Assembly: GCF_032854445.1 (NCBI RefSeq)
Contig: NC_088295.1
Coordinates: 22,679,385 to 22,743,384 of the forward strand
Direction of reading: 5' to 3'
DNA: 64,000 bases
From: Liolophura sinensis
Lineage: Eukaryota > Mollusca > Polyplacophora > Chitonida > Chitonidae
The position numbers and the translations under genes were made by a program. This document shows positions 1-64,000 of the stretch, piece by piece (position 1 is the first letter of the stretch; every line of letters starts with the position of its first letter). The notes under the pieces are model-generated. The model was given only the letters and a program-made list of their open reading frames with translations, was not told the origin of the DNA and ran no database searches.

Positions 1-3000
1 CAAATGTGTAATACACCTGTATAGTCGATCAAGTTTAACTATTCTTGATATAAGTGTACAGTTATAAAAAGACGAAAACTCTCACTAGGGCGATTTTGAC
101 AGGTTACGTCCTTTAAATTTATGTTCTGATTATTGAATGTAGCGACACGTGACCAAATGCTAAAGATGTATGTCTGTCAATGGGTTACCATTTCCCGCGC
201 AGTTACGATTCGGGTCAAAGCCGGATTGACAATTTATATCGTTTTCTTGCAACACGTGTGCTACTTCGCCATGCAGTTTGCCCACAAAAGGTCACCGCAA
301 TGCAGGGGTACACCATAGACTATACACAGCTATAATTGGTCCAAATTACTTTAGGCGCGTCGTGATTTTAATCCCATTCTCAGAAAAGGAACTCTCTAGG
401 TTTCCTTGCCTTCATTGTTATCTGGGTCTAATTAGGTATAGGTTTTATAGGTTCTACTCATCTGCACTCTCATCCTAAAGGGATGACTTCACCAAAAATT
501 CCTACAATAAATCAAAGGAGAAAAGCGTTTGTGAAAATTCTTTGTGTTGAAGTGACGTGCATGCGATGGTTTTAACCACATACCAGAACCCTGTGTTTAT
601 TACAGGTTTTTCAACTAACAATTTTCATATCCCGTTCCTCTACATCATTTTCAAGAATTATTTCACTCAATGTGACAGTTCTGGCAGATGATTAAACACG
701 ATGTTGGACACTCCGAAGTTATGCCTTCTGCCTGTTATGCTGTCATGAATATCTACACAACCAGAGTTCTTTCTGACCCTTGTATATTGTGAACAGTGCT
801 GTATATATAGCAAGGAGCCTATACCAGAAACATCGAGAAGCTGGGACCTGAAAATGTACACTACATATACAGGGACTGGGTTGAAATGAGGCTGGATACG
901 AATCAGTAATAATGATGGTTATGGACACGTGCAGGCAAACACCCTGAACGCGCTATCTGATGTATCAGTACATCGCGGGTTTCATTTCAGGGCATATATA
1001 TTAGGTGTAGTCTCCCAATGGCACGCCATACTGGCGTTGTTGAAGTGCTTTGTTTGTGATTTAGAATAAACCTGTGGAAAGTTAATTTAATTAAAGTCTC
1101 GCGCGTTTATTGATTATCAGCTGTAGACCAGCTGCTGAGACAAAGGTCTGTACAGTGTGCAGCCCGTCGAAACTGCTGTAGCCCCCCGCCATACCACAGC
1201 TGATGAAATTTAATATACAATCTGTTATTAAAATACTGGCCAGCCGATGTGGTATATAAGTGGATAAAAAGATGCTGACCAGTTTAAGCAGTTCGGGCCC
1301 TGCCCCCGTGACATTTTACTATGTTCCTCGGTCGCTTTGAGGTACCTGAGAGAAAAGAAATCTATTTTCAGTTGAGTAAATATTCAGATTTCACGGCTTG
1401 AAAGGTCAATAGGCTCAGTCGTGCTTATTTGGCATAAAATACTCCGTGAATGTCCCAGTGTAGCTGTGGTCCGGCCGGTAGCCTTCCCTGTGGGTTGACC
1501 TCGGCCTAATGGTCAGTCAATGGGTGTTAAACAGCGCGTGCCGTCTTGTGAGCGCGTGCTCTTCGCCGTCTGGTCTGTGAGCAGGAGGCTGCATTGTTCG
1601 AAAAACACCTGCCCAAAATTACCTGCTTGTTGGTGGAAATGCATCCGAAACGCGACCCCTTTCTACCTGATATTAATGTCCAGGACAATTAACGAAGACA
1701 ACATTATGGCAAGAATCATTTGAAGTACACAATCAGTACAATTACTGCTCATTATTGACACGGTCCAGCGACAGTTCATGTAGTGTACGGTGCTCTGGGA
1801 TCTGATTGTTAGAGATTACTTAAAGCTAAACACAACATCATATGGGGAAACGTGGTACACATAAATACATTTATAATGAAATGAAACATCCATGAAACAC
1901 AAAACTTCAGCAGAAACCAAAAACTTTAAATGTGACTAGAAATTAATTTGACACAGGATATACATAGGCCTCTACATGTTCAATTCATCCATAAATCACG
2001 TTGGGATAGAAAGAGGTTAGAAGCAGACAAAAGGAAACATTACAGGACAATAATGTGTCTGATAGAAATTCTAAGACTTAATTCTAAAAAATAATGTAAA
2101 CTGAGACTAAACAACAGGTTAAAAAAAACAGAATCTGATAAATTCCTATATAATCGTATGATTATCAAACAAACCATTTTCAACTACGATCCAGAAAATA
2201 TGTACTGTTAAGCTTGTGTTGACTCTCTTGGCAAGAACTCTATGAAAGGCAAAAATTCCTGGTGAGGAGACGTTATAAATGTATACCTCTCAAACACCTG
2301 AATATGCAGAAGCGACTTCTCAAGCGAACCTAGTGTAACAAGAGAAGTGCTAAGACCACAATTCATTGACGTACCAACTGTCAACTGAACAAAATAGTGC
2401 CCGGAATCGTATCTTCCCGATATCAATGGAGATATCAGACATCTCTTTCAGCGCACAATACCTTCGTAATAACTAATTGCATTACTTTTTTTTTTGTGGT
2501 TTTCATCTAATTCTGCTAACGCCACGGAGCGTGGGAAATGTAAGTTTGCTAATATGTAACTATTTATCCGTTCACATCAACGTATAGAATAAAACTCCAT
2601 AACATTTAATTTTTAGTAATTATTAATAATATTTCATCGGTTTCACGTGACCATATCTTTGCCAACTATCACACTGTCCTCAATGATCTGGTTTTACTGT
2701 CCATCCCGTAGTGTTTTATACTGCACACCTGCATAAACCAATATCCTTATGATTCCGGGAGACTTGGTCCCTTTGCATTGTTCTCATGTCACTAAATTAC
2801 TGATGACAACAAAGCATTTGAGTAATTCTAGACCAGTGAATGGTTCATATCTTAACTAAATTTTGGTTCATTAGTAACCCAATTATCCATACCACAGTTC
2901 ATGGTACTAAAAGTTGTATAAATTGCTAATACATGTGCAGTTAAGCGTTTACATGAACAGTTTGTATAAAACCCTGACTGTATGAGGTAAACGTGTGACC

Positions 3001-3690
3001 ATTTGCCAGCTATCATAATGCCACCGCTGCTCTGTGTGAACCCTCCATGCTGTAGTCTTATACAACAGTTATACGCTCTGTTCTTCCGTGAATATCGTCG
3101 ATCACTGTCTAACATGCTTTTTTTACATTGCTAGCGCTTGATAAAGACACGATTGCGTGAATCATTTGTTACAGGTATATGAAAGTCACGTCTTCACTTC
3201 CCTTGTAAAGACAAAGATCACGATTGATTTCCAATAGGAGCGTGAACGAACTTTTAAAAAGGAATATATATTACGTTATACATAAAGGCAAATACGTAGC
3301 TGCATACAGATTCCATTTAGTGTAATTTAACACAGAATGAATGCATAGAATGGCCGCGTCCAGAAATTAATAAATATAACCATTTTCTCAAATAACATTT
3401 CTCAAATGTTTCCCACAACCCATGTATATAAAATACAGTAAAAAAAAAATAATACTTTTTCTCCACTGGCATGAAACAGTCTTCCTAAACTAGACTGTTT
3501 CTATACTGTTCGTGCTTATTTAAAGTCTATGGGCATATGGACATGCATATGGACGTGCGTTATGCTTAAATTAATGTGGAATCTTTTGTACAACCAACGA
3601 TAACTTACATAAGTCTATGTCCGAACTATTCAGAACAACCAGCCTTGATTTATAAATACGCCTCCAGGAGGATTCAACGTCTTATACCCC
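1..3690. other. Intergenic DNA, no gene recognised
   Basis: I see no convincing exon chain, RNA gene or conserved protein segment here. Open frames are short, lack splice-supported continuation and resemble no family I know. The composition is AT-rich with short homopolymer runs, for example poly-T near 2487 and poly-A near 3440. The stretch could hold a distal 5' or 3' exon of a gene outside the window, which sequence alone cannot exclude. Confidence 0.5.
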
Positions 3691-4103
3691 GATCACACAA
3701 AGCAAGTTCTCACAAGTTCTTAAAATTGCTGCCCAACGGGCTCAAACTGCGTGCGAACGGAGTGGACAGTGTGGCAACTTTTTACGGTCTTTATATGAAC
3801 TTCGTGGACGGGCTCGGACGGGAACGGTGCTCTAGAACTTCGAGCCTGCTCAAATCTTTCTTGCGGTCTTTCCGTTCTGCAATTAGACCGAGTGACAGCA
3901 TACTTAAAACGAGATGGACGTACTACGAACGGAACTGCCGTGCTTTGATCCTACTAAGGTCGTGTTACGACGTGGCGCAGTCGGGCATCAATTGCATTAC
4001 GTGTGCACACCGACGGGATCCTTTTGTACCTCGTTCGCAGACAGACCCAACTTGTCTCAACTCGTTAACTTGATGAACGTTTTGAGAACTACTTTGGTGT
4101 GAC
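3691..4103. mobile_element. Possible non-autonomous DNA transposon (MITE-like)
   Basis: The left end reads TCACACAAAGCAAGTTCTCA. The right end, read in reverse complement, gives TCACACCAAAGTAGTTCTCA, so the segment is bounded by imperfect terminal inverted repeats of about 35-40 bp. The interior has a higher GC content than its flanks. It contains an open frame of 165 codons beginning at 3576, outside the element, and matching nothing I know. No clear target-site duplication is visible, so the ends and class are uncertain. Confidence 0.45.
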
Positions 4104-4204
4104 AATAGCATTACGAATTATGTCTTTGTAATGGTTCTTCTTCTCAACAAACACGACTAACAGATTTGTGGGAGCTTAACCAGCCATATACATCCACCTG
4201 AGAG

Positions 4205-4690
4205 TTCCTTTGTACAACCAGTCATGAATTATGCCTCTGTTAGCGGATGCTTCAGTACAACCAGTTATGAGTTATACCTCCGTGAGCGGATGCTTCACTA
4301 TAACCAGCCATGAATTATACCTCTGTAAGCGTATGCTTCAGTTCAACCAGCCATGAGTTATACCCCTTTGTATAGGGAGGTATTTCAGTACAACTATTCT
4401 TGAGTTATACCTCTGTTGGAGGATACTTCAGTACAACCAGCCATGAATAATATCTCTGTGAGAGGATACTTAAGTATAACCAGCCATGAATTATACCTCT
4501 GTTAGCGGATGCTTCAGTACAACCAGCCATGAGTTATACATCAGTGTATAGGAAGGTACTTCAGTACAACCAGCCATGAATTACACCTCCATGGGAGGAC
4601 ACTGTAGTATAATCAGCCATAAACAGCACCCCTGTGTGGGTCCTACAGCAGAACCGGCCATGGATTATACCTCGGTGATGCTGCAACGGA
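4205..4690. repeat. Minisatellite, about 44-46 bp unit, about 11 degenerate copies
   Basis: A motif close to ACAACCAGCCATGAATTATA, followed by CCTCTGT, recurs every 43-46 bp, with the CCATGA core near 4222, 4264, 4308, 4351, 4397, 4441, 4484, 4528, 4574 and, degenerate, 4612 and 4648. Copies differ by substitutions and small indels, so the array is not very recent. No gene is evident within 2 kb on either side. Confidence 0.8.
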
Positions 4691-5748
4691 CATAACCATG
4701 CAAGCGACAAGCAAGAGATTTCGCACCGACCACTTTATGTTTTATTGGGTCGATAGGGAAATGGTGTATATCCAGGAGTTAAAAGTGTCACCAAAGGCAT
4801 CTCCATATCACCGTGAATAGCGAATCGACTGCGTATATAAACAGGCCTCGTTTTATCGCGGTTTTTGTGGGTATCATCTTTCCTTCAATATACTTACTGC
4901 GTCAGATTTTTGTTCGTGTCCAAATTAACTTCGCGTAGACACCTGTTTGTCCTATTGTCATCACACAACCATACCTTCCCTCAGTATCCGCATTAGAGCT
5001 CACCAGGACTCTGCATTCGATAAGGCGGATAAACTTGTGTAACCACACTTATTCTGGTTCAAGGCGAAGATGAGGTTATTTGGCGAACCAGACAACAGTC
5101 CTAATACATTCCAAACGTAAAATGAACAGACTGCGGGTGAGATCGCATGATTGATGCAACATTGAAACAAACACTGAGCAGTATTGAACGCAAACCCTTT
5201 CTTGCTTGAACGGTGGCGAGTAATATAGTTGCCTCCCGCTAAATCAGAGTGTGTCTTTAATATTACTTCACATCTTTAGCTTACAGCTGGTAGTGGGTAA
5301 TGCATAAACGGGACGCTGTGTCCAACAGAGTAATTGCCCTTGAATATTTTCACAGCTCAACAGTATTTATCACTTTCTCCCTTGGATGGGTGTGAAGGTA
5401 GCTCAAGTTATTTTTAGCGCTAATTTTGGCCCTTTATATTTACTTAGGTAATTTGACGTGATCTATAAGCCATGCTTGTAACACATACTTCATTGTGTAA
5501 GGGTTGAAACTAACCAAAGTTTCAAACTGATCAGTGTTCTGGTCGTGAATCTGGATCATTTGGCACAGTAAAATTCCCAAATAAAGCAATAAATGAAGGT
5601 CCCAATGAACTGGAGAAACCCGACTGTTTTCAATCCCTTAAATTTTTTACGAAAGCGGGATGAAGCGGGTTGTAGTTTTCTGCCACATTGCCCACAAAGT
5701 TGGAAGTGTGACCTTAAGCGCCTCTGCTATGCTCGTTGCTTAAAATAC
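4691..5748. other. Intergenic DNA, nothing recognised
   Basis: No exon chain, RNA gene or repeat boundary could be supported in this AT-rich stretch between the 44-46 bp array and the SINE that begins near 5749. Confidence 0.5.
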
Positions 5749-5950
5749 CATGGGGGCCTCCGTGGCTCAGTTGATTAGCGCGCTAGCGCAGCGTAATGAC
5801 CCAGGAGCCTCTCACCAATGCTGTCGCTGTGAGTTGAAGTCCAGCTTATGCTGGCTTCCACTCCGACCGTAGGTGGGAAGGTCTGCCAGCAACCTGCCCG
5901 GTTTCCTCCCACCATAATGCTGGCCGCCGTCGTATAAGTGAAATAAGTTT
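5749..5950 (+). mobile_element. tRNA-derived SINE, internally deleted copy
   Basis: The head GGCCTCCGTGGCTCAGTTGA contains an RNA polymerase III A-box-like motif. A B-box-like segment (GAGTTGAAGTCC) follows near 5832. The middle part TTTCCTCCCACCATAATG is shared with the other copies in this window. About 30 bp between the CCAGCAACCTG and CCCGGTTTCC blocks are missing compared with fuller copies. The 3' end runs into a different repeat rather than the usual AAATAAATA tail. Confidence 0.8.
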
Positions 5951-6260
5951 GAGTACGTCCGCTTCGGGAGCGGTAGATCCAGGATCAATCTTACGTCGAG
6001 CCACACCTAAGACTTTAAAAGAGGAAATTGTAACTTCCTCGCTTGGCGTTCAGCATGAAGGGAATAGTGCAACGACTGGTTGAATCAGACAACGACAACG
6101 AATCAGTATAATGGCTCGGGTGGGGCAGCTTACTTGCCTTCGGTAAGTCGTCTCAGAGAAGCAGCACTAGTTAAAAGAGCGGTGGAAATCCGCCCTGCAG
6201 CGAGGAGGTACATTACATACACCTTAAGGATTCCTTCGTCGTCAAAATTTAACACCAGAA
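5945..6260. repeat. Unclassified interspersed repeat fused to the SINE end
   Basis: From GGGAGCGGTAGATCC onward the sequence departs from the SINE. It continues through a segment with GGCGTTCAGCATGAAGGG and ends near GAGCGGTGGAAATCCGCCC. From memory, I recognise this block as a frequent dispersed repeat in mollusc genomes, but I do not know its class. No coding capacity is seen. The partial similarity of its two edges (GAGCGGTAGATCC and GAGCGGTGGAAATCC) may reflect element ends. Confirmation needs a repeat-library search. Confidence 0.5.
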
Positions 6261-6628
6261 TCCTTGAAACCATATCATGTGTTTTTGCATTTATTTAATT
6301 ATTAAGGGAAGATAAGGAGGATAGATAAGGGAAAAACATTAAATATCAGTATTTCGAAATCATTAATTCTTCTTATCCTGAAGCGGTCATTTTAATCATA
6401 GATATACTCTGTTCGCCAAGCAATTGCAAGTGGATCACCGGATAGGCTCGCCATGTAAGTTCTAATTTCAATACCCCAAAACATTAATATAACGACACTG
6501 TTAACGCCATCAAAACAATGTGGATATTTAAACCATATGCCTACGCTGATATACTCATGATGATTTGATGACACAGTAGCATTTTAAAAACATATAAAAA
6601 CGAACGAAATATTGTAAGATATTAAATG

Positions 6629-6634
6629 TTTATT
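6629..6634 (-). terminator. Poly(A) signal for the GST gene
   Basis: AATAAA on the minus strand, about 100 bp downstream of the GST stop codon. It is the nearest canonical hexamer. Confidence 0.5.
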
Positions 6635-6734
6635 TGCCTAACGTCCAAAATCCAACGTCATGTATGTTCAATAAAACATTTTCCTATTTTTCGGAGTTGG
6701 GGTGCATTCTGGTTTTGGTTACTACCACTCTTGG

Positions 6735-12348
<5,614 letters not shown>

Positions 12349-12475
12349 TTAAACAAAAGGCGATGTATCTCGATCGTCAATAGTATACAAAAAGGTGATG
12401 TACCTCGGCCGTCAATAATGTACAAAAGGCGATGTACCGCGGCCGCCAGCAGTGTACAAAAGTTGATGTACCACC
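12349..12475. repeat. Tandem repeat, about 38 bp x 3-4, just upstream of the GST start
   Basis: The unit GGCGATGTATCTCGATCGTC, followed by AATAGTATACAAAA, recurs as GATGTACCTCGGCCGTC, GATGTACCGCGGCCGCC and GATGTACCACC. It abuts the GST initiation codon on the upstream side, so it lies in the 5' UTR or core promoter. CG dinucleotides vary among units. Confidence 0.75.
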
Positions 12476-15400
12476 AAGCGTGATGAATGGATTTAATCAT
12501 ACACGAGTACAAAACATTTTGAACATGGCTATGTATACTTGTTTCATCTTAGGGAAACAACACGTCGATCGGTTGGATGTTCTTCCAAATGTGCAAGGCT
12601 CTTGAACGAGTGAGTCAACAATACAAAAGATGAGTTTCATGACTCAGCTGATCTGGTCAAATGATTCAGTTTTCTGAGCTGAATAAGTTTAGTTGTATAA
12701 CTCAGATTTTTTAATCGGCGTTGTATAAGTGAATAATTCAATAAATAAATACTGAGTGTACCCGTAAACCTGACATATAAATCTGAGCTTGTATGCTTTT
12801 CCTACAAGTATAACCTTACCTTCTAGTCGAAATGCGTGCGATATCGTTTCGCCTGCGTTCGCAAAATGTGTTCAGCTTAGAAAACACGCCGTTTAAAATT
12901 ACGATTTAGAGCACACCGATGTGGATGACGCTCAACCGCTATGTAGACATCCGGGTTTCAAGTGGGAAGTGAATCGTGCAGTCCTATCTAGCTATATATA
13001 GCTAACCTTTATAAGCGTACCTTTATAAGACTTTATATACAGGATATACTAATACATGTGACAGGAGTGTAACTAAAAAAAAAAATATATATATATATAT
13101 TCTTATTCTGTACAGAGTGGGCGAGCATGTGAAAATATAACCAAAATCATGTCCAGCTTGTACTTTTGATGGGGTGAAGTGGAACCTCATCACCTAGCAA
13201 AATAAAATTTATACAGTTATAATTTTGGGATCTCCCCAACCGTATTTTTCCATGCCAACAGAAGGGGCTCAGGTGGGGCCTCTGATACTGTGAAACGGGA
13301 TAAACGGAAAACATAAAAGAGGCTCTGTTGGAGATTCTTTAATAACGTACAGGTTTAAAACAAAAAACTTCTGTTTTGATCATCTAGCAGCAGGTATTAT
13401 GATGTGGTAAGGTCTCAATTTGTCACTGTGATTATACTAGTCCATGACTGAATTAATTTAATTCACAAAAAATAAATGGGATCTGCGTAAGTGGACTACG
13501 GCTATAGCTTGAGCAACTTGTCTTTTGGGGTATAGGCCTGTGTCCATGTTTCGTCAGTGTTTGTAAACATTTCATGCCGGTTATAACCAAAGCCACAATT
13601 CTCACAAATTCAATTTCGCGAAATTTGGTGTGTTTTTAACGTATAGCGTGGCGAAAAGATAATTTTATATTTTGTCATCATAAGACGCTGACGGCTGTTT
13701 ACAAGATTTCCTTGAACATTTTACATGGACTATCTCAAACATGAGTAACTGACTTCATATTCTGACTCCCTAAAACATGCCATAGTAATTTTCACTGTAA
13801 TTAGATGCTGCCGGTAATGTATGGGATTAGCGATCAAATACACCTATGTAGAAAGTTATGTTCCCCAGATTTCACAGAAGTTAGAAAAAAAGTCGTAGCT
13901 AACTTGAAGCAGAGATTGTGACAGTCTTGTTGTCATGTCGTCGGGAGAGTGTGGCTTGAGCACGCATAGTCAACTCAAAACTCGTAGAGAGAACTGATAA
14001 GGACGTCCTGTGCTCCACACATTTCACAAGAAGTGTCATTTTCAGAACTGAGTTTTACTGAAATATATTCAGTTTTTCTCTAGCTTATAACATACTTTTG
14101 ATTTTTTTTAAACTCCGTATTCAGTATTTTGAATCTCTTGAACGGTAGTTAAGGTCGGCGTCTACGAACCATGCAGTGGATGGTCACATTGTCTGATTGT
14201 AGTCATGAAACATCGAGGTTTATTAAGAACTGTGTGTAGTAGTACATGTGTCGCACTGTACATGCTGTGATTTTATTATCCTGTTAGTTTATTTCTACCA
14301 TAACTTATTCACATGTTGTTATGATGCTGTATAAACACACGGTACTTGAACCGTCCCATTAGATAATGGCGATATAGCTAAAACAACATAGCTGTTCATG
14401 TAAATACTTCCAGTCAGTTAAGTGTGTTACACTGAGCAAAGTATTGTTTCAGAATAACTGATATTCTGTTATTCACTTATAATTGCTAATAGCAGCACCT
14501 TACTCATATTACATGTATATTGATTTCAAGTTCGACTCTTCATTTCTTTGGAATGTTTATTGTTTCAAGTTAAGAATATAAGGAACAGGGTTACCCCCAC
14601 TGATAGTACACACAACCAGCACCACAGATTTATGATCATACACTGTAAAAAGTATATGAGTCATGCATAACAACAGTGCCACATACAGTTAGTAACGTGT
14701 AATACACATATCACCACTTTAATTAATAATACTGTAAAGGTACTAAGTGTTGTTCTGATATGCTTGTCTTCTCAGGTCTTTCTGTCTCTCTGTACCACCT
14801 GTATGCGGTGCTTTACATGGTGGCAGTGGTGGGATGCCCTCCTTGGTGAGATGGCCAGGTGTGACACCCTTTGTGATGAGATGACTATGGGACCCCATTT
14901 GGCTGCTGGAATTGGAAACTTTCTGTGTTTTGCAGTAAGAATTTATCATTGTGCTTGTTGACTGCAGTTTCTTGGGACACATGCTGAGACAGTGTTCTGA
15001 CTGCTGACTGCAATGAACATTAAGACGGATACTTCAGTGTGTTACTGTTTCAGACATTATTGCAGTGTAGTGACATTACAAAAGCAGTGACTATAATGGT
15101 GCAGCTCAGCTTTACAGCCCCTTTGAATAAATGTTGTGGCAGTTTTTCATTCTAAGTCTTGAAAAGAACATTCAGACAGTGACATTTCGTGTGTTATTAT
15201 GTCAGTGGACAGTGAAAGGACAAGAGGTACACGTGTGAGTATGGAGTGTGTTATACATGCATGTATGATATACGTGTAGAAACAAATGTATTGTTTGTAC
15301 ATGAATTAATTAGCAGAGATTTCTTAATGTAAAACTTGCCTCTACCCGTAAACCTGAATTAGAAGTTTAGAATCATGGCAGAAAGTGAAAAACCAGTGGA

Positions 15401-15559
15401 TAACCAGCAGACGAATGAACTACGTGAGGAGTTAGATCTCAGGATTAGAATTTTGGAGTCCTTTTATTCCACGTGCTTACCATATAGAAAGTTAAATTTA
15501 ATTTGTCTCCTTCATACGAGTAGGCCTATCTATCGAAGCCGTGTAAGGCCAGCATGCTG
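12476..15559. other. Intergenic DNA between GST and ELAC2
   Basis: No exon chain found. A decayed fragment near 12711-12755 resembles a SINE 3' end (TTGTATAAGTGAATAATTCA). An AT microsatellite lies at 13085-13100. A 61-codon frame starting at 15375 begins MAESEKPVDNQQ and looks protein-like for about 30 residues, but it has no family match and no good downstream donor. Confidence 0.5.
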
Positions 15560-15616
15560 ATGATGCGAAGCGATGGCATGATCGCTTCATGCCATCATGC
15601 CATCGCTTCGCATCAT
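15560..15616. repeat. Perfect palindrome with 23-bp arms
   Basis: The arm at 15560-15582 begins ATGATGCGAAGCGATGGCAT. It is matched exactly by its reverse complement at 15594-15616, around an 11-bp loop that itself repeats CGCTTCATG. Related fragments (CATGCCATCATGCCATC, GTGCCATGGCTTCATG) continue to about 15640, so the hairpin sits in a local cluster of the same words. Confidence 0.85.
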
Positions 15617-15708
15617 TGTGCCATGGCTTCATGTCATCACTGATTGATGAAAAGATGGTACGATGGTGCGTTGGTCGTCTTATCCGGCTTCCATACCTAT
15701 ATACTATA

Positions 15709-15949
15709 TTTATTTATTTGATTGGTGTTTTACGCCGTACTCAAGAATATTTCACTTATACGACGGCGGCCAGCATTATGGTGGGAGGAAACCGGGCAGA
15801 GCCCGGGGGAAACCCACGACCATCCGTTGCTGGCAGACCTTCCCACCTACGGCCGGAGAGGAAGCCAGCATGAGCTGGACTTGAACTCACAGCGACCGCA
15901 TTGGTGAGAGGCTCCTGGGTCATTACGCTGCGCTAGCGCGCTAACCCTG
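15709..15949 (-). mobile_element. tRNA-derived SINE with 9-bp target-site duplication
   Basis: A near full-length minus-strand copy. Read forward it begins with the tail TTTATTTATTTGATTGGTG and ends at the head GCTAGCGCGCTAAC. TATACTATA flanks it at 15700-15708 and 15950-15958, which I read as the target-site duplication. This copy is among the least diverged in the window. Confidence 0.9.
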
Positions 15950-16052
15950 TATACTATACACATAAAACATATAAGGTTTGATGACATATGCATATAGTCA
16001 AACAATAAACCCATATTTATGTATATCGGTGGAGGGAGAGGGACAACGCTCT

Positions 16053-16172
16053 TTCGGGGCATTGGTGGTCGAGATGGTTATGGTGCCAGCACGGCGCAAT
16101 GACCCAGAAGCCTCTCACCAATGCGGTCTCTGAGAGTTCAGGTCCAGTAAGCACTTGCTACTTGGAGGCCTA
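16053..16172 (+). mobile_element. SINE fragment with a different head
   Basis: GCATTGGTGGTCGAGATGG replaces the usual A-box head. It then joins the shared block AATGACCCAGAAGCCTCTCA through GAGTTCAGGTCCAG, where the copy ends. The 3' half is absent. Confidence 0.65.
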
Positions 16173-17382
16173 TAATGTAACATTATTACTTTATTGCTAG
16201 CAAAAGATATACACCAATAAAATGTAATCATCATGTTGTATTAATCTATATAGTTATTACCCATTTTTTTGCCCATTATGTAACAAAATGTATTCACTTC
16301 TACACTGATATATTTGTGTATATAGTTTCTGTTTATAGATGAGAATAAGTTAGTATATCTGTTCAAAGCAAAAGTTGCTGCCGCATGGTGTGACAAAGGA
16401 TTGTGCAATAGATCAGGCTCTTGCTGGCTCACTCATCTAATTAAAGTGTTGGTGGTCGATGTAGATCACAAATTCTTGAGCAGTAAAGTGAGGTCGTGTT
16501 CACATTCAGCTTCCGCTGATTTCGCCGTGGTGAAAACATATAGGCCTACTTTAACACAGGATTAACAGGACCTGTGATTCGTGTATTTAAGTATACCGGA
16601 AGCCTTTCCCTAGTATTAATATATAGGTCTTGACATTTGAAATTGCTCAGACTTGAAGATGCCAGACCAGAGATTTTTGGTAAAAAGTTGATCAGGGCAA
16701 ATCCTGTCGGATTTTCTGTATTTACATGTACCATTACTTCTCAAATTATCGCTTTTCAGTAAATATTGGACTGTTACTTTTACTATTTACAACGTTCAAA
16801 TGACTTTAAAATTTGAAAAAGTTATAATGCAACACGTTTTAGAAGTTTCAGGAACTTTATGATTGACTTTGAACAGTCACGCATGTACAGACGAGGCTGA
16901 TATTTTTGTCAATATTTGGACGATTCTAATAACCAAAAATTTATTGGATTTGTGCTGATCGATTTTTTGGCCAAAATTCTCCGGTCTAGCCTCTTTAGAT
17001 AGGTACAGTACTGATTGGTTTATTTCTATAAAACTTCCTGTTTGTAAAGTTTGAAAAATTTATTTACATTATCTCGATAATGAGAATAAAGCTTTATGGA
17101 AAAATAATCAATTGTTTTTCATATGAGCACGAGGCAAATAGCAGTTTTGTGAATATAAATATATTCCAGTGAAATGCAGGCGTGTTACATTATGGGCACC
17201 ACGATGCAATGCTCAGAAAAATAAAAAGGCCAGACTTACCGATAGTGTAACACATACTACATACTGGGCAGAATGCACTCGGCAAAGGTTACCCATAACC
17301 TTTGGTTGTTAATGCACTCAATGAGTTGCTACCGGTAATGTATCCTTGTGAAGTTAAGCTTATGATGAGGGTACTTTGCTGG

Positions 17383-17578
17383 CCCAGGAGCATTAAACGC
17401 TGGTCTGATCAAACCCATGTCCCATGTGGTCCACGGCTGTAGATTTGTGTCAGGAGGTTTATCAGGTGGGTATCGAAGGTCAGTGGTTTATTTCGGGCAC
17501 TCTTGTTTCCTCCAATATAGCTGACGGTCATCATACTTAAACATTCTTGAGCATGGCATTAAATACTGATCAAGTAAA
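17383..17578 (+). mobile_element. Second SINE-like family sharing the 3' tail
   Basis: Most of the body is unrelated to the main SINE. The last 60 bp (TTTCCTCCAATATAGCTGAC, ACATTCTTGAGCATGGCATT, then AAATACTGATCAAGTAAA and AAATAAA) follow the same tail plan: TCTTGAG, a gap, GGC(G/A)T(T/A)AAA, then ATCAA(A/G)TAAA. A shortened relative is at 31530-31612. Confidence 0.6.
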
Positions 17579-18673
17579 AATATAAATAAACTCATGAGTG
17601 TGGCCTGCTTGTCTAAATTGTAACCCAGACTATTATGAACCTTTAAAGAACGTTAGTCAAGTAATATTTTACTATTAAATTAAAATTTGTAACCACAACA
17701 TCCTGTACAGTCAAACACATATACCCAATATCCAAAAATTAACTTTGTTATGGCTGGCTACACTTTCATACAAATACTTCTTCACAAACTTATTTAATAT
17801 ACATACAGGTAAGAAAGATATTTTTTCCTGTTTTATGTATACGCGTCTTACGGTATAGGCCTATAGTATTGGTTGGAATGATATAACCATTATACTTGTA
17901 AACGTATTACTTTAGGGAAATGACGACATGAAAATGATGTGAGCATCAGGAGAAAGGTCAATAAAAATTACCTCTAAAATATGTTTACTTCTGTTTTTAA
18001 AAGCCTGTTTCGCTGCATTAAATCACTTAAATGCATACACCTTACAGCGCATCACTGCTACCAAGAGCAAACTTTGTACACAAATCTTGAACAACGCCGA
18101 GACTACTGGGGTCACAAAGTTACAGAGTTACATTCCGCAACTAACATCACGTCACCTCTTTTTCTTTGCAAAGAGGGTAAGAGAAAATAGTGCTGGAGGT
18201 CTTTTCACCAATATAATAAGTAATTTAAACGTTTTTCTTACGTTTAATGTTTCAAAATGTTTAGGTTGATATTAAATTCGTTGTCTAAAAGCTATAGAAA
18301 GTAAAGGCGATCATAACATATACTTCTACTTCTGAAACAAGCCTATGATTAAATACGGTACCGTAAAGATTAAGTTGGTGCGAGACATATAACTTGCAAA
18401 TTTTCCAGCAACCTACTTTCATTTTGAAAAAATTGCAATGTTGTTTACATGACAGTTCTGTCCTGTACCAAACAGTTGGTACTAAACATTGTCGTTGTCT
18501 AGCCTTTGATTTCCAGGCTTGTGAAGTGAAGCTTAGACGCTGTTGAATGAAGTTATTCCCCTTGTGTAATGCGCTCTTTTGAAATTAAAGATAGAAAGCT
18601 TACAATCGGCATCAACAAGCATGGGTATAGGTTGATATGTTTTCATTGGTTTTGTTACCTTACCTTTCATCAG

Positions 18674-21585
18674 ATGCATCGTCTGAGAATATCTGTTAGC
18701 GCTACTGAGTACAGCAGGCTGTGTGTGGAATATCTGAAGCCTCATGTGCTCATCCAGTTGGGTGGCATTCGCCTGAGACACGACAAACTGTTCCGCTTGT
18801 TAGAAACCATGCCAAAAAAGGTGGAAGGTCCACGCGAAACCTTACGTCATGTAAAGTACAGGGCGAAGCGAGCAGAAGGCGGCCATAAAATGCCAGCACC
18901 TTCACGAATTGATGTTCATGTAGTAGGCAGTGGTGCCAAAGGAAATCCCAGATCTTTGGTTATATCAACAGATTACTCCAGGTACATGTATAAGGTCTAT
19001 AGATATAATATGTATATGTACATGTATAAACTCTATTCTACCTCTCTCATCAATGGCAGTGTGGTCGCTGTGAGTTCAAGTGCAGCTCATGTTGGCTTTC
19101 TTTCCGGTCATACTAGGAAAGGTCTTCCAGCAACCTGCAGATGGCCTTCGGTTTGCGGACAGTCCTTGAAACTCAAATGAAAATACAATTTCATTTTCAA
19201 GTACTTGAAATTCCTTAAGAAAGACAAATACACCTGAAAACTCCTTGAAAATCTTAGTTTGTCCCAAACTTAAATATTGTCTGCTGACCCCAGATTCTGT
19301 ATATCTGGAGCTTGCTGATAATTCTCCCATAATCTCAGCTTCCGCTGGCACTCAACATTGTCGCAAATTTAGAACAGTTTTTTAAATTGGCGATAAAATT
19401 TGAAAAAATGCTAATGTTTTTGGCGACAAATTTATTTACTAAGAAAAAATACAAACGTTATACAAAATCTACCATGAGAGTTTTTCTGGGGTTTTTTGCA
19501 GATTTTTGTAATTTTTCTTATGAAAATAATCCACTTACTTTCATTTCAAACAGCCTCATCTCGACAAAACAAAAACAACACAGTTGTTTGGTGATTACTT
19601 GACAGAGATCTACAAAGGGGGTTCAGCATTGTTGCAAGTTGATTTACATTAAATAATGCTTGAAATCATTTTTCTTAAATAACGAATGAGAATCTTGTCA
19701 TTTTAGGGGATGCCTTTCATTGCCAGTTGTAAAGGAAAAAAGTATCAAGGGAAATAAATCAAGATAGAGTTACCTCTGTAAATGAAGTTACATCCCATGA
19801 AAAATTTAAACTTTTCCACTTTTCCAAATTATTTTTTTTTTTGGGATCCGAAGTAAATTAAATTTTTCAGAATATGTGCCGTTACATAAATGTGTACACC
19901 GTCTGGTTTTCTCCTGTCAGACTGTTATTCCAGTATACTGATCATAATGTTGCATTTAAATAAACTGAATGTACAAATTAATTTTATAGCAAATTTTTCT
20001 GATAGAGGAAATTACATTTTACTAGGATCCTACATATAGGTTGAAAACAGGATTGATTGTTTTTTTCTCAAAAAACAAAAACATGCAGCCAAGCATTGGT
20101 CCATTATTTTGATGGCAATTGTTCTAAATGTAACGTTTGATAAACTCCAGATATATCCGGAAGAGACCAAACTGATTCTAGCAGCTACACCAAGGCAGAT
20201 AAAAGTGAATTACAGAAGGAGACCTATAAGCAGCCAAGCATTGGTCCATTATTTTGATGGCAATTGTTCTAAATGTAATGTTTGATAAACTCCAGATATA
20301 TCCGGAAGAGACCAAACTGATTCTAGCAGCTACACCAAGGCAGATAAAAGTGAATTACAGAAGGAGACCTATAAGAGTCATGGCTGCTAAGGAAGTATGG
20401 CTAAAGAAAAATAGTATTTACAACAACATCTGATGAGTGACTAAAGTGACTGGCTAAAAAAAATACTGACTCAGAGGAAGCCCTTCATAATGATATATGG
20501 CGTCATTTTTTTTGACTGAGCCAAGGCCAGGTCAAAGAATGTGTTACATCACAGAGGTGAAGGGCAGATATTTCTTGCAAAAGCAAGCATGCTATTCAAT
20601 AGATATGCATGCAAATTACAACATCTATAATTCAGACTTAAAATATAGTCTATAATTTGCACCATGGTATGTTTAAACTAGCCTTGAAAAAAACAAAACT
20701 CCTGGAAAACTCCTTGAAATCTCCTTGAAAACTCCTTGAATTTCATTTTCATATACCTGTACGAACCATGGCTCTGCCCGATTTCCTCCCACCATAATGT
20801 TGGCCACTGTTATATAAAGAATTATTCTTGAATATGGGATGTAACACACTCATCAAATAATCAGGTCATTTATATTCTTATCTAGCTCCATGGTCTGATG
20901 TATGGCATTATTGTGTTATTCTGATTTGACACCTGGGAGGAATATGAGCCAAACTTGCTCTGTAGGGCTGTGATTACGTATACTATCGCAGTCCTGTCTT
21001 GTTTTCATAAGTTTACCTTGAACAGCTCTGTACTTTCCTTGCTGGCATTTATATACTACTGCTGGGCACCAAATAATTTGTTTGCACATAGTCATAGTGG
21101 TCTCAGCTGTCAAATCCAGGTAGGTGTTCCCATGTGTCATCACTAATAAATCCACACAGGCATGGAACTAGTGGAAACTGCCGTGTTTGAATGCATGTAA
21201 TAATGTAAACACTAACAGGTGTTATATTCGTGCCAGTTGACACAGTGTAAAATCTGAAAAGCAGAAAAGCGGCCAGTGCAGTACACACCCAAGATGTAAC
21301 CAACACCACTGTGCTCCTGAAGTTATGCCAGATCGATAGGACCCTTGATTCCCATCTGGCAGCTTTTCAGATTGTGCTGCTATTTCTTGTGTTTGGTCTA
21401 GAACCACAGTAAATGCTTCTGTTCAGTTTTGAATTACCAAGGTGAGGACCATGAAGGTAATGGCATTCAGAAGTTAGTCAGAGTCAGATGACACTTTGCA
21501 AAATCTTTCATTTGCAGTCAGATGATGTTATACCAAGTATGTTTCATATTCAGATATCATCACTGAAGTCTGTCAAAGTAAAAGA

Positions 21586-21646
<61 letters not shown>

Positions 21647-24600
21647 AAATCACAACATGATGAAGACCAAGCTTTTTTGTATTCATCTCACTTGTGATAA
21701 ACCCTGGTGCAAATTTAATTACAGGTACTTGTTTAACTGTGGAGAAGGTACACAGCGGATAGCCCAGGAGCACAAGTGAGGGACAAGTTATAATCATTTA
21801 TATTTCAGTGGAACATAAGATCAGCTATAGTATGTGTTTTTGTTTAGATTTGCACTTCTAGGTCAGTACTTGAAACCTTGCATGATAGCAGTTAAAGTAA
21901 CAAGTATGAAGATGTAGGCAAAACCTGTAAATGTAAAATTCCATTTTTGAAAATAAAAAATATATTAGTTTTTAGTCTTATGAAGACCCAGTTCTGTTGG
22001 TAAGGAGGAATCCTGTACTGTATATTTGTCATTTATTGTCTTTCATCTTTGAATCCTTTTAATGTACATGTAATAAATGATATTTGTTTTAGAATTAAGC
22101 TGTCAAAATTAGAGAACGTCTTCATTACACACAAGTCATGGGAGAACCTAGGTGGCTTGCTTGGTAAGATACGCAATTGTCATTAATTTTGTCAGAATCC
22201 TAAATATTTTTGTCAGAACCCTAAATATAATAGAACATGGTACTGGCATTTTGCTAGCCACTAAGTGGACTACATAAACATTTAGTAAACTGTCTAATTG
22301 TGCATTTTGCCTGGCAGAATTACCCGGCAGTACTTTTTCTGGTTTCATGAAAGAACTAACGTGAACAAAAAATATTAAAATGGTGCAAAACAGGTACATG
22401 GCATAAAACAAACAGTGATATTGTTTGACGTGTTATTTTGCAGGCATGGCCCTGACATTGGAAAGTATCAATGTTCCTCAAATAACTCTGCATGGGCCTG
22501 ATGGAATAGTAAGTACCAGCAATATTATTACCTTCCCTGACTCATTACATGTACATAATGGTGTCTGACAGATATGTTGGGCATACACTTTAAATGATTT
22601 AAGGTTAATTTATTTGATTAGTAAGATTTACTGTTTGTTGCCTAACATCTGACTCATTTCTGAGTCAAATGCTGACAATTGTTAATGCATTATGGCAGCA
22701 TTATTGCAAGTTTTGGGCTACTATATAAGATAGTAATAATCTGATGGCTAATGCCAAAGTAAAGTGCGTAAAATAGTATGATTTTAAGCTCTTTGGTGGA
22801 AACATTGTCATTCTGACTGTATGAAACAGATCTTTATTTGAGAATCATGTGGAAAAGCGAAAATGAAAATTATTTTATTTTTTTACAGGAAAAAGTTGTT
22901 CACATGGCCAAATCCTTCAATTCTCAACATTCAACTATAAAACTTGGTAAGCCTTTAATTGGGTTGTGAAGTTTGGTTTTATTAGTAACTTTCTTCTACA
23001 TTTTTTGGTGTATGTGTTTGGACTGATAGAAGTGTAATTTTTGAAAACTGCTGGAAGTGCATTGTCTTCTTTCTGGAAAAATTGAATAAGTATAGATGTG
23101 TGAAGTACGTTGTTATGATAGTTTAATGATATTATCACTATTAAGTCCTTGTGTTGTTTTTTGAATTGTCAGAAAAGAAGGCTTTGACTGATGGCAGATT
23201 TGAAGACACAGCTGTTGTTATTGACTATGTTGTTCTGTGGAAAGACAAGGTCTATGATAAACTACCCATGGAGATGTCACAGGGGGAGTCTGGGAGGAGG
23301 GGCCATGACTTGTCTGGTGAGGGAGAACACTGTGTTCACACCATTGCAATCTGCTGGAAATGTAGATGCAATAATGTTTCTGAAGTTAACTTCAACTGTA
23401 TCTACCCTATTGTGCTATTTTCTTTCTTTTATTTTTTTCTGAAAATCAGTCTGTTCTTTATAGATACATGTATACTTTGTACTTCTGCTCTACATCAAGC
23501 TTGGTGGGACACAAAATTTTTTTTTTGGTGTGTCCAGATATTTATTTACATTTAATATTATCATGAAATGTCAAGTGATTTTTATAGTGAGGCCAGTGTA
23601 CAATAATGCAGGAGCACTGAACAACTTCAGTGGCACAAATTGAATCAAGACTTAGTTCTGTCTTTTTCACCACAGGTCCAGCTCCATCCAAAAGACTGAA
23701 GATTGAAAATTCACCTGCTGCGCAGGATTGTATTGTGGCTTACATATGTAAGGTGTGTTACCATTACATTTGTTACATCCAAACAATCTTTTGTGGGTAA
23801 AATGCGTGAGATGCGAAGAAAAATTTGTGTTTATAGCGCACATGTACAAATTACAGGCATAGCTAACTGCTTATGTTGTACTCTGAGCATTGGCGGCTTA
23901 TAAGAGGGAAAGCAATGTTAAACAAAATGTTAGGGGTGGTTTCTCAAGAAGTGTAGCATGTGGTGACCTAAAGTTTTACCTGCATACATGCACAAAGCAC
24001 AATGATGCAAGGGGATGTTCCATCACTGATTCTCTGCGTGTATATTAATTACTGTAAATTACCAAATTCACAACTTCAGGACTTGAACTGAAGTCTTGCA
24101 TTCAGGTGTCTCTACAGGGGAGCTCTTTGGTACCCTTGCGACCAAATCAGTGTTAATTTGTGTTGTAAAGCAGAATAAGCTTTGATGGCATATAGTTATA
24201 AGAAAGTGTCATGAGGCTTGTATGGAACATTCCACATGCCAATACATCTATCTTCTGATATAACCTTCAGTTTCATTAATTTTAAATTATATATGGAGCA
24301 ATTTCTTTGCTATTTTCTATGATTTGTGTCTATTTTTCAGCCTCATCCACCTTTGCGAAAGCTGAATATAGAAAAATGTGTTGAATTGGGAGTTCCAAGG
24401 TAATGTCACAGTCAGCTGACAATCTGTTTCAATCAAAATGCCATAGTTAATTGATACGCTTCTTATTTTTCTTAAATTCTCAACAACTGTAATCCTGTAC
24501 ATAATTGAGCATAGTTCACTGTTTCATGTATCTCTGATCAAGTAGACGTAAGACTTTAAATTTGTGTACAGTTGATCAGCTTTCACTAATACTCTGTTGT

Positions 24601-27600
24601 GTTTGTTAACAGCGGACCAATGTGTGGGAAATTAAAGGAAGGAGAAGAAATAACTTTAGGGGATGGAACTGTGGTAAATGAACAATCATTTGTCTTTGTG
24701 TTGTTTTATCTTACAATGTCAGCATACTAGTAAAGTTACACACAAGCTAAAGAAGTTTCATGAGTAAAAAAAGGTTTAATAACTTTAATAAGTGTTGTAG
24801 TATTCTAATATTTTTATCAGATTTGAAGATGAAGTTTGACTGCTTTATTCCAGATAACCCCAGATCAGGTACTCAGTAAGCCAGAAATCAGCAAAGCCAT
24901 CATAGGTGAGTTTTCAGAAGAGAATCACAATATAGTGTCCAGTTTAACCTGTATCCATGGTTGCTTATAAATTTAAGGCTTAAGATGTTTACATTTGCTT
25001 TTCATAGATGGCATATAAGCCCTAGCCTGCCTCTCTCAAATGAGGAACTTCTTTAAGGTTCTGGCTTGTAACAGATAGTTACAGTCATTCCTAACATAAC
25101 TGTTTCCAGATGAAACACAGGTGAAAACTGTATGATTGTGTAACTGAGAATGCCAGTGATAGATTGTTTATCTTCAGTGTTGGAGTGCCCCAGCCTAGAA
25201 TTCCTGAAGCCTGTATTGAACTGTGAAGCGTTTCATCGGTTGCAATCTGCAGACGCTGATGACTCACCAAACCTTATAGTGCACATGACCCCAGCTAGTA
25301 TCCTGGAGTCTCCCGAGTACCAGGCTTGGATGAACAGGTGTGTTGTTTACCGTGGATACTGTGGATTAAATGGTCAGTCAGGCGTCACACCTGGAAGACC
25401 CAAATGTTATCAAACTATGTGTGCAGAGATTCTGTTCGCAAGAAGAACAAAATACAGATGTACATAGATTATTAAAGAATTGATATTTATGGATTCTTAC
25501 AGTATTTCTTGTATACAATTTCTTGTTACAATTTGTATGCATTGACCTTTAAGAAGCTTGCTTAAAGCTTAAGAAATAATCTTGAAATGTGGAGATATGC
25601 ATGATGGAATGTTTGTTTTTCAGGTTTGGGACTGAGACAAATCACTTGGTAATAAATGAGAACACATCAACCATTGCTTTTGAGGGGATGTATAGAATCC
25701 AGGCCATGCTGAACCTGATTGAGCCTAGGATCTTCCCTCTTTTGCCACATCAAATAGACAAGGAGGTAACAGTGCAGAGTCTGGTCAGCCCTTTTTACAC
25801 ACAGTCATTGTGTTTATTGAAATAAAACAGGATGATTACAAAGTCAAATACTTCTACTATCCATTCATCCTGGGGCTATTATATACTGTATATAATAGTC
25901 CCAGATTCATCTTATAATTTCATTAAATAAATCTGCGGGATGTTTTTCTGTTTTTCTGCCTGTCATACTTGTGATGTAATGTTAAGCGCATTATGCTCTG
26001 GAACACTTGAATGAATGCAAATGACCTACTGTTTCCCATTTTGCTCCATTGTGAGAGTTTTATTGATCTCTTGTGGTATTTTGAGGTAGGATGGTGCCCT
26101 ACTGCATGCAATTCATTTTCAGCACCAAAAGTAACATTTAATGGCTGTGATTTGGCTCCAAAATTTCACCTTTTGTGGAAGTTTTAGGGCAAATACTTTG
26201 TGTGGGTCTGTTGATCAGTGAGCTCTGTCATAGCCTGTATGACAAATAACTATCCTAGTGACCTTATTTATTTGATTGGTGTTTTACGGCACGCTCAAGA
26301 ATATTTCACTTATATGACGACCAGCATTATGTTGGGAGGAAACTGGGCAGAGTTTTGATCATCCGCAGGTTTCTGCCACATCTTCCCACATATGACTGGA
26401 GAGGAAGCCAGCCTGTATATTGATCTTATCTAAGAAGACAATTTTAGACAATAATAGTTTGCCTTTGTCTGTTGTAGAATCTACCTCCTGACCGTGGCAA
26501 TGTTATAATGGGCAGAACCAACCTGGTGTATCAGTACAGGCCAAGTAAAGGCTTCTGCAGGTAATACACTGCTTTGTGGTGAATTAAAAACTGTGAAAGC
26601 TGTACAGAAATTTGTGCTTAATGAGCATATATTAATTTATGCATTAAGGTGGGGAACTGCTGATTGTACATTTATTTATATTCCTAAAGGGTCAAATTTC
26701 TGAGTGTAATGAATTCATAAAATATATGTGATCTTGGTCACTTTTAACATTTAACTTTTCCTGCGTGTTGGAAACAATATATTTCACTGTGTGAGTGTTT
26801 GCAATTTTGGATTTATTTCAAAAGCCAAACATATTGACACAGTCAAATGAACAGTTTTGTATTCTTGCAAAATTGTATCCAATTTCATTTTGTAATGTTA
26901 CTTTTGTTCTCGATGAGGAGCCTCCATGGGCGAGGGGGTTAGAACTCAGGCACAGCAAGTTCCCCACCAATGCAGGTGCCTCCCAGCAATGCTGTCATTG
27001 TGAGTCCAGCTCATACTGGCTTCCTCTCCAGCGGTAAGTGGGAAGGTCTGCCAGTAACCTGTGTATGGTCATGGGTTTCCCTTGGACTCTGTCCGGTTTC
27101 CTCCCACCGTGCTGAATGATGTATACTTGAGTACGGTATAAAACACCAATCAAGTAAACAAGCAAATTTTATTCTGGATACAATAAGCTAGTTAGTTTTA
27201 GCTAGTTTAGTTTCTGACTTAGTTTTATCGAATTTACATTTGCATTTTAGGGACCTATGTGTGGAACTTGATAATGGGAAATGTGTTGAGGCAGCCAAAG
27301 AAAAGCTAGATGTATTAGAGGAGCTGGAGAAACTGGACCAGGCCAAGCTGACTGTGACCAGCAGTGGTAAGATAGTTCATTGGGTGTGGGTCATTTATTG
27401 CCTGATTTCTGAGTTCATATTGAAATATTCAACCATTCTGATAAATCAGTTTCCTAAACTGAGATTTGCTTTAATTGTACTTGGTTGAGTGTGGATGGAG
27501 TAGAACTCCAGAACAGCAGAGAGCCTGACATATTGTAAACAATGTTTACCATGATTGCTAGTCAGGTGTATATAGAGAGAATATAGAAAATGTGTATGCA

Positions 27601-30600
27601 TATACATGTATATTTAACAGAGTGTTAAACTCCATGAAAGTGAAAGTAGTTGAGATCCATATCAAATTAACCAATCAACGGGAGGTGCTCTTTTCCCATC
27701 CTGATAACAGGAAGGGGCTGGTAGCCAATGTAAGCGTATGTTCTGTTAAATCAGTCGGATGTAAGGTCTCATTGCTTAAATGTATGTCAGACACTATTAA
27801 TAATTTGTTAATCTTTTTTTATACTTTGTCAGAACCTGAGGAGCCCTCCTACCCTGAGGTGATATTTCTGGGCACTGGTTCCTCCATACCATCCAAAGTT
27901 AGAAATGTCTCCTGTATCCTGGTACAGACAGAGTAAGTTTGATCTTTGTACTGCAAAGCTCTTCAAATAATATTTTACCTGAAGAATCATCCGGGAGTAG
28001 ATTGACACACCACAGCAAGCTACAGATACAAGGATTACAATAACTGCTGTAAGAAATAAAGCCATTCACCTGACAGCCATAGTCTTAGTTTTAGTATTTG
28101 CTATGATACTTCACTGGTGACAATTTTTGTGAATATGCTTGCTTATTGGTGCTTATTTGTTGAAAGCTTTTAGTTTATTTAGTTCACCATATGACCTGTC
28201 TATAGTTGTAGTCAATATCTGTGATCGATGTGATATCAGTGGCATAAGCTGACCATTATACCGTGATTTCCCATGCTTTCCGTGGCCATAGAGTTGCTCT
28301 TTAGGTCTAAGTGTCAGTTTGTTACATTGTTTCAAACAGGACAGGTACATGTTGCTGCACTGTGGAGGGGCACTACAGTCAGAGGCTGGAGAATCTCACT
28401 GCTGAATTTGTCTATGTTTGAGACAGGACAAGTACATGTTGCTGGACTGTGGACGGGCACTACAGTCAGAGGCTGGAGAATCTCACTGCTGTGTTTGTCT
28501 ATGTTTCAGACAGGACAGGTACATGTTGCTGGACTGCGCACGAGCACTAAAGTCAGAGGCTAGAGAATTTCACTGCTGTGTTTGTCTATGTTTCAGACAG
28601 GACAAGTACATGTTGGCTGGAGAATCTTGCTGCTGTGTTTGTCTTTGTTTCAGACAGGACAGGTATATGTTTCTGGACTGTGGACAGGCACTACAGTCAG
28701 AGGCTGGAGAATCGCACTGCTGTGTTTGATTCAGACAGGACAAGTACATGTTGCTGGACTGTGGACGGGCACTACAGTCAGAGGCTGGAGAATCTCACTG
28801 CTGTGTTTGTCTATGTTTCAGACAGGACAGGTACATGTTGCTGGACTGCGCACGGGCACTAAAGTCAGAGGCTAGAGAATTTCACTGCTGTGTTTGTCTA
28901 TGTTTCAGACAGGACAAGTACATGTTGGCTGGAGAATCTTGCTGCTGTGTTTGTCTTTGTTTCAGACAGGACAGGTATATGTTGCTGGACTGTGGACAGG
29001 CACTACAGTCAGAGGCTGGAGAATCTCACTGCTGTGTTTGATTCAGACAGGACAAGTACATGTTGCTGGACTGTGGACGGGCACTACAGTCAGAGGCTGG
29101 AGAATCTCACTGCTGTGTTTGTCTATGTTTCAGACAGCACAAGTACATGTTGCTGGACTGTGGAGAGGGTGCACTAGGACAGCTGTATCATCATTTCGGT
29201 CAAAGCGTGGGAGATATACTGGAGAATCTCACTGCTGTGTTTGTCTCTCATATGCATGCAGACCATCACCTGGTAAGAGATTCTTTGAAACATCACATAC
29301 AAATTGCAGATTTATACAGAAATACTTTACTTTTCAATTTATCCATGAAAGTTTAGGTAGGAACAGCAAAAATCAAAATGGGAAATCATAACATAAACAG
29401 TGGTGAATAATCATCTTGTTGATCGCTGCCAAATGTTTTGTTTTGGCCAGCATTTAATTTTTTTGGTGATGTTTTGGTTTTTGTCCAGATAAAGCATATC
29501 TTGGCTTTAAATTGCTACGTATGCATTTACATGTACAGTTAGAGTAAAACTGTAACAACTGACATAATGCCGTATTTTACTATCACTGTCACTGCTCTGA
29601 TTTTACTCTCTGTGCTATACTTTTTTATGTTATCTCTTCCATTTTATGTATGTTTTTGTCATTGCTGTGGTATTTTATGCTATAAATTCTTGTATTTTAC
29701 TCAGGTGCCTTATTGTTTGCTCTTCTCATTCATTTGGCTATTTATTTTTGCAGGGAATGTTCGGCGTGTTGGAGGCTCGTAAAGAGGTGCTCGAGGCTCG
29801 CGGTAAACCTCACACCCCAGTGCTATTGTTAGCACCTATACAGATGACAAGGTGGCTCAAATTTTACAGTCAGCAAATCAAAGAATCACATAGCTATATC
29901 AGGTGAGCTGCAGTGATTCTGTTACAGATGTCAAATGACACATATACTCTTGATGGATGTAAAATGACAGGTGAACTGGAATAGATGTAAAATAATACAT
30001 ATTACATTTTGGTGTGGAAATGGTTTCATGCACTGTATACAGGATGGGGTACAAGGAAAGTATCTGGCTCTGTTACATTTGTTACACCTGTAATATGCTG
30101 CCTGTCTGCAGACTGGTGGCCCTTCAGGACTTACTGCCTCACCAGCTAGACAGGACCCAGACGATGTGTAACGCTGTACTAGAAGAGACCGGACTGCGTG
30201 AATTCCTACCTGTGATGGTGGAGCACTGCAAAAACGCATTTGGTGTGTGTCTGACACATCAGCGTGGCTGGAAGTTGGTCTACTCTGGAGACACCATGCC
30301 CTGTAACAGGCTGGTCCAGGCAGGTAAATTAACAACCCATTTCTGGTTTCAAGATTACCGAAAGATTGTTGATTCAACAAATATTTTGTTGCCAGAATTG
30401 GTTGTTAATCAGTTACCTATTTAACTATACGAGATATTAACCAGTGTATCAATTATGTAATGTTGTGCGTTTTTGTTTCATTCAAAGTTGCCACTACTTG
30501 AACCTTGATCCGTGTATGTGATTTCAACATTTTTATCTTTGTGTGGTGGATGTTTTGTTCTGATGATTAAGATCTTTTCATTTGGGACCATTTTTAAATG

Positions 30601-32795
30601 GTAAAAAGCTGAGTGTTCATTTGTTCACGAGTTGTTGATCTGTGTGTTTATTCAGTTTCATGAGTTAGTTGCTGTTTTTGGTCGGTTTGCTTTTTCATGA
30701 GATGTTGCTGTGTGTATTTGTTCAATTTCACAAGTTGACGCTCTGTGTGTGTGTTGCTGTGTTCGTATATTTTCTCAAGATGTTGCTGTGTTTGTACAGT
30801 TTCACGAGATGTTGCCGTCTTTGTACATCTTCCCTGAGATGTTGCTGTCTTTGTTCAGCTTCACGAGAGGTTGCTGCCTTCGTTCAGCTTCACAAGATGC
30901 TGCTGTCTTTGTAGAGTTTCATGAGATGCTGCCGTGTTTGTACAGTTTCACAAAATGTTGCTGTTTGTACAGTTTCATGAGATGCTGCTGCCTGTACAGT
31001 TTCACAAGATGTTGCCGTGTTTGTAGTTTCATGAGATGTTACTGTGTTTGTACATTTTCATGAGATGCTGCTTTCTGTGTACAGTTTCACAAGATGTTGC
31101 CGTGTTTGTAGTTTCATGAGATGTTGCTGTGTTTGTACAGTTTCACGAGATGTTGCCGTGTTTGTAGACTTTCATGAGATGTTACTGTGTTTGTACATTT
31201 TCACGATATGCTGCTGTCTGTGTACAGTTTCACAAGATGTTGCCCTGTTTGTAGAGTTTATGAGATGTTGCTGTGTTTGTACAGTTTCACGAGATGCTGC
31301 TGTCTTTGTACAGTTTCACGATATGTTGCTGTCTTTGTTTAAAGGTGAGGACTGTGACCTGTTGATACATGAAGCCACGATGGAAGATGACCTGGAGGAG
31401 GAGGCCAAGTACAAAACACACAGGTAACACTGATGATTGTCTCTATGGCCTTTTGCACATTCTAATGTTCGTTGAAGATCACAGGCTTTCCATTATTATG
31501 GTGTGCAAGTCTGTCACATGTGGGAAAGTTTATAGTAACTTTCCAGTGGTCAGTGGTTTTCTCCAGGCACTCAGGATTCCTCCACCCATATAACTGACCT
31601 CTTGAGTATGTTATTTTAAGGATTAAGATCAGACCACATATCTGCTAACAGTTGTGTAACATACTTACATAAACCAGTCTAATCCGCTACCTCTGGTAAC
31701 CCGAGATGACAAACAAGAAGACTGCGACATCACTCAATACTGACAATCAGTGCAGGTTTTTCAAACTGTCAAAAGGAAATCCCAGCTATGTCATTTATAA
31801 GAGGGGAGGATAAGAGCCCCATTCACTAATTGTTTTGGACATTGCTAGTAGCGTTGTAATTTAATTAACATGTACTTTTAATAAAAGGTTTGCCTTAAAA
31901 GCAAACTCATAACTACCTATATCTTTGCTCTGTATTTGGACCAGTACAACCTCCCAGGCCATTGATGTTGGAATCAGGATGAAAGCCAAGTTCATCCTTC
32001 TCACTCACTTCAGTCAGCGCTATTCCAAGATTCCAGTTTTCAACGAGAAGTTCACAGATAAAGTTGGCATTGCCTTTGACAATATGAGAGTACGTGGTTC
32101 CATTTTTACGGCTAGAAATACACGTAGTACAACTAACGTTTGTTGACACGAGATTCGTCTAAAAAGGTATCATCCTTTAGTGGGATATTTGATTTAATCT
32201 GAACAGTGTTTAATTGAAACTAGTAAAAATGCATGCGTTCACACGACCATGTGGCCAAGCCGGTTATAAGCGAGTTCAGTGATTTGACCGTTTATAGGGT
32301 CACATTTAAGCTGGTTTAGTTATTGCAATGTCATCCTGACCTCCACATGTCCTGGGCATTTGATCTAGTTACCATTCACGTCACAGATAAACCAACCTGA
32401 AAGTAGTTGAAAGCCACATCACTAGCTGGGGCAAATAAACAAGAAGAAAATTCATGCTAAGAAGCAGAATTGCGCATTACATGTTTGATGGAGTATTGAT
32501 AATGAGAAAACCATTTGATGGGTGATTTTCAGTACATCATTATTATTGTCTGTGTGTGTGTCTGTATTTAATGCTGCCATATACTAGGTTTTGTAAGTGA
32601 CTTTCTGTTGTGCTTTAGGTGAGTCTGAAGGACTTGAGCACCTTACCACTGTTCACACCAGCACTAAAGGCCATGTTTGCTGAGGAGTATGCCTTACTGG
32701 AGGAGAAAACCTTAAAAAGAAACCTGAGCAAGAAAAGGGTTGCAAATGATTCTCAGAAACTAATGAAAGACTTTTTAACAGAAAGTAATTCATGA
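18674..32795 (+). CDS. ELAC2: ELAC2, long-form tRNase Z (3' tRNA-processing endoribonuclease)
   Basis: 21 exons: 18674-18981, 21725-21775, 22093-22163, 22444-22508, 22889-22946, 23173-23316, 23676-23752, 24341-24399, 24613-24673, 24854-24905, 25178-25337, 25624-25765, 26478-26560, 27251-27366, 27833-27932, 29134-29272, 29754-29902, 30112-30323, 31345-31423, 31945-32089 and 32619-32795. All phases agree, giving 815 aa; human ELAC2 is close to 826. The enzyme cuts the 3' trailer from nuclear and mitochondrial tRNA precursors. The N-half is the inactive metallo-beta-lactamase copy (NCGEGTQRI at 107-115). The C-half is catalytic: GTGSSIP 496-502, PSKVRN 502-507, zinc motif SHMHADHH 554-561, SGDT 670-673, HEAT 691-694 and HFSQRY 730-735. 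Met1 (MHRLRISV) precedes a basic N-terminus. Met46 (MPKKVEG, 18809) could start a form lacking it, like the dual mitochondrial/nuclear starts known in the family. An earlier in-frame ATG lies at 18569. Introns 15 and 18 carry the arrays listed separately. Confidence 0.96.
19050..20864 (+). mobile_element. SINE split by a 1.6-kb insertion in ELAC2 intron 1
   Basis: 19050-19165 carries the middle of the SINE (GTGGTCGCTGTGAGTTCAAG to CCAGCAACCTGCAGATGG). 20757-20864 carries the matching 3' remainder (GGCTCTGCCCGATTTCCTCC to AACACACTCATCAAATAA). The two halves join with almost nothing lost. The roughly 1.59 kb between them is therefore a later insertion into a pre-existing SINE. Each edge of the insert carries repeated CTCCTTGAAA words and a TTTCATTTTCA segment in the same orientation, suggesting short terminal direct repeats. 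No coding potential is seen inside. Confidence 0.7.
20086..20375. repeat. 145-bp perfect-register tandem duplication
   Basis: 20086-20230 and 20231-20375 both begin CAGCCAAGCATTGGTCCATT and end GAAGGAGACCTATAAG. I find a single C/T difference (GTAACGTTTG versus GTAATGTTTG), so the duplication is recent. It lies within the insertion that splits the intron-1 SINE. Confidence 0.92.
21589..21643. repeat. (TA)n microsatellite in ELAC2 intron 1
   Basis: About 27 uninterrupted TA dinucleotides, ending about 80 bp upstream of exon 2. It may form cruciforms and is likely length-polymorphic. Confidence 0.97.
26264..26414 (-). mobile_element. SINE 3' fragment in ELAC2 intron 12
   Basis: Minus-strand copy starting at the tail TTATTTATTTGATTGGTG and ending inside the body at GAGAGGAAGCCAGCC. 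The head and A-box are absent. There is a deletion after GGGCAGAG. Confidence 0.82.
26920..27170 (+). mobile_element. Diverged SINE in ELAC2 intron 13
   Basis: From GAGCCTCCATGGGCGAGGG through CTTCCTCTCCAGCGGTAAGT to ACACCAATCAAGTAAACAAG. Divergence is high, and part of the 3' region (ATAATGCTGGCCG) is lost. It ends about 80 bp before exon 14. Confidence 0.78.
28336..29133 (+). repeat. Tandem array of exon-16-derived units with repeated splice acceptors (ELAC2 intron 15)
   Basis: Ten units begin with ACAGGACA(A/G)GTA(C/T)ATGTT at 28336, 28423, 28510, 28597, 28654, 28735, 28822, 28909, 28966 and 29047. Their lengths are 87, 87, 87, 57, 81, 87, 87, 57, 81 and 87 bp. The authentic exon 16 follows at 29134 as the next repeat start. 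The full unit joins the first part of exon 16 (encoding YMLLDCG) to a later part (CTGGAGAATCTCACTGCTGT, encoding LENLTAV) and ends in TATGTTTCAG or ATTCAG, a 3' splice site. About 50 bp of the exon are missing inside each unit. Blocks 28423-28734 and 28735-29046 form a near-identical 312-bp higher-order repeat (87+87+57+81). Confidence 0.95.
30620..31341 (+). repeat. Minisatellite of about 29-32 bp units abutting the exon 19 acceptor (ELAC2 intron 18)
   Basis: About 20 units on the pattern TTTCA(C/T)GAGATGTTGCTGT followed by GTTTGTACAG. The last one reads GATATGTTGCTGTCTTTG followed by TTTAAAG, and the final AAAG is the real acceptor of exon 19 at 31345. Many units thus present a pyrimidine-rich run plus ACAG, which matches a 3' splice-site consensus. 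Copies vary by small indels, some ending TGTAG or TACAT. Confidence 0.9.
31530..31612 (+). mobile_element. Truncated copy of the second SINE-like family (ELAC2 intron 19)
   Basis: CCAGTGGTCAGTGGTTTTCT and the following GGATTCCTCCACCCATATAACTGACC resemble the 3' third of the 17383-17578 element, ending at TCTTGAGTATG. Confidence 0.5.
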
Positions 32796-32816
32796 CAGTA
32801 ACCTTTCAGATGTGTG

Positions 32817-32822
32817 AATAAA
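32817..32822 (+). terminator. Poly(A) signal for ELAC2
   Basis: AATAAA 22 bp after the ELAC2 stop codon. This implies a very short 3' UTR unless downstream sites are used. Confidence 0.6.
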
Positions 32823-33240
32823 TGAGGTATGAATTTGTCTGTGTTATGGTCTGCTGTTAACTATGGCTTGCACAACTTCAGCAGATATATCCTTGGGTAA
32901 TGAAAGCAATTAAAACAGTTGCTTTTGTCACAAAAAAAAGCCTTTTAATTGAGCAGACTGAACAGAAACTGACTTACACAGCTTTGGACGGATTAAACAA
33001 AATCACCATTCATTCATTTAAGCATGTGCAGATATACTACAGGTACAGTGAAATGTATTACAAAAGTATTACCAACTGATTGATGCTGTGTAGCTTTTTT
33101 ACCTCCAATGAAATAGTCAATTCCTTTTGAAATGACTGACAGGTAATAAATGTATGTTGAAACTGTTGTTTTAGATACATGTCATTTTTTGGAAAATAAA
33201 TTAGATTCACACAGATCCATTTGTGAATATTAGATATACA
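32823..33240. other. Spacer between convergent ELAC2 and IFT70
   Basis: AT-rich, no exon or repeat recognised. Stop codons of the two genes are 733 bp apart. Confidence 0.5.
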
Positions 33241-33246
33241 TTTATT
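33241..33246 (-). terminator. Poly(A) signal for IFT70
   Basis: AATAAA on the minus strand, about 285 bp beyond the IFT70 stop codon. Confidence 0.5.
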
Positions 33247-33528
33247 TATGTGTGGGTTAGACGAGGATTATGCAATATAGTTGGAGCCATACTCTGAGCC
33301 AAACATTGTCTGACTTACGCAGCACACGCCTCTAATTCAAGGTATCTGGGTCAAATACCTGTGTGACGAACAATATATCTCTGATAGGTACTATGAAATA
33401 TAGAACACCCATAGTATATGTGCTAATCTGTTTTTTCATTGGCTAAGGATGTCAAACGAGAACTGGAGGTACATGTACGTGCCAAGTCCATGTGGTTCGT
33501 CGTCTGGGATGTGGCTGTCTTGTAGCTT

Positions 33529-36500
33529 TCAGTTCAACTGTAGGAGAAGACTCTTGAGCAGTCTGGCCTCATAGGACACTGTGTTTTTGCCTGGGTGCCT
33601 GGGTTCCTCTTCCAATGGCTGCTCTATCAATGCCTTCACATCACGGCCATACACTGAAACAACATTGCAATATTACATCCTGTATCTGCCTGATTGGTAT
33701 TGGGCGCTGGGCGAGACTTTTTCACTCCAAAAATTTTTTTTGCTAACTGTTGGATGAAAAAGTCATCCTTTAAACAGGACTTTAAAAATGCAAACAGGTC
33801 TTTCACTTCGTGTGACTGGGTTTTTTTGTACATGATGTGTGTGTGTATTACAGTACACTTACTTTCACAGTGCTCGAGAAACTGTATACACTCCTGTATC
33901 ACCGCATCTCTCATCATGATCATGTGTTTGGACATGTTCTCTATGAGGGAGAGGAAGCAGCGTTTAGCGTAGTACCACGTGTCAGTCCCTAACTTCTTCT
34001 GGTACGGCTCCAAGCTCTTGATCACTCGTGAGATCCCAAACTCGTAGTTTCCCTTGGCACAGTATAGTGTTCTGAAATACACCATATACTTGTGAAGATC
34101 TGTTCAGATTAAGGAAATACACCTACTGTCTTTTTACTGATGTGCTCAATGTGACCTTGACCCCTAATATACTGGTTCTAGGTATCCACCCAACGCTTCA
34201 ACGATATTCTTATACTCTGCCTTGCATTATTAGATGCCTGGGGGCCTCTGTGGCTCAGTTGGTTAGGGGGCTAGCGCTGCGTAATGACCAAGGAGCCTCT
34301 CACCAATGCGGTTGCTATGAGTTCAAGTTCAGCTCATGTTGGCTTCCTCTCCAGCCGTACGTGGGAATGTCTTCCAGCAACCTGCAGATGGTTGTGGGCT
34401 TCCCCCGGGCTCTGCCTGGTATCCTCCCACCATAATGCTGGCCGCCTTCATACAAGTGAAATATTCTTGTGATTGGCGTAAAACACCAATCAAATAAATA
34501 TTAGATGCCTGATAAAGACTTGAGGTCCAAGTGACCAGAGGATCTTGAGAAAGCCTGTGTGATGTACATGTACACTGATCTATACTAGTTACATCTATAT
34601 CAATGAACCATTCAGTTTCTGGATGTACAATGTATACGTGCAATCCTCTCTTCTAATGAAAACAAGAAAATTATTACATGATTGCCTTGTTTACAATTGT
34701 TAGTAGCAATGTTTTGACAAAATCTTACCCTATCACAAGGTTCACAATACACAAGTGATATATCTTCTTGTCTGGGTCCACATAAGCCACTTGTTCCTCT
34801 TCCTTCTCAATCTTTCTCATCAGCTCCTCAGCCTGTGAACCGCGACACAAATCAGTCAGTTACATGAACTGTATTACACTGCATGCAGGACATGAGAAAA
34901 CAGTGGTTAATGTACATTTACCATATACCTATGGCCATTACCCAACTGATACAGAGGCACCCTCTATTTTTCTGTATAGGATGGTTCGTATATCCATCCT
35001 ATGAAAACAGGGACTACATTCAATGTTTACATTCAAAGCGCCCTCTACGGGAGAAAGCCCTGAAGTACCATCGAAATTTGGTGTGACATAACTACAACAA
35101 CATTAAATTTTACACAAAACCTATTTAAAAGAGAAGAAAACTTACAAAATGGCACTATCAGCTGAAAAGAGCACATTTTTTTACTATCTGGTGGTGCCTG
35201 CTGCATAATTTAGCGATTTTTCCTCGCCATACACATAAAGCCTGAAAACGGCAAAGCTGGCATAAATCGCTGAGTCCATCGCGTCCTCCATCTTTAACAC
35301 CCTGTAATTTATGCTGGGGGTGTGTTGCCTCTCATCCAGTGAGAGTCATTAAAACTGCGGGCTTGTTTGTGTAAACATTATGGTTTCCCAATCGCCAACC
35401 GGGAAACCAACCGGAAAGTTCTACCGGAAATGTATGAAATGCACTTCAGCAATATTCCTCCTAACACAGAAGACTTCAGGACTAGTTCTTAGGCAAAATG
35501 GAGTCGCCCACAGCAGATTTTGGCACTGAGAAGCATGCTCCCTACAGCCTTGGGGGAACTTATGTAACTTTCAAGTCCAAAACTGCCACAACTTTGATCA
35601 CAGTTCCCAAATTAGCTTGTTCTATGCATCAAGCATGGTTAACACCACGGCATGGAAGCATTTATTAAAGCTCAGTGAAAATGTGACCTTCTTAGTGAAA
35701 ATCCTTAACTCTGTCCCCAAAGCAACCTAAATACAAGGTCGCGCAGATAAATATTCACATGTTGATCAGTCGCATACAGTCTGTGATCTGATCTCGTTTC
35801 ACTCAGGGTCATATAAATTTTGTCACATAAATTTGAAATTCAGGATTACCGTTTCCATGAACACTGTGTCTTGTCTTGCTATCTTCTGAACGTAAACAGT
35901 AAAAACAGTAAATATACTCGGTGTTCGCACACTCACGGCACAAGTCAGTAGTCCCATCATTAATTTCTACTAGTACGCCATGATCAATGTTCACTGCTTG
36001 TTTTGAAAATGTCCAATTTCATCACTGGAGCTACAGCCACACAAAATCAGTGGCTACACGGCCGCACGCGGATGATATTTTCAATTAATGCAGACTTCAC
36101 TGTTGTACAGCCAAACTTTCAGTCCAGTCATCATCAAGTACTGCAGCCGTTCCTTTCAAACAAGATGTGATTTTAAACCATACCGCACAGTGAAACTTTG
36201 ACAGCATAATCCACGTCTCTCTCGTGTGACGACAGAGCCCGAGGACATTCCCATGGCGTAGGGATTTGACCACGTTTTATGAAGTGGCGACCTTGCAAAG
36301 GTCTAAGCTCTTGAATGTTCATTATTCTGATTTATTTCAAATAGTTTGTCATTGAAACTAATGAAATAGAAATTTAAAGGACATAATCAAATTCGAGCTG
36401 AAGAAGTTGTGCTCATTTATAGATAAACTACATTTTGTTGGTGCAGGGTCTCTAGTTGCTGCAAGTCAGTCTACTGATTGATGAAAAAGGGTCTGCATTT

Positions 36501-39500
36501 TGACCACTTATTACCCAAAAATAAAGGTATATGATAAATAGATTATCATAAAAGTGCATGTTCTGCAATGCTGTATTGGCTCTTGTTGTCTGAAGTCAGC
36601 CTTACTCTTCAAACTTGGCTGATAGGACAAGCCGAAGTCAGACAACTCTAGCTGATACATCATCACAGATCACACACTGTTATGATAATCTCTATGTATT
36701 TATTAAAGGCTTCCCAATGTTTCATTTTGCATGTCATACTTAATCCCCAAACAGTTTTGCACCACAGTGTGGTAAACAGCAGTGTCTATAGTCTGAGTAG
36801 CATATCACCAAGATAAGATATAAACTGACAACAACATAATGATCATTAGTTAAAGGCAAGATATAAGAAAGTAAAATAGCTTTACTTACATCTTCATTTT
36901 GACTGGTCATGATGTAGGACACACACAGATTGGCCAGGACAATGGCACTTACATTCAGGATCTGTCAGGAAAATACTGATTAGATCAGTTCAAATAACCA
37001 AATAATGAAAGGTCAATTGTGGTTATAGAAAGTTACGTGTGGTTGCTTGCCTAACATACAGGGTCTACTGAACAAGAAGGACTGACAGTTGATAGCAAGA
37101 GGTGTACTTATGGCGAGCAATTAAAACGATACTCAAAAGCTTTACCTTAATGCAAAAATTGGTACAGTAAGTTTCATGAAAGTTAATACTCTTCACGTCA
37201 ATAATATCATATAGACACTAACATTGTCATAATTTTTCTTGACGATTGGTTCATAGAATCCAGCTGCCTCCTTGTATTTGTTTTCCTGCATGAAGAGGAC
37301 ATGGGCAACGTTAAGCTTCCATATATCGTGTTCATTACAGAACTCAACCGACTTCCTGAAGATCTTCTCCACCTGCTGGTAATTCTCCAGATCCCAGTAG
37401 ATCTTAGCCTGCTGCATCAACACTGGGATATACCTGTAACCATCCCACAATAACACATATACAACATTCTGTTCATTGATTGTTATAAACATGTGAGGGC
37501 CCAACAGCATATATATATTTACAAGGCTACAATATGTGGGCATATGGCATCTACAGACGGCCAATAGTCTACCAGGAACTTTTTTTATGACTTTAAAAAA
37601 ATTACAAATAGTGTAGCTGATGCCAAGTAAGAATTCAATTATATTTCACACACAACAACTTGCGATTAATACCTATTTGTCAACATAGTCAATTTGTGCT
37701 TTTGTTCAACCTTGCTTCAGTGTACTGAACCAAAAGGTTTCTGCCTGACATCAGAAGATATTTACTTATATTATCAATCTGCTGAATTACCTCTCTAAAG
37801 CCTCATCATAATCATTCACAGCTTTCTTCACCATCTCATCATCATGATTCTGACGAGCCTCCTGAACCTGTGAGAAAGGAAGTAAAAACAAGCATGACCA
37901 GCATGCCAAAAGTTTACCCCTCGGCTGGAAACAGTTCATAATGAACTGTTTAATAACTAAAGTAAAGAAATCAAATGCACAGAACATAATGTGTCAATAT
38001 TTGACTTTGGTTAGTCCTAGTCATTTTTTGGTGTTAAGGCAAAACTATTCCAGTATTATTTACCAAAGCACACTACAGACAAAAGCATTTGGTGCAAGTC
38101 CAGATTCAGCAATAGACTGACTGATACTTCATACATACATGCCTTAATATTCATATTTTTCTTCACTTCTTGTACAATTCACTAAAAGTGCAGACAGCTC
38201 AAGTCCACTTTGGTGAAGATGCCCAATTCGTTTTATCAAGAGTGATAACAGTTCCTGGAAGAGACAAACTTGTTACCTGTTTTGTGAGTTTTCTGAGGGT
38301 TTCGGTTTGCTTGGAGGCCATTTCATCCAGTTTTCTGTAGGCTTCCTCAGGTGACGTCTGCTTAGTTATCACAGCTTCCAGGAAGTCATACAGATACTGA
38401 AAACAGGAAACAAACTGCTCTCACACCTATCTCTCTTTATTTTTTTTTTCACCAAACCTGGCAATCATCAAAACACATACCAGAATAAAACATAACCAAG
38501 TTATCGCAGTTCAGAGTGAGCTAAGATTTTAACAAATTATCCAAATTAGCCAAAGAACGCAGCTCTTTCCAGTGATGCTGTGGGAACACTGTTTTGCTTT
38601 CTACATATAGCTGTGATGCAACATCAGGTTTCCAGTTTCTCTCTCTAACATGGAGCATCTCATGGCCTCGTGAGAATTCCAGGCATGTCAGAGAAAATCG
38701 CTGTGGCTGTTTTCAATTTAGATCTGTTACCACTCCTCATTTAACAAAATTAATATTATCTGCTGTCTTTTCTTTTAATGAGAAAATATTGAATCAAAAG
38801 GTTTTGATACCACTAATAGAACTACTTCGCAAATAACCAGCTTAAAGGCAAACTACATGTACATATATGTTGCTGTAGGTTGACGAAGGGATGATCGGTA
38901 CTTACTGGTGTTAAATATTTGTATGTGAGGTGAGCATTCTCAGCCAGAACGTCCGCTGCTAAGTCATAATACTGAAACAAAGACATCACAATATAAACAA
39001 ACTTGATATTTCTACTTGAACTCAATATGCATCAGCATGACACATATTTATCTTCAATAATGATCACAGCTTATAATACTACTGAAGACATAAACAATCA
39101 GCATCAAATGACAAATAAACGACACAGCATGCAGGCAAAGTGTGATGAACACACACAAAGCATTTGAGTAACGTCACAAATTACATTGTCATACCTCATA
39201 TTTTATGTAGAGAAGCAGAAGATTGCCAAATGTTTCTGGGGGGAATGGGTTCTGCTGTAAAAGGAACTGCATCTTCTCAAAGCCTTGGGTGGGTAAGGCG
39301 TCCATGTTCATGAGGGCCTGGTTGTGCAATGTGACAGCATCTAGCTCTTCCTCTGACCGTGGGGGCATGTCCGTCAATGCCTCACATGCTGCCTCCACTG
39401 TAACAAAGCCAAAACAAAACACCCATAGTCAACAAACAAGTCCTAACTTACAACCTTAAAGACATAATTGATCTCAGGCTATTTTGTACAAAAACCAGTT

Positions 39501-42500
39501 ACAAAATATCACAGAAGTATACAAAAACATAACAAATCCATATATGTGTTTCTAGTCACAAGTCCAAAGAACCTTCAGACAAAAAGATTCCTAAAATTTA
39601 TTCATTAAAATTACCTTTTAGAATGGCTTAGTCCAGCGTAATTAAATTAAGATCCATGAATGACAAGGTTATACATCAATCACTAGGTCTTTCGCTGACA
39701 ATTTCTGAATAGCACTTGAAATCCTATATATGATCAATGACTGTCTGCACTCACTGTTTCTCAACTGGTACTCTATGGCTGCCTTCAGGTTGAATGCCTC
39801 TATCAGGGCAGTCTCATGGAGGGTCAGGGTATTCCCCACACTTCTCACATCTATACCTTCAGTGGTCATCCCCACACTCAGTTCTGTTCAAACAAAACCA
39901 TAAAGTAAATTTCAACACTCTGCTGGAACAACAGTTTGTTAACAGAGTAAGCCAAAATTAGTGTCAGCTCTAACCCGAACATGACGTAAAACCATGTACA
40001 TAATATAGTCTTCTAAACAAAACATGCAAAGAACTTTCACTAGTTAGACTTTCAACATTATCACTCATCTCTAAACAGATCAAGTACCAAGGGCAAGATA
40101 ATTTAATGATGGTTTTAAATTAGTGCCAAAAGCATCCTGATACTGTTATAAAAAAAACAATCAGTAAACTAGCCAATACTTACAAATAACAAAATGTTAT
40201 TCCTATTGATTGTGAGACATTGTTTTGTACTTTATAAACAGTGAAACTTTTATATACTAACATTTAAAAATATACTGGAATAAATCATGTCAACTGACTA
40301 ATACCTGGGTGTTCTCTGATACCCCTCTCAATGATGTCTGCAATGTGCTTCAGTGCAGGAGCGTACTGTTTCAACATGTAGTGACACAAGGCAATGTTGT
40401 AAGACAAGTCTGGTTGGTATCCCATGAACTGCATGGCTGTGGTAAACTTAACACAGGCTTCATCATATCGTCCTTCCTAGATAACACAAAAAGAATTGCA
40501 TGTATGTAATGTATGCGTACAGATGTTTTTATTTCACAGATTTATAAAAATGACATGAAATCATAACCTTATTTGAAAAAAACAACAACAAAAAACATTA
40601 AGTGACAGAATATATGTACATAAAAAGACTGGTTTCTAATATCATCTCTTCAATTCAGTTTGCTTTACTACACAAAAAGACTTCCAGGACTAATTGATAT
40701 GGTGATAAACTATTACACTACAAAGGCAATTCTATGTGCTACTTCCACATGTGTGTATACCTTGAAGAGAAGACACCCAAGGTTGATTTCAGTATCCGGA
40801 TCATCAGATGGGCACTGCTCCACTAGGCTCTGAAAGCAAAAATGAACATATCTTTATAGCAACTATGAATATACCTTTATAACAAACATTTATACCTATT
40901 TAGAACAGTTTCTGAATTTGTTTCACTTTATCATACCTTATTTTGACAACTCAGCAAATTAGCTGTTAGATACCCAAAGGCAACATAAAAATCTAGACAG
41001 CAAATGCAGTTTACCCAGACAACACTAGCATGGAATTAGCCATCTATATTTAGCCTTGATGATCGGAACACTGACCTTAGCTCCTGCTAAATCTTCTTCC
41101 CCGTACTTTATGGCAGCCTGCAATTTGGTCATCTGTGAACAGAAACACAAAAACACTTGAATGCATTTCTGTACCAATTCTTTACATATGAAAAAAACAA
41201 AACAATTACTTAACCTAAGCTCAATGCTAACTGAAACTTAAACACTGGCCCAGTTTACTGGCTGAAGCAAATAAGTAAACGAATAAGATAAAGCACATAC
41301 AGACAAAAGCAGCATTTCATTAACTATTACTTTAACTTGTCCTATAATATGTTTATTGGCATTTGTGCCTGCAGGTTGTACAAGACATTTTTGTATCCTT
41401 ACATAAATTTGACCACGAGATGTCAGACTTTGGCAGTTTCAACCACAAATCTGACACTGAACAAATGACTTACACTTCCTGAGTACTGTGGGTTTTCTAT
41501 AACACAGGCAGTTTTCATAGCCTCCTGATAGAGACAAGCTTTGTACAGAGACTGGGCATAGTACATCCTGTAGTCATCAATATCAGGGTGAAGAATGGTA
41601 AGCTGTTCATAGCAATCTGATGCATTAACAAAGTCCTGCATCTGATAGTAACAATATCCCAGCAAAGACAGACCAGCTCGAGACTGAAACATAACCAAAC
41701 ATAAGTTAAAACGAGTAAACTAGAGAGATTGTTGATGTGACAGCAACAGTGTACTCCTTGCTGTATAAATTCTGAAACAAAAAGAAGCAATGCAGTGAAA
41801 TTCCAGTCAATAAGCAGGCATTTCATACACATACATAAGTTCATAAATAATTTTTAAACTTATTTCAGAGATTAATATTAACCGTACTTAGTATCACAAA
41901 GAAATTACCTTCTGGTGGCTTTGTAATTGCTGATTTAGCAGTTGTACAGCCTCTGCATACCTCTGGTCTCTAATCTGTAACCAACAAACTATCCTTTATA
42001 ATTTGTACACCACACTTTTTTATCCCCCACAAAACATATATTCCCCATATTTTCCCACCTTTACTAAGGATACTCTGTTTTCCTCTGCACATGGATAAAT
42101 GAGCACAATCATCTGTAAATACCATCTTTCATGTAGAGATTTTCCAGCCATGATGTCTAGCCCATTAGAGTTGCCAGTGGAGATGATAAGGGAGAGTGAT
42201 ATGTGAAAAAGTCTTGAGATTATCATGAACCTGTCACAGTGATTTTCTTCAGAATCTGCCCAAATTAATCTCCACATAAACCCTGTGGCCACTGCCATCA
42301 CATAACTTACGAGTGATATGATGTTATGAAGTACTGTATAAAAATCAATGAAAAAAATTTTGTTCAACACTAGATTAAATGTATATATTCTTAAATTAAG
42401 TACTCCGCAGTTCAAGAAGCCTTTTTATTTTTGTGATGTTGCACAAACAAAATATTGCAGTTCAAAGTAAGCAAAATCATGCACACAGAATCAAAAGCTC

Positions 42501-43887
42501 TGCCATGTTATCAGTTTTTTCCAATCATACACGAGTTATTTCTATAAGGACAAGATGTGCCCATTTCCGATTTCATTAGCCAAACTCTGCTTTGTCCTTT
42601 AACCATATGTGGGGTACGACCAGGTATTGCAAAATCATGTCTCAAATTGCTCCATCATAGCACATTGCAGAGCCTTGTAAGAATTCCTTATTAGAAGTTG
42701 ATTTAATGAATTACAAAGCACATCAAAAAAACAGGTCTGTGACCATTTAGGCCTGTTTTCACCCCTATACCTAAATAACTCAGGTAATGTTATTTGTCTT
42801 TTCTTATAACTAAAAATATATATGCAACATTCTTTACTCTTTTAAATGTTTCTATATTGATGTACATAAGCAGTATTTAATATCTACTAGTATAGCACAA
42901 TACTAAGGCTAAAACCGAAGGTTATATTTATCCATTCCAATGCTGTTTGATGCTATACTCTGAGAGGAAACCGGGCTTATCCACAGCCTCAACTGCTCCG
43001 ACGGTTAGTACTAGAACTAATGTACGTACCATCTTCGCAAATTCCATCCAGTTCAAAACTGGAAGTTTGTCCCTGCACCATTCAATTTAGGCCAGGCATC
43101 ACTACAGCTGTGATTTGCATGAAGCAGAAACACTGGGGAAGCCCGCAACCTAATCATATTTTCCCCACATTGCCTCTGTACCTCAAAAAATACCTCCCAC
43201 TTACTCACCTGAACAGGTCACTGGGCACAAATTAACTGTCATGCTACAAGATACACCAACTGCAAAGCAACAAGGTACATGTCTACTATCACACAGAATT
43301 TGGTGATTCGTGAATTATGATGATGACAACACAGTGGCCGGTGACCTGTTCAGGTGAGCCAGTGGAAGTATTCCGTTCTTAGTGATGTACAGTGGCAATG
43401 TGGGGAAAAAAAAATGATTTGGTGGCAGCTTTCCCCAATGTTTCTGCTTCACGCAGAGCGCAGTTGCAGCAACGCCTGGCCTAAATTGAACTGTGCTTTG
43501 AACCGGGTAGCATTTGTGATAATAGTATTACGTTAGTTCAGTAGCTGTTCGAGCTGAAACCTATGACCTTCTGCATATAGTTGGCATACCTTCCCGGCAG
43601 ATGTACAGATTAGGTTTGTCCTTTTGTTAGTCAATGAGCACCTTCTCAGATGCTCATTGTGAAAAGCTGGTTCTTCAAGGACGTCACTCCACCATGTGAA
43701 AGCAAGCTCAACTATAAAATTGCCCTATAAAAAGTGGCCAGTAATTAGCCATGTTGTTGTTGCTCAGTTGTCAACTTTAATAACCACGTGAAAAATAAAT
43801 CGCCACAAAAATGTGATGGATGCACGATATTACCATGCCGTATATTGTCGACGTGTATTCCCCTTCTTTCAACTGGATGACAGACAT
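33529..43887 (-). CDS. TTC30: IFT70 / TTC30, tetratricopeptide subunit of intraflagellar transport complex B
   Basis: Sixteen coding exons on the minus strand: 43887-43834, 41974-41909, 41683-41474, 41132-41076, 40829-40761, 40476-40305, 39883-39755, 39397-39195, 38971-38906, 38396-38277, 37867-37791, 37433-37223, 36961-36890, 34832-34729, 34071-33863 and 33653-33529. Phases close to 647 aa; the human proteins have about 665. IFT70 is a TPR superhelix in the IFT-B core that wraps around IFT52 and is needed for cilium assembly and tubulin polyglutamylation. Family hallmarks are GLSLLGYCYYQMQDF, YAQSLYKACLYQEA, GMTTEGIDVRSVGNTL, NPFPPETFGNLLLLY, LAADVLAENAHLTYK and TDTWYYAKRCFLSL. Exon 1 encodes only 18 residues (MSVIQLKEGEYTSTIYGM) and aligns with the known IPDGEFTATVYRLIRD start. 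Intron 1 holds a fold-back element. Vertebrate copies are intronless, so this is the ancestral intron-bearing form. Confidence 0.96.
34241..34498 (+). mobile_element. Full-length SINE with 13-bp target-site duplication (IFT70 intron 14)
   Basis: TATTAGATGCCTG flanks the element at 34228-34240 and 34499-34511. The copy runs from GGGGCCTCTGTGGCTCAGTT through TTTCC-type middle blocks to TAAAACACCAATCAAATAAA, so both true ends are visible. It is antisense to IFT70. This is the best reference copy in the window. Confidence 0.95.
43081..43490. mobile_element. Fold-back element with arms of about 145-155 bp (IFT70 intron 1)
   Basis: 43081-43225 (TTCAATTTAGGCCAGGC to CACCTGAACAGGTCACTGG) is matched in reverse complement by 43336-43490 (GGTGACCTGTTCAGGTGAGC to GCCTGGCCTAAATTGAA). 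Shared internal words include TGAAGCAGAAACA, TTGGGGAA, TTCCCCACATTGCC and CTGTAC. Arms are roughly 80 percent alike by eye and are separated by about 110 bp. No target duplication is obvious, so it may be an old MITE or a local inverted duplication. Confidence 0.8.
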
Positions 43888-44205
43888 GTTTGAATAATGT
43901 CTTGTACACAGAAACACCGAGAAGTCAACAACCAAATCACTTCGCTGTCAGCTTTGCTTGTCAACTTTAAGGAATGTGTGCGCGAATATCGTGTAGAATT
44001 CTCCCCGTTGTGGACCATTGTGTGGTTATGCTTGCACTCAAGACTTAAAAACGACTACAAATGAAAACGCCGGATGCGTGGAGAGTACTTTTTAACCAAT
44101 CATTGGCTCTGAATGTCGTTGACTGCAGTGCAACACATAGTTTACCTTCGTTACAGCAGCGAGGTTTGACAGTGTCCATTGCATCTTCTCACGACAGAAG
44201 TAAAG
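43888..44205. promoter_or_regulatory. Bidirectional promoter region of IFT70 and IFT27
   Basis: This 318-bp gap separates the start codons of two divergently oriented IFT-B genes. It must contain both 5' UTRs, so both promoters overlap or are shared. It contains CCAATCATTGG at 44096-44106, a pair of oppositely oriented CCAAT boxes sharing one centre. No TATA box is seen at a suitable place. I looked for a full RFX X-box (GTTGCCATGGCAAC type) and did not find a convincing one. Isolated GTTG words occur near 43758 and 44018. Confidence 0.75.
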
Positions 44206-47200
44206 ATGCCTGTTGTTTTGCGAGCGAAATGTATTGTTGTCGGTGAGCGGTGATGTATATCCATTGTCTAAACATAAATATTCATCGCTGCTTTTGTGCA
44301 GTCCTCTGTTAACAAAACACTCAACGGCCAGGCTCCGGGATTTGGAAAAATCAAAAAACTTGTTCCTAGCGTTGTGTTGACATAAAAGATAATAGGCCTA
44401 ATATTGTTATTGCAAGGTCTAAACAGATTGATGCCTTTGTTTTTCTATCTTGTGTGAAAATTAGATTCTGATGTGATGTGTTCAATTTATTGCGAACACA
44501 AAATAGTTGAAATATGTACGCACCGGTATATTTGCTGTTGTGGTTATGTTTTCTTGAATTTGGAGTTTTTATTTAAATTTTCACTTTTTAAGCTTAAAAA
44601 TTTCATTTGTATTTTAGGTGATGCTGCTGTAGGCAAAAGTGCAGTGTGTCAGGTTTTTCACAGTGACAGTTCACATTTCCCTAAGACATACACCATGGTA
44701 AGAGAGAACTAGTACCCCTAAAACATAGATTTTTTGTATTTCTTTTTCAGTAAAGCTGAATTATTGCTGTGTAAAGAAGGAAAAATAATTAATATTAAAG
44801 AAAATATTTCGTTTTTCTATCTGTACTTATCAAAATCGAGTTGCACCAGGTCCTATTGTGATATCATGAAATGGCATCATTTTACACTACACTGCAGATA
44901 TTCTATTTTAAAAGTTCAAAGCACTAAGGTCAGTTGTCTGGTGATCAATGCTAACATTACTTTTATGTTGTTTTCCTTAAGATCTGGTTGCTTAATCACT
45001 CGTCCAGGGCTCTGTGACTGAGGTGGTTAGCATGCTAGGGCTGCACAATGACACCAGGAGCCTGGCATCAATGCAGTTGCTGTGATTTCAAGTCCAGCCA
45101 TGCTGGCTTCCTCTGCAGGCCATACATGTGAAGATCTGACAGCAACCTGCGGAGGGTAGCGGGTTTCCCCTGGACTCTGCTTGGTTTTCTCTCACCATAA
45201 TGCCTTTCGCCATCGTATACTAAGTTAAATATTCTTGAGTACAGCGCAAAACATCTACCAAATAAATAACCACTGGTCTGTCTGTACTGTGCTTGTATTT
45301 TCCAGACATGTGGAGTGGAACTTCTTGTGAAAACAGTCAACATACCTGATAGCAAAGATTCAGTTGTAAGTATTTCAACAAAACTTTTCAAGTTAAAATG
45401 ATTGAATATCGTTTTTACGCTAAATCATTGATATTTCAGTCATATTGTGGCAGTTCTTCAGTTTAACATGTGTACATGGTACATGTGTAAAAGACACTTT
45501 CCATAGCAGACCAGATAAAATGATCAGTCTGAGCATATTGGTGAACAGGTGGAGCATTTTTACGATTGATACATGTATACCTCACACACTATTTAAAACA
45601 TTCAAATGTACATATTGTTAATCAGTCGATCTAATTTAATTATGTCAGTCTGTTATAAAGTTGTCACTTATGAATGGGAGAATGTTCTTGAGTATTACAC
45701 AACAGTCAATTAATGGGTGTGGCTCAAGTCATGCCACAAGCAAATGATACCATGGAAATTTTTTAAGCTAATCTATGTATACGTGTGTCTATTGTAAAGG
45801 GCTAACAGACAACCAGAAGAAGCCGTTAGTTATCGAGACCCCTTCAGTATTTTCAGTTTTATGAAACACAAACCTGTATATGACTTTTTCACATTTCAGG
45901 AGGTCTGCATGTATGATTCTGCTGGAAAGGAAATATTTTCAGAGTTGGTACAAAAGTTTGTAAGTTGTTCCTTGTTTTTCATTGTCTGCTTTGACTGTGG
46001 CTTTAAATCAGCAGCTTTGTCAATTGCCTGCCAGGAAATGGGGGTTTGCTCTGGACATAGTAATTTCCTCCACCTATTAACCTGATTCATCATCATATTA
46101 TATGAGTGAATAAGTCTTGAGTACTGTGTTAAGCATGAATAAAATAAATATTTTATGTTCATCTTAACATTGACTGATTACCCTATAGATGTTCCAAAGT
46201 GGTGCAATGAAATTAACATTGTTCATAGAGACTTATTAGAAATGCAGTATGGTCTGCAATTACTAACATGTTTGTAGATGAGCAGCATTTGAATTATTCA
46301 TAATTCCATGATGCTGTTTTTTTGTGCTTCAGAAGTGCTTACAAAAATTGCCAGAAACAGTTCTATTGGTTGTGAAAAATATGGGAGTGATTTTATCTTC
46401 CAGTGGGATCATCCGTCAATGGTGATAGTTGTGTACGATGTTACAAATGAGACTTCATTTTCAAGCTGTCAAAAATGGCTTGAACGAGTACGGTGTCAAA
46501 AGCCGGAGCTCCAGCCTGTAGGTAAGGATTCTGTACACATATGGTCATCCAGGAAGTCACAGTAAATCACCTGTAATTTTCACTAACTTATTACCCTGTG
46601 TAATACTCCCTGTTGTACTAAATTGGTAAAAAGTAATGTAAGACTTTGTCATTGGCAGAAATTACCTCATTACCTCAAGTGATTTTTCACAAATTAATCA
46701 TTCTTCTGCACAGCACAGTGATTAGTGTGTGAAAAAATTCAGAGAAATTGTGGGTTATTTAACGTACATTGTCACTTAAAATTGAAAAAGGTCCCGTGTT
46801 AATGCACATACTGGTTATTGGGTTAATTTTGAGCACAAGTTTTTCAGAGTGATATCAGTCTGAGCAATGCATTGAACTTCCAGTCTAATTTTTCAAGCAA
46901 AAGCACTTTGCAGTTACTGAGTCACAGAAATGGCACTTCCAGAATTGTTTAGAAGAAAAGACAAGACTGTAACAAATGTATATATGCATCGATAAAGTAT
47001 CCAACACAAAGTTTAAAAAGCATAACTTTTTATTTTTGTGATGGTGCATGACCGAGATATCGCTGTTTAACGTAAGGAAAATAGTGCACATTGAGACAAT
47101 CAAAAATATCACTTTATCAGTGTCAACCAATCAGGCATGAATAAACTTTCCTTTTATATTTTTTATTGGTGTTTTACACAGTACTCAAGAATATTTCACT

Positions 47201-48763
47201 TATACGACGGCGTCCAGCATTATGGTGGGAGGAAACTAGGCAGAGCCCAGGGAAAACTCACTACCATCCGCAGGTTTCTTTCCTTTTAAAACGACTTCTG
47301 ATTGGTCACTACATAATGAGAATAGTGATGCCCTGATATCAACTGGTCAGATGTGGAGAACCGTGATGGAGAAAGTCCTATCAGATTGTTATTCTAAGCA
47401 TAATTCAATGTCATGACACTATTGTGTATTATATTTATGGCAGGAGTTTTACTCGCCAACAAGATAGACTTGGACCAGAGGAGAGTGATAAGCCCCAAAG
47501 CAGGAAAAGAACTGGCAGATTCCAATGGCTTGGAATATTTTGAATGCTCAGCAGTAAGTTCAGTCATCAGTACAGAAGAAGCAGTGTGATATTTTTTGTC
47601 TTTCAGAAATTTTACCGAAAAAAGCAAGCATTTGAATTTGATTTGGGTGCAATTTGGTGGATAGGTTGGCCTAGGGCAATAGATCAGTCCTTTAATTTTT
47701 GTGGTGGTCTGGTTTAGTATCAGGGAAGTTTGTTGTAAAGGTTTAGTCAGCACTGGCAGATCAACTAGAAATGCACAGTGTTGTCACTATTTCTGCAGCT
47801 AATATAGAATTAGCCATACTGGTAGATGAGGTTTGCAATGTACTAAATGTATATGCCACATGTACAGACCTTGAAAAACACGTGGACAACCAGTTATGAC
47901 AGTAGTAAAGCAGATTAAAAGAACATGTTAGTACAGAAATGAAGGGATGACTCATGAATGGATGACTCAGTTCTTAAACTAATCATGTAAATAAACTTCT
48001 GGAGATTTTGTGTGGACAACCAATTATACAAATGTTCATACATGGACAAAGCGAGAGGCACCTGGATGATATAACAAAATTAGGTATTTTGCCAGTCATA
48101 TCAGATGTTAAAGGTTCCTCTAAGAGGACAGACTGATCGTTAAGCATTGAAATGTAATCTTAGGTCCCCAACTTAAAACTTCTGCTATTAACTTTAATTG
48201 TAGTACAAGTAGTTTAAGGAAAGACATACAGATTAAAATATCAGATTTCAGATATCAGATTCTCAACTGTTAAGAAATTTTTTCACCGAAGTAAAATGGT
48301 ATTAAAACATCAGATCCACATGTAGAGAGTACATGTGATGTCATATCCACACTTTTTGCTTTGAAGAGTTCTTTTCAAGGCCCAGTGAATGCATTCATAG
48401 ATTTGTATGCATGTTCATTTTGAATGATGAAATATAGCAGTCTGTGTGTATTTCATATGCATTTACTAGATGGAAAAATTCTAAAAAAAATAAATGGAAC
48501 TATTTTTGTGGACTGTTTAAAGGTGGACTTTCATATTTGATACATCTCAAATTAGTGTTTTCTATGCCCTTAATCATCGTAATATTTTCATTCACTGTCT
48601 TGTTTCAAGATATAGCCCAAATGCTATTCATTTAAAAGAAATGTCTGATATTGGTTTGTTGCAGAAAGAGATGGAGAATGTGGATTCAGCTTTTTACTAT
48701 CTGGCCAATGAGTACTACAAGCTGTATCAGGAAACAGTCAACCAGATGCAGTCTTTGGGATGA
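44206..48763 (+). CDS. IFT27: IFT27 / RABL4, Rab-like small GTPase of intraflagellar transport complex B
   Basis: Seven exons: 44206-44242, 44618-44697, 45306-45365, 45900-45959, 46404-46521, 47444-47553 and 48665-48763. Phases are correct, giving 187 aa; the human protein has 186. The nucleotide-binding motifs are the P-loop GDAAVGKS (13-20), switch II DSAGKE (65-70) and NKID (124-127), with SA at 154-155. The residue after DxAG is Lys rather than the catalytic Gln of Rabs, as in other IFT27 proteins, which are slow GTPases. There is no C-terminal cysteine prenylation motif (the protein ends QMQSLG), also as in the family. IFT27 pairs with IFT25 at the periphery of IFT-B and exports BBSome cargo from cilia. 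It is divergent from IFT70 and convergent with RPUSD1. Introns 2 and 5 contain SINE sequence. Confidence 0.96.
45004..45270 (+). mobile_element. SINE in IFT27 intron 2
   Basis: From GGCTCTGTGACTGAGGTGG through TTTCAAGTCCAGCCATGCTG to TTGAGTACAGCGCAAAACAT and AAATAAATAA. It is full length but clearly diverged and ends about 35 bp before exon 3. Confidence 0.85.
46020..46152 (+). mobile_element. Decayed SINE-like 3' end in IFT27 intron 4
   Basis: TTTCCTCCACCTATTAACCT, then TCTTGAGTACTGTGTTAAGC and a short AATAAAATAAA end follow the tail plan of the second SINE-like family. The body is not recognisable. Confidence 0.45.
47161..47280 (-). mobile_element. SINE 3' fragment in IFT27 intron 5
   Basis: The tail TTTTATTGGTGTTTTACACA leads into ATTTCACTTATACGACGGCG and ends after CATCCGCAGGTTTC. 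The head is missing. Confidence 0.85.
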
Positions 48764-48963
48764 ACTGTTGTTTGTGTTCATAAACTGATATCACCATGTT
48801 TCAAAGCCGTCCAAACAACTACAAACATGTACATGGACTTCGCATAAAAGGCCTTGCTTCAATCATCTCAATATGTTGTGATTCCTTCTAACCTTTCTAT
48901 CACACAGACCTTCATGACCATTCATGGCAATGTCTCTCCTGAAAAGTTGTGAACTTCATTGTT

Positions 48964-48969
48964 AATAAA
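48964..48969 (+). terminator. Poly(A) signal for IFT27
   Basis: AATAAA about 200 bp after the stop codon. Only about 60 bp separate it from the opposing signal of RPUSD1. Confidence 0.6.
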
Positions 48970-49024
48970 AACATAGAAACATGAACTCTGTCAACACATA
49001 AGGTGAGATAAAATTGAATGTATG

Positions 49025-49030
49025 TTTATT
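49025..49030 (-). terminator. Poly(A) signal for RPUSD1
   Basis: AATAAA on the minus strand about 60 bp past the RPUSD1 stop. A plus-strand AATAAA and further minus-strand hexamers lie within the next 30 bp. Confidence 0.55.
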
Positions 49031-49088
49031 TATTATGAATAAATATTTTATTGGTAGTAAACATATTAAGATGGTACACATGTAATTG

Positions 49089-52000
49089 TTATGTGAATTC
49101 TATAGATTTCGCTTTGACTGGTTTAGGAACTATTTCCGAGTTGCACACATTTACATGGGCTTCTGACTTAGCTGAGTTTTTGTTCATACTAGCTGAGTAC
49201 TGTGTGTAAGTCCTGTACACCTGGTCAGGTTGCCATAATTCATCCATGTCCGGGATGAAGGGGTCTGGTGCAGTGATATCCAGGTGTTCCAGGCCACAAT
49301 CTGTAATCAGCCTATAGGAATGCAGCATCATCCTGTAAGGTTCTGTGTCAGTTCTGTCAGTATACGTGTAATCTCCTATGATAGGATAGCCAATGTGTGC
49401 ACAGTGAACCCGCAACTGATGGGTCCGTCCTGCAAGAAAATACCACCTCGGCATTAAATTGTCATTTTTGTTTACAGTTGCTTCAACTTCATTTTAGGGA
49501 TCATGACTGGCTCTTCAAATAAAGTGTAAAGGCCCCTCCAGACTATCCAACATTGTTCAACTTTTGTTGACTCAACAGTAAGTTGAATGCTGTTGAGGTA
49601 AGTTGTGTGTCCGGTCCACACTACAAATCAGATAGGTCAACATTGTCCAACTGTGTTGTCGTGTGTTGAGCTGTGTTTTTTTTCCAAACATGCGATAAAT
49701 TCTCCTGGCTATACACCTGTATCAACTCCTGTATCTTGAGACCAGTTTCTCTCTTTCGCCTTTGGCACCGCCATTCAACTTCAAGTTGACTCTTGTTGAG
49801 TCAAAAAAAGTTGAGTGATGTTGGGTAGTCTGGACTGGGCTTTACTCTCACAGCAGCTGATCCTTTACCCATGAGGAAAGGGGTTCTTCTGCACAGCAGC
49901 TGATCCTTTACCAATGAGGAAAGGGGTTCTTCTGCTTCTTCAAACTTTTTGTACATGTAACTAGTATCGCTCTACATGCATGAATTGGTTCTTCATCAGA
50001 AGATGTTTATGGATTTTGCAAAATCCAATATGGACAACAACAAACTATGTGACCAAGAAGAACAAACTTCAAAACTGTGACAGATTACATCCACAAGAAT
50101 TTTGCTGACAAATTTCAACCAGCTGCCATGTGGAGTTTTCTAGAAAATGATAAAAAGCACTGGCTGTCCGTAGGGAATTTATCTTACGAGCAAAAACAAT
50201 AGGCTTCTACCTTTCAACTTCAAACCTAATAAGTGAAACAGCTTGACAGTTGCAGTAAGCCAGCAATTTAACAGTTTTAACCAGTAAGGGTAAATTTTGT
50301 ACCTTTATAAACCCATAATGTGAAACATACCTACCAGTTATACTATTGTGAAAAGGGAGCAACGAGTACTTCCACATCCCATAAATGATAAGCAACCATT
50401 TTTAATATCTCTAATTTGATCAAAATTGGCCTACAGGCAACATGCATATTAGTAACATGTATACTAAAATCAGGCTTGCCATGTCTGATGGTAGAAAGAT
50501 GCTTCAGTGAGGCAACTGTAATATGTATACAATAGTACATACATATAACAGCATAACCCTTGGGTTGGGGAAAGCAGGATGGGGTGGAGCTGATGTGAGT
50601 GAAACAGGTTTAAATGCTACAGAGGAGATCAACAAAATTACAAGTACATGTGTGAGCATGTAGAAAGCAGAGATTTACAGACACACAATAGTTCAGACAT
50701 ACATGTGTATTTATTTCACTGAGGGTTAATGCTGTGCACAAGAATTTTTCATTCTATGACCATGTTCAGGTTCAAGGGCTTCACACCTCAGTACACCAGC
50801 ATATATAGTTACTGACAGCCTAGCTCAAAAATGTATAGATAAGCAAAATTTGATTGTTTTGCTTTATGAAAATCTTAACCTTCGACGTATACATGTAGAT
50901 GGACGGGATGACTGCATGTCAGGGGGTGGGGAAGGGATGACTGCATGTCAGGGGGGTGAGGGATGACTGCATGTCATGGGGGTGAGGGATGACATGGTTA
51001 AACACACAGAGAATGTTTATAAACACCATAATGAGTGACACACTGAAGATAAACACTTATGTGGGTAACACACAGAGAATCACCTAAGTCAGTAACAGAT
51101 GGGAGACTTACCTGTGTAACAGAGAGAATTGCCACAATGAATGACACACTGGGGGAAACACTTACCTGGTTGGCACATGTGGGATAAACACTTACCTGGT
51201 TGACACAGAGAAAATCTATACAATGAGTGACACATAGGGGATAGACACTTACCTGGATGCCACAGAGAGAATCCCCACAAAGAGTGACACAGGGGGATAA
51301 ACACTCACAATGTACCTGGGTGACACAGGGATGAGTAACACAAGGGGGATAAACACCTGGGTGGCACAGAGAAAATCATCACAATGAGTGACACACTGGG
51401 GCAAACACATGGGTGGCACATGTGGATTAAACACTTACCTGGGTGACACATACAGAATCCCCACATTAAATGGCACACGGGAGATAAGCACTTACCTAGA
51501 TGACACAGAGAGAATCCCCACAATGAGTGACACACGGGAGATAAGCACTTACCTGGTTGACACAGAGAGAATCCCCACAATGAGTGACACATGGGCATAA
51601 ACACTTACAATGTACCTGGGTGACAAAGAGAGAATCATCACAACGAGTGATACACGGGAGATAAGCACTTACCTGGGTGACACAGAGAGAATACCCACAA
51701 TGAGTGACACACGGGAGATAAGCACTTACCTGGATGACACAGAGAATCCCCACAATGAGTGACACATGGGCATAAACACTTACAATGTACCTGTGTGACA
51801 CAGAGAGATTCATCACAATGAGTGACACATGGGAAATAAACACTTACCTGGGTGACACAGAGAGAATCACCACACTGAGTGACACATGGGAAATGAACAC
51901 TTACCTGGGTGACACAGAAAGAATCCCCACACTGAGTGACACATGGGAGACAAACCTGGGTGACACGTACAGAACTCTCACAATGAGTGACACACACGGG

Positions 52001-54595
52001 ATAAACATTTACCTGGGAGACACAGATAGGATACACATGTACCCGCATGAAAGAGCTAGGGGGGTGGAGGGGATAAAATTCTCTAAATACAGAAAAACTT
52101 AAATATTTATATATTAATATTAAATATTTGTTTGAAGGAGGGGGAGAAGAAGAAAACTGTTGCTTAGGAGAGAGGAAGATAAGTGCCAATTATTTTACCT
52201 CAGAATAACTAAACACACATTTACCTGTATGTGGCAGAAGCAGCAGTTTTGTGGCTGGTCTGCCCCCATACTGACCCGTTTCTAATCTAACCAGAGTTGT
52301 TTGTGCCGGGCGGGGACCTTCACAGTGTGGAGAAGCTGGCGTACACATCTTGTGGAAGGATAAGCTCCCATCTTTACCAAGTGCCTGATCAACTTCCATC
52401 TTGTCAACCTGAACATGCCCTCTAACCTAAAGCAAGGTGACACACCAAACATTTTGATTAGAGAGTCACTTGGCACCACTGTTTTCATGTTTGGTACAGA
52501 GCTAATCTTTCTTTCTTTTTCATTTTGAAAGGATTAAATGACCATGGTTTAACGAGAGGAGCAACTGAAAATTTTATACAATAGTGTACTCTATGAATGG
52601 GCTGGAATTAATTTCTATTTTGATAATTCATTAACAATAAAGAAATAAAGCCGTTATCCAACAGCACTGATAGGGTCAACACTACTATAATTTTACAACT
52701 TCTCCTAGCTTGATGTCTATAAAGTTTATGATGAGAAAAAACACGAAAAAAAGAATGGAAAGGAATGTACTGGATTTGAACCCTAGACTGCCAGGCATCA
52801 TCTACAATTGGATACTATCATAGAGAACAGGCGGCTTTAATCTTCTGATGATAGCCTAGAACAAAAGACAGAAGAATACATTGTTGCAGAGCTGATCTGA
52901 ATCCTAAACTGCCAGACATCATTGACAATTGACCAAGTACTAAAGACTGGCATATAGATTAAGCAGCTTTGATCTTCTGCTGATAGCCAAGGACAAAGTT
53001 TCATTCAGTCTAGCAAGAAGCTCCCGTGTTTGACAATTCTGTCAAATTTTTGTTGGTTTTTTGGTCAAAATAAGAAAACAACACAAAGTACAAAAATAAT
53101 TCTTGCAGATTCGTAATTATGAGTCAAAATATGCCAGATGCTGTGTTTGTTTAATGATTTTAAGCTTTTTAAGATGAAAAGATTTAAGATTTTAATGGTT
53201 TTAATAACTGACCCACTTTTGAGCCATGTTCATTGGTCAGTTTTGGATTTATTTGCATAGCAAACAAAAAGCTTTATGCAATATGGGTAGGGCATTCCAC
53301 TTAAAAACTGTAAACAAAGAGTTTATCTCAATAGGTGTAGCCGATATTGCAATTTTACGACTTGACGAAGGATAATAATAGTAATAAAAATCCGAATGAT
53401 TTTAAGAGGTGTCACGTTAGGATACCAGCGCGGACCCCTAATAACAATATTTGTATACATGGTACATATGTATGACAGAACAGACTAATAACATCACATC
53501 ATCATGACACAGTCATTGGATTACTACTAAAACAAATGGTGAATGATTCTGTACTCAAGGTGCAACTTACTAGTGCCAGATAATGTTTGACAACATTACG
53601 ATCAGCAAAGGCCTTGTGCAGATGTTTGGCTGCTTTCTTATTTAGGGACAAACATAATACTCCACTTGTAGCATAATCCAAGCGATGGGTAAATCTGCAA
53701 AAAAAAAAATAAAGTCTTACAGATATTTTTGAAAAAAGCTGTCTATGCTTCAAAGGATGGGTATGAACACTATACAAATGCTCAGTACTTCAATTAGGAA
53801 GCTCAAAAATCTCTCCATTTTGGCGTCTGAAAGTTTTCAGCCAACATTTTAGGCGTAGATTTGTGGAAAAGTGTGAAGGCGCAAGTTAAAGACTGTATTC
53901 AAGCATGTTTGCCATTGCCAGACTTTAGTAAGTGGTCAAAGTTTCAGGAAAGGGAGGCAACTAGACAGGGACTAATGTGAACTGGTCGGTGGGCATGGGA
54001 GGGTGTGTGAGGGTGTGGGGGGATATGGAGAAATGGTAGGGGCTTGTATATATGTTGACATGTGTGAAATGGGGGCTGAAGATGAACAAGGGCGTTCTTT
54101 GCCCTGCCAAAGAAAGAATTCTCTGAAACAATGTGCTGACTGGCAAGGGTGGGAGGAGCACTGAGTGATCAGGTTATCAATTGATAACGGAGTGGTGGAG
54201 AATGGAGAGGTCTGGGGGAGGAGGGGGATAGACTTGGATTCCAACACATATCTGTCAATTACACTGGCACAACAGTGTCAGATCAAATGTAAACTGGTTT
54301 TTGCACAAAAAGTTTTGCTGGAATATAGCTAACCTACCAACACCAGATTTTGACCCAACAAAGAGGAAGAGTGATGAGGTTTAACTTCATTAAATGTTTC
54401 AAACAATGAAATGACATACCTAAAGCCATGTTTTACTTTTGCATCTCTTAACTCAGGGAATGTAGCATTCAGTTGACTCTCCACTGTTACTTGGGTCCTA
54501 TCATCACTGTTGATGGAGATATCCATGTCCTTGTTGACAGCTAAGTAGTTAGGACTACGGTATAATTTCCTTACTAGGAGTAGTGGTCTTGCCAT
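49089..54595 (-). CDS. RPUSD1: RPUSD1, RluA-family RNA pseudouridine synthase domain protein
   Basis: Four coding exons on the minus strand: 54595-54420, 53694-53571, 52426-52225 and 49429-49089 (stop). Phases agree, giving 280 aa; human RPUSD1 has about 312, with a longer C-terminal tail. RluA enzymes isomerise uridine to pseudouridine in RNA. The catalytic Asp is D65 in HRLDYATSGVLCLSLNK (62-78). The C-terminal motif [20 protein letters not shown] starts at 168, and YRMMLHSYRL follows. The order, and the DPFIPDMDELW segment after it, fit RPUSD1 better than RPUSD2-4. An acceptor (TTTCAG) 17 bp before the ATG shows that a 5' UTR exon lies upstream; I could not place it. Its RNA target is unknown. 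Intron 3 (2.8 kb) holds a MITE and a 57-bp array. Confidence 0.94.
49527..49844. mobile_element. MITE with roughly 50-bp terminal inverted repeats (RPUSD1 intron 3)
   Basis: The left end TAAAGGCCCCTCCAGACTAT and the right end read in reverse (TAAAGCCCAGTCCAGACTAC) match and continue through CCAACAT...CTCAAC or TTCAAC and TTGACTCAACA. The element is 318 bp with no coding capacity. The terminal TA may be the target duplication. The interior also contains further TTGAG and CTCAA words, giving extra self-complementarity. Confidence 0.85.
49851..49936. repeat. 43-bp tandem duplication
   Basis: CACAGCAGCTGATCCTTTAC followed by CCATGAGGAAAGGGGTTCTTCTG appears twice in succession, with one C/A difference. 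It lies directly beside the MITE. Confidence 0.9.
50908..50992. repeat. Short G-rich tandem repeat
   Basis: GGGATGACTGCATGTCAGGG recurs three times at about 30-bp spacing with varying G runs. It is in RPUSD1 intron 3. Confidence 0.85.
51040..52040 (-). repeat. 57-bp minisatellite carrying a repeated donor-like sequence (RPUSD1 intron 3)
   Basis: On the coding (minus) strand each unit contains CCAGGTAAGTG or a close variant, which matches the 5' splice-site consensus. The plus-strand form CACTTACCT occurs near 51159, 51189, 51247, 51433, 51490, 51547, 51667, 51723, 51842 and 51899. Spacing is mostly 57 bp, with 63-bp variants and one 30-bp step. The common unit reads GAGTGACACACGGGAGATAA then GCACTTACCTGGGTGACACA then GAGAGAATCCCCACAAT. 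Long open frames run through it on both strands because the unit is a multiple of three. I regard these as by-products, not genes. Confidence 0.92.
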
Positions 54596-54929
54596 CTGTA
54601 CCTTTCTTTTCCTGAAATAAGAAAAAAAATTAACAATTTATAGGTTAACAACAAGTAAATTGAAACGTCTCTATGTCTACTTGTCAACAGAAAACCACGG
54701 TACAAGTAGATGTGGATTCATGTACACTAAACAGTTGTTTGGAGTTATCCTACCTATCCACTGAAATAAGATCCGCCTCAACCTCTGTATTTTACTAAAA
54801 TAAGCATTTGAACTTTTTAATTTTTAATTTTATTTTATACTTTTATTTTCTCATTTTAAGCTTACTGATGCAGTTGGAATATTATCGTACAAATGTGAAA
54901 TTTAAATCTGTATTCACTTAAAGAAATTT

Positions 54930-55038
54930 ATTTATTGATTTATTTGATTGGTGTTTTACGCCATACTCAAGAATATTTCACTTATACGACGGCAGCCAGC
55001 ATTATGCTGGGTGGAAACCGGGCAGAGCTCGGGGGAAC
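54930..55038 (-). mobile_element. SINE 3' fragment upstream of RPUSD1
   Basis: The tail TTTATTTGATTGGTGTTTTA continues through ATACGACGGCAGCCAGCATT and stops at GGGCAGAGCTCGGGGGAAC. It lies in the RPUSD1 5' UTR intron or promoter-proximal region. Confidence 0.88.
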
Positions 55039-56766
55039 TAAAAATTAAAAAATTGAGCAAGTTACGCAAAAAATTTACAAACAACTTTATAAATTATAGT
55101 CCACTTCTCTTCATGACTACCATAGGAGGCAAAACTTGATAAACAGATTCCTTTATTGAAGTATGGGTACTAGCTTGCTGAGACTAACTTGTACATGACA
55201 AATGAGGAAGCGTGATTGAAACCAGCTCTTGCTGTTTCAGTTTTGGTGACAGGGGTTCGTCACATACCTGGCACAGTTTGGTGGTTTGCTAAACACTGAT
55301 CGATTTAAAACTGGCATTGATACATCTCCATCAAGGAAAGTTGTGCTATTTCAAAATGCAAGCATTATTCATCTTGGCAGTGACACCAAGACTCTATCAC
55401 CATACATGCGTACAGCTCACATAACATGTGTATGAACAATGTGTGCATGTATGCATGGGTTTTACCGTCGTACAATTTTTCAGTCATATGACCACCTGGA
55501 GTCATAAAGTATTACCGTGTGCGTACAAATACTGTGTTTTCTTGTGGGAGAGCAATTCCATGCCATGAAAGTGCTGCCGCCACTGATGTATCATGCTAAA
55601 GACACCTGACATCACCCCACCCAGTCACATTATAATGACACCAGACCAACCGGTCCTGTTTCCTTGCTCTAATCTCTCAGTGCTCAGGCAGCATATTAAG
55701 ATCACGTAACAGACTTCCGGGCCGGCACTTCACTTAGATGAGAAAGTATAGTGAAATGATCAACATTGGACGATATTCCCATGGCGGATAATAACTGAAT
55801 AGTCTGCACAGCATATGTAAATTGTGAACATCAACAAAATCTAGTTTTGTGATAATTCTCACGTTACTTAGATAACATTTTCACCGGCCACCTTGTTTGT
55901 GCAAGAAAAGCATGTTCACGCAAGTAAACTGGCAGATGCCCAAGTGTATGTTTTCGAGGCCACTGCCAATCATGTCTGGGTAGTTGCCAGTTTACTTGTC
56001 ACTAGACATGCTAGAGGTTAGCCTTTACTTGTGCAGTTATGTAAGTTATGATTTTGGAAATACTGTAAAAAACTACAAATAAAAAAAGATATTTAAAAAA
56101 TGCAATATATCGGCCTATGCAATGAAGGGTTGCGTACTTTCAAGTGACAACACTCGCTCGACATACCACTACACCTTTGTTAATAGTATGCGGTATCAGC
56201 GAAGGTATAGAGTACTAGAGGTAGGCCTACTGAGCCATGCCAACCCTCGCTCTTGTTAGGTTGTATCGTATTAGTAGATCTATTAATTTGTGATTGCTTT
56301 CCACCAGCGACACTGATTGCTTTCCATCAGCGACAGTGTACCTTTAGCTGTTATCAGTCATATGTTCCAAGAATGCCTTATGTGTCTGAGATTGATTTTC
56401 CAGTGAAATTTAAAACGCATGATATAGAGCAGTCTGAACCGTTTGCTGTATGATACAAATGAGACAGTGGCATTTACGACAACTCTACCCTATCTGAAAT
56501 GAGCTACTGGTAAACAGATCCGGAAAATATTTATTTGAATGTAAGGAAAAGACTGACTAAGTATAGATAAAATACAAAAAAGAGTTTAAATAATGAAGAT
56601 ATTCATATAATTAATTATTCAAAAACATATTTTAATCACAACTGGTTAGATTTTATTCATGTTTATTATTCTATCCGCTTTAAATACAGATGCAGAGTTT
56701 TAAAAACGTGGGATAAATCTAGGGTATAATTTGTGAGGGTATAACAACAAGAACACATGTAGCAAG
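55039..56766. other. Region between the divergent RPUSD1 and NUDCD3 genes
   Basis: The untranslated first exon of RPUSD1 should lie here or slightly upstream, but no unique donor can be chosen. NUDCD3 transcription also starts here. 55555-55705 is a dispersed repeat listed separately. Otherwise nothing is recognised. Confidence 0.45.
55555..55705 (+). repeat. Dispersed repeat, copy B
   Basis: CAGTCACATTATAATGACA, CCGGTCCTGTTTCCTTGCTC and TCTCAGTGCTCAG match, in order, the copy at 11780-11910. I recall this combination from mollusc sequence but cannot name the family. Confidence 0.6.
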
Positions 56767-59700
56767 ATGGCCGAAAGGATGGATCAAGAGAAGTATGACC
56801 CAGCCCTTTTAGGAATCCTGCAAAACGAAGGACAGATCTCCACGTTTCTAGATGTAGTCCTAGGATTTTTATATAGGAGGTAAACATAATCTCGATATTG
56901 TGTCATGTTTTGATGATAAATATACGTGCGATGTTCCGTAACTTTAAACTTCAACCTCTTCAGTAGGCCAACTGGCTATTACATATTACTTTTTACTACA
57001 AACGCTGAGCAAAAGATCATGCAAATTTTAGTTCATATATCAACATTTTCAGTCATTCATTGATAAATCAGTTTTGAGAACGGGCGACGCCATTTTTAAA
57101 TATGGGAACTATATAGTTGTTGATTTAAAGCAGTTAAAATGTACACCATACTTAATTTTTGTTCAGCTGTAATGTTTTCTTGCTAACATATCTAGACTTA
57201 GAGGATAACAAGGTAATTACACTCTCATGAGCTGCCTAGTTAATTGTCCATGAATTCCCATAGAGGACTATATATCTGAATATACCAGCATTATTGTTGA
57301 CGAATGGCTGTTGTCATGTCCGAAAACTGCCCTGTTTTGAAGCAGTAGCTGATAACTAGCCGTACAGACAAGCTAGAAGTCATGAAACTGCAGGCAGTTC
57401 TGATAGCAATGCCATCTTCCATGACTGTTAATTGTATCAGTAGATTGTATTTGAGTACATACTGCTCAGATAAATCTCTTCAAAAGGCTCACATTATCCC
57501 CTTATCACCAGTTTCTGACAGTTACTCTGCAAAGAAGACTTTTAAATTATTCTGTTTCTTTGCCCCCTGACAGCTACATTGCTCTGCATGGAAGCCATGT
57601 ACAAAACTAAAACAAAGTCTTTTTAATAGGATTTTTCTTAACAGTAAGCACTCAAATACATCAACTAGTAACAGTTGTGTCACTTTATTTGAAGAAACCG
57701 TGCACAAAATATCCGTCTGCAGGGACATACAACACATTTGATTTCATTGAGCATTTTAACTCTTGTGGCTTGACCACTCGAATCAGGGTTACATTATCAT
57801 GTATGCAACCATTTCTGTTAAAGAGTTTTGCTAGAATCATCTGATTGGCCCAAAACAATCAAATCCACAGGGCCTCCATGGCCAAGTGGCTGGTGTGCAG
57901 CAATTGGCTTAGGAGCCTGTCACCAATGCACGCACTGTGTGTTCATGTCCAGCTTGTGCTGGCATTCTCTTTTTTCATATGTGGGAAGGTCTACCAGAAA
58001 CCTGCACATGTTTGTGGGTTTCCACTGGCTCTGCCCAGTTTTCTCACACCATGAATTGGAGGCTGCTGTCGAGTAAGTGAAATATTCTTGACTATCGCAC
58101 AAAAACACAATCATATATATAAATAATCAAGTCCCATTCCCATTTTTTCAGCTGTGGCATCATGTCAGCAGATTTATTGAACCACTGGGCTCTTCCGGTT
58201 TCTCTGTCCTGTTTCTCCGACCAACCATAAGTCTTGCTGCTATCATCAGATGACATGAAGCATCCTTGAATCATAAAATCACAATGAAGTTATCAAATCA
58301 ATAAATACATATAAATGTTTACTACCATTGAATCGCATATTTATTTTCCTTGAATGTATTTACTACCTTGCATGTACATTTACTTTACAGAACTGATTTC
58401 TTTGTGCTAATGAAAACTAAGACTGACAAGATGGGCTTTCCACCAGGAGTTGCAGCCAAACTCCTCCTGACTGTAAGTTACTCTGTGGCAGAGTTTGCTG
58501 CTGTCAGTTCACTATGAGACACTAATTGATGAAAATGAATTCGTATTAAATTATAAAATAAAATAAAAAAAGGTCTACCTCTGCTCTCACTGTATGTTGG
58601 CCATAGTAACAATAAGTTGTTGACGATCGCTGGCCATTTCGCAGTGTAATAAAATCTTAACAATCTTTGAACAAGTCACTCAGAAGATGCCAGAAATCAT
58701 GCGCTTTTGGCTTTGCTGAATACAATGGGATTTATCCCATCATTATATGGCTCATTAAGAGTGCCACTCTCAAATAAAACCAATTTCATGTTTATGTAGT
58801 TGTGGTCAAGAACAAAATCGAAAACTGTCATTGTGGATTGCTTTCTTATGAGTAAGTGCTAACCATATTTACCAAAACGTAACTTTTACTGTTTTTTTAA
58901 ATTTGCATTTTAAAAAATGTTGGTGATTCATTAACTTTTTTACCATTATTTCCCTTTATTTAAAGGCATATAAAAAATATGAAGATATGGCCAAGAAAGC
59001 AGAGGAAGAAAGGGCACAGAAATTATTAGAAGAACAGATGAAAGATGGTAGGCATTTTAAATATCTAGCAAGCAGTAACAATCGCTGTCTGTCCAGAAGG
59101 TTTTGAAAGTGTATGGTATAGTGAACTTATAATGTAGTCAGCCATGTTGATAGGTTCATGTATTAACATGGTGTTAGTGAGCCAGCAGTGGTGAAGTGTT
59201 TTGCACTTGCAGTGTTCTAAAATTACTCGGTAAAATTGTCCAGGCTAATCAGCCAAGCTGTCAGTGTCTGGCCAACACACGATTGATGTATACTTGTGCC
59301 AACCCATAGGCCTAAGTGAAATGTGGCATAAACCTCAATCAAGGAAATAAATAAATATGTTTTTGCATGTACAGTTATTCTTATATCTGAATATAAATGT
59401 CATATATCTAAGGTCAGTGTCAAGTGACTGGTAACATTCAAAGCAGTAAATTAAATGTCTTCAAGAAGTAATCCAGACATGGCATTTGGAGCATACGTGT
59501 GCCGAAATATGACAGCCAAAATGTGCAGTGGGCCATTTTCATGTTGTAATGTGGAAAAATTATGGTCGCACAGGTGCCACCAAAAGATTCAAAGAGATGT
59601 CCCTGATTTTGTTACTAGTGTAGTGCCTTTCTGTTACAGATGTAAATATGGCTCCTCCTGCAGTGGAGATAATAGAGGTTGATTCAGAGCCAGTCTCTCA

Positions 59701-62526
59701 GGGCTGTTCTGTCACAGAGGTAGTGGAGCCTGACAACGCACAACCCACCCCTGTTGTCAGCTCTAAACGTCAACCCCCACCCAATGACCCTCCAGCTAAT
59801 AACTCAACAGATGATGGGTTAGTTCTGAGATTATTCATGTGTGATTGCCTGTCTGATTAAGTAAATGTACAGAACATTTTATACCAGTTTATTTACATAT
59901 GGCAGTATTTCAGACATATTTTATTAAAGGACTAATGTCATGGCATTGCTGCTAACTGGGGGGAAATATACATCTCGCCATCTTTTTTATTTTATTTCAG
60001 TGAAAAGTTTTAAATGTTACGGGATGTTTCATTGTTTATTTTCTGTGTGCATACTAATTACTCCCAATTACAAAATTCACAGCTTAGTATTTTGGTGTGG
60101 TTTCCTCCCACCATAATGGTGGTTTTTGACAGAAATTGTACTGTACAGGTGACCTTTTGTATACCTGAAGCTAAGGAATGCCCGGAAAGACCTTACAGAT
60201 CACTGAATAGTACAGATAGAGCCACATTTGCCTGACAGGTCAAAATGGTGAATAGGCTTAAAATCGACAACACTTTGGGTTTGGAGACTTTATCAGTCTG
60301 CGCAGAATAAGCTTGAATAAACATTTTGCCAACAAGCAAAAAGGTTGAATAATTACGGTATATTCGTTATTGTGTGCTTTGTTAGAGAATATCTATAGTT
60401 TAGTTCCAGGCTGTTGAAATAAAGTCTGTTGATGTCCATCTGATAGAGAAAATACAAAATTGGATTTGCATTTATTTGTTCAGATGGGTTATTGATTTCC
60501 ATTGATTGCTGTAATCATGAGTATTTCTGTTTGGTTTGCAGAGACCGTAAAGTGTACCAGGCTGACTCAGAATGTTATAACGGAGCAGTGCGTGACACTT
60601 ACAGCTGGTCACAAACCATAGCCGACTGTGATATCAGGGTGAAGGTAGGTGTGCCCTAAAGTACAGCTCACACTTATAGCTGGTCACAAGCTGTAGTAGA
60701 CTGTGATATCAGGCTGCAGGTAGGTATGCCCATAAGTACAGCTCACACTTACAGTTGGTCAAAACCCACAGTGGACTGTGAAATCCAGGTCAAGGTAGGT
60801 GTTTCCATAAGTACAGCTCACACTTACTGCTGGTCACAAACCTTAGCGGACTTTGATATCAGGGTGAAGGTAGGTGTGCCCATAAGTACAGCTCACACTT
60901 ACAGTCGGTCACAAACCTTGGCTTCTTTCAGAGGCATTTAAAGCACATTTAAGGCACAAACCGTAACAGACTGTGATATCAGGGTCAAGGTAGGTGTTTC
61001 CATAAGTACAGCTGACACTTACAGCTGGTCAAAACCCACAGTGGACTGTGAAATCCAGGTCAAGATAGGTGTTTCCATAAGTACAGCTCAGACTTACAGC
61101 TGGTCACAAGCCAATGTGGACTGTGATATCAGTGTGAAGCCAGGTGTGCCCATAAATATAAATCACTTGTACAGCACAAACCAGCATAATGTGTTTGGCT
61201 GACTGTAACAGTAAGTACAAATATCTGCTACATTTGATCATAAATGAGCATACATTGCGATATCAGGGTCACTGTTCAGCAGCATGTAGCTACAAATCTC
61301 CTCTCCATCTCCTCTACACAACTATTTCCAAGGCCAACATAATAATGATGTAAAATCCTTGAAATATCCTGAAGCTTTTGCAACATTAAGAAGAAAATGA
61401 AAACTTTAATAATTTGTTGATCTAAAATAGTTAGCTGAGTTGCTCAGCCTTTCCAATTGGTACTCTATACTTCAGGTACCCAAAACTGTCAAGAAAGGTG
61501 GATGTGTGAAGGTGAACATAAAAAAGAAGTATTTGAGTGTAGCTTACAAGGACAGCCATAGTGAGTGGGTACAGGCCATGGACGGACCTCTAACCTGGGA
61601 CATCAAAGTGGAGGAAGCTATTTGGAGCTTGGTACCAGGAGAACACATACATGTGAGTTCAAAGATCCCATTTAACTAACTAAATAATTGTATTATTGTC
61701 ACAGATTAAGTTTTGTGGAAAGCCTGCAAGAACTGATGTTAACTTGTTCTTGTTTTAACAGATTAACCTGGAAAAGGTTCAGGAGCGCTGGTGGGATGCA
61801 GTGCTGGAAAATGAACCCAAGATAAACGTGAGACAAATAGATGCCAGTCGACCATATACAGACTTAGATGAGGAGTCTCAAGCAAAAATCTCAGAGATGA
61901 TGTACAATGAGCAGCAGAAGAGACTGGGCCTGCCACAGTCACACGAGAAGGTAAGACTGTGGCTTTCTGTTGTGGATACCGTGATACTCTGCGTTTAATA
62001 CAAGTTCATTGGGTTGTCTGGAAAATTAGCTTGTTACATATAGAATGAGATTTTCTTGTTTTGGTGGAATCTGACAATTTGCGATGCTGTCTACATTTGT
62101 CAATACACAGTAGATTGTAATGTTGGCCTTGGTCCAGAAATTTTTAAATTCCCCGGCATGCACTGTTCATGGAGGACTATTTGTCCTCCACAAATATCGT
62201 GTGCATATTTGTACGTGACTAGTGGGAAAGTTTGTCAGTCAAAGTTCAGTGGCTTTTACCTTAGCGACACTGATTTCCTGTGTCAATAAACCTCAATGAG
62301 TATGGCATTAAACAGTCAAATAAAGAAATAAATTGTATTGTATTAGTGATGTATGAATTATAAGGATTTTAATAATGTGTGATATGTGTTTTTTTAATAC
62401 TTCTAGAACACCCATGAGATGCTGAAGAAAGCCTGGAATGCTAAGGGTTCTCCATTTGCTGGGCAGCCATTTGACCCTTCCAAAATTTCAGTGGACCCAT
62501 CAGGAATGGTCAATATTAACTCTTAA
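56767..62526 (+). CDS. NUDCD3: NUDCD3, NudC-domain (CS domain) co-chaperone
   Basis: Eight exons: 56767-56879, 58391-58472, 58966-59047, 59640-59817, 60542-60644, 61476-61652, 61762-61950 and 62407-62526 (TAA). Phases agree, giving 347 aa; human NUDCD3 has about 361. The N-terminus (DPALLGILQNEGQISTFLDV, then FLYRRTDFF) is the conserved NUDCD3 dimerisation segment. Residues 66-93 form a charged helix. Residues 93-150 are an acidic, proline-rich linker. The CS domain starts near residue 168 (TYSWSQTIADCDIRVKVP) and runs through the WSLVPGEHI and ERWWDAVLENEPKI segments. The C-terminal MYNEQQKRLGLPQSHE and DPSGMVNINS are typical. The family works with Hsp90 and stabilises dynein intermediate chain. 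Intron 5 holds a 75-bp array derived from exon 5; intron 1 holds a SINE. Confidence 0.96.
57868..58122 (+). mobile_element. SINE in NUDCD3 intron 1
   Basis: From GGGCCTCCATGGCCAAGTGG through TTTTCTCACACCATGAATTG to TGACTATCGCACAAAAACAC and an ATATATAAATAA tail. AATCAAATCC on the left and AATCAAGTCC on the right may be a 10-bp target duplication with one change. Confidence 0.82.
59255..59362 (+). mobile_element. Decayed SINE-like tail in NUDCD3 intron 3
   Basis: AAATGTGGCATAAACCTCAA followed by TCAAGGAAATAAATAAATA keeps only the 3' end plan of the SINE families. The upstream body is not recognisable. Confidence 0.45.
60595..61165 (+). repeat. 75-bp tandem array made from the exon 5 / intron 5 junction of NUDCD3
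   Basis: The unit is the last 50 bp of exon 5 (ACACTTACAGCTGGTCACAA to ATATCAGGGTGAAG) plus about 25 bp of intron (GTAGGTGTGCCCATAAGTAC, then AGCTC). Unit starts are at 60595 (in the exon itself), 60670, 60745, 60820, 60895, 61015 and 61090. Spacing is 75 bp, except one 120-bp interval that carries an extra 45-bp insertion. Most units retain an AAG|GTAGGT donor and a CTTACAG acceptor-like word. The unit is a multiple of three, so the encoded TYSW...DIRVK motif stays in the exon 5 frame. Confidence 0.95.
62120..62332 (+). mobile_element. Possible SINE-like remnant in NUDCD3 intron 7
   Basis: It ends with CAATGAGTATGGCATTAAAC then AGTCAAATAAAGAAATAA, the shared tail plan (GTATGGC-TTAAAC-TCAAATAAA). 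It also contains a short hairpin, TGGAGGACTATTTGTCCTCCA. Confidence 0.5.
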
Positions 62527-63073
62527 TGATCATTGGATCAAGTGGAGAGAACTTGTGAAGCAAATTGCCATCAGGTGGAGCAAGGGGAATAATCCAGTGA
62601 ATGCCTTCCAGGGAATGGAGAATCAGTTTGTGATCCCTTATTCTGTAGGACGTTCAGTCCACTGGCCTGCCCTAACACTGCAGTGTTACATTTCTTCTCC
62701 ATCAGTGTTATATCTAGATGTTGATAGGTTTGTAGCATCCATGTTAACTGAGACATTTGTCCTGTTTGATGGTGCTCAAGTTCTTTCCTGACTCTTTGTG
62801 ATGTAATGTGTGCCAAAGGAATTGAGATCTTGAAAGATGAAATCATATGACGTTGTTAGCGAAGCAGTGCTGTATGTTTGTGATGTATTAGTCTAATGTC
62901 TCTCTGTGTTACTGCCCCTGTTTGCTTTATTATAACAAGTGCCTTTAATGACTGTGTAGCTGCTGACATGCATGTAAACGGTTGATGGTAAATGCCTAAC
63001 TCACTTAACTCTTTGAGGCTATGACAGTAGGACCAGACTAGGTTGTTAAGAGGATATTACGTTAGGTCGTGGC

Positions 63074-63285
63074 CTCTGCTCAGGTGTGCTTATATTGTGT
63101 AATAATGACATGACAGTGCGGCTCATGTAGTGATCATCATATCTGCTTAGGTGTACTTATGTTGTGTAATGTAGATTTACACTTGACAGTGCGGCTCATG
63201 TAGTGGTCATATCTGCTCAGGTGTGCTTAGATTGTGTAATGTAGATTTACACCTGGTAGTGCAGCCCAATGATGTACTTGTGCTT
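63074..63285. repeat. Tandem repeat of about 67-70 bp x 3 in the NUDCD3 3' UTR
   Basis: TCTGCTCAGGTGTGCTTATA, then TTGTGTAAT and a GACAGTGCGGCTCATGTAGT block, repeat from 63075, 63142 and 63212. They lie between the stop codon and the distal poly(A) signal, so they are probably transcribed. Confidence 0.85.
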
Positions 63286-63726
63286 GACTTTCAGTCTACG
63301 CATTAACTTTGCTTGAATCTCAAGATACATGTACTTGAGCTTGACTTCCAAGATAGACTCATCTGTGCTTGACACTGAAGACAAATTTATTTTGACTGAA
63401 TGTCACGAAAAGTAATGTGGAAATGTTGCCATATTCAATTGTATGTGCTTAACGTGTAACTTGTTTGCATCATTGATTTTATCAAGGATATGCCAGCTTC
63501 ATTGTTGTAAGTTTTCAGAGGTTGTAAAGATGAGTATGTAATTAGATAACACACCTTCATATTTAATCCTAACTTTGCGAGGACAGTTTTTTGAGATAGC
63601 ACCTGGGTTATATTTACCATTTTAGTCGGTTGGTATGTTTAATTTATTGTGATGTTACCTTTTATTATATGTTTTAGGAGTGTTGATGGTTACTAATATG
63701 AGTAGTCTGATTTTACTAAACATGTT

Positions 63727-63732
63727 AATAAA
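63727..63732 (+). terminator. Distal poly(A) signal for NUDCD3
   Basis: AATAAA about 1.2 kb after the stop codon. It is the clearest canonical hexamer on the plus strand in the downstream region, so the 3' UTR is probably long. Confidence 0.5.
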
Positions 63733-64000
63733 GCATTTTTACCTTTGATGAGTTTGATTTTTTAAAAAGTGTTGTTTTGAAGATGCAAATTATAAGATGA
63801 CAACACATTTTTGGTGGGCAAAGGTTTTAAAGACTGATTTACTATCTTAAAACTTTAGTGTTGTGACAGGATGGTGGAATATTAGCTGTGTGTTGAAAAC
63901 TTGGCAAAATGTGTAGTCCAAATGAGAACCAAATCAACCAGGCGTCTCTGTACATGTCAACACTGTACTATGTGGTGACAGTACCCGCAGCTATGCTGAC
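63733..64000. other. Downstream flank, nothing recognised
   Basis: AT-rich sequence to the window end with no exon or repeat I can support. Confidence 0.5.

Follow-up and report, generated by a model that had tools for sequence, protein, structure and literature searches.

Results

The catalytic exon of ELAC2 is preceded by a minisatellite derived from the exon itself

The window, i.e. the whole 64,000-nt stretch of Liolophura sinensis DNA that we analysed, harbours part of the chiton version of ELAC2, a gene of tRNA processing. In good agreement with the gene assignment made in the first-pass annotation, the exon that encodes the catalytic SHMHADHH motif matches human ELAC2 structures together with its two neighbours (best E = 3e-38). 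The locus is organised as follows.

Positions 27833-27932, plus strand: upstream ELAC2 exon, 32 aa, its start read from TTTGTCAG; donor GTAAGT at 27933; matches human ELAC2
Positions 28327-29133, plus strand: exon-derived minisatellite of ten units of 87, 57 or 81 bp, eight of the ten with TTTCAG or ATTCAG
Positions 28336-28422, plus strand: unit 1, preceded by TTTCAA and lacking an acceptor AG; in-frame TGA at 28403
Positions 28423-28734, plus strand: units 2-5, which make up the first copy of the higher-order repeat; TGA in frame at 28727
Positions 28735-29046, plus strand: units 6-9, which make up its second copy; TGA in frame at 29039
Positions 29047-29133, plus strand: unit 10, with the same sequence as units 2 and 6; its acceptor, if used, would add 29 aa in frame and without a stop
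Positions 29134-29272, plus strand: authentic ELAC2 exon, encoding SHMHADHH; donor GTAAGA at 29273
Positions 29219-29246, plus strand: exon stretch encoding LENLTAVFV, which recurs without mismatch in units 2, 6 and 10 and gives them branch-site-like and pyrimidine-rich sequence

The tandem array lies within the intron, directly 5' of the exon, and begins at approximately position 28327. Its ten units measure 87, 87, 87, 57, 81, 87, 87, 57, 81 and 87 bp, and at the start of each the exon's 5' end is reproduced almost unchanged, as had been described. The further proposal that the units join the start of the exon to a segment of its second half is likewise borne out: the 3' parts of all ten match exon stretch 29219-29246 with 89-100% identity over 28 nt, the match being exact in units 2, 6 and 10, and little of the exon middle is left. 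The exact 28-mer occurs four times in the window, always at the ELAC2 locus, and not at all on the window's other strand. When aligned to the exon, full-length units correspond to its first ~113 nt minus most of the middle, followed by a 9-nt intron-like tail, ATGTTTCAG; the 57-bp and 81-bp units carry further deletions.

A higher-order repeat of 312 bp is made up by units 2-5 and again by units 6-9, and the two copies agree at 309 of 312 positions. Units 2, 6 and 10 are identical to one another, as are units 4 and 8, while units 3 and 7 share 98.9% and units 5 and 9 share 97.5% identity; across the array, divergence between units reaches ~16%, and they also vary in their internal deletions. 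Every unit has a best partner at 97.5-100% identity except unit 1, at the edge of the array, which is 86-93% identical to all others (93.1% at best). It is on this lack of a close partner that we base our description of unit 1 as a diverged edge, because in the pairwise table the mean distance of unit 5 to the other units is about the same as that of unit 1. Dispersed elements and introners have related copies at many genomic places; all five genome matches of the 312-bp block at E <= 0.001 fall at the ELAC2 locus. The block is therefore not a dispersed element as far as this DNA search, which can miss very common words, is able to see.

Serial acceptor-like sites in front of the authentic acceptor

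The alignment of units to exon and the acceptor sequences agree with the earlier view that the array derives from the exon and carries serial acceptor-like sites. However, not every unit follows TTTCAG or ATTCAG, as had been claimed: eight of the ten do (six TTTCAG and two ATTCAG), and the exceptions are position 28336, which is preceded by TTTCAA, and position 28423, which is preceded by TTTGAG. If the nearest AG were used at 28336, the exon would begin 4 nt later and out of frame. From -20 to +3, the acceptors at 28510, 28597, 28822 and 28909 do not differ from the authentic one at 29134. These five sites also share a CTCAC or TTCAC with 24 nt from its A to the exon; judged by the same short branch-site consensus, the spacing is again 24 nt at 28423 and 18 nt at 29047, and no match precedes 28336, 28654, 28735 or 28966.

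Much of the region upstream of the authentic acceptor, including the branch-site-like CTCAC, is a copy of the LENLTAVFV coding sequence. The suggestion that the authentic pyrimidine tract is former coding sequence is correct up to GTTTGTCT, but the last 9 nt, ATGTTTCAG, probably do not derive from the exon. This tail resembles the unique sequence to the left of unit 1 (TTGTTTCA; longer stretch CATTGTTTCAA), and TTGTTTCA is found again where units join. It is best read as an intron tail, with the left flank CATTGTTTCAA probably marking the ancestral intron end, although the exon's own ATGCAG (aligned as ATG, three gap positions, CAG) could have been its source.

Could the serial acceptors be used in a regulated way, either to produce ELAC2 isoforms or to titrate output via nonsense-containing transcripts? 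Apart from the four decoys that equal the authentic site from -20 to +3, such a role would suit the fact that all upstream unit starts are in frame with the exon, their offsets being multiples of three, and that the acceptor at 29047 opens a stop-free reading frame. On the other hand, the in-frame TGAs at 28403, 28727 and 29039 interrupt every upstream choice except 29047, and the 29 aa added there would duplicate a 10-residue stretch before the catalytic core. The preserved frame, moreover, is no general property of such arrays: of the seven other boundary arrays that we describe below, three have a unit length divisible by three (66, 60 and 75 bp) and four do not (80, 109, 65 and 47 bp), which rules out divisibility by three as a selected feature. 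We regard regulated use as improbable, if the least improbable of the alternatives to our preferred reading.

The donor at 27932 is most likely still spliced to 29134. This acceptor yields an exon of 139 nt, the alignment of which to human ELAC2 needs no insertion; with the upstream choices the exon would grow by 87 to 798 nt. Length on its own does not speak against 29047, because the resulting 226 nt would also be an ordinary size; the shorter pyrimidine tract at this site (GATTCAG) may weaken it. With 29 additional residues the protein still matches lactamase profiles, the match being about as weak as that of the normal form, a comparison that has no bearing on activity. What counts against splicing at the last acceptor is that the local 3' splice-site sequence gives no reason for ignoring four identical upstream sites.

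Boundary arrays recur in the window and in sampled loci

A second boundary array is found elsewhere in the window, at the donor side of another gene.

Positions 60542-60644, plus strand: NUDCD3-like exon (CS domain); donor GTAGGT at 60645; best structure match KIAA1068 (E = 1.8e-25), which we take to be NUDCD3 under another gene name
Positions 60595-61155, plus strand: boundary array of ~75-bp units containing the 3' end of the NUDCD3-like exon and its donor; six copies, GT intact in four of the six

The frequency of such arrays was estimated outside the window in 21 proteasome loci (21 of 21 matches), 28 CCT/Cpn60 loci (of 50 matches) and 26 DEAD helicase loci (of 49 matches). A boundary was scored as copied when a 50-mer across it had another copy within the ~3-kb locus; by this measure, the ELAC2 boundary 50-mer has nine copies at its locus. 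Boundaries were predicted without RNA, using approximate consensus weights. The first set comprised 95 of the 98 boundaries of 49 loci, with both boundaries of L029 and the donor of L050 left out as belonging to terminal or long exons and the donors of L035 and L044 set by hand. The second comprised 47 of the 52 boundaries of 26 loci, with both boundaries of L057 and L059 and the donor of L060 left out as long-exon genes; the acceptor of L063 was set at 1502 instead of the predicted 1479 (copies are present either way), and for L058 and L062, the matches of which are interrupted by stops, the analysis was confined to the longest core free of them.

Copies were detected at four of 95 boundaries in the first set and two of 47 in the second, i.e. 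6/142 (4.2%; 95% interval 1.6-9.0%), a rate that must be taken as rough because it comes from three conserved families only and from predicted boundaries. Five of the six arrays are at donors (L026, L035, L043, L046 and L077) and one is at an acceptor (L063); with copies at 5/70 donors versus 1/72 acceptors (p = 0.11), we claim no donor excess. The splice dinucleotides are intact in 3/5 copies at L026, 10/10 at L035, 4/5 at L043, 6/6 at L046 and 7/12 at L063, as well as in all 15 copies listed for L077, which has at least 15. L063 parallels ELAC2 in that its units contain a DEAD-box exon start (AAFLLPVL, with T-rich hydrophobic codons) behind an acceptor-like site. In a shuffled-letter control on the sampled loci, to which the ELAC2 locus does not belong, 0 of 147 gave a match at the boundary-copy threshold. 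Small as the sample is, these numbers suggest that boundary arrays are common in this chiton.

The same loci provide the background against which this rate is to be read. Copies were present in 260/3425 non-exon windows of the first set (20/49 loci) and in 141/1828 of the second (13/26 loci), together 401/5253 (7.6%), a count in which some windows figure twice owing to overlap of sampled loci; within exons of the first set (49 loci), 7/196 interior windows had copies. Tandem arrays with a period of at least 15 cover 7.4% of the sampled loci (being present in 33 of 75) and 6.9% of the window. Taken together, the eight boundary arrays (the two of the window plus the six sampled ones) might at first sight speak for a mutational process aimed specifically at the exon-intron boundaries of this genome. 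We hold this to be about as improbable as regulated use: since nearby non-exon windows carry copies at 7.6%, against 4.2% at the boundaries (two-sided Fisher p = 0.15, boundaries lower), the boundaries are not apparently targeted. The boundary arrays seem to be a side effect of the genome's richness in minisatellites, from which splice sites are not exempt.

Several other repeats adjoin or approach exons and were considered separately. Two candidates were rejected as boundary arrays, as neither contains a boundary copy. The first, at 30752-31338, is a 29-bp array of ~20 copies with TTTGTACAG in its units; it reaches the acceptor of an exon with first base 31345, presumably a later ELAC2 exon by resemblance, and its last unit supplies the pyrimidine tract of that acceptor. 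The second, at 51174-52026 on the minus strand, is a ~57-bp array rich in CAG|GTAAGTG donor-like sites that lies ~200 nt past a predicted donor, in an intron assigned to a pseudouridine synthase gene. At 20085-20375, a 145-bp stretch is present as a tandem duplicate with 99% identity. The CCT exon of L044 has arrays on both sides, with 41-bp units running up to the acceptor and ~43 copies of a 27-bp unit following the donor; neither boundary was scored as copied in the 50-mer test. Short CCT exon matches were also seen inside open frames of 458-779 aa (e.g. C1:72038329-72039651 and C6:51811805-51811960). These frames are much longer than the matches and may run on through adjacent intron sequence.

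An assembly error in the array or its higher-order copy is unlikely, and is the least probable reading that we considered: the two 312-bp blocks share 99% identity and the same assembly contains a mitochondrial concatemer (seven COX1 copies ~15.5 kb apart on contig C99 of 108,685 bp; contig C632, of 15,209 bp, has one), but the ELAC2 units diverge by as much as a sixth and differ in their internal deletions, the same architecture is present at other loci, and the HiFi reads of the published Liolophura assembly, according to the available part of its description, have a mean length of 8,347 bp at 14x coverage (PMC11068029), ten times the length of the array, so that single reads could span its 0.8 kb. 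The species of that assembly has been corrected by its authors from Liolophura japonica to L. sinensis (PMC12441733). A lancelet origin of the DNA, to which the literature on mirages had pointed, was rejected: the order of the mitochondrial genes looks molluscan, and neither a GFP family search nor one with lancelet fluorescent proteins gave a match in the genome, a weak negative in that the control genomes of the GFP family search gave none either.

Discussion

In this study we have dissected a minisatellite that has grown out of a catalytic exon and now stands between this exon and the rest of its intron. With a probability of roughly 0.85, we conclude that the ELAC2 array arose by tandem duplication across the intron-exon boundary, in the manner of the 'mirages' of lancelets, followed by unequal exchange, and that splicing normally takes place at the last acceptor. 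We infer the following order of events. A tandem duplication would have fused a site within the exon (~29246, after GTTTGTCT) to one located shortly before the 3' end of the intron, possibly helped by a short T-rich sequence (GTTTGT) that the two sites share. This junction sets exon-derived T-rich codons before the intron's own TTTCAG, which is why most units come with an acceptor already in place. The upstream copy would then have become intronic and, free of coding constraint, lost most of the exon middle. Multiplication and homogenisation by unequal exchange presumably followed, with the 312-bp four-unit block as the latest step.

In both acceptor-side cases, ELAC2 and L063, the former hydrophobic codons make up the pyrimidine-rich sequence of the unit. 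More broadly, the gene bodies of this chiton may make minisatellites freely, such that thousands of genes would contain rows of near-identical competing splice sites, among which the right one is found by exon definition over local strength, the whole having arisen independently of lancelets; on this wider proposition our judgement is evenly divided. Because four decoys equal the authentic site from -20 to +3, the ELAC2 locus amounts to a natural test of 3' splice-site selection beyond local sequence. If the rate of 6/142 holds genome-wide, this chiton offers very many natural splicing experiments and material from which introns could be gained and boundaries shifted, and mirages are no peculiarity of lancelets.

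The ELAC2 array had been called unusual, an assessment that we do not share: mirages are known in lancelets, and boundary arrays recur both in the sampled loci and in a second gene of the same window. The available parts of chiton genome papers, that of the assembly (PMC11068029) included, make no mention of such arrays, and no boundary array from a chiton or other mollusc was among the matches listed in our literature search, which covered titles and abstract openings, mainly of papers outside subscription journals, and was only in part specific to chitons or molluscs. The kind of array is thus already known, while its host and apparent frequency may, as far as we found, be new.

Several other systems share single features with the ELAC2 array. 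A human minisatellite with multiple splice donors reportedly places serial splice sites in one gene, their use in a transcript being indicated by the title of the report; the likeness lies in the serial sites and the difference in their being on the donor side. In the potato RdRp gene, a tandem duplication over an intron-exon boundary included the branch site, pyrimidine tract and 3' splice site (PMC4974935). Both cases duplicate the boundary; however, in the accessible part of that report potato shows one duplication that made a new intron, with no array described, whereas the ELAC2 array lies within one intron. Internal tandem repeats in human segmental duplications include variable boundary minisatellites that may form introns (De Grassi and Ciccarelli 2009, PMC2812944). 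They differ in concerning primate paralogues with variable exon or intron length, and what is available of the paper describes no exon fragments piled up before one conserved acceptor. In C. elegans, minisatellites reportedly lie close to exons that are alternatively spliced (PMC4039745).

The closest relatives are the lancelet mirages, known from Adh3, the globins BflGb6 and BflGb9, troponin C and PGBD5. The accessible sections of the papers describe them as minisatellite-like duplications of boundaries with AG or GT in many units, homogenised on the inside with the edges excluded, and in Adh3 and the globins regular splicing is reportedly undisturbed (PMC3087553, PMC3902484). As far as these sections allow comparison, the ELAC2 unit similarly spans the boundary, with an intron-like tail, mostly an AG, and the 5' part of the exon. 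Many but not all ELAC2 units keep their splice signals (eight of ten, with one TTTGAG and one without AG). Just as in the globin mirages so described, the inner units are homogenised and the edge unit 1 is excluded from this process; the edge on the exon side, unit 10, is not. The chiton array differs from the lancelet mirages in its molluscan host, in the loss of most of the exon middle from its units and in its 312-bp higher-order repeat.
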